This document shows positions 1 through 33,231 of a stretch of 33,231 nucleotides of DNA, piece after piece. Location: assembly GCA_945892755.1 (NCBI GenBank), contig CAMDDO010000034.1:1-33231 (forward strand), given 5' to 3'. The first letter of the stretch is position 1. Every line of letters starts with the position of its first letter. The notes below the pieces were generated by a model. That model was not told where the DNA came from. It saw only the letters and a list, made by a program, of their open reading frames with translations, and ran no database searches. Origin of the DNA: Rhizobium sp. Q54 (GTDB lineage Bacteria; Pseudomonadota; Alphaproteobacteria; UBA828). Made by a program: the position numbers and the translations under genes.

Positions 1-423
1 GGTCATCTCGCCGATCTCGTCGCGGCTCGACCGCGCCTCGATCTCGATGCTGGTGTCGCCCGAGGCGAGACCGCTGATGATGGGCGCCATTTTGCTTAGC
101 GATGTGCCGACCCGCCCGAGCAAGAAGGTCAGCGCCAGCCCTAGAACGAGGCCACCAGCCGTGAAGCCAATGATCAACGCTTGGGTGGTTGTTCCGACAC
201 CGGCCGCGTTGCCGGTCGTTATACCGCCGGATTCCGCGGCCCCGCCCAACATGGACGTAATGGCAATGCCGCCGACCGCTGCGAGCGCGGCAAGCAGAAC
301 GCCGAAGCTGAGCATGATTTTTGTTCGGATCTTCAAATTCGCGAAGAAACCGGTGCCCCGCGTGGTCTGAGCCGAGGCGACCATCCCGGCCGTATTTCTT
401 GAGGTCGCGCTAAGTGAGGTCAT
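1..423 (-). CDS. Methyl-accepting chemotaxis protein, N-terminal part (cut by window edge)
   Basis: The gene runs leftward off the window, leaving 141 N-terminal residues. The start ATG at 421-423 follows a GGAG-type ribosome binding site. A basic stretch (about residues 30-36, NLKIRTK) leads into a first membrane helix (about 37-57). A short Gly/Thr-rich loop of about 25 residues follows, then a second membrane helix (about 84-103). After it comes a segment that looks like the start of a HAMP domain, with Pro and Gly at typical places and a DEIGEM-like end. Helix-loop-helix-HAMP is the usual entrance of a transmembrane chemotaxis receptor; the signalling domain lies outside the window. The periplasmic loop is too short for a normal ligand-binding domain. 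It could instead be another HAMP-containing signalling protein, since the methyl-accepting part is not visible. Confidence 0.75.
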   Translation of the reverse strand, partial: MTSLSATSRNTAGMVASAQTTRGTGFFANLKIRTKIMLSFGVLLAALAAVGGIAITSMLGGAAESGGITTGNAAGVGTTTQALIIGFTAGGLVLGLALTFLLGRVGTSLSKMAPIISGLASGDTSIEIEARSSRDEIGEMT

Positions 424-797
424 TCAAGTTCTCCGGATTTAGGTATGTGTTGGATCGACAGGGCCTATGCCGATTCTCATTGAGCGCGACCGTCGCGCCT
501 TTCGGTTGCCGATGTGATGACGCTGAAAAGAATCGGACAGGCGTCGAGGCCAATACCCAGCCCTTTCAACAGATGGCGACGCGAGAGCGATGTGGTCATT
601 GTCATGATCCCCCGGATTACGACGTTGCCGACGCTGAAATCGGTGCGTTGCCGCAATTCGCGCGGCGTGGTGCGGGACGAGTTGTCCACCAAATTCGTTA
701 ACAGACGATTGACCAGTTTCGCGGGGCGGAAATTCGCGCGCGGCGTGGCCGCCGGACCACGCGCGCGGCGGTCACGCGGCGCCAGGATGCCGGTGGC
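424..797. other. Intergenic region with one tiny ORF and a GC-rich stem-loop
   Basis: This gap of 374 bases lies between the chemotaxis receptor and the XRE-cupin regulator, both leftward. Apart from the 42-codon twin-arginine ORF described separately, I see no convincing gene. Around 735-767 a GC-rich inverted repeat (CGCGCGC and GTGG against CCAC and GCGCGCG, with a bulge) could act as a terminator for the regulator. It has only a short T run on the relevant strand, so this is weak. Confidence 0.4.
477..605 (-). CDS. Possible 42-aa twin-arginine leader ORF or remnant
   Basis: A 42-codon ORF starts at ATG 603-605 behind a GGGGG stretch and ends 53 bases before the chemotaxis receptor start. 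Residues 8-14 read SRRHLLK, a good match to the twin-arginine export consensus, followed by a moderately hydrophobic stretch (about 15-31). An Asp sits inside that stretch, and there is no mature domain before the stop. It may be the surviving leader of a decayed TAT-exported protein, a frameshifted remnant, or a genuine micro-ORF. I recognise no known small protein and would not trust translation without more evidence. Confidence 0.3.
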   Translation of the reverse strand: MTMTTSLSRRHLLKGLGIGLDACPILFSVITSATERRDGRAQ

Positions 798-1349
798 TCA
801 GAAACTGGGCGGGGTGCAGGCGCTGACCACTTCGCACGGCTCATCGCCCACGGCCCGAAAGCGGTGCGGCACGCGCGAGTCGAAATAATAGGCGTCGCCT
901 GGCCCGAGCACGCGGCGCTGATCGCCGACCGTCACTTCGAGCTGGCCCTTGAGCACGACGCCGCCCTCCTCGGCCGCATGGCGCAGCATGGCCTTCCCCG
1001 TATCGGCGCCGGGCGCGTAGCGCTCGTGCAGGATTTGCAAGGCCCGGCCAGCCAGGTCGTGGCCGACCTGGCGATAGGAAATCGCGCCGCCGCCGCCAAT
1101 TTCAAGCAACTCGTCGCGCGCGAAGAACGTCTTCAGCCTAGGTGTCGCCTGAAGCGCGAAAAAATCGGCCAGCGACATCGGAATGCCGTCGAGCACCTTC
1201 TTGAGCGAGGAGAGCGAGGGACTGACCCGGTTCTGCTCGATCAGCGAGATCGTGCCATTGGTGACGCCGGCGCGCTTGGCCAATTCGCGCTGCGAAAGCG
1301 CGTGCATCTCGCGCACCGCGCGAAGCCGGGCGCCCAGATCGAAGTCCAT
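798..1349 (-). CDS. XRE-family regulator with C-terminal cupin domain (PuuR-like architecture)
   Basis: A 183-residue repressor-type protein. Residues about 5-62 form a helix-turn-helix of the XRE/Cro-C1 class (SQRELAKRAGVTNGTISLIE). The C-terminal half (about 105-180) is a cupin barrel with the HAAEEGGVVLKG motif and the typical GDAYYFDSRVPHRF closing motif. This layout is shared with PuuR and other small-molecule-sensing regulators, where the cupin binds the effector. The start at 1349 is preferred over longer options because a GGAGGC ribosome binding site sits just upstream. The gene is divergent from the omega-amino acid aminotransferase gene, and an AT-rich palindrome lies between them. 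I infer that it controls that gene, perhaps with beta-alanine or a related amine or semialdehyde as the signal; the ligand is not evident from sequence. Confidence 0.85.
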   Translation of the reverse strand: MDFDLGARLRAVREMHALSQRELAKRAGVTNGTISLIEQNRVSPSLSSLKKVLDGIPMSLADFFALQATPRLKTFFARDELLEIGGGGAISYRQVGHDLAGRALQILHERYAPGADTGKAMLRHAAEEGGVVLKGQLEVTVGDQRRVLGPGDAYYFDSRVPHRFRAVGDEPCEVVSACTPPSF

Positions 1350-1400
1350 GATTCTGCCTCCACGATGGAGCGTGTAAGGGCACGGCCTTCCTACCAAGTT

Positions 1401-1489
1401 CGTCATGCCCGGACGAAGACTCGCGGCTGCCCGGCTCAGCCAGCGCATGACGACAAAAAGAAAGACCGGATCTTCGCGTGGGCATGACG
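1401..1489. repeat. Intergenic inverted repeat related to the 6431-6506 element
   Basis: CGTCATGCCC at 1401-1410 is the exact reverse complement of GGGCATGACG at 1480-1489. A further GCATGACG at 1445-1452 resembles the same end. The ends match those of the longer palindromic element at 6431-6506, so this looks like a degenerate or partial copy of one dispersed intergenic repeat family. Confidence 0.5.
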
Positions 1490-1529
1490 TTTGTAGGGGT
1501 AGGCCGCGCCCTCACACAGCGTTTACAAT

Positions 1530-1545
1530 GTTTATTATATTAAAC
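1530..1545. promoter_or_regulatory. Candidate operator GTTTA-N6-TAAAC in the divergent promoter region
   Basis: A 16-base interrupted palindrome (GTTTA, six A/T bases, TAAAC) stands in a conspicuous AT island of otherwise GC-rich DNA. It lies between the divergent XRE-cupin regulator and aminotransferase genes. An additional GTTTA half-site starts at 1521. Position and symmetry suit the binding site of a dimeric HTH regulator, most simply the neighbouring XRE-cupin protein. Ownership is inference. Confidence 0.5.
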
Positions 1546-1661
1546 GTACTGATCGGGAACGTCAAGAAAGTCGCGGCTTTCAGCAAATTCATAGAATCCA
1601 TTGTCTAATTTCTTGTCAGGTGCTAGCGTGATCACACCCCAAGCCGAACCGGAGGTTGACC

Positions 1662-3005
1662 ATGTCCGAGCGTTCCACCACCGCCCGCTATGAGAGCATG
1701 CCGAACGATCTCGAGCCCTATTGGATGGGCTTCACCCCGAACCGGCAATTCAAGAAGAAGCCGCGTCTGCTCGTGGCCGCCGAGGGCATGTATTACACGA
1801 CCGTCGATGGCCGTCAGATCATCGACGGCACGGCAGGCCTCTGGTGCGTCAATGCCGGCCATGCGCGGAAGGAAATCACCGAGGCGGTCTCGGCCCAGGT
1901 CGGGCGCATGGAATATGCGCCGGCGTTCCAGATGGGCCACCCGGCGGCGTTCGAGCTCGCCGCGCGTCTGGTGCAGATGCTGCCCGGCGATCTCGACCAT
2001 GCCTTCTTCACCAATTCGGGCTCCGAATCGGTCGACACCGCGCTCAAGATCGCACTGGCCTATCACCGCGTGCGCGGCGAAGGCACGCGCACCCGCTTGA
2101 TCGGGCGCGAGCGCGGCTACCACGGCGTCGGCTTCGGCGGTATCTCGGTCGGCGGCATGGTCGCCAACCGCAAATTTTTCGGCGCCATGCTGCCGGGCGT
2201 CGACCACATCCAGCACACCTATGATCGCGACAAGCAGGCGCATTCGCACGGCCAGCCCGAATGGGGCGCGCATCTGGCGGACGACCTCGAGCGTGTCGTC
2301 GCGCTGCACGATGCCTCGAACATCGCGGCAGTGATCGTGGAGCCGGTGGCGTGCTCGACCGGCGTGCTCGTGCCGCCCAAGGGCTATCTCGAAAAGCTCC
2401 GCGCGATTTGCGATAAGCACGGTATTCTTTTGATCTTCGACGAGGTGATCACCGGTTTCGGTCGGCTCGGCTCGAGCTTCGCGAGCGAGTATTTCGGCAT
2501 CGTGCCCGACCTGATGACGGTGGCGAAGGGCTTGACCAACGCGGCGATCCCGATGGGTGCGGTGTTCGCGCGCAAAAAGATCTACGACGCCTTCATGCAG
2601 GGGCCGGAGAACGCCATCGAGCTGTTCCATGGCTATACTTATTCGGGCCATCCGGTGGCCTGCGCGGCGGGTCATGCCGCGCTCGACATCTACCAGAAGG
2701 ACGGCCTGTTCGAGCGCGCGCGCGAGCTCTCGCCCTATTGGGAGAAGGCGATGCATTCGCTCAAGGGGGCCAGCAAGGTGATCGACACGCGCAATCTTGG
2801 CCTGATCGGCGCGATCGAGCTCGAGCCGATCGCGGGCAAGCCGACCGCGCGCGCGTTCGATGTGTTCCTGCGCTGCTACGAGAAGGGCGTGCTGATTCGC
2901 ACCACGGGCGACATCATCGCGCTCTCGCCGCCCTTGATCGTCGAGAAGAGCCATATCGATCGCATCGTCGAGACGATCGACGAATCGATCAAGGAGGCCG
3001 CCTAG
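1662..3005 (+). CDS. Omega-amino acid:pyruvate aminotransferase (beta-alanine transaminase type)
   Basis: A 447-residue class III PLP-dependent aminotransferase, full family length. It should move the amino group of beta-alanine or a similar omega-amino acid to pyruvate, giving malonate semialdehyde and L-alanine. Visible landmarks are the cofactor phosphate site (TNSGSESVDTALK), the IGRERGYHG motif, the FDEVITGFGR motif with the PLP-stacking Asp, and the PLP lysine at residue 289 in VAKGLTN. The ATG at 1662 has GGAG seven bases upstream; a TTG two codons earlier overlaps that site and is less likely. It is followed by alanine dehydrogenase and methylmalonate-semialdehyde dehydrogenase genes, which would recycle its alanine product and consume its aldehyde product. 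Taurine or putrescine as substrate cannot be excluded from sequence alone, but the context favours beta-alanine. Confidence 0.87.
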   Translation: MSERSTTARYESMPNDLEPYWMGFTPNRQFKKKPRLLVAAEGMYYTTVDGRQIIDGTAGLWCVNAGHARKEITEAVSAQVGRMEYAPAFQMGHPAAFELAARLVQMLPGDLDHAFFTNSGSESVDTALKIALAYHRVRGEGTRTRLIGRERGYHGVGFGGISVGGMVANRKFFGAMLPGVDHIQHTYDRDKQAHSHGQPEWGAHLADDLERVVALHDASNIAAVIVEPVACSTGVLVPPKGYLEKLRAICDKHGILLIFDEVITGFGRLGSSFASEYFGIVPDLMTVAKGLTNAAIPMGAVFARKKIYDAFMQGPENAIELFHGYTYSGHPVACAAGHAALDIYQKDGLFERARELSPYWEKAMHSLKGASKVIDTRNLGLIGAIELEPIAGKPTARAFDVFLRCYEKGVLIRTTGDIIALSPPLIVEKSHIDRIVETIDESIKEAA

Positions 3006-3024
3006 ATCGAGCGGCGAACCCTAG

Positions 3025-3049
3025 GGGCCGGTCCATCAAGGGCCGGCCC
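3025..3049 (+). terminator. Stem-loop between aminotransferase and alanine dehydrogenase genes
   Basis: A perfect 7-bp stem, GGGCCGG at 3025-3031 and CCGGCCC at 3043-3049, with an 11-base loop, starts 19 bases after the aminotransferase stop. There is no T tract, so it is more likely an mRNA-stability or processing hairpin than a strong terminator. Confidence 0.35.
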
Positions 3050-3119
3050 ACGAACATCACCTGTCAACCCTCGAACGCTTTCGATCGAATCAAGAGCGGA
3101 CGAGTCTAAGGAGCGAGTC

Positions 3120-4238
3120 ATGCTTGTCGGTGTTCCCAAGGAAATCAAAGTTCATGAGTACCGCGTTGGACTCCCGCCGGCAGGCGTGCGCGAACTGATC
3201 CAACACGGCCATAAAGTCTTGGTACAGAAGAACGCGGGAACGTCGATCGGCTTCGACGACGCGCACTATCAAAGCGCGGGCGCGACACTGGCCGACACGG
3301 CGGAGGAAATTTTCGCCAAGGCCGAGATGATCGTGAAGGTGAAGGAGCCGCAGCCGAACGACTGGAAATTGCTGCGCGAGAACCAGGTGCTGTTCACCTA
3401 TTTGCACCTGGCGCCCGACCCCGAGCAGACCAAGGGCCTGATCGGCTCGGGCGCCATTGCCATCGCCTATGAGACCGTGACCGACACGCATGGTGGGCTG
3501 CCGCTGCTGGCGCCGATGAGCGAGGTGGCAGGGCGCATGTCGATCCATGCCGGTGCCAATTGCCTCGAAAAGGCGAAGGGCGGCCGCGGCGTGCTGCTCG
3601 GCGGCGTGCCGGGCGTGGCGCCGGCCGATGTCGTCATCCTCGGTGGCGGCGTGGTCGGCATGCAGGCGGCGCGCATGGCGTCCGGCATGGGCGCGCATGT
3701 CGTGATCATCGAGCGCTCGATCCCGCGCATGCGCTATCTCGACGACGTATTCGGCGGGCGCGTCACGACGATTTTTTCAACCGCGCAGGCGATCGACGAG
3801 CAGGTGTCGAACGCCGATCTGGTGATTGGCGGCGTCTTGATCGCGGGCGCGGCGGCGCCGAAGCTGGTGACGCGCGAGATGTTGAAGCGCATGCGGCGCG
3901 GCGCCGTGGTCGTGGACGTCGCGATCGATCAGGGCGGCTGCTTCGAGACATCGAAGGCGACGACGCACGCCGAGCCGACCTATGAGGTCGACGGCATCAT
4001 CCATTATTGTGTCGCCAACATGCCGGGTGCGGTGGCGCGGACTTCAACGCTCGCGCTGTCGAACGCGACGCTCCCCTTCGTGCTGGCGCTCGCCGACAAG
4101 GGCTACAAGAAGGCGCTGTTGGATGACGCGCATCTGATGAACGGGCTCAACGTGCATCGCGGCAAGGTTACCTTCGAGGCGGTCGCGCGCGACCTCGGGC
4201 ACAAATATACCGCGGCCAAAGAGGCGCTCGCGGCGTAA
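3120..4238 (+). CDS. ald: Alanine dehydrogenase
   Basis: A 372-residue NAD-dependent L-alanine dehydrogenase (L-alanine + NAD+ + H2O to pyruvate + ammonium + NADH), normal length. The catalytic and substrate residues known from the family are present at the expected numbers: Arg15, Lys75, His96 and Asp270 (in VAIDQGG). The Rossmann nucleotide motif ([11 protein letters not shown]) lies near residue 175. AAGGAGC precedes the ATG at a good distance. In this neighbourhood its likely job is to regenerate pyruvate from the alanine made by the upstream pyruvate-dependent aminotransferase, releasing the nitrogen of pyrimidines or beta-alanine as ammonium. Nicotinamide nucleotide transhydrogenase alpha subunit is related but carries different domains, so this call is secure. 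Confidence 0.95.
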
Positions 4239-4247
4239 GGAGAGAAA

Positions 4248-4343
4248 CCCTTCCCCTGTTTTAGGCCATCGGCGGCGCTCCGACAGCCGACTTTGCACAG
4301 CGGACCGAATCGCCGCCGATGGAAGAAACTGCTGGGGGAAGGG
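4248..4343. repeat. Nested intergenic inverted repeat between ald and mmsA
   Basis: Two nested perfect inverted repeats occupy almost the whole ald-mmsA gap. The outer arms CCCTTCCCC (4248-4256) and GGGGAAGGG (4335-4343) enclose 12-bp inner arms (4266-4277 and 4311-4322, GCCATCGGCGGC-type). The inner loop is 33 bases. It could fold as a long hairpin in the transcript or be a short palindromic mobile repeat. It ends 20 bases before the mmsA start. Confidence 0.6.
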
Positions 4344-4363
4344 GTGTGATAGGGAGACATCGA

Positions 4364-5863
4364 ATGATCAAATCCATCGGCCATTTCATCGGCGGCGCGC
4401 GCGTCGGCGGCACGAGCGGCCGCACGGGCGACATTTTCAACCCGGCGACCGGCGAGAAATCCGGCACGGTTGCCTTGGCCAGCGCGGCCGAACTCAACAA
4501 AGCGGTCGAACTCGCGCAGGCCGCCTGGCCGGCTTGGGCCGCGACGCCGCCTCTGCGCCGCGCGCGCGTGATCACGCGCTTCAGGGAAATCGCCGAGGCG
4601 CGCAAAGACGAGCTCGCCAAATTGATCGTCGATGAGCACGGAAAAGTCATGTCCGATGCGCTCGGCTCGATCCAACGCGGGCTCGAAGTGGTCGAATTCG
4701 CCTCTGGCATTCCGCATTTACTGCGCGGCGATTACACCGAACAGGTCGGTCCGGCGATCGATTCCTATTCGACGCGCCAGGCGTTGGGCGTGTGCGCCGG
4801 CATTACGCCGTTCAATTTTCCGGCCATGGTGCCGCTGTGGATGTTCCCACTCGCGATCGCGTGCGGCAATGCGTTCATTCTGAAGCCATCGGAGCGCGAC
4901 CCTTCGGCGCCAATGTTGCTCGCCGAGATCATGAAGGCGGCCGGCCTGCCCGACGGCATCTTGAGCGTGGTCAATGGCGACAAGGTGGCGGTGGACGCCA
5001 TCCTCAATCATCCGGGCATCGCCGCGGTCTCGTTCGTCGGCTCGACACCGATCGCGCACTACGTCTACTCAACCGGCTGCGCGGCGGGTAAGCGCGTGCA
5101 GGCCTTGGGCGGTGCTAAGAATCACATGGTCGTGCTGCCCGATGCCGATCTGGAGATGGCAACGGACGCGCTGGTCGGCGCGGCCTATGGCTCGGCCGGC
5201 GAGCGCTGCATGGCGGTCTCGGTTGCCGTGGCGGTGGGCGACAAGGTGGCGGATTCGCTAGTCAAGAGCTTGAAGCCCAAACTCGAGCGCATCAAGGTCG
5301 GCCCCGGCGCCGACCCGCAGGCCGAGATGGGCCCGCTCGTCACCAAGCAGCACTATGAGAAGGTCAAAGACTACATCGACACCGGCGTCACGGAAGGCGC
5401 CGAGCTCGTGATCGACGGTCGCGGCCTCAAGCTGCAGGGCTATGAGGGCGGCTATTTCATGGGGCCGTCATTGTTCGACCGCGTGACCAAGTCCATGCGC
5501 ATCTACAAGGAAGAGATCTTCGGGCCCGTGCTCTCGGTGGTACGCGCCAAGGATTATGAGCAGGCGGTTGCCCTTGTTAACGAGCATGAATACGGCAACG
5601 GCACCGCGATCTTCACGCGCGATGGCGATGCCGCGCGCGACTTCGCCAGCCGCATCAATATCGGCATGGTGGGGATCAACGTGCCGATCCCGGTGCCAGT
5701 CGCCTATCACTCGTTCGGCGGTTGGAAGCGATCGCTGTTCGGCGACCACGGCACGCATGGCATGGAAGGCGTGCGCTTCTATACGCGCCTCAAGACCGTG
5801 ACCAGCCGTTGGCCGACGGGCATCCGCAGCGGCGTGGATTTATCATTCCCCATGATGGGGTGA
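4364..5863 (+). CDS. mmsA: CoA-acylating methylmalonate/malonate-semialdehyde dehydrogenase
   Basis: A 499-residue aldehyde dehydrogenase of the MmsA family, which oxidises malonate or methylmalonate semialdehyde with NAD+ and CoA to acetyl-CoA or propionyl-CoA plus CO2. Diagnostic stretches are GITPFNFPAMVPLWMFP, the VGSTPIAHYVY segment, GGAKNHMVV, and the catalytic cysteine at residue 282 in SAGERCMAV. The family lacks the usual general-base Glu at the start of that active site, and here too the region reads ALGGAKN rather than an ELGGK form. AGGGAG precedes the ATG at 4364; an upstream in-frame ATG at 4319 lies inside the inverted repeat and is unlikely. It would finish both uracil (via malonate semialdehyde) and thymine (via methylmalonate semialdehyde) breakdown. 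Confidence 0.93.
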   Translation: MIKSIGHFIGGARVGGTSGRTGDIFNPATGEKSGTVALASAAELNKAVELAQAAWPAWAATPPLRRARVITRFREIAEARKDELAKLIVDEHGKVMSDALGSIQRGLEVVEFASGIPHLLRGDYTEQVGPAIDSYSTRQALGVCAGITPFNFPAMVPLWMFPLAIACGNAFILKPSERDPSAPMLLAEIMKAAGLPDGILSVVNGDKVAVDAILNHPGIAAVSFVGSTPIAHYVYSTGCAAGKRVQALGGAKNHMVVLPDADLEMATDALVGAAYGSAGERCMAVSVAVAVGDKVADSLVKSLKPKLERIKVGPGADPQAEMGPLVTKQHYEKVKDYIDTGVTEGAELVIDGRGLKLQGYEGGYFMGPSLFDRVTKSMRIYKEEIFGPVLSVVRAKDYEQAVALVNEHEYGNGTAIFTRDGDAARDFASRINIGMVGINVPIPVPVAYHSFGGWKRSLFGDHGTHGMEGVRFYTRLKTVTSRWPTGIRSGVDLSFPMMG

Positions 5864-5879
5864 GGAGACCGGGCCCTCA

Positions 5880-5906
5880 AATTCCTCTCCCTCAGGGAGA
5901 GGAATT
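5880..5906. terminator. Bidirectional hairpin between convergent mmsA and mug
   Basis: A perfect 12-bp inverted repeat (AATTCCTCTCCC, loop TCA, GGGAGAGGAATT) begins 16 bases after the mmsA stop and covers the stop codon and last codons of the convergent mug gene. Its position suggests a two-way terminator or mRNA end, although no long T tract follows on either strand. Confidence 0.55.
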
Positions 5907-6413
5907 GGTCGCGAATTGCGCGAGCTCCCGCCACCATCGCTCGTCCCAAAACGATCCGGCGCGACCTGAGGGCGAGGTGAGCACGAAGAGGCGCGTCTCG
6001 CCGATCATCAGGTCTTGCAGGCCATAAGGCGGTGGCGCGCGGCCCGCTCCAAGCGCGCGCAACACGATGTGAGCCGGGCGCTTGGCGGTGAAGGCAAGCA
6101 CACGCGGCCGAAAGCGCTTGATCTTGCGCAGCAACCCCGGCACGTCGTCATAAGCGGGATCGAGATCGATGTCATTGCCGAAGCCGGTCTTGCAGAGATC
6201 GGTCAAGCCGATGCCGAATTCGAGCACGGCGCGAAACTCAGGCGGCGCGATCAGGCGCGGCGTGAGCCCAACCCGATGCAGCGTCGGCCAGAATTTATTG
6301 CCCGGCCCGGCATAATAGGCGCCGAGGCGCGCCGACTTAAACCCCGCCGCCGAGCCGCAGAACACCACATTGAGTCCCGGCACGAGCACATCGGGAAGGA
6401 TGTGTTGGGTCAT
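5892..6413 (-). CDS. mug: Mug/TDG-family mismatch-specific uracil-DNA glycosylase with altered motif 1
   Basis: A 173-residue protein that aligns without gaps over its first conserved block with E. coli Mug (VVFCG, then PGNKFW), the G:U/G:T mismatch-specific glycosylase family. The C-terminal motif region reads TSPSGRAG. In E. coli Mug motif 1 is GINPG, whose Asn activates water; here it is GSAAG, so the catalytic Asn is replaced by Ala. Motif 2 also lacks its first Asn (NPSG becomes SPSG). The protein may excise bases by another mechanism, have a different substrate, or be weak. It is convergent with mmsA, its 3' end lies in the shared hairpin, and it lies 126 bases downstream of rutR on the same strand. 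The fold family is clear; the activity is not. Confidence 0.8.
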   Translation of the reverse strand: MTQHILPDVLVPGLNVVFCGSAAGFKSARLGAYYAGPGNKFWPTLHRVGLTPRLIAPPEFRAVLEFGIGLTDLCKTGFGNDIDLDPAYDDVPGLLRKIKRFRPRVLAFTAKRPAHIVLRALGAGRAPPPYGLQDLMIGETRLFVLTSPSGRAGSFWDERWWRELAQFATNSSP

Positions 6414-6430
6414 GCGGCCTCGCCCCGTCG

Positions 6431-6506
6431 CGTCACGACCGGGCTTGACCCGGCCATCCAGCCTCCAAGAGAAGCCTGGATGCCCCGATCAAGTCGGGGC
6501 ATGACG
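6431..6506. repeat. Palindromic intergenic repeat (REP-like)
   Basis: An imperfect inverted repeat with arms of about 30 bases. The left arm (6431-6460) runs from CGTCACGACC to CATCCA, the right arm (6477-6506) from TGGATGCCCC to GGGCATGACG, with 16 bases between. It separates mug from rutR. From memory, elements with CGTCATGCCCGG-type ends are common in alphaproteobacterial intergenic DNA, and a partial relative is at 1401-1489. Confidence 0.6.
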
Positions 6507-6539
6507 AAAAAAGAGAAACGGGTGACGTGCAATCGTCGC

Positions 6540-7178
6540 TCACGGCTTCAAGCCAAGTCCTCTCAGCACGAGGGCGGAGACGGTTTCGCCCGCACGGTCA
6601 AAATCGCCTGAACCGAGTTTCTTTTTGCCGAGCACGGCTGCGATTTGACAGTCGAAATCGGCATAGGTTTGCGTTGCCGCCCAGAGCACGAAAAAGAGGT
6701 GATGCGGATCAACCGGCGCCAGCTTGCCCGCCGCGATCCACGCTTCGATCACCTTGGCCTTGTCATCGACCAGGCGCTTCATCGCGCCGCCGAGAAAACC
6801 TTTCACCGCCGGCGCGCCGTGCAGCAATTCATTGGCGAAGACCTTGGAGGCGAAGGGACGCTTCCGCGAATAGGTCATTTTGGCGTCGATATAGCGGCGG
6901 AGTGCGTCGGCCGGCTCGGCCTCGACCATGATCGAGGCGGTGGCATCGAGCCAAAGCGCCAAGATGTCATCCAATACGGCACGGTAGAGCGCCGCCTTGG
7001 TGCGAAAGTAATAATGCAGATTCGGCTTGGGGAGGCCAGCGCGAGCGGCGATCTCGGCGGTCGTTGCGCCGGAGAAGCCCTTGGTCGCGAACACCGCCTC
7101 GGCGGCTTGGAGGATTGTCGCCACGTTCTCGCGGCGGATCGCTTCTTTTCCGTTCTTGGGGTTCTTTGCCGCACTCAT
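6540..7178 (-). CDS. rutR: TetR-family repressor of the RutR type (pyrimidine-responsive)
   Basis: A 212-residue TetR-family regulator. The N-terminal HTH (about residues 22-65) contains TTAEIAARAGLPKPNLHYYF, and the C-terminal ligand domain carries RutR-like segments such as KLAPVDPHHLFF and ATQTYADFDCQ, very close to E. coli RutR, which binds uracil and thymine. The start at 7178 is chosen because longer versions would run through the intergenic operator; only a weak AGG is seen upstream. It is divergent from preT, and a RutR-consensus palindrome lies 50 bases from its own start and 49 bases from the preT start. I infer repression of preTA, and possibly itself, relieved by pyrimidines. Unlike in E. 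coli, no rut genes are near. Confidence 0.87.
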   Translation of the reverse strand: MSAAKNPKNGKEAIRRENVATILQAAEAVFATKGFSGATTAEIAARAGLPKPNLHYYFRTKAALYRAVLDDILALWLDATASIMVEAEPADALRRYIDAKMTYSRKRPFASKVFANELLHGAPAVKGFLGGAMKRLVDDKAKVIEAWIAAGKLAPVDPHHLFFVLWAATQTYADFDCQIAAVLGKKKLGSGDFDRAGETVSALVLRGLGLKP

Positions 7179-7228
7179 GCTGCGCCTATCGAAGGATGAG
7201 GCAATATGATGATGCACTGAACAACGTC

Positions 7229-7244
7229 TTGACCATTTGGTCAG
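7229..7244. promoter_or_regulatory. RutR-type operator in the rutR-preT divergent region
   Basis: TTGACCATTTGGTCAG matches the published E. coli RutR consensus TTGACCA-NN-TGGTCAA at every defined base except the last. Its left half (TTGACC) could also serve as a -35 element toward preT, with a weak TAGGCT 18 bases on, so bound repressor would block the promoter. Assignment to the adjacent RutR-type protein rests on the consensus plus adjacency. Confidence 0.8.
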
Positions 7245-7293
7245 GATAGCACTAGGCTTCGATCTTGGCGAGCCCAAGCGGGGGAGCAGCGCG

Positions 7294-8655
7294 ATGAGCG
7301 GAGCAGACAACGAGGCACCGGACGTAAAGCCAGGGCGGCTGAACCCAAGCGCCTACGCCCATGTCTTCGATGACATCGGCCCACCACTGAGCCCGCGCGA
7401 AACATTGATCGAGGCGGCGCGCTGCCATTTTTGCCATGACGCGCCCTGCGTCGAGGCCTGCCCGACCGGCATCGACATCCCTTCCTTCATCGGCAAGATC
7501 CGCACCGGCAATCTCAAGGGCTCCGCCATCGATATTCTGTCCGCCAATATTTTCGGCGGCACCTGCGCGCGGGTCTGCCCTGTCGAGGAGTTGTGCGAGG
7601 AAGCCTGTGTGCGTACGACCGGCGAGAACAAGCCGGTCAAGATCGGCATGCTGCAACGCCATGCGGTCGATGCGTTGATGAAGGCCGGGCCGCAGCCCTT
7701 CACGCGCGCGGCCGATAGCGGCAAGACCGTCGCGATTGTGGGCGCGGGGCCGGCGGGTCTCGCTTGCGCGCACCGGCTCGCCATGCTCGGCCACAAGGTC
7801 GACGTCTATGAGGCGCGCGCCAAACCCGGCGGCCTCAACGAGCACGGTATCGCGGCCTATAAGGTGCCCGATATCTTCGCGCAAAAAGAAGTGGCGTGGC
7901 TGCTCGGCATTGGCGGCATCACGATCCACAACAACAAAGCGCTCGGGCGCAATGTGACGCTCGATGAATTGCGCAAAAAATATCCCGCAGTCTTTATCGG
8001 CGCCGGCTTGCAGGCGACGCAAAAACTCGGCCTTGAGGATGAGGCGCTTGAGGGCGTCGAGGATGCGGTCGGCTACATCGAGCGTCTGCGCCAGGCCGAG
8101 GATTTGTCCGCGCTGCCGGTCGGGCGGCGCGTCGTGGTGATCGGCGGCGGCAATACCGCAATCGATATCGCGATCCAATCGAAACGCCTAGGCGCGGAGG
8201 ATGTGACGCTCGCCTATCGGCGTGGGCCCGAGCAAATGGGCGCGACAGCGCATGAGCAGCACTTGGCACAAATCGAGGGCGTGAACCTCAAGCATTGGCT
8301 CGCGCCGGTCAGGCTGATTGGTTGGCGCGGCAAAGTGAAAGAGATCGAGTTCACCTATACGCGGCTCGACGACGCCGGCAAACTGGTCATGACCGAGGCG
8401 CGCACGCGGCTCTTGGCCGATCGGGTGTTCAAGGCGATCGGGCAGGTTCTGGTCAAAGACCCGTTCGATGGCAATGCGCGCGAACCGCTCGCGATCAAGA
8501 GCGGCAAGCTCGTGGTCAATGACGATCGCGAGACCTCGCTGCCCGGCGTCTATGCCGGCGGCGACTGCACCGCGACCGGTAGCGACCTCACCGTCCGCGC
8601 GGTCGAGGATGGCAAACGCGCCGCCATCGCGATCGACCGCCGGCTCCGTAGCTAG
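7294..8655 (+). CDS. preT: NAD-dependent dihydropyrimidine dehydrogenase subunit PreT
   Basis: A 453-residue flavin/iron-sulfur subunit that takes electrons from NAD(P)H and passes them to PreA for reduction of uracil and thymine. The N-terminal part carries cysteine clusters CHFCHDAPCVEACP and CARVCPVEELCEEAC for Fe-S centres. An FAD dinucleotide motif VGAGPAGLACAHRLA lies near residue 150, a second nucleotide motif IGGGNTAIDIA near 287, and the GGDCTATGSDL FAD-closing motif near the end. The start at 7294 follows GGGGGAG; a longer in-frame start at 7237 would begin inside the operator. Its stop is 10 bases before preA, so the two form one transcription unit. GltD-like subunits are relatives, but the partner gene settles the call. 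Confidence 0.92.
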   Translation: MSGADNEAPDVKPGRLNPSAYAHVFDDIGPPLSPRETLIEAARCHFCHDAPCVEACPTGIDIPSFIGKIRTGNLKGSAIDILSANIFGGTCARVCPVEELCEEACVRTTGENKPVKIGMLQRHAVDALMKAGPQPFTRAADSGKTVAIVGAGPAGLACAHRLAMLGHKVDVYEARAKPGGLNEHGIAAYKVPDIFAQKEVAWLLGIGGITIHNNKALGRNVTLDELRKKYPAVFIGAGLQATQKLGLEDEALEGVEDAVGYIERLRQAEDLSALPVGRRVVVIGGGNTAIDIAIQSKRLGAEDVTLAYRRGPEQMGATAHEQHLAQIEGVNLKHWLAPVRLIGWRGKVKEIEFTYTRLDDAGKLVMTEARTRLLADRVFKAIGQVLVKDPFDGNAREPLAIKSGKLVVNDDRETSLPGVYAGGDCTATGSDLTVRAVEDGKRAAIAIDRRLRS

Positions 8656-8665
8656 GGAGGCTCCC

Positions 8666-9952
8666 ATGGCCGATCTCCGTTGCACCATCGCCGGCGTCTC
8701 ATCGCCGAACCCGTTCTGGCTCGCCTCCGCGCCGCCGACCGACAAGGAATATAATGTCGTGCGCGCCTTCAAGGCGGGCTGGGGCGGCGTGGTCTGGAAA
8801 ACACTCGGCGAGGACCCGCCGATCGTCAACACCTGCTCGCGCTATGGCGCGATGTCGCTCAACGGGAGCCGCATGGTCGGCTTCAACAATATCGAGCTGA
8901 TCACCGACCGGCCGCTTGAGATCAACCTTCAGGAGATCAAGCGGGTCAGACGCGATTGGCCCGATCGCGCCATGGTGGTCTCGCTCATGGTGCCGTGCGA
9001 AGAAAAGAATTGGGCCGCGATCCTGAAGCGCGTGGAAGAAACCGACGCCGACGCGGTCGAGCTCAATTTCGGCTGCCCGCACGGCATGTCGGAGCGCGGC
9101 ATGGGCGCGGCGGTCGGTCAGGTGCCCGAGTACATCGAAATGGTCACGCGCTGGTGCAAGCAGCACTCGCGCATGCCGGTTTTCGTCAAGCTGACGCCGA
9201 ACGTGACCGACATTCTGAAGCCCGCGCGCGCGGCGAAGCAGGGCGGGGCGGACGCGGTGTCGCTGATCAACACCATCAATTCGATCATGGCGGTCAACCT
9301 CGATTCGATGGCGCCCGAGCCAGAGGTCGACGGCAAAGGCAGCCATGGCGGCTTTTGCGGACCGGCGGTTAAACCCATCGCGCTTCACATGGTGGCCGAA
9401 ATCGCGCGCAACGCTGATACACGCGGCCTGCCGATCTCAGGGATCGGCGGCATCTCGACCTGGCGCGATGCGGCCGAGTTCATCGCGCTCGGCTCGGGCA
9501 GCGTGCAGGTTTGCACCGCGGCGATGCATCATGGCTTCAAGATCGTCGAAGACATGGCCGATGGCCTATCGAATTGGATGGATCAGAAAGGCTATCGCGC
9601 GCTCGATGATTTCAAGGGCCGCGCCGCGCGGAACGTGAGCGACTGGAAGTTCCTCAACATGAACTTCAAGACGATCGCCGCGATCGACCAAGACTCCTGC
9701 ATCAAATGCGGGCTCTGCTACATCGCCTGCGAAGACACCTCGCACCAGGCGATCAGCAAATCACGCGATAACGGCCACCGGCGCTATGAGGTGATCGAGG
9801 ACGAGTGCGTCGGCTGCAATCTTTGCCTGCATGTCTGCCCGGTCGATCATTGCATCACCATGAAGCGGGTCGACCAGGGCTTGCCGTCGGTTGGGTGGGT
9901 CGATGATCCGAGGAATCCGCAACGCAGATCAGCGAATCCTTCCTCCGCTTGA
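8666..9952 (+). CDS. preA: NAD-dependent dihydropyrimidine dehydrogenase subunit PreA
   Basis: A 428-residue FMN and Fe-S subunit reducing the 5,6 double bond of uracil and thymine to the dihydro forms. The FMN barrel resembles dihydroorotate dehydrogenase and holds the catalytic Cys137 in NFGCPHGMSERGMG. The equivalent mammalian segment is NLSC; the Ser before the Cys is Gly here. Two 4Fe-4S motifs sit near the C-terminus: CIKCGLCYIAC and CVGCNLCLHVC. A GGGAGG ribosome binding site precedes the ATG. The last 20 or so residues (rich in Arg, Pro and Ser) reach into a region of palindromes and look like a non-conserved tail. Together with preT it should form the bacterial counterpart of the single-chain eukaryotic enzyme. 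Confidence 0.94.
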   Translation: MADLRCTIAGVSSPNPFWLASAPPTDKEYNVVRAFKAGWGGVVWKTLGEDPPIVNTCSRYGAMSLNGSRMVGFNNIELITDRPLEINLQEIKRVRRDWPDRAMVVSLMVPCEEKNWAAILKRVEETDADAVELNFGCPHGMSERGMGAAVGQVPEYIEMVTRWCKQHSRMPVFVKLTPNVTDILKPARAAKQGGADAVSLINTINSIMAVNLDSMAPEPEVDGKGSHGGFCGPAVKPIALHMVAEIARNADTRGLPISGIGGISTWRDAAEFIALGSGSVQVCTAAMHHGFKIVEDMADGLSNWMDQKGYRALDDFKGRAARNVSDWKFLNMNFKTIAAIDQDSCIKCGLCYIACEDTSHQAISKSRDNGHRRYEVIEDECVGCNLCLHVCPVDHCITMKRVDQGLPSVGWVDDPRNPQRRSANPSSA

Positions 9953-9982
9953 GAACATCCGTTCGAGGCCGAACGAGTTCTC

Positions 9983-10121
9983 CCTCTCCTCTTGCGGGAG
10001 AGGTAAATTCGGCTCGGATTGCGGTGAGTGGGATGGAGCGCAGGGGGTAGCCAAGGCGGCCGGAGGCCGCCTAGATTTCAACCCCAAACCCCAAACCCTT
10101 TCCCCACTCATGGGGAAAGGG
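9983..10121. promoter_or_regulatory. Structured preA-hydrolase gap: three hairpins and a G-quadruplex motif
   Basis: The gap holds three inverted repeats. These are CCTCTCC/GGAGAGG (9983-9989, 9997-10003), AGGCGGCC/GGCCGCCT with a 3-base loop (10054-10072), and a perfect 10-bp CCCTTTCCCC/GGGGAAAGGG (10096-10105, 10112-10121). The last right arm overlaps the hydrolase ribosome binding region. On the minus strand 10082-10105 has four G runs of 4, 4, 3 and 4 separated by 3-base loops, a textbook G-quadruplex pattern. Confidence 0.6.
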
Positions 10122-10130
10122 GCTATCTCG

Positions 10131-11378
10131 ATGGAGCCCGTGGTGCAGAACCTCAAAGTCAATGCCGACCGTCTCTGGGACTCGCTGATGGAGATGGCGA
10201 AGATCGGCGCGACGCCGAAGGGCGGCGTGTGCCGGCTCGCGCTCTCGGACGAGGACAAGGCGGCGCGCGATTTGTTCGTACGTTGGTGCAAGGAGGCCGG
10301 CTGCACCGTCAGCGTCGATGCCATGGGCAATATATTCGGCCGGCGCAAGGGCAAGAACGACAAGCTGCCGCCCATCATGTCGGGCAGCCATATCGACAGC
10401 CAGCCGACCGGCGGCAAGTTCGACGGCATCTATGGCGTGATGGCGGGCTTGGAGGTGATCCGCGCGCTGAACGACGCGGGCTTCGAGACCGAAGCGCCGA
10501 TCGAGGTGGTGTGCTGGACCAACGAGGAAGGCTCGCGCTTCGCCCCGGCGATGACCGCATCGGGCGTGTTCGCCGGCGAGTTCACGCTCGATTACGGCCT
10601 GTCGCGCCCCGACAAGGACGGCAAGACGCTCGGCGAGGAGCTGAGGCGCATTGGCTATGCGGGCGACATGGCCTGTGGCGGGCGCAAAGTGGGCGCGTTC
10701 TTCGAGGCCCATATCGAGCAGGGCCCGATTCTCGAGGCCGACAAAAAGACCATCGGCGTGGTGCAGGGCGTGCAGGGCATACGCTGGTACGAGCTCAACG
10801 TGACGGGCATGGAGGCCCATGCCGGCACCACGCCGATGCGCCGGCGGAAAGACGCCCTGGTTGGCGTCGCACGCATGGTGAGCGAGGCGCACCGCATCGG
10901 CATGGCGCAGCTACCCTTTGGCCGCTCGACCGTCGGCATGATGCAAGTGAAGCCCAATTCGCGGAACACGATTCCGGGTCACGTGTTTTTCACGGTCGAT
11001 CTCAGACACCCCGATGCCGAAACGCTGGTCGGCATGGGCAAGGCGTTTCAGCAAAGTTGCGAGGCGATCGCGCAGGAGACCGGCCTGACGCTCGATTTCA
11101 AGGAGATCTGGTATTCGCCGCCCGTGAAGTTCGACGCGGCCTGCGTGCGCGCGGTCGAGAATGCCGCGAGCAATCTCGGCATGGCGCATGAGCCGATCAT
11201 CTCGGGCGCGGGCCATGACGCGGTCTATCTCTCGCGCGTCGCACCGACCGCCATGGTGTTTATCCCGTGCGAAGACGGCATTTCGCACAACGAGATCGAG
11301 GCCGCGACCAAGACCGATTGCGGCGCCGGCGCGCAGGTTCTGCTACAGGCCATGGTCGAGCGCGCGAACGCTGCGTGA
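10131..11378 (+). CDS. Zn-dependent N-carbamoyl amino acid hydrolase, probably beta-ureidopropionase
   Basis: A 415-residue M20-family amidohydrolase of the hydantoinase/carbamoylase group, usual length. Metal-ligand segments are visible: SGSHIDSQPTGGKFDG with His87, TNEEGSRF, AHIEQGP, and the late SGAGHDA and ISHNE motifs. The dimerisation/lid segment includes GMEAHAGTTPM. The family covers N-carbamoyl-L-amino acid hydrolase, allantoate amidohydrolase and beta-ureidopropionase. Following preTA and near beta-alanine catabolic genes, I infer hydrolysis of N-carbamoyl-beta-alanine to beta-alanine, CO2 and ammonia. The start at 10131 is chosen by domain alignment; the AAAGGGG upstream serves as ribosome binding site but lies in a hairpin arm. 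A longer reading frame from 9891 would translate through three palindromes and is rejected. Confidence 0.85.
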   Translation: MEPVVQNLKVNADRLWDSLMEMAKIGATPKGGVCRLALSDEDKAARDLFVRWCKEAGCTVSVDAMGNIFGRRKGKNDKLPPIMSGSHIDSQPTGGKFDGIYGVMAGLEVIRALNDAGFETEAPIEVVCWTNEEGSRFAPAMTASGVFAGEFTLDYGLSRPDKDGKTLGEELRRIGYAGDMACGGRKVGAFFEAHIEQGPILEADKKTIGVVQGVQGIRWYELNVTGMEAHAGTTPMRRRKDALVGVARMVSEAHRIGMAQLPFGRSTVGMMQVKPNSRNTIPGHVFFTVDLRHPDAETLVGMGKAFQQSCEAIAQETGLTLDFKEIWYSPPVKFDAACVRAVENAASNLGMAHEPIISGAGHDAVYLSRVAPTAMVFIPCEDGISHNEIEAATKTDCGAGAQVLLQAMVERANAA

Positions 11379-11384
11379 AAGGGC

Positions 11385-12302
11385 CTATTGGCTCGCGCCC
11401 TTCATCTGCAGCAATTCGCTCCTGACCTCGCTCGGCAGGGTCGCGCCGCCGACGCAGTCCTTGGCCAGCATTTGTTTGACGATCGGCGGCAAATCGAGCC
11501 CAAGCTCGTCGGTTGGCGTGCGGCGCTCGGCGATCGCCATGGTCGCGAATGCGCGCGCGACGCGGCCCGCCTTGTTTCGGCAGGCAAGCTCGCCGAAATA
11601 GGCGGTGCGATCGGCGACATATTGCTTCGGCGCGGCGCCCGCGGCCGAGGCGGTCAGTGGCACGCCCCTGGTCCGATCGAAATCGTGCAGCACGTCGAGC
11701 GCGCTGACCGGCGGAAATACGCAAACCGGCCGGTCCAGCAAGGTGCGATCAAGGATCGCGTCCTTCACGCTGGGCGGGCGGACGCGCGCCTGTTCGAGGC
11801 TCCTGATCACGCGGAAGCGATCGGGTCGCGCCGGAAAGCCAAGCTCGATGCGCTCCGCCAGCGCCTCCCAATCCGGCTCGGTGAAAAAATCGGCGCCACG
11901 CAAATCGGCCAGCGCCAGATTGGCGCGTTCGAGATTGATGTGGGCGAGCTTGGCGCCGCGCAGGCTGGCACCCTGCAGTCTTGCGTCGCGCAAATCGGCG
12001 CCCTGAAGCGCGGCATCATCGAGGCGCGCTCCGCGTAGGTCGGCGCCGCGCAGATCGGCGCCCTGCAGTTTCGCGTTTCTGAGGTCGGCCGCGCGCAAAT
12101 CGACGCGGCGCAATCTGGCGGCTTCGAGATGGGCCTCCTTGAGGTCCGCCCCCAAATAGACCCGGGAGCTGAGTACCGTATCGCGCGCGCTGGTGCTGGG
12201 CAGGTCAGTCCACGGAAAGACCCGTTCGCGTGTACCGCTGGCCGCCTCGGCCACGCCGATCAGAGACACGAGCACCGCGGCTATGACAAACCATCGGATC
12301 AT
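11385..12302 (-). CDS. Secreted pentapeptide-repeat protein
   Basis: A 305-residue protein with a signal peptide (hydrophobic stretch about 5-20, AEAA at the cleavage region). It has about 18 consecutive pentapeptide repeats of the A(D/N)LXX form between roughly residues 48 and 138 (for example GADLRGADLRGARL). Such repeats fold as a right-handed quadrilateral beta-helix. The remaining 165 residues form an unrecognised domain with three visible Cys, in segments such as VCVFPP, ELACRN and AKDCVGG, which could form disulfides in the periplasm. It is convergent with the hydrolase gene, only 6 bases apart. I do not recognise its role; MfpA/Qnr-type gyrase protection is unlikely for an exported protein. 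Confidence 0.8.
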   Translation of the reverse strand: MIRWFVIAAVLVSLIGVAEAASGTRERVFPWTDLPSTSARDTVLSSRVYLGADLKEAHLEAARLRRVDLRAADLRNAKLQGADLRGADLRGARLDDAALQGADLRDARLQGASLRGAKLAHINLERANLALADLRGADFFTEPDWEALAERIELGFPARPDRFRVIRSLEQARVRPPSVKDAILDRTLLDRPVCVFPPVSALDVLHDFDRTRGVPLTASAAGAAPKQYVADRTAYFGELACRNKAGRVARAFATMAIAERRTPTDELGLDLPPIVKQMLAKDCVGGATLPSEVRSELLQMKGASQ

Positions 12303-12757
12303 GAATGGGAATCTAGCTTAGCGAGTGCCAGCGATCACCCCTCGATCGTCGGTATTTTTCACAGCCCCCTCCCCCGCCTTAAGGCGGGAGGAGGGGAAGT
12401 TTTTCAAGCCGGCGACGCGCTGACGAGCGAAGTGCGCCGCGAGCTTGGCGCCGAGGCCGAACCCCTGCTTCAGGGCTTCGTGTCTGGTCGCGCACACGCC
12501 CTGCGCGGACGGCGCGAGACCGTCGACGTTTGGGGTTTGCCCGATGGCGAGCGCGCCTAGCACAAACTAGCCCAAAGAAATGGCCGGGCGGCTCACGCTA
12601 CCCGGCCATCAAGTTATTGTGGGCGACCTCTGAGAATGCCCGGCCGCCCGCGATGCGGACGACCGAGCCGCGGCCAAGCTAGACTGGCGCCAGGCGCCGT
12701 GCTGTGATCGGTATCACGCCTGTGCCGCTCCGTTCCTGAGTCCGATTGGGTGTGACG
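12303..12757. other. Non-coding gap with palindromic elements
   Basis: These 455 bases lie between the leftward pentapeptide gene and the rightward rhodanese gene. They contain a strong GC hairpin (12373-12388) and a second inverted repeat ATGGCCGGG (12580-12588)/CCCGGCCAT (12601-12609). Short ORFs exist on both strands but read through the palindromes and show no recognisable protein features. Promoters for both flanking genes must lie here, but I cannot point to convincing hexamers. Confidence 0.45.
12373..12404 (+). terminator. GC-rich hairpin followed by T run
   Basis: CCCGCCTT/AAGGCGGG (12373-12388) forms a perfect 8-bp palindrome, flanked outside by CCCCCT and GGAGGGG that extend it imperfectly. 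AAGTTTTT follows on the plus strand. It looks like an intrinsic terminator for plus-strand transcription, yet the adjacent upstream gene is on the minus strand, so it may be a dispersed palindrome or stop read-through from the hydrolase operon. Confidence 0.4.
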
Positions 12758-13087
12758 ATGCAGACGCTTCAAGACGCCGACGCCAAGACCGTGAACGAAT
12801 GGCTGAAAGCCGGCCGCGCCGTCCTGATCGACGTGCGTGAGCCGGCCGAATATGCGCGAGAACACATCGAGGGCGCGCGCCTTGTGCCGCTCTCGGCCTT
12901 CGACCCCGCCGCCTTCGGCGCCGAGCGCGACAAGATCGCGGTGTTTCATTGCGGCAGCGGCACGCGCACCAAGATGAACGCCGCGCTCCTGCTCGCCACC
13001 GGCTTCAAATCGATTTACCACATGAAGGGCGGCATTGCCGCCTGGAAGGAAGCGGGCCTGCCAACGCGCGCCTCGACGGGGCGCTGA
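12758..13087 (+). CDS. Single-domain rhodanese-like sulfurtransferase
   Basis: A 109-residue one-domain rhodanese. It shows the LIDVREPAEYAREHIEGA entry motif (about residues 23-40) and the active-site loop starting at Cys65 (CGSGTRT), followed by the GGIAAWKEAGLP end motif. Such proteins carry persulfide sulfur on the Cys; the exact donor and acceptor are not predictable. The ATG at 12758 is preferred over a TTG four codons earlier; no strong ribosome binding site is visible. Its stop lies 5 bases before the SulP transporter start, so the two are probably one operon concerned with inorganic sulfur or anion handling. The protein has no signal peptide and should be cytosolic. Confidence 0.87.
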   Translation: MQTLQDADAKTVNEWLKAGRAVLIDVREPAEYAREHIEGARLVPLSAFDPAAFGAERDKIAVFHCGSGTRTKMNAALLLATGFKSIYHMKGGIAAWKEAGLPTRASTGR

Positions 13088-13092
13088 AGCGC

Positions 13093-14874
13093 ATGGCGGG
13101 CCCGGCCTTCGCGGCGCGGGCGCTCGCCAGTTTCGTGCCAGCGAGCGCGTGGCTCCGCCGCTATAGCCGACAGGATGCCGGCGGCGACCTGACCGCGGGC
13201 GTGATCGTCGCGATCATGTTGGTGCCTCAAGCCATGGCCTATGCGCTGCTGGCCGGCCTGCCGCCCGAGGTCGGCCTTTATGCCAGCATGGCGCCACCGA
13301 TCATCTACGCCGTATTCGGCTCGAGCCGAACCCTCGCGGTTGGGCCGGTCGCCGTCGCCTCACTCATGGTGGCGGCCGCGCTTGGAAACCGCATGGTCGA
13401 AGGTACGGCCGACTATGTGACCGGCGCGCTGGTGATCTCGCTCGAGGTCGGCCTGATCCTGTTCGCGCTCGGCCTGACGCGCGCGGGCTTCGTCGCGAAT
13501 TACCTGAGCCACCCAGTGATGTCGGGTTTCACCAGCGCCGCCGCGCTGATCATCGCACTCTCGCAGGTCAAGCATTTGCTCGGCCTGCCCATGCCGGGCA
13601 ACCTCGATTTCGGCCACACCATGGTGGCGATCGTTTCAAGCCTTCCGCAAATCAACCCGATGACAACCGGTATTGGTGCGGCGGCGATCGCTTTGCTCGT
13701 CTTGATGCGCGGGCGCCTGCTCATTCTTCTGCGTGTGCTCGGGGTGCCGGCCAATGCGGCCGTGCTGCTGACGCGGGCCGGACCTCTCGTCGTCGTCGTC
13801 ATGGCGACCGCGATCGTCGCCGGCCTCGATTTGCAAGCGACCTCGAATGTCGCGGTGGTCGGTGTCATTCCGGCCGGGCTGCCGCGTTTCGCCGCGCCAT
13901 CCTTCGATCTCGCGCTGTGGGCAGAGCTCGGTCCATCCTCGTTCGCGATTGCGCTGGTCTCCTTCGTCGAGAGCGTCGCGATCGCGAAAGTCTTGGCGGC
14001 GAAGCGACGTGAGCGCGTCGCGCCGAACCAGGAGCTGATCGGGCTCGGCCTCGCCAATGTCGCCGGCGCCTTCAGCGGTGCGAGTCCGGTTTGCGGCGGC
14101 TTCGCTCGCTCGGCCGTCAATTTCCAGGGCGGCGCCCGAACCCAAATGGCCGCGGTCGTCACCGCCATCCTGGTCGGCGTGTCGACCGCGTTCCTAACCC
14201 CGCTTTTCCTGCATATGCCTCACGCCGTGCTCGCCGCGATCATTGTCGTGCCGGTGATCGGCCTGTTCGATGCGGAGAGCTTCCTCAAGAACCTGCGCTA
14301 CTCGAAGGCCGATGGCATCGCGCAACTCCTGACCTTCCTCGCGGTGCTCGGCCTCGGCATCGAGATTGGCATTCTCTGCGGCGTCGCGCTATCGCTGCTG
14401 TTCCATCTGTGGCGCACCAGCCGGCCGCACATAGCGATCGTCGGGCGCGTCGGCCTGACCGAGCATTTCCGCAACGTGCTGCGCCACAAGGTGACGACCT
14501 ATCCTGGGCTCATCTTGCTGCGCGTGGACGAGAGCCTCTATTTTCCCAATATCAAGTTCATCGAGGATCGCGTGCTGACCGAAATCGCCGAGCGACGCGA
14601 CCTCAAACACTTCATCCTGATTTGCTCGAGCGTCAATGTGATCGACGCCAGCGCACTCGAGACGCTGGAAGACATGCGCGTTACGCTTGGCGAGTTCGGA
14701 ATCGGCCTGCACCTCGCCGAGGTCAAAGGGCCAGTAATGGACAAACTGGAGCGCATCGGCTTCGTCGATCGGCTCGGGCGCGATCACATCCATCTGAGCA
14801 CGCATGACGCCGTGGTGCGGCTGGCCGAGCCGAACGGACCTGTGGCCGCCAATCCGGCCTCGCCGGGCGGCTAG
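13093..14874 (+). CDS. SulP-family anion transporter with STAS domain
   Basis: A 593-residue inner-membrane protein of the SulP (SLC26) family. The signature region DLTAGVIVAIMLVPQAMAYALLAGLPPEVGLYAS is split over the first helices (about residues 33-66), and 10-14 hydrophobic segments extend to about residue 440. A cytoplasmic STAS domain follows (about 475-580) with the DASALETLE helix typical of anti-sigma-antagonist folds. The family moves sulfate, bicarbonate or dicarboxylates, and the substrate cannot be read from sequence. Coupling to a rhodanese gene five bases upstream suggests sulfate or another sulfur oxyanion. The start at 13093 is chosen because the longer frame overlaps the rhodanese gene. 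Confidence 0.9.
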   Translation: MAGPAFAARALASFVPASAWLRRYSRQDAGGDLTAGVIVAIMLVPQAMAYALLAGLPPEVGLYASMAPPIIYAVFGSSRTLAVGPVAVASLMVAAALGNRMVEGTADYVTGALVISLEVGLILFALGLTRAGFVANYLSHPVMSGFTSAAALIIALSQVKHLLGLPMPGNLDFGHTMVAIVSSLPQINPMTTGIGAAAIALLVLMRGRLLILLRVLGVPANAAVLLTRAGPLVVVVMATAIVAGLDLQATSNVAVVGVIPAGLPRFAAPSFDLALWAELGPSSFAIALVSFVESVAIAKVLAAKRRERVAPNQELIGLGLANVAGAFSGASPVCGGFARSAVNFQGGARTQMAAVVTAILVGVSTAFLTPLFLHMPHAVLAAIIVVPVIGLFDAESFLKNLRYSKADGIAQLLTFLAVLGLGIEIGILCGVALSLLFHLWRTSRPHIAIVGRVGLTEHFRNVLRHKVTTYPGLILLRVDESLYFPNIKFIEDRVLTEIAERRDLKHFILICSSVNVIDASALETLEDMRVTLGEFGIGLHLAEVKGPVMDKLERIGFVDRLGRDHIHLSTHDAVVRLAEPNGPVAANPASPGG

Positions 14875-14929
14875 ACGGCCCGATGGCATGCTCAGATCTT
14901 CAGTTCGGGCCGATCGCGCGGGTCGCGAC

Positions 14930-15865
14930 ATGAGTGAGCCAAGGGCGAGGAAGGTTCGCCTGGCGCGCCGGATCGTGCTCGCTCCCGACATGACGGCACC
15001 CGCGGCGCTTGCCGCAGCCGCCGAGGAGGGGCTGCGCCAATTGGTCGCCAATGAAGCAAGCGCGCGGCTCGGTATCGACGTCGAAGGGGTGCATCAGATG
15101 CGCGTCGGTCTCAGACGCCTCAAGGTCGCGCTTTCACTGGCCAACAAACTCGACCTCGCGCCCGAGCGCGATGCGCTCAAGGCCGAGCTCGATTGGATCG
15201 GCGACGTGCTCGGCAGAGCGCGCGATCTCGACGTCTTCATCGCGGACACGCTCGAGCCGCTCCGCGCGCGCCACGCCAAAGAGGCATCGCTCGCGCGCCT
15301 GCATCGGGTCGCGCGCGCGGCGCGCGAAGCGGCCTATGCCGCGCTGCGCGAGACGCTCGATTCGCCACGTTATGCGGCAGCGCGGCAGCGCCTCGGCGCT
15401 TGGATCGCCGTCCTCGAATCAGCCACCGGGAGCGCGCCGCGTCAGCCCTCGCTCGGCGAAATCGCCGTCGCGCTGCTCGACAAGCGCGATCGGCGCTTGC
15501 GGAGATTCGCCCTAAAGCGCGGCTGGCATAGCAAGGCCGAGCTTCACGCGCTCCGACTGCACGCCAAGAAACTCCGCTACACCGCCGCGTTCTTTGCCTC
15601 GCTGTTCCCGAGAAAATCGACCAAGGCATTCATCGCTGCCGTGAGCGAGTTGCAGGATGTGCTCGGCCTCGCGCATGACAGCGAGGTAGCGCGCCATGTG
15701 CTTGCCGCACTCGGCACGCGACCCGCGCCAGATGCGCCACCGCGCGGCACCTGGCGCCGGGCCGACGCGCTGGTCGAAGGCTGGCACCTCGTCAAGAGCG
15801 CCGACGTCGCGCAACGCATCGAACCGGCTTGGCTAGCCGTCAAAAACGCGAAGAGGTTCTGGTGA
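14930..15865 (+). CDS. CHAD domain protein
   Basis: A 311-residue, mostly helical protein built of one CHAD domain. Conserved histidines and basic residues appear in VHQMRVGLRRLK (about residue 54), ARDLDVF, the LRLHAKKLRYTAAFF block and LGLAHDSEV. CHAD domains bind inorganic polyphosphate through these His/Arg/Lys surfaces. Unlike ygiF-type proteins there is no N-terminal CYTH triphosphatase domain, so a binding rather than catalytic role is likely. The start is uncertain: ATG 14930 fits the domain, and an in-frame ATG at 14888 would add 14 residues. It is convergent with a SixA-like phosphatase gene, 11 bases apart. Confidence 0.82.
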   Translation: MSEPRARKVRLARRIVLAPDMTAPAALAAAAEEGLRQLVANEASARLGIDVEGVHQMRVGLRRLKVALSLANKLDLAPERDALKAELDWIGDVLGRARDLDVFIADTLEPLRARHAKEASLARLHRVARAAREAAYAALRETLDSPRYAAARQRLGAWIAVLESATGSAPRQPSLGEIAVALLDKRDRRLRRFALKRGWHSKAELHALRLHAKKLRYTAAFFASLFPRKSTKAFIAAVSELQDVLGLAHDSEVARHVLAALGTRPAPDAPPRGTWRRADALVEGWHLVKSADVAQRIEPAWLAVKNAKRFW

Positions 15866-15876
15866 GCACGCCGCTG

Positions 15877-16392
15877 CTATAGCTCTCTCGGCACCACGAA
15901 CGCTTCGAGCCGACAGCGACCCGGCTTGACGCCGCGCCAAGTCGCGCTTTCGCATGACAAGATGGCGAGCGCGCCGGTCGGGAACTTCTGCTTGAGCCGT
16001 TCGACCAGCGCGCCATCTTGATCTTTGATCAGCGCGAGCGCGAGACTAGGCAGGCCGGGGTCATGGCCGACCAGCATGAGGCGATCGACGCCCTCCGGCG
16101 CGGCGCGCACAAGCGCGAGCAATGCCTCGGGGTCAGCCAGATAGATGCGCGGCTCGACCACGCTCTCAGGCGCGATCGCAAATTCGCTCGCGACCAGCCC
16201 CAGCGTGTCGCGCGTGCGGCGCGCTGGCGAGCAGAGCACGAGGTCCGGGCGCAGTTCGTGCTTGGCCATATGACGGCCGATCAGGCGCGCGGCTTTTTCG
16301 CCGCGCTGGCTCAACGGTCGATCGATATCGGCGAGCCCAAGCGCACCCCAGCTCGATTTGGCATGCCGCAGCAGAAACAGTCGCTTTGCCAT
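15877..16392 (-). CDS. SixA-like histidine phosphatase
   Basis: A 171-residue small histidine-phosphatase-superfamily protein. The N-terminal LLRHAKSSW motif holds the nucleophile His10 with Arg9. SQRGEKAA, CSPARRTRDT and the second catalytic histidine in LVGHDPGLP complete the phosphate pocket. It lacks a signal peptide. The SixA group removes phosphate from protein histidines such as HPt domains, but many members have no known substrate. The start at 16392 is set by the family's usual beginning (MAKRLFLLRHAK). Convergence with the polyphosphate-binding CHAD gene hints at a phosphate or polyphosphate theme; this is inference. Confidence 0.85.
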   Translation of the reverse strand: MAKRLFLLRHAKSSWGALGLADIDRPLSQRGEKAARLIGRHMAKHELRPDLVLCSPARRTRDTLGLVASEFAIAPESVVEPRIYLADPEALLALVRAAPEGVDRLMLVGHDPGLPSLALALIKDQDGALVERLKQKFPTGALAILSCESATWRGVKPGRCRLEAFVVPREL

Positions 16393-16567
16393 CGCGTTTG
16401 ACCTCGCCCTGCTCGGCCGTTGAATCGACGTCACCAAACCGGCACACTTCCGCGGCCTCGATGCCATGCCGAGGCGGCTACCAGTGGTTGCACATCATGC
16501 GTCACGTCGCCTCGACCGTGAACCCCCATGGGCGCGGCCCGACGCTCGGAGCAGGCGGAGCCAAATC

Positions 16568-17335
16568 ATGAAACGCGTCCTCGTCTTTCAGCATATCGCG
16601 ATCGAACATCCGGGCATCTTCCGTTCGTTCATGGCGGCGGACGGAATCACCTGGGATGCCGTCGAGCTTGACGAGGGCGAGCGCATTCCCGCGCTGGACC
16701 CCTATGACACGCTGATTGTCATGGGTGGCCCGATGGATGTTTTCGACGAGGAACAATACCCTTGGTTGGTCGAGGAGAAGCGCGCGATCCGCGAGTGGGT
16801 GGCGCTGCGCAGGCGACCCTATCTCGGCCTATGCCTCGGCCATCAATTGCTCGCCGATGCGCTCGGCGGCAAGGTCGAGCGCATGACGACGCCCGAAGTC
16901 GGCATGCTGCGCGTCGAGACGACCGAGGCCGCCAGGACGGACGCACTGTTCAAGGGCCTCGGCCCCATGCTCGACTGCCTGCAGTGGCATGGCTGCGAGG
17001 TTACCGGGTTGCCGAAGGATGCCACCGTGCTGGCGCGCTCGCCGGCCTGCGCGGTGCAAGCGTTCCGCGTCGGCGCGAACGCCTATGGCCTGCAATATCA
17101 CGTCGAGCTGACGTCAAGCACGGTCGCCGACTGGGGCGCGGTGCCGATCTATACTGAATCGCTCGAGAAAAGCTGCGGCCGTGGCGCGCTCGGAAAGCTC
17201 GACGCCGACGCGAGGGCCTTGATGCCCGCCTTGGCCGCCAACGCACGCCGGCTCTATGACAACTTCAAAGCGCTGGCGGTCGCCGGCGCGCCGGCCGGCC
17301 ACCGCCGCCGGGTCGCGAGCGAGCCTGACATCTAG
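16568..17335 (+). CDS. Class I glutamine amidotransferase-like protein (first of two)
   Basis: A 255-residue free-standing GATase1 domain. The nucleophile Cys89 stands in GLCLGHQLLADALGG, with the His-Glu pair in QYHVEL. An oxyanion region MGGPMDVFDEEQYPW precedes it. The ribosome binding site GGCGGAG is well placed. Free-standing members hydrolyse glutamine or gamma-glutamyl compounds, or act as hydrolases of related amides; the GMP-synthase-like COG0518 group is the closest by eye. A C-terminal extension of about 70 residues after the catalytic His is Arg/Ala-rich. It faces a second GATase gene tail to tail with 3 bases between. No partner synthase is visible, so the substrate is unknown. 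Confidence 0.8.
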   Translation: MKRVLVFQHIAIEHPGIFRSFMAADGITWDAVELDEGERIPALDPYDTLIVMGGPMDVFDEEQYPWLVEEKRAIREWVALRRRPYLGLCLGHQLLADALGGKVERMTTPEVGMLRVETTEAARTDALFKGLGPMLDCLQWHGCEVTGLPKDATVLARSPACAVQAFRVGANAYGLQYHVELTSSTVADWGAVPIYTESLEKSCGRGALGKLDADARALMPALAANARRLYDNFKALAVAGAPAGHRRRVASEPDI

Positions 17336-17338
17336 ATC

Positions 17339-18055
17339 CTAGAGCTTGAGCCAAGCGATGAGGAAGCGCTCGAGCCAGGCGTGAACCTTGGCCTCATGCG
17401 CTAAGCTCGCCCCGCGCTGAATTTCGGCCGGTTGCGCTTCGGGCCGCTCGCGAATCTGCTTCGAGCCGCCCTCGGAGGCGATCCAGCGCTCCATCATCGC
17501 GCGCGTCATTTCGGGGTGGAACTGCAGGCCATAGGTCGAGGCCCCGAGGCGAAACGCCTGATTCAAGAAAAGATCGCCGGTCGCCAGCAGTTCGGCGCCG
17601 TCGGGCAGCGCGAACCCTTCGCCGTGCCATTGATAGGCATGGAAGCCGTCGGCGATCAGGGCGCGGCCGGCGGCAGTCGGGCGGATCGGGTGATAGCCGA
17701 TCTCCTTGAGGCCTTCGGGGTGCGGGCCGACAGCAGCGCCGAACGCGCGTGCGATCATCTGGGCACCGAGACAAATACCGAGCACCGGCGCGCCCGCCTT
17801 GACCTGCGTTCCGACCCAGTCCAACTCGTTCTTTAGATACGGATATCGGTCGATCTCGCTCAGGCATTGCGGGCCGCCGAATACCACGGTTGCAAGGGCT
17901 CCGTCGGGGTGGCCAGCCTCCAGTCGCGGCAGCGCGTCGCCGCGCATCGGGCAGCACGTGGCGGTGCGCAGGCCGAGCCGTTGCATGGCTTCGCCGACCG
18001 CGCCGGACGAGGCGTGCTCGGAATGTGTGACGAAAATCACCAGGGGCGCGGTCAT
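17339..18055 (-). CDS. Class I glutamine amidotransferase-like protein (second of two)
   Basis: A 238-residue GATase1 protein with nucleophile Cys95 in LGICLGAQMIARAFG and the His-Glu pair in LQFHPEM. FGGPQCLSEIDRYPYL corresponds to the oxyanion strand region of its convergent neighbour. The two proteins share fold and motif order but differ clearly in sequence, so they are distant paralogues rather than a recent duplication. No signal peptide is seen. Such stand-alone proteins are usually labelled GMP synthase-like or gamma-glutamyl hydrolase-like; I cannot name the substrate. The gene reaches almost to the stop of its neighbour, with no room for separate terminators. Confidence 0.8.
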   Translation of the reverse strand: MTAPLVIFVTHSEHASSGAVGEAMQRLGLRTATCCPMRGDALPRLEAGHPDGALATVVFGGPQCLSEIDRYPYLKNELDWVGTQVKAGAPVLGICLGAQMIARAFGAAVGPHPEGLKEIGYHPIRPTAAGRALIADGFHAYQWHGEGFALPDGAELLATGDLFLNQAFRLGASTYGLQFHPEMTRAMMERWIASEGGSKQIRERPEAQPAEIQRGASLAHEAKVHAWLERFLIAWLKL

Positions 18056-18165
18056 GGTCCGTTATTGCCGAATTTAGGGGGTCGCCGTTAACCTTTTATT
18101 GAAGCTGGCGTCGTCAAGATCGGCACAAGACGGGGAACGATAAACCGACCGCGGGAGTATGCTTC

Positions 18166-18378
18166 ATGTTGTCGAAACGCTCTTTGGAACTCTTGCTCGA
18201 TTTGGCCGAAAACAAGCTGAGCGATATCGTCCCCTTCGACCGGGAGGATGTGCGGGAGATTAAGACGCTGCATGCTTGCGTCAACGAGCTTCGCGCCTTG
18301 CGTGACCTGCCGCCGATCGACATCCCCGGCGCCGGCTTGCAGCGGAGCATGGTTCGCGCCTCGCCTCGCCCAGCTTGA
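18166..18378 (+). CDS. Small conserved-looking protein of unknown function (70 aa)
   Basis: A 70-residue protein starting MLSKRSLELLLDLAENKLS. The first 45 residues are a predicted charged helix pair with D/E-R/K patterns (PFDREDVREIKTL). From memory, similar short proteins starting MLSKR.LE.LLDL occur in many Alphaproteobacteria, but I know no assigned function. GGGAG lies at a good distance upstream of the ATG. It stands alone between the second amidotransferase (leftward) and the glycosyltransferase (rightward). A weak hairpin at about 18408-18432 follows. The coding call rests on the start region and codon pattern. Confidence 0.65.
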   Translation: MLSKRSLELLLDLAENKLSDIVPFDREDVREIKTLHACVNELRALRDLPPIDIPGAGLQRSMVRASPRPA

Positions 18379-18516
18379 ACATCAGATTTTCAGCATGATA
18401 GACGCACGCCCCGCCTCGGCTTCAGGCAGGGCTTGAACGGGCGTACCATCGGCTCAACACGGCGGCTATGATCGGCGGTGACTGCCTTCGGGTCCAACCG
18501 AGAGACCGACGCCGCC

Positions 18517-20202
18517 ATGAAGTCGAACGCCGCGATCGCCTATCATCCCGAGGGCTTCGACACCTCGGCCAAGCGCCTGATGGGCCGCCAGGCAGCGGGG
18601 CAGGGTTTTCTCGAAGGTCTCGTCCGCCACGGCGACCTCGATACACTTTTCTGCTGTGCACGCGCGAAGGCCGCGTTTGACGATTTCGTGGCGCGCACGG
18701 GCCGCTTCGGGGCCAAGCCGAAACGCGCGGTCTTCATTCCGGAAAATCGTCCTGATCTGCTGAAGCAGCCCGGCTGCCTCTATTATCCGAGTCCGACTCT
18801 CGCACCGCTCGCGGCGCGACGTGCCACGATCGGAACCAGCGCCTACAGCCTATGCGGCGTCACCCACACGCTCGCCTCGACCGGCGTGATGGACGCGATC
18901 AGCGCCTATCTGACGGCGCCGCTCGAGCCGTGGGACGCCTTGATTTGCACCTCGAGCGCCGCGAAGAGCGCGGTCAATCGGATCATCGACCTTCAGGCCG
19001 ACTATCTCACGACACGAGTCGGCGCCAAGCCGGTGCCGAGGCTCGAACTACCGGTCATTCCGCTCGGCGTCGATTGCGACCGCTTTGCCGCGAACGCTGA
19101 CGCATCGCGTGCGGCTTGGCGCGCCCGCCTGGGAATCGCGGATGGTGATGTGGCCGCGCTCTTCGTCGGCCGGCTCAGCTACCACGCCAAGGCCAACCCC
19201 GCGCCGATGTATATCGGGCTCGAGGCCGCCGTTTCAGCTCTGCCGAAAGGCGCGCGCCTGCACCTCGTGCTGGTCGGCTGGTTCGCCAACACTGCGCTCG
19301 AGCGCGGCTATCGCGATGCCGCTGCGGCGCTTTGCCCGTCGGTCAATCTGATCGTGGTCGATGGCCGCGCCTCCGACGCTCGCACCGAGCCCTGGCACGC
19401 CGCGGACCTGTTCACCTCGCTTGCCGACAATGTTCAGGAAAGTTTTGGGCTGACGCCGATCGAGGCGATGGCCGCCGGCCTGCCCAGCGTCGTGGCCGAT
19501 TGGGACGGCTACCGCGACACGATCGTCGATGGCGAAACCGGGATCCGCGTTCCGACCTTCAGCCCCCCCGCCGGTACCGGCGATGATCTGGCGTTTCGCT
19601 ACGCCAATGAGATCGACAGCTATGACCGCTATATCGGCGGGATCGCGCTGTTGACCGCGGTCGATGTGCGCGCCGCCAGCGAAGCCTATGGACGATTGGT
19701 TGGCGATGCGGCGCTTCGGCGGCGGATGGGCGAGGCCGCCAAGGCCCGCGCCCGCAACCACTATGACTGGCGCGTGGTGATCGCGGCCTATCAGGCACTT
19801 TGGGCCGAGCTGGCCGCACGACGCGCGCAGGTTGCACCCTTGGCTGCGGACGCACTTACACCGTCGCCGGGCGTGCTGCGCGACCCGTTCTCATTCTTCA
19901 AGGAATTTCCGAGCGCGCAACTTTCATTGCGCCACCGCATCGCCTGGGCCGACCGTACCGCGCCGGGCGCTATCGACAGTCTGCTGGCGCAGCCGATCGC
20001 CAATTACGCGCCGTTCCTTTTGCTCGAGGCCGACGCCTGCCGCGTGCTCGGCGAGGCGATCCGACGGGGCCGCAACGCCGAAGTCGGTGAGCTTCTCGCC
20101 ACCGTGCCCGCGGAACTGAGGCGGCACGCTCTCCGCACGCTGTTGTGGTTTGCCAAATTCGGCCTTGTCCACATCGACGCGCCGACGGCCGCCGGCGCGT
20201 GA
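18517..20202 (+). CDS. Glycosyltransferase family 4 protein with C-terminal extension
   Basis: A 561-residue cytosolic GT-B glycosyltransferase. Residues about 215-235 carry the FVGRLSYHAKANP nucleotide-sugar motif. The GT4 signature with the EX7E glutamates is visible as QESFGLTPIEAMAAGLPSVV, followed by GYRDTIVDGETG. A catalytic domain of this class usually ends near residue 440. About 120 more residues follow, the last part (RRHALRTLLWFAKFGLVHID) resembling a small helical or winged-helix unit. The start is uncertain: a GTG at 18478 lies in frame, but ATG 18517 is preferred. No polysaccharide operon surrounds it, so acceptor and donor are unknown. Confidence 0.82.
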   Translation: MKSNAAIAYHPEGFDTSAKRLMGRQAAGQGFLEGLVRHGDLDTLFCCARAKAAFDDFVARTGRFGAKPKRAVFIPENRPDLLKQPGCLYYPSPTLAPLAARRATIGTSAYSLCGVTHTLASTGVMDAISAYLTAPLEPWDALICTSSAAKSAVNRIIDLQADYLTTRVGAKPVPRLELPVIPLGVDCDRFAANADASRAAWRARLGIADGDVAALFVGRLSYHAKANPAPMYIGLEAAVSALPKGARLHLVLVGWFANTALERGYRDAAAALCPSVNLIVVDGRASDARTEPWHAADLFTSLADNVQESFGLTPIEAMAAGLPSVVADWDGYRDTIVDGETGIRVPTFSPPAGTGDDLAFRYANEIDSYDRYIGGIALLTAVDVRAASEAYGRLVGDAALRRRMGEAAKARARNHYDWRVVIAAYQALWAELAARRAQVAPLAADALTPSPGVLRDPFSFFKEFPSAQLSLRHRIAWADRTAPGAIDSLLAQPIANYAPFLLLEADACRVLGEAIRRGRNAEVGELLATVPAELRRHALRTLLWFAKFGLVHIDAPTAAGA

Positions 20203-20215
20203 TGAGGCTGGCGCC

Positions 20216-22153
20216 TCAACGCAGGATGACGCGCTCGGCTGGCAGTACGACCGTCACTTTGGTGCCGACTTTCGGCTCGCTTTCGATCAAGAGCGTGCCG
20301 CCGTGCATTTCGACAAATGATTTCGCCAGCGTCAGGCCAAGTCCGGTGCCCTCATAGCGACGCGACAGATCGCTCTCGATTTGGCCAAAGGCTGAAAGAG
20401 CGAGACGAATGTCCTGAGGCGCGATGCCGATGCCGGTATCCTCTACCACGATGTGGCAGCCCTCGGTTTGATTGGATTTGATCGAGAGCCTGACCGTGCC
20501 GCCAGGTGGCGTGAATTTGACGGCGTTGCTCAACAGGTTGAGGACGATTTGTTTAAGGCGGGTTTCGTCCGCCTTAAGCTGCGGTAGGGCTTCCGGAAGA
20601 TTCATTTCGAGCTTGATTTCAGCCCGTTGCGCACGCGTTTCAACGACCCGCATGCAGGCCTCGAGAACCGGACGAGGGTCGACCACCCGTTCGGTCAGTT
20701 GCAGCTTGCCCGCCTCGATCTTCGCGAACTCGAGAATCCCGGAGATGATGTTCAAGAGATGCCGGCCGCTCGAATGGATGTCGGCCGCGTAGTCCTTGTA
20801 GGACGTGTGACCGGCCGGGCCATAGAGCTCGTCCCTGATAATCTCCGAGAACCCGATGATCGCATTGAGAGGGGTGCGTAGCTCGTGGCTCATCGTGGCG
20901 AGGAACTCGGACTTGGCGCGGTTGCCCGCTTCTGCGAGGTCGAGGGCGCGGCGTGCGTCTGCCTCGGCCTTGCGGATGACCACCTCGCGCCGCCGGATCT
21001 CGGTGATATCGTTCCAGACCTCGACGATGCCGCCATCGCCCGTACGGTCGACGCTTTTCAGAATCCAGCGCCCATCACTGAGGGAAAACTCATAGGCCTC
21101 GACGGCGTTCCGGTGATGCTCCGCGCAGGCCTCGATGACCTGGGCGATTTCGTTTGCGCCGCCCGGAAAACGGGTCGCCGCGCGCGCTTCGTCGAGGATT
21201 TCCGCGTAGCGCTTGCCGAGCACCAGCGTCTGCTCGTCGCGACCGGTCAACAATTCCTCATAGGCGCTGTTGCACAGCAGCAGCTTGTCGTCATTGCCAT
21301 AGAGCGCAAAACCTTGGGGAATGCTCTCGATGGCGTGGACCAGCCTGGTGTGCGCGATGAACGCCCTAGCTTCGGCCGCGGCATGCGCCGAGGCGTCGTG
21401 AGCGATGCCGCGAAATCCAACAAAACGGCCCGAGCCGTCCTCGAACACCGGAACTCCGCTCAGTCGGAATAGGATGGGCTTGCCTTCCGGCGATTTCATT
21501 TCATAGGCAACATCGCTGAACGGCGCCATCGCATCGGGGCTTGGATGGCCGGCGTAGTTGCTCTCGGGGAAGCCCTCGAAGCGACCACAGGCGATCAAAG
21601 TCTGGCCGACCATGAAACGGGCCGGCACACCGATCATCGCTTCGATGCGGGCCGAAACAAAAGTGAAGCGAAATTCGCTATCGACCTCCCACACCCAGCC
21701 GCTTGTCAGGCGCGCGATATCCTCGAAACGCGCCTCGGCTTCGTGTAGTTGCCGAAGCACGGAGGCTGACTCACTTTGCTCGCGCACCAAGCCGAGGATG
21801 ACCGCTTCGGTACCCGATGCCGGAATCCACAGCTCGAAGCGAAGCCAGCGCGGCCGGCCGTCCTGCTCGTAGGTCCACTCGAAATTTTGGCTTGGGCCAC
21901 CCGCGACAATGCGATCTAGAACCGACCGCGGCACGGGAAGGGGCGCCCCGACGGCGGTCGCGAGCGGCGGATGAAACGAGGCCGCAAGCCACGCATAGGC
22001 TTCATTGCTGGCTCGGAGCGCGCCATTCCGATCGACGAGAAAGGCCGGTGGTCCGCCGACCAGCGGCCCGAGCAGGCCACCGAGCGCATCCGTGCCGCGC
22101 CCGGTCGGGGCGCGCTGCGCCCTGCCAATCTCGCGTGGCAACGTATTCGTCAA
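20216..22153 (-). CDS. Soluble multi-PAS hybrid-free histidine kinase
   Basis: A 645-residue sensor kinase with no membrane segment. Three PAS-like sensory modules (about 30-130, 140-265, 275-385) precede a coiled linker. The HisKA domain has the phospho-acceptor His423 in MSHELRTPLNAIIGFSEI. The HATPase_c domain shows the N box (RLKQIVLNLLSNAVKF), G1 (EDTGIGIAP) and G2 (GTGLGLTLAKSF). No receiver domain or response regulator gene is adjacent, so it is probably an orphan acting on a distant partner. The start is TTG at 22151-22153, preceded by GGGG and an in-frame TAG; no ATG fits. It lies 41 bases after the DUF2336 gene on the same strand, suggesting cotranscription. Confidence 0.88.
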   Translation of the reverse strand: MTNTLPREIGRAQRAPTGRGTDALGGLLGPLVGGPPAFLVDRNGALRASNEAYAWLAASFHPPLATAVGAPLPVPRSVLDRIVAGGPSQNFEWTYEQDGRPRWLRFELWIPASGTEAVILGLVREQSESASVLRQLHEAEARFEDIARLTSGWVWEVDSEFRFTFVSARIEAMIGVPARFMVGQTLIACGRFEGFPESNYAGHPSPDAMAPFSDVAYEMKSPEGKPILFRLSGVPVFEDGSGRFVGFRGIAHDASAHAAAEARAFIAHTRLVHAIESIPQGFALYGNDDKLLLCNSAYEELLTGRDEQTLVLGKRYAEILDEARAATRFPGGANEIAQVIEACAEHHRNAVEAYEFSLSDGRWILKSVDRTGDGGIVEVWNDITEIRRREVVIRKAEADARRALDLAEAGNRAKSEFLATMSHELRTPLNAIIGFSEIIRDELYGPAGHTSYKDYAADIHSSGRHLLNIISGILEFAKIEAGKLQLTERVVDPRPVLEACMRVVETRAQRAEIKLEMNLPEALPQLKADETRLKQIVLNLLSNAVKFTPPGGTVRLSIKSNQTEGCHIVVEDTGIGIAPQDIRLALSAFGQIESDLSRRYEGTGLGLTLAKSFVEMHGGTLLIESEPKVGTKVTVVLPAERVILR

Positions 22154-22194
22154 ATCGAACCCCGCACAGTACAGAAACTAGAGTGGTCGCGCCG

Positions 22195-23376
22195 TCATGC
22201 CTCGTCGCCGACACTCTTCAACGCATCAAGGTATTGTGAGCTGCGCCGCCAACGCTTGAGGACGCGCTCGGCATCGCGTGCCTTGGTCCGGTCGTAGAGC
22301 TCGAACGGATCGATCACTTGTGCCGACTGCCGCTCGGCGCCACGGTCGGCGGACTTGCGGGTGAGCTCGTAGATCGCCGCGAAGGCATCGCGGTCGACCC
22401 CCGTCGCCCGGCATAACATGGCGAGACCCTCGCCCCCCGGCTCATAGAGAATGCGCCGGAGCAGCGTCAGTTTCAGCCCGCTTATGCGGACGAAGCCATT
22501 CTCGAACAGCGAGAGTTCGCCCTGTTTGAGCGCCTTGACCAGAAATTCGGTGTTGAGTTCGCCGAGTTCGGCGATCCGCGCAACCAATTCTTCGGCCTTG
22601 CCCGGCTTGGAACGCGCCTCGGCGTCATCCTTGATGATTGCGGTCGCAGATGCCTCGATCGCGTCGTCGACCGCTTCCATGTCGACCGAGAAATTGTGCG
22701 CGATGTGTTTTCGAAGCGCCGCCGAAACCCACCAATACATGCGCTGCGCGAGATCGGGCGGAAGATCGGGCCGGCGCACCAGCGGATTCTGATAGGCGTC
22801 GACGCGCTTCGATTCGTTGACCAGATAGTCCATCACCTCGCGGGTGATGGTGGCACCGTGATTGTTCAGCAATGCCGCGATGACGTCCTGGTTGCCGGTT
22901 TCGACCAGAGCGGCCGAAACGCCGGCGCTCAGTGTCTTGCGGGTGGCGACCGCGATCTGGTGTTCCATCGTGCGGTGACGGATGACCTCGATCAGATCGG
23001 CCTCGCGCAAAACCTCGGATTCTTTCAAGATCGGAAACGCCACTTCAATCTGGTCGTTGGCAAGCTCGACCAGTAGGGCGTGGGGCGCGGTCATGAGACG
23101 CGCGAGGCGTTCGGCGACGGCCTTGCGCACGGTCAGTTCAACGTCGCGCACGAGTTGGCGGAGGATTTCGCCCATCAGCGCCCGTTCGCGGTCGCTTAGT
23201 GTCACGCTTTCGCCAAGGAAGAGATCGCAGACGGTCGAGAACAGCGCGCGCCGGCCGTCGACCGACTTGTCGTGCGCGAGCGCGAACAGCTGTTCGGCGG
23301 AGAAACCCGTCATGTCGGGCGTCGCACCGATCGACGAGCCGGCGGCGGCAGCTCGTTCCGACGTCTTCGCGACCAT
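22195..23376 (-). CDS. DUF2336 domain protein
   Basis: A 393-residue helical protein of the alphaproteobacterial DUF2336 family. Heat-repeat-like segments with LSDRERALMGEILRQLVRDVE, VAERLA, ILKESEVL and HRTMEHQIAVA are typical. The start ATG at 23374-23376 has a strong GGAGGAC ribosome binding site, which rules out the 18-residue longer version. No catalytic motif or membrane segment is visible. It is followed after 41 bases by the PAS histidine kinase; family members often neighbour signalling genes, so it may serve as a kinase-associated adaptor. Molecular function is unknown. Confidence 0.83.
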   Translation of the reverse strand: MVAKTSERAAAAGSSIGATPDMTGFSAEQLFALAHDKSVDGRRALFSTVCDLFLGESVTLSDRERALMGEILRQLVRDVELTVRKAVAERLARLMTAPHALLVELANDQIEVAFPILKESEVLREADLIEVIRHRTMEHQIAVATRKTLSAGVSAALVETGNQDVIAALLNNHGATITREVMDYLVNESKRVDAYQNPLVRRPDLPPDLAQRMYWWVSAALRKHIAHNFSVDMEAVDDAIEASATAIIKDDAEARSKPGKAEELVARIAELGELNTEFLVKALKQGELSLFENGFVRISGLKLTLLRRILYEPGGEGLAMLCRATGVDRDAFAAIYELTRKSADRGAERQSAQVIDPFELYDRTKARDAERVLKRWRRSSQYLDALKSVGDEA

Positions 23377-23516
23377 CCCGCTAGTCCTCCTCTCGACCGA
23401 TCGGCATGGACAAGCGGCCCTAAAGCGCACGACCGATCCAGCCGAGCGCTATTTGGCCTTGATTTCGTTTAAGAAGTTGTAAAGCCGCGCCTGGTTCGGG
23501 GCGGTGGGGGCCGCGC

Positions 23517-24905
23517 TCAGAGAGGCGGAACGACCTTGCCGGGGTTCATCAGATTGTCCGGGTCGAGCGCGCGCTTGATCGCCCGCATAAGCGATAACGC
23601 CTCGCCATGTTCGGCCTTGAGATAGGGCAGCTTGGCGAAACCAACGCCGTGCTCGCCTGTACAGGTGCCCCCGAGCGCCAGCGCGCGCCTGATCATGCGG
23701 TCATTGATCGCCTTGGCTTTGGTCATTTCGGCCTGATCGTCGGGGTCGACGACGAAACAGACATGGAAGTTCCCATCGCCAACATGGCCCACGATCGGTG
23801 CCACCAGCCCGTTTGCCTGGATATCCGCCTTGGTCTCGAGCAGGCACTCGGCGAGCGCCGAGATCGGCACGCAGACGTCGGTCGCCCAGCCCTTGCAACC
23901 CGGTCTGAGGGCGATGCACGCGTAATAGGCATCGTGTCGGGCCTGCCAAAGCGTGGTGCGATCCTCGGGTCGCGAGGCCCAGCGAAAGTCGGAAACCCCA
24001 TATTCCTTGGCGATACCGCCGACCTGCTCGACCTGCTCGTCGACACCCCGCTGGCTACCATGGAACTCGAAAAAGATGGTGGGTTTGAGCGCCAGGTCGA
24101 GCTTCGAATAGCGGTTGCAGGCGTCGACCTGAACCTCGTCAAGCAGCTCGATCCGGGCGACCGGGATGCCCGACTGGATGGTCAGGATCACTGTCTTGAC
24201 CGCCGCCTCCAGGCTCGGGAACGAGCAGACCGCGGCCGCGACCGCCTCGGGTTGGCCAAATAGCCGGAGCGTCACCTCGGTGATCACGCCAAGCGTGCCC
24301 TCCGAGCCAACGAATAGGCGGGTCAGGTCGTAACCGGCGGCCGATTTGCGCGACCGCCCGCCGGTGTGGATCACCCGGCCGTCGGCTGTGACCACGGTCA
24401 GGCCGAGCACGGTCTCGCGCAGCGTGCCATAGCGCACCGCGTTGGTGCCGGAGGCGCGCGTCGCCGCCATGCCCCCAATACTGGCGTCCGCGCCGGGATC
24501 GACGGGGTAGAATAGCCCGGTATCGCGGAGATGCGCGTTGAGCTGCTTGCGGGTGACGCCAGCCTCGACCGTGCAATCGAGATCATCGGTACTGACCCGG
24601 ACGATGCGGTCCATCTGGCTCAAATCGATGGTGACCCCGCCCTCGAGCGCATTGACCTGGCCCTCGAGCGAGCTGCCGACGCCAAACGGCACCATCGGGA
24701 TTCGCTCGCGGGCGCAAATCCTCACAAGTTTTGCGACTTCTTCGGTCGAGCGCGGAAAGACCACCGCGTCGGGCGGGTGAGGTGGATAGTAGGTTTGCCC
24801 GCGCGCATGATGGTCGCGTACCGCTTGCGCCGTGGTGAAACGTTCGCCGAACAGGGCGGAAAGTTCCCCAAATGCCGTGGTCAAAACGCGTTTTGCCGTT
24901 GCCAT
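23517..24905 (-). CDS. FAD-binding oxidoreductase (D-lactate dehydrogenase/GlcD-like)
   Basis: A 462-residue flavoprotein of the VAO/PCMH family. The FAD-binding half shows [16 protein letters not shown], the pyrophosphate-binding [20 protein letters not shown], and [15 protein letters not shown]. The C-terminal FAD-oxidase_C half has [11 protein letters not shown] with active-site histidines and [13 protein letters not shown]. Full length matches mitochondrial-type D-lactate dehydrogenase and GlcD. Oxidation of D-2-hydroxy acids such as D-lactate, D-2-hydroxyglutarate or glycolate is expected. GlcE/GlcF partners are absent, which favours a stand-alone D-lactate (cytochrome)-type dehydrogenase. 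It ends 140 bases before the DUF2336 start. Confidence 0.87.
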
Positions 24906-25162
24906 GCGTGAAATCTAACCAAGCGCCTGACCGAACGCCAGCGCACTATCCCCAAACCAATGTGTGCAATTTGGTACGCGCGAGGAACAGAAGGCAATCC
25001 AACTCGGAACGGAGGATGAAAGATTTTGCGCGACTCGGCGGGTTTGCTGGAGCCCGCGAATCCGTCATGAAAGCGCCCCTATCCGTCTCGCCTATGATCG
25101 GGCAGAATCGTACTCGGCAAGGGAAAAGCCGGTCCACGCAGCCGGCCACGGCACACCGATCC

Positions 25163-25654
25163 ATGAATACCATCAAGGCGTCCGGCAAGCTGGTCGTCGG
25201 CTGGCGCGAGTGGGTGTCGCTGCCCGCGCTCGGCTTGCCCGCGCTTAAGGCCAAGGTCGATAGCGGCGCGCGTACCTCCGCGCTCCATGCCTTCTTTGTC
25301 GAGCCATATCTTGTGGGCGTCACGCGGCGCGTGCGTTTCGGCATCCATCCGGTACAAAAGCGCGAGGACTTGGCCGTGGTCTGCGAGGCCGACGTGATCG
25401 ACCAACGCTGGGTCAGCGATTCGGGCGGCCACGCCGAATTCCGCTATGTCATCGGCGCCTCGCTCAAGATCGCCGCGCTGGAGTTTCCGATCGAGCTCAC
25501 CTTGACCGATCGCGATTCGATGCGCTTTCGCCTCCTGCTCGGCCGCAGCGCGCTGCGCCATCGCATGGTGGTCGATCCGGCAGCGAGCTACCTGACCGGC
25601 AGGATTCATGCCACAAGGCTCTATCGTCATCTCAAACACACCGTCGCGTCGTGA
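25163..25654 (+). CDS. Retropepsin-like ATP-dependent zinc protease family protein linked to RimK
   Basis: A 163-residue protein of the family annotated as ATP-dependent zinc protease (COG4067). The motif [15 protein letters not shown] holds the aspartyl-protease-like Asp33-Ser-Gly. A second block [17 protein letters not shown] matches the later conserved part of the domain. Related proteins (RimB in Pseudomonas) act with RimK in the turnover of glutamate tails on ribosomal protein S6. The gene ends 13 bases before rimK, so a functional pair is likely. The start is uncertain; an in-frame ATG at 25069 would add 31 non-conserved residues. There is no signal peptide in the chosen form. Confidence 0.8.
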
Positions 25655-25667
25655 GTAGAACACCGCC

Positions 25668-26573
25668 ATGAAAATCCTGATCCTCGCGCGCAACCCGAAG
25701 CTCTACTCGCACCAACGTTTGGTCGAGGCCGGGCAGAAGCGCGGGCACGAAATGCGTATCGTCAATACGCTGCGCTGCTACATGAACATCACCTCGCACA
25801 ATCCCGAAGTGCGTTACGGCGGCAAGGTGCTTGACGGCTATGACGCGGTGATTCCCCGCATCGGCGCATCGGTCACGTTCTATGGCCTCGCGGTGCTGCG
25901 CCAATTCGAGATGATGGGCGTCTACAGCGTCAATGAATCGGTCGCGATCGGCCGCTCGCGCGACAAATTGCGCTCGCTCCAGCTATTGGCGCGCAAAGGC
26001 ATCGGCCTGCCGGTGACCGGCTTCGCCCACGCCACGACCGAGACCGAGGATTTGATCCGCCTGGTCGGCGGCGCGCCGCTGGTGATCAAGCTTTTGGAGG
26101 GTACGCATGGCCAGGGCGTGGTGCTCGCCGATTCGCAACGCGCGGCCGAGAGCATCATCGATTCGTTTCGCCGGTTGAGGGCGCACTTTCTGGTTCAGGA
26201 ATTCATCGAGGAATCGAAAGGCTCGGACATTCGCTGCTTCGTGGTCGGCGGCAAGGTGGTCGCCGCGATGAAGCGCCAGGGCAAGGAGGGCGAGTTCCGC
26301 TCGAACCTGCACCGGGGCGGCACGGCCTCGAAGATCAAGATCACGCCCGAGGAACGCTCGACCGCGGTGCGCGCGGCCAAGGCGATGGGGCTCAACATTT
26401 GCGGCGTCGATCTCTTGCGCTCGAACCACGGGCCGGTGGTGATGGAGATCAACTCAACGCCCGGGCTCGAGGGCATCGAGGGCGCCACCGGGGTCGACAT
26501 CGCCGGCGCCATCATCGAGTTCATCGAGCGCACCGCCGAGCCGCACAAGACGCAGACGAAGGGGAAGGGGTAG
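25668..26573 (+). CDS. rimK: RimK-type ATP-grasp alpha-L-glutamate ligase
   Basis: A 301-residue ATP-grasp ligase that, in the characterised members, adds glutamate residues to the C-terminus of ribosomal protein S6. The N-terminal pre-ATP-grasp domain begins [10 protein letters not shown] and has [13 protein letters not shown] near residue 63. ATP-binding stretches [37 protein letters not shown] and the metal-binding [13 protein letters not shown] follow. Length is the normal 300. It sits directly behind the retropepsin-like partner gene. The end is Lys/Gly-rich. Its stop is 10 bases from the convergent ornithine cyclodeaminase-family gene. Confidence 0.94.
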
Positions 26574-26583
26574 GCGGCGATAT

Positions 26584-27612
26584 TCACGTCGAGATCATCT
26601 TCTTCTCGACGCCGACGCCGGCCTTGACCGCGCGTTCATATTCAAGCGGCACGGTGGCCGAATCCTGGATCGCGATACCGGTCGAATCGAACAGCGTGAT
26701 ATCGGCGTCCGTCAGCCGGCCTTTCTTCTTGCCGCACAGCAGCTCGCCGATTTCGCCCACAATATCCGATTCCTTGATGACTCCCTCCTTCAAGGGCACG
26801 TTGATTTCGCCATCGGGAATGCACTGACGAATATCGTCGACGAAAATGCGCGCGCGCTTCGAGATCGCGCTCTCGATCTCTTGCTTGCCGGCTAGGTCGG
26901 CGCCGAGCGCCGCGATATGCATGCCGGGCTTGATCCAGGCATCGCGCACCACCGGGCCGGCGCCGATGGTCTGACAAACCACGACATCGGATCCAACCAC
27001 GACTTCTTCCGCGTTGGTCGAGGTCTTGATCTTGAGCTTCGGATAAAGCGCCTGCTCGCTCTTGAGGAATTCATCGAGTGATTTTTGCGAGCGGCTCCAG
27101 ACGCGCACCTCGCTCCAATCCTGCACCGCCATACAGGTGCGGAGGGAACCCTTGCCGACATCGCCGGCACCAACCAGCGCCAGCACCTTGGAGCCCTTGC
27201 GCGCCAGATGGCGGACCGAGACCGCCGCCGACGCCCCGGTGCGAAGCATCGTATGGTAGGAGCCATCGCAGATCGCGAGCGGAAAGCCGGTTTCGGGATG
27301 GGTGTAGATCAGAATCGAAAACACCGTCGGCAAATCGAACTTTGCGCGGTTCTCTTCGCGGATCGAGACCCATTTGCAAGCGGCGGCCTCGGGCACGCCG
27401 GCCAGCGGCTCCTCGATATAGGAGGGCATGACCTCCCATTCGCCCGGGTATTTCTTCAGAACGATGTGGCCTTTGGGCTCCATGTAATAACGCTTCTCGC
27501 CATGGCGAAGAAACGCGCGCTCGACACAGTCGACATATTCGCCCGGCGTCAACAGCCCCATCATGTCGGTGCGGCTGAGGATCAGCGTCTTGCGATTGCG
27601 CCAGCTTTCCAT
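26584..27612 (-). CDS. Ornithine cyclodeaminase/mu-crystallin family protein
   Basis: A 342-residue NAD(P)-binding protein of the ornithine cyclodeaminase family. Visible parts are the substrate-side N-terminal segment, the HTMLRTGASAAVSVRHLA stretch and the Rossmann motif LVGAGDVGKGSL near residue 145. VVCQTIGAGPVV and the GADLAGKQEI segment follow. Members are ornithine cyclodeaminases, alanine dehydrogenases of the archaeal type, ketimine reductases or amino-acid N-oxidation partners, and sequence alone does not decide here. A GGGGGACC ribosome binding site precedes the ATG. It is divergent from the trp attenuator region and unrelated to it in function as far as can be seen. Confidence 0.83.
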   Translation of the reverse strand: MESWRNRKTLILSRTDMMGLLTPGEYVDCVERAFLRHGEKRYYMEPKGHIVLKKYPGEWEVMPSYIEEPLAGVPEAAACKWVSIREENRAKFDLPTVFSILIYTHPETGFPLAICDGSYHTMLRTGASAAVSVRHLARKGSKVLALVGAGDVGKGSLRTCMAVQDWSEVRVWSRSQKSLDEFLKSEQALYPKLKIKTSTNAEEVVVGSDVVVCQTIGAGPVVRDAWIKPGMHIAALGADLAGKQEIESAISKRARIFVDDIRQCIPDGEINVPLKEGVIKESDIVGEIGELLCGKKKGRLTDADITLFDSTGIAIQDSATVPLEYERAVKAGVGVEKKMIST

Positions 27613-27680
27613 GGTGGTCCCCCGTCATTTCCGGCGTCGGCCGCGTCTGTTCGCCAGCACGATGCCGAAAGCCTGCACTA

Positions 27681-27686
27681 TTGACA
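27681..27686 (+). promoter_or_regulatory. Likely -35 element of the trpL-trpE(G) promoter
   Basis: A perfect TTGACA lies exactly 37 bases before the trpL ATG. If transcription starts at the A of that ATG, as reported for Sinorhizobium meliloti trpE(G), the spacing fits. No clear -10 hexamer is seen (AAGTTA at 27707-27712 is the best AT-rich stretch), so the start site is inference. Confidence 0.5.
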
Positions 27687-27717
27687 ATGCGTTGACGGCC
27701 ATGGCCAAGTTAGGGCC

Positions 27718-27762
27718 ATGACAATGCGCGTACGCAAGAATTGCCGCTGGTGGTGGCGCTAA
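27718..27762 (+). CDS. trpL: trp leader peptide TrpL (14 aa, three consecutive Trp)
   Basis: A 14-codon ORF reads MTMRVRKNCRWWWR and stops with TAA. Three consecutive TGG codons at 27748-27756 make translation sensitive to charged tRNA-Trp, the hallmark of tryptophan attenuation. The codons lie in a possible pause hairpin (GTGGTGGCG pairing with CGCCAACCAC at about 27769-27778). A terminator follows 40 bases after the stop, then the anthranilate synthase gene. The S. meliloti TrpL peptide is likewise 14 residues with a WWW run. It may be translated as a leaderless ORF. Confidence 0.85.
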   Translation: MTMRVRKNCRWWWR

Positions 27763-27801
27763 AGGGCGGCCGCCAACCACGCCTTGCGCGTTGAAGCTTG
27801 G

Positions 27802-27833
27802 AAGGGTCGCCGCGATGTCGGGGCGGCCCTTTT
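27802..27833 (+). terminator. trp attenuator terminator
   Basis: Arms AAGGGTCGCC (27802-27811) and GGCGGCCCTT (27822-27831) form a 10-bp stem with one G-U pair and a 10-base loop, running into TTTT. The left arm can alternatively pair with the upstream GGGCGGCCGCC region (27764-27774) in part, giving the antiterminator state when ribosomes stall on the Trp codons. Confidence 0.8.
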
Positions 27834-27866
27834 GTACGTTCCCAGCCAAGGCCGCCCGTCGTACGG

Positions 27867-27888
27867 CGATCCCGTTCTGAAGGGATCG
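27867..27888 (+). promoter_or_regulatory. Hairpin over the trpE(G) ribosome binding site
   Basis: CGATCCC (27867-27873) and GGGATCG (27882-27888) form a perfect 7-bp stem with an 8-base loop. The right arm contains the AGGGA ribosome binding site of trpE(G), whose ATG starts six bases later. Initiation may thus be damped unless the hairpin melts. Confidence 0.5.
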
Positions 27889-27893
27889 GGTGA

Positions 27894-30104
27894 ATGAGTG
27901 AAATGGGAAGCGTCTACCGCACCGAGGGCGGCATCACGGTGCATCGCGTGCAGGTGCCGGCCGACCGGCGCGATGCGCAGGCGATCATCGACCGCTTGGA
28001 TGGCGAGCGCGGGCTCTACCTTGCCTCAGGCTATGAATATCCGGGCCGCTACCACAAATGGGAGATCGGCGCGGTGGCGCCGCCACTCGCGCTCACTGTG
28101 CGCGGCCAGCGCTTCGCCATTGAGGCGTTGAACGCGCGTGGCGCGATATTGCTGCCGGCGATCCAGCGCGCGGTCGCGAACCTCGAAGGTATCGCGATCG
28201 AACAAAACGACGCGCAGGCCATCACCGGGACGATCGCGCGCAGCGAGGCGACCGGTCGCGAAGAGGAGCGCACGCGGCGACCTTCGGCGTTCTCGCTGAT
28301 TCGCGTCGTGACCGCGCTGTTCGCGAGCAAAGAAGAAGCCCAACTCGGGCTCTATGGCGCGTTCGGCTATGACGCCGCGTTCCAGTTCGACCCGATCCGG
28401 CTCAAGCTGCCGCGCGACGACGCGCAGCGCGATATCGTGCTCTATCTGCCCGACGAGATCGTGGTGCTCGACCATCGGCGCGAAACCGGTGTGCGCCACA
28501 CCTACGAGTTCGTGGTTGACGGCCAATCCACGAAAGGTCTCGAGCGCACGGCGACGCCGAATGTCGCGAGCGACCTGCATGGCGGGCCGCCGGGTGACGA
28601 CACGCCCTCCGGCGCCTATCAGGACACCGTGCGCGCCGCCAAGGAGGCCTTCGCGCGCGGCGATCTGTTCGAGACAGTTTGCTCGCAGCTCTTCGTGCGC
28701 GCTCTGAAACTCACGCCGGCCGCGCTCTATCGTCGCCTCGCCGCCGGCAACCCGGCGCCCTATCAGGCGTTGATCAATCTCGGTGAAGGCGAAGCGCTGG
28801 TCTCGGCCTCGCCTGAAATGTTCGTGCGCGTGCGCGGCCAGCGGGTCGAGACCTGCCCGATCTCCGGCACCATCAGGCGCGGGCGCGACGCCATGTCGGA
28901 CGCCGATCAAATTCTGGCGCTGCTCAATTCGACCAAGGACGCGGCCGAGCTCACCATGTGCACCGATGTCGACCGCAACGACAAATCGCGCGTCTGCGTG
29001 CCTGGTTCGGTGCGCGTGATCGGGCGGCGCCATATCGAAATGTATTCGCGCCTGATCCATACCTGCGACCATGTCGAGGGCACGCTGCTCCCGGGCATCG
29101 AGGCGATCGACGCCTTTCTCACCCACGCCTGGGCGGTGACGGTGACCGGCGCGCCGAAGCGCTGGGCGATCCAATTCATCGAGGACCATGAGCGTTCGCC
29201 GCGCCGTTGGTATGGCGGCGCGTTCGGCTGGCTCGGCTTCAACGGCGACGCCGATACCGGGCTGACGCTGCGCACCGTGCGCCTCGCCGCCGGGCGGAGC
29301 GAAGTGCGCGTCGGCGCGACATTGCTCTATGACAGCGACCCCGAGGAGGAGCATGCCGAGTGCCTGCTCAAGGGCTCGGCGCTGTTCGCCGCGCTCGAAG
29401 ACGTCGCGGCGCCGACTCCGGTCCCTACCTTGGCGCCGACGCCGGTAACCGGCATGGCAGGGCCGGGCGCCGGACGGCGCGTGCTCTTCGTCGACCATGA
29501 GGACAGCTTCGTCCACACCCTCGCCGATTATTTCCGGCAAACCGGGGCCGAGGTCGAGACCTACCGGGCGGCCCCGGCCCGAGCCGCGCTGGACCGGGGC
29601 TATGACCTGGTCGTGCTTTCGCCCGGTCCTGGTGCGCCGCGGGATTTCGGCCTGAACGAGACGATCGAGGCGTGCCTGGCGCGCGGTCTACCGATCTTCG
29701 GGGTCTGCCTCGGCCTGCAGGGGATCGCCGAGTATTTCGGCGGCCGGCTCGGCCGCGTCACGCCACCGATGCACGGCAAGGCGTCGAAAATCTGGGTGCT
29801 CGGTGGCCGACTGTTCGACGACCTGCCAAGCGGCTTTCAAGCTGGGCGCTACCACTCGCTGCACGCGCTCGCGGCCTCGCTGCCGCCCGAGCTCAAGGTG
29901 ACGGCGCATAGCGACGACGGCATCGTCATGGCGCTCGAGCATGAAAGCCTGCCGATTGCGGCCGTGCAGTTCCACCCAGAATCGATCCTGACCGCGACGG
30001 AGGGGATCGGCCACACCCTGATCGCCAATGTCATGCGCCAGCTTCGTCGCCAGGGCTGGAACCGGAACGACCCCGACCCGGCAGTCGCGCGCATCAGCGC
30101 CTGA
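27894..30104 (+). CDS. trpE(G): Fused anthranilate synthase TrpE(G)
   Basis: A 736-residue fusion of both anthranilate synthase components, which makes anthranilate from chorismate and glutamine, the first committed step to tryptophan. The TrpE part (to about residue 505) has the chorismate-binding signature including PISGTIRRGRD, a DVDRNDKSRV motif and VTVTGAPKRWA. A Pro/Thr-rich linker follows. The TrpG part (from about 527) has DHEDSFVHTL, the nucleophile Cys605 in GVCLGLQ and the pair His694/Glu696 in QFHPES. Such one-chain enzymes are known from rhizobia and other Alphaproteobacteria. No other trp gene follows. Expression is probably attenuated by the trpL element directly upstream. A phenazine-type or para-aminobenzoate fusion is less likely given the attenuator. 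Confidence 0.95.
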   Translation: MSEMGSVYRTEGGITVHRVQVPADRRDAQAIIDRLDGERGLYLASGYEYPGRYHKWEIGAVAPPLALTVRGQRFAIEALNARGAILLPAIQRAVANLEGIAIEQNDAQAITGTIARSEATGREEERTRRPSAFSLIRVVTALFASKEEAQLGLYGAFGYDAAFQFDPIRLKLPRDDAQRDIVLYLPDEIVVLDHRRETGVRHTYEFVVDGQSTKGLERTATPNVASDLHGGPPGDDTPSGAYQDTVRAAKEAFARGDLFETVCSQLFVRALKLTPAALYRRLAAGNPAPYQALINLGEGEALVSASPEMFVRVRGQRVETCPISGTIRRGRDAMSDADQILALLNSTKDAAELTMCTDVDRNDKSRVCVPGSVRVIGRRHIEMYSRLIHTCDHVEGTLLPGIEAIDAFLTHAWAVTVTGAPKRWAIQFIEDHERSPRRWYGGAFGWLGFNGDADTGLTLRTVRLAAGRSEVRVGATLLYDSDPEEEHAECLLKGSALFAALEDVAAPTPVPTLAPTPVTGMAGPGAGRRVLFVDHEDSFVHTLADYFRQTGAEVETYRAAPARAALDRGYDLVVLSPGPGAPRDFGLNETIEACLARGLPIFGVCLGLQGIAEYFGGRLGRVTPPMHGKASKIWVLGGRLFDDLPSGFQAGRYHSLHALAASLPPELKVTAHSDDGIVMALEHESLPIAAVQFHPESILTATEGIGHTLIANVMRQLRRQGWNRNDPDPAVARISA

Positions 30105-30195
30105 ACCGCCGCCACAGCGCGGCTTGCCCAAGCCCCAAAATGTGCGTATGGTCGCGCCCGTTCGCTCGCAGGACGCTTCGGAGAAGAAACCCGCC

Positions 30196-30447
30196 ATGGC
30201 CGCGCCCAATACCCAGCCCGCGATTACCGTGTCCGAAAAAATAAAGGCCTATTTGCGCACGTTGAATGGCAGGGCGTCGGTCTCTGGGTTCGTCTTGTGC
30301 ATTATCACGGCGATCTTGGCGATCTTCTTCGTCCTGCCGGAGCTCAACGTGATGGGGGCGCTCGGCGTCCTCACTATCTATGTGATCATCTTCATCTTCT
30401 TCACGTCGATCTCGCGCACGATTCTGCGACGCGTATTCAAAGCGTAG
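30196..30447 (+). CDS. Small two-helix inner-membrane protein of unknown function
   Basis: An 83-residue protein with a soluble N-terminus of about 30 residues, then two strongly hydrophobic helices (about 33-51 and 54-74) separated by PELNVMG, ending in a basic tail (SRTILRRVFKA). By the positive-inside rule both ends face the cytoplasm. GGAGAAG precedes the ATG. It starts 91 bases after trpE(G). I do not recognise a family. A GC-rich palindromic stretch at 30458-30475 follows. Confidence 0.6.
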   Translation: MAAPNTQPAITVSEKIKAYLRTLNGRASVSGFVLCIITAILAIFFVLPELNVMGALGVLTIYVIIFIFFTSISRTILRRVFKA

Positions 30448-30457
30448 CTCGCGCGCC

Positions 30458-30475
30458 GCGGCCGCACGCGGCCGC
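30458..30475 (+). terminator. GC-rich stem-loop after the small membrane protein gene
   Basis: GCGGCC (30458-30463) and GGCCGC (30470-30475) can pair across a 6-base loop. The palindrome GCGGCCGC occurs twice with only two bases between. No T tract follows, so termination would be weak. Confidence 0.3.
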
Positions 30476-30550
30476 TCAAATCCGTCACCATCATTAGGCT
30501 TGCGCCGATCAGGAACGATCGGTTAACAGGCATTGACCATAATCGCCGGC

Positions 30551-31471
30551 ATGGCACGCACGGTGATCGGTGGAGGGCATTTGATTCGGGTTCTGGCCCT
30601 GCTTGCGGTCTTTGCGCTCGTGGTGATCGCGCGGCCAGCCTCGCTCTGCGCGGCCGAGCTTTACCGATCTCTAACCATAGGAGGGCAAATTGAGCATGTG
30701 GTCGTGCCTGGCGACTTTCTCAGCAAATTGGGGGCGCGCTACGGCGTGAGTTACGAGGTGATCGCGCACGACAATGGATTGGCCGTCGAAGCGGTACTGA
30801 AATTGGGTCAGGTCTTGAAGATCGACAATCGGCACATCGTCCCTGACGGGATTGACGACGGCCTGATCCTGAACGTGCCCCAGCGCATGCTGTTCCATTT
30901 CGCCGACGGCGAGCTCGAGGCCGCCTACCCCATCGGCGTCGGACGGCCGAGCTGGCGTACGCCGACCGGACGCTTTACGATCATGATCAAGGAAACCGAC
31001 AAACCCTGGATCGTACCGCTTTCGATCCAGGAAGAAATGCGTCGCGCCGGAAAACCTGTCGTGACCGTGGTGCAGCCCGGGCCGGACAATCCGCTCGGCC
31101 ATCATTGGCTCGGCCTGAGTCTTCCCTCGATCGGCATTCACGGCACGATCGCGCCAGCCAGCATCTATGATTTTCGCAGCCATGGCTGCATCAGGCTTCA
31201 CCCGGACGACATCGCAGCGCTCTTTCCGCGTGTCGAACGCGGCACGCCGGGGGAGATCATCTACGTGCCCTTGCTGCTGGCCGAGCACGAGGGTCGAATT
31301 TTTCTCGAAGTTCATCCCGACACCTACAAGAAAGGCAAAGTGACACTCGAGGCAGCACAACGCCTTGCAATTGAGCGCGGCCTATTCGAGCGGATCGATT
31401 GGATGCTGGCCGAGACCGTGATCGACCGTCATGAGGGCATCGCGCGCGACGTCGGCCTCGAGGGATCCTGA
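30551..31471 (+). CDS. L,D-transpeptidase with N-terminal LysM-like domain
   Basis: A 306-residue exported cell-wall enzyme of the ErfK/YbiS/YcfS/YnhG family. A signal peptide (hydrophobic residues about 11-30, ending SLCAAE) is followed by a LysM-like peptidoglycan-binding module (VVVPGDFLSKLGARYGVS, about 50-95). The catalytic domain has the HG of IGIHGTIAP and the SHGC motif with nucleophile Cys213 followed by IRLHPDD. It should make 3-3 peptidoglycan crosslinks or attach lipoprotein to the wall in the periplasm. The ATG at 30551 gives a normal signal peptide; an upstream TTG at 30533 is possible. The next gene, an exported M15-type peptidase, starts 10 bases later. Confidence 0.9.
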   Translation: MARTVIGGGHLIRVLALLAVFALVVIARPASLCAAELYRSLTIGGQIEHVVVPGDFLSKLGARYGVSYEVIAHDNGLAVEAVLKLGQVLKIDNRHIVPDGIDDGLILNVPQRMLFHFADGELEAAYPIGVGRPSWRTPTGRFTIMIKETDKPWIVPLSIQEEMRRAGKPVVTVVQPGPDNPLGHHWLGLSLPSIGIHGTIAPASIYDFRSHGCIRLHPDDIAALFPRVERGTPGEIIYVPLLLAEHEGRIFLEVHPDTYKKGKVTLEAAQRLAIERGLFERIDWMLAETVIDRHEGIARDVGLEGS

Positions 31472-31481
31472 AACGGAGCCG

Positions 31482-32063
31482 ATGATGAGCCTGATCTCAA
31501 AAACCAGCCGTCCGACCCTGATCTCGCGCCGACAGCTCATTGTCGGCGGCGCGGCCCTGGTGCTTGCGGGCAGTATCATCAACCCGGCCACGGCGGGCGT
31601 GCGCGTGGGCGCGCGCGCCCGGGAGCGGAGCCTCGCGCTTCAAAACCTACATACCGGCGAGAACCTGAAGACGGTCTATTGGCAGGGCGGCGCCTATGTC
31701 CGCTCGGCGCTCGACGAGATCGACCACATCATGCGTGATTATCGGACCAATCAGATCAAATCGATCGACCCGACGCTGCTTGATCTTTTGCACCGCCTGC
31801 AAGACACCCTCGATAGCCATCGGCCCTTCCAAATCGTCTCGGGCTACCGTTCGCCCAAGACCAACGCCAGGCTTGCCGCGCACTCGGGCGGCGTCGCCAA
31901 GCGCAGCATGCACGTCAAGGGCATGGCGATCGACATTCGGCTCGAAGGGTGCGACAGCCGCCAGATCCACAAGGCCGCACTATCGCTCGAAGCGGGCGGC
32001 GTCGGGTACTACGCGAAATCCGACTTCGTTCACCTTGACGTCGGCAAAGTGCGCTCCTGGTGA
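31482..32063 (+). CDS. TAT-exported DUF882/YcbK-type M15 peptidase
   Basis: A 193-residue protein. A twin-arginine leader (SRRQLIVGGAALVLAG, about residues 16-31) directs export. The mature part has the zinc-peptidase pattern of the YcbK/DUF882 group: SGYRSPKTNARL, SMHVKGMAIDIRL with His and Asp ligands, and the final DFVHLDVGKVRSW with the third His. This group is related to D-Ala-D-Ala carboxypeptidases and murein endopeptidases. A GGAG ribosome binding site precedes ATG 31482 (a second ATG follows directly). Pairing with the L,D-transpeptidase gene in one operon suggests joint peptidoglycan remodelling. Confidence 0.9.
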   Translation: MMSLISKTSRPTLISRRQLIVGGAALVLAGSIINPATAGVRVGARARERSLALQNLHTGENLKTVYWQGGAYVRSALDEIDHIMRDYRTNQIKSIDPTLLDLLHRLQDTLDSHRPFQIVSGYRSPKTNARLAAHSGGVAKRSMHVKGMAIDIRLEGCDSRQIHKAALSLEAGGVGYYAKSDFVHLDVGKVRSW

Positions 32064-32221
32064 GGCGGGCGGGGGCTCCTCCCGCTAAGATCACTGGCTC
32101 GATCTCGACTGACTTGGCGGAGCGGCGCCGCCGCCCACGTTGCTGACTCGTCTCGACAGCGGCGCGCTTCTGCGCTTTTCTCGCGGGCAGGATCCTGTTC
32201 TAGCGCCCGCAGAGATGATCA

Positions 32222-33199
32222 ATGCCCGATTGGCTTGCCTTTCTTGTCACGCTTTCCGCCGGGGCGGCCGCCGTGTTCGGCTATCTCGTGCTGCAGCGTG
32301 TCAGCGCGAAGGATGGCGTCAAGGCCCTGAACCGTGACGACACGGCAGTTGCGGTCCGCGAAGAGGCGGAGCGCACGCGCCGCGTGAACGAGGAGCAGTT
32401 TTGCGCCCTACGCCAGGCTCTCGGCGAAAGCCAGCGTGGCACCCCGGATGCGGCGCACGGCGTCCTTCGCGATATGAGCCAGAGCCTTGGCGAGCAGAGC
32501 CGCCGTTCAAGCGAGCAAATGGGCGATGCAATGCGCGCGTTCGAAACGCGCCTCGATGGCGCATTCGGCCGCCAGGTCGCCGACCTAGGGGCGTTGCGTC
32601 AGGAGCTTGGCGCGGAGGGGCGACGCATCACCGAAGCGCTGCTCCGAGCCACCGCCGAGCTTAGGGCCGCCCAAGTGAGCGGCACCGAGGTTCTGGCGCG
32701 CCGCCTCGCCGAGTTGCGAGCGCAGGTCGAGACCGAGACCGCCGCGCTCAGGGAGGTCATACGCTTACGCACCGGCGAACTCGACGCGGCTGGCGACCGG
32801 CGGTTGCGCGCCTTGGCCGAGGCGATCGGCGCAAAGCTCGGCCATGTCGGCGAGAGCGGAGCCGGCATGGCCGACCTGCGCGAAGAATTGGCCGCCGCTC
32901 TGCAGAGACACGACGCCCGACTGACCGAGGCCTTGAGTCAGCTTGGCGTGCAACAAGTGACACGGCTTGAGCAGGTTTCCCAAGCGCTGCGCGCGCTAAG
33001 CGAGGCACAGACCACGGCCCACCAGGCCCTGCGCGGCGCGCTTCAAGCCTCGCTTGACGCCATGCGTCAGGAAGCGGCGAGCAAGCTTGACGACATCAAG
33101 CGACTAAAGGAACTCGAGACGGAGAACGCCCGATTGCGCCGCGCCATCGCCGATCTGACTGTAAAGGGCGGAGACAAAATGTGCCGGATGGCGGCGTGA
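32222..33199 (+). CDS. Membrane-anchored coiled-coil protein
   Basis: A 325-residue protein. One N-terminal membrane helix (about residues 4-25) is followed by an almost continuous Ala/Arg/Glu/Leu-rich coiled coil to about residue 305. The pattern resembles the N-terminal half of RmuC, but the nuclease-like domain is missing, so rmuC is not claimed. The last 30 residues contain LKELETENARLRRAIADLT, which reads like the leucine-zipper end of IS3-family OrfA. This may be chance in a coiled coil or a fused remnant. The gene ends 32 bases before the window edge. Function unknown. Confidence 0.6.
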   Translation: MPDWLAFLVTLSAGAAAVFGYLVLQRVSAKDGVKALNRDDTAVAVREEAERTRRVNEEQFCALRQALGESQRGTPDAAHGVLRDMSQSLGEQSRRSSEQMGDAMRAFETRLDGAFGRQVADLGALRQELGAEGRRITEALLRATAELRAAQVSGTEVLARRLAELRAQVETETAALREVIRLRTGELDAAGDRRLRALAEAIGAKLGHVGESGAGMADLREELAAALQRHDARLTEALSQLGVQQVTRLEQVSQALRALSEAQTTAHQALRGALQASLDAMRQEAASKLDDIKRLKELETENARLRRAIADLTVKGGDKMCRMAA

Positions 33200-33231
33200 A
33201 TGTGTACCAGTCGGGTTACGAGAAAAGGGCA

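Follow-up and report, generated by a model that had tools for sequence, protein, structure and literature searches.

The Escherichia coli RutR consensus is TTGACCANNTGGTCAA. The RutR box is a palindrome of about 16 bp, and uracil is contacted in the protein by W77, Y97, W167 and Q171, together with Q179 from the other subunit of the dimer (PMC10891134). The title of Hidese et al. (2012, J Biochem 152:341, cited in PMC7332683) names PydR of Pseudomonas putida, a RutR-like repressor acting on reductive catabolism. RegPrecise describes a predicted RutR regulon, under the heading of pyrimidine catabolism, in 68 genomes from 13 proteobacterial taxa, with taxon-specific changes of the motif (PMC5343134, 2016).

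The locus presented here belongs to Rhizobium sp. Q54, and the whole stretch of 33,231 nucleotides that was analysed is called the window. At positions 7229–7244, the sequence TTGACCATTTGGTCAG agrees with TTGACCANNTGGTCAA at 13 of 14 defined bases, the sole mismatch being the last base. A prior sequence-only reading had described a site fitting the RutR consensus at all defined bases but one, in the short gap between the regulator gene and preT, and both points hold: the gap between the divergent rutR-like TetR gene and preT is 115 bp, and the box stands in its middle, the rutR-like start codon (7178, minus strand) being 50 bp away on one side and the preT ATG (7294) 49 bp away on the other. 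It is the top match to the consensus in the whole window, the runner-up having two mismatches and being located elsewhere. Among 20,000 gaps simulated with a Markov model, none contained a site with at most one mismatch, and two contained a site with at most two. A weight matrix was trained on 27 sites from other organisms, the window site being left out; it gave the box a score of 27.4, on par with the best training sites, and the second-best site of the window 14.8.

The scan of the genome for the motif, which the same reading had proposed, was run on 3.27 Mb and returned four sites with at most one mismatch, the box included. The remaining three (on C25, C29 and C35) all lie within coding sequence of unrelated genes, which by translation are OmpA-like, CoA-transferase-like and acyl-CoA ligase-like, and they were rejected as further members of a regulon. 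A regulon beyond the box was rejected as well: near-matches to TGACC-N4-GGTCA occur, by estimate, at about chance frequency among the matches listed.

The gene on the rutR side (6540–7178, minus strand) encodes a RutR/PydR-like TetR regulator of 212 aa, as judged by Pfam, structure match and alignment. The protein passes the gathering scores of TetR_N (PF00440, 56.3 bits) and TetR_C_3 (PF08362, 176.5 bits), and among solved structures it is closest to E. coli RutR (E 9e-43; 195 residues aligned at about 40% identity). Each of the five uracil contacts is kept, as W76, Y96, W166, Q170 and Q178. Its score against the RutR equivalog model TIGR03613 is 193.5 bits, under the curated cut-off of 368, and we therefore call it RutR-like and not a certified RutR. 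The linkage to rutABCDEFG that goes with the equivalog was not found, the neighbours of the gene being preT and preA. As for RutR/YcdC-like TetR proteins, a palindromic site of about 16 bp, the predicted operator, is present in the divergent promoter gap; as for PydR, a RutR-like protein is encoded with dihydropyrimidine dehydrogenase genes, here divergently to preT-preA. No other full-length match to the RutR family is held by the genome.

A Mug-like gene of the uracil-DNA glycosylase superfamily (5892–6413, minus strand) lies directly downstream of the rutR-like gene. This codirectional arrangement was seen in four genomes of two genera; elsewhere the Mug-like gene is found at L045 1734–2261, L046 10616–11326 and L049 1–502, and in L049 the rutR-like and Mug-like frames overlap by 4 bp. 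In such an arrangement, a uracil sensor may share its transcript with a repair enzyme that releases uracil.

On the other side of the gap, the plus strand carries preT (7294–8655; Fer4_20, which is dihydropyrimidine dehydrogenase domain II, and Pyr_redox_2), encoding the FAD/NAD(P)H and Fe-S subunit of dihydropyrimidine dehydrogenase, followed by preA for the catalytic subunit (8666–9952; NF006183 PreA, 712 bits versus a cut-off of 335). A hydantoinase/carbamoylase-family amidohydrolase (10128–11378, plus strand; TIGR01879, 438 bits versus 204), whose gene adjoins preA in many genomes, likely performs the N-carbamoyl-beta-alanine step. The window also encodes, on the plus strand, an omega-amino acid (beta-alanine):pyruvate transaminase (1656–3005; NF052567, 768 bits versus 500) and a (methyl)malonate-semialdehyde dehydrogenase for the pathway step after beta-alanine (4367–5863; TIGR01722, 705 bits versus 448.5), and an alanine dehydrogenase gene is also nearby. 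By their predicted functions, these genes cover most of the steps by which uracil is reductively converted to acetyl-CoA. A search for RutA at E≤1e-60 gave no match in the genome.

The dihydropyrimidinase homologues map to different contigs and have no convincing box there, which makes the site at 7229–7244 look like a local switch with a single site in this genome. A candidate box at the dihydropyrimidinase gene of contig C9, the weak match TTGACCAGATGGCCGG (score 11.3), recurs in a sister genome, but was rejected: it lies inside an opposite-strand dehydrogenase-like coding sequence, and its conservation is therefore explained by protein coding. In the sister genome G002 (98% complete), preT/preA and the box are present; no orthologue of the C9-type dihydropyrimidinase was detected there, the best homologue being 39% identical.

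Conservation of the box was examined in two samples. A search of named genomes, for which an alignment of RutR-like proteins served as query, gave 80 loci from Alpha-, Beta- and Gammaproteobacteria, many of which adjoin reductive-pathway genes and none of which adjoins rutA. At 27 of these 80 loci, the 400 bp preceding the rutR-like gene contain the core TTGACC-N4-GGTCAA with no more than one mismatch, versus 0.7% of control windows of the same loci; these are the 27 sites that trained the weight matrix. The second sample was drawn evenly from the class with preA as the query, which avoids selecting loci by similarity of the regulator. Here preA was found in 32 of 184 genomes, the window's own among them. 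In the stretch read, 18 of the 31 other preA clusters have a RutR-like gene, accompanied in 15 cases by a box; about 40% of the sampled clusters have neither a box nor a RutR-like gene in that stretch. High-scoring boxes lie almost exclusively upstream of Pyd or rutR genes (30 out of 31), in regions that make up 9.9% of the sampled sequence (p~2e-29, a value that overstates independence because the preA clusters are related).

Across many families of Alphaproteobacteria, the box is found between a rutR-like gene and preT or other Pyd genes. Within the window's genus it is retained with zero or one mismatch, and in the window's family cluster and box occur together only in that genus (three genomes). 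In the other sampled genera of the family, preT was absent and the box was missing at most RutR-like genes. That the palindrome arose by chance, or serves as a −35 element and nothing more, is exceedingly improbable: TTGACC does resemble a −35 hexamer, but the entire 16-bp palindrome, beyond TTGACC alone, is kept across families, whereas the flanks are not. We conclude that the box at 7229–7244 is a real and deeply conserved predicted operator.

Two variations on this layout were observed. Tandem boxes, 22–24 or about 34 bp apart, occur at L055, L075, L095, L236, L241 and L242, and may permit cooperative binding in those species; the box of the window is single. In Pyd clusters of the Burkholderia group (L098, L100, L101, L104, L125 and L132), a different palindrome, CTGTCC-N4-GGACAG, stands at the matching place, about 254–303 bp upstream of rutR. 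It likely reflects a change of operator specificity, and would fit the taxon-specific motif changes of RegPrecise.

The palindrome TTGACCANNTGGTCAA is also found with another TetR group. In L051, two perfect copies (8490–8505 and 8519–8534) lie between a TetR gene and a monooxygenase-like gene, and the TetR protein is not a RutR (25% identity), so that its binder cannot be told from the box alone. These copies at an unrelated TetR gene, and the simplicity of TGACC-N4-GGTCA with its near-chance estimate among the genomic matches listed, would be compatible with a box bound mainly by another TetR-family protein using the same common palindrome. We consider this very unlikely for the window, given that the pairing of box and rutR-like gene recurs at a matching position in many families and that a single full-length RutR-family protein is encoded in the genome.

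Alignment of 84 boxes, read toward the enzyme genes, revealed a TAnnnT motif exactly 18 bp past TTGACC in 19 of them, 17 of which stand at preT, while every other offset was represented at most five times. Reading the same boxes in the rutR direction gave no peak of TAnnnT spacing. In the window, the first half-site of the operator, TTGACC (7229–7234, plus strand), is at this conserved spacing the predicted −35 hexamer of preT, and TAGGCT (7253–7258, plus strand), whose position is kept across families, is the predicted −10 hexamer. The operator thus likely contains the preT −35, a claim that rests on conservation, since a generic sigma-70 scan did not call the preT promoter. The single departure from the consensus lies at the far end of the box from the −35, which is a possible reason for this so-called mismatch. 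It is not a sign of decay, because a G at this position (a C when read from rutR) is a frequent natural variant, present in 48 of the 84 boxes, and because the identical 16-mer recurs in the corresponding position in other genera and families (L046, L054, L233, L234 and L242, the last three coming from the preA sample and from other families of the class).

The sequence-only reading had proposed that a sensor of the oxidative Rut route was here rewired onto the reductive one. True rewiring in the window's lineage would mean that an E. coli-type RutR moved from Rut to the reductive pathway; it could be suspected because rut is under RutR in E. coli whereas the neighbour in the window is preT, and because preT is found, within the window's family, only in the window's genus. 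The distribution of the genes did not bear this out. In Pseudomonas and in many alpha- and betaproteobacteria, RutR-like genes have reductive-pathway genes as neighbours. RutA, not found in the window's genome, is rare in the class: it was detected in eight of 192 genomes at E≤1e-60, four of them over the cut-off, and no RutR-like gene was present within the stretch read at the alphaproteobacterial RutA loci. For another genome, G214, RutA was found in none of 276 genomes across its class at E≤1e-150, and in 12 of 149 genomes of its genus.

A tree of 100 proteins pointed the same way. All 12 rutA-linked RutRs, from E. coli and 11 genomes of the Pseudomonas group, fall in a single clade (support 100/99), nested inside a 31-protein clade (100/99) whose other 19 members are all Pyd-linked. 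The nesting was kept when the tree was rooted on three other TetR proteins, a very distant outgroup. The window protein and the Pyd-linked RutRs of Pseudomonas fall outside the clade that contains E. coli RutR, their mutual grouping being poorly resolved. Because the rutA-linked clade is nested, the pathway switch looks placed on the E. coli/Pseudomonas RutR branch; this direction is probable but not proven, since the outgroup is very distant and the sampling favours relatives of the window. Given this widespread Pyd linkage and the single nested clade of rutA-linked RutRs, a rewiring in the lineage of the window has very little to recommend it.

Several clusters of Rhodobacterales, Stappiaceae and Mesorhizobium contain two RutR-like genes, one on each side of the tree. 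Such two-RutR Pyd clusters (L090, L102, L114, L115, L121, L122 and L254), with one copy in the E. coli RutR clade, are a plausible source of the E. coli RutR type. On balance we lean towards a history in which RutR would be a Pyd regulator by origin, with its operator in the preT −35, and the rut circuit of E. coli a later capture from one of the two paralogues still present in Pyd clusters of Rhodobacterales, Stappiaceae and Mesorhizobium. The unusual wiring looks like that of E. coli, not that of the window.

The box is very probably the operator of the divergent RutR/PydR-like repressor, the unliganded dimer most likely blocking preT and uracil releasing it. The sequence-only reading had likewise held that the box would govern the reductive route, and the conserved context and pocket make this most likely correct. 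The ligand-free dimer would bind the palindrome and cover the −35 and the spacer, keeping RNA polymerase from the preT-preA-carbamoylase operon; such binding should block the polymerase because the TTGACC half-site is the predicted −35, with an 18-bp spacer to TAGGCT. A rise in uracil would place the ligand in the C-terminal pocket (W76, Y96, W166, Q170 and Q178'), the protein would leave the DNA, and reductive pyrimidine breakdown would then be expressed. By position, the dimer probably also affects rutR. In this scheme binding, repression and uracil as the ligand are inferred, with repression and the uracil response taken from what E. coli RutR does and from what the PydR paper announces in its title.

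The same regulator might instead respond to a pathway intermediate, such as dihydrouracil, N-carbamoyl-beta-alanine or thymine. Its tie to another pathway than that of E. coli RutR, its position on the other side of the tree and its score under the RutR equivalog cut-off would suit such a ligand, but the five uracil contacts of E. coli RutR are all kept, the stacking tryptophans and the equivalents of Q171 and Q179 included, which makes an intermediate a rather unlikely choice. We retain uracil as the candidate ligand of the repressor. With one operator, one promoter and one candidate ligand, the locus offers a simple test bed; tight repression is predicted from the conserved overlap of operator and −35, and the promoter could be of practical use as a uracil-responsive promoter for alphaproteobacteria. 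More generally, the direction of the story is corrected: at least in Alphaproteobacteria, RutR-type control of the reductive route is apparently the common state, and the model RutR-rut circuit appears to be the exception.

Compared with the closest described systems, the locus shares with E. coli RutR the protein family, the uracil pocket, the palindrome TTGACCANNTGGTCAA and the divergent layout of regulator and operon. It differs in that the target of E. coli RutR is the oxidative rutA-G operon, whose rutA/rutR operator has three mismatches to the consensus and is thus a poorer fit than the window box with its one, and in that the rutA-linked clade of E. coli RutR excludes the window protein. 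P. putida PydR, as far as the title of its description tells, is like the window regulator a RutR-like TetR protein tied to dihydropyrimidine dehydrogenase genes. Unlike the window, two Pseudomonas clusters have their RutR-like gene, about 44% identical and assumed here to be orthologous to that of P. putida PydR, 3' of preA and convergent, and they are without a box of this motif. The alphaproteobacterial RutR regulogs of RegPrecise reportedly list Pyd genes; the main text of that work names no RutR target genes (PMC5343134). The arrangement is widespread and known in outline from earlier work, and the present analysis makes two modest additions to it, the conserved overlap of operator and −35 and the evidence for the E. 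coli circuit as the derived one.
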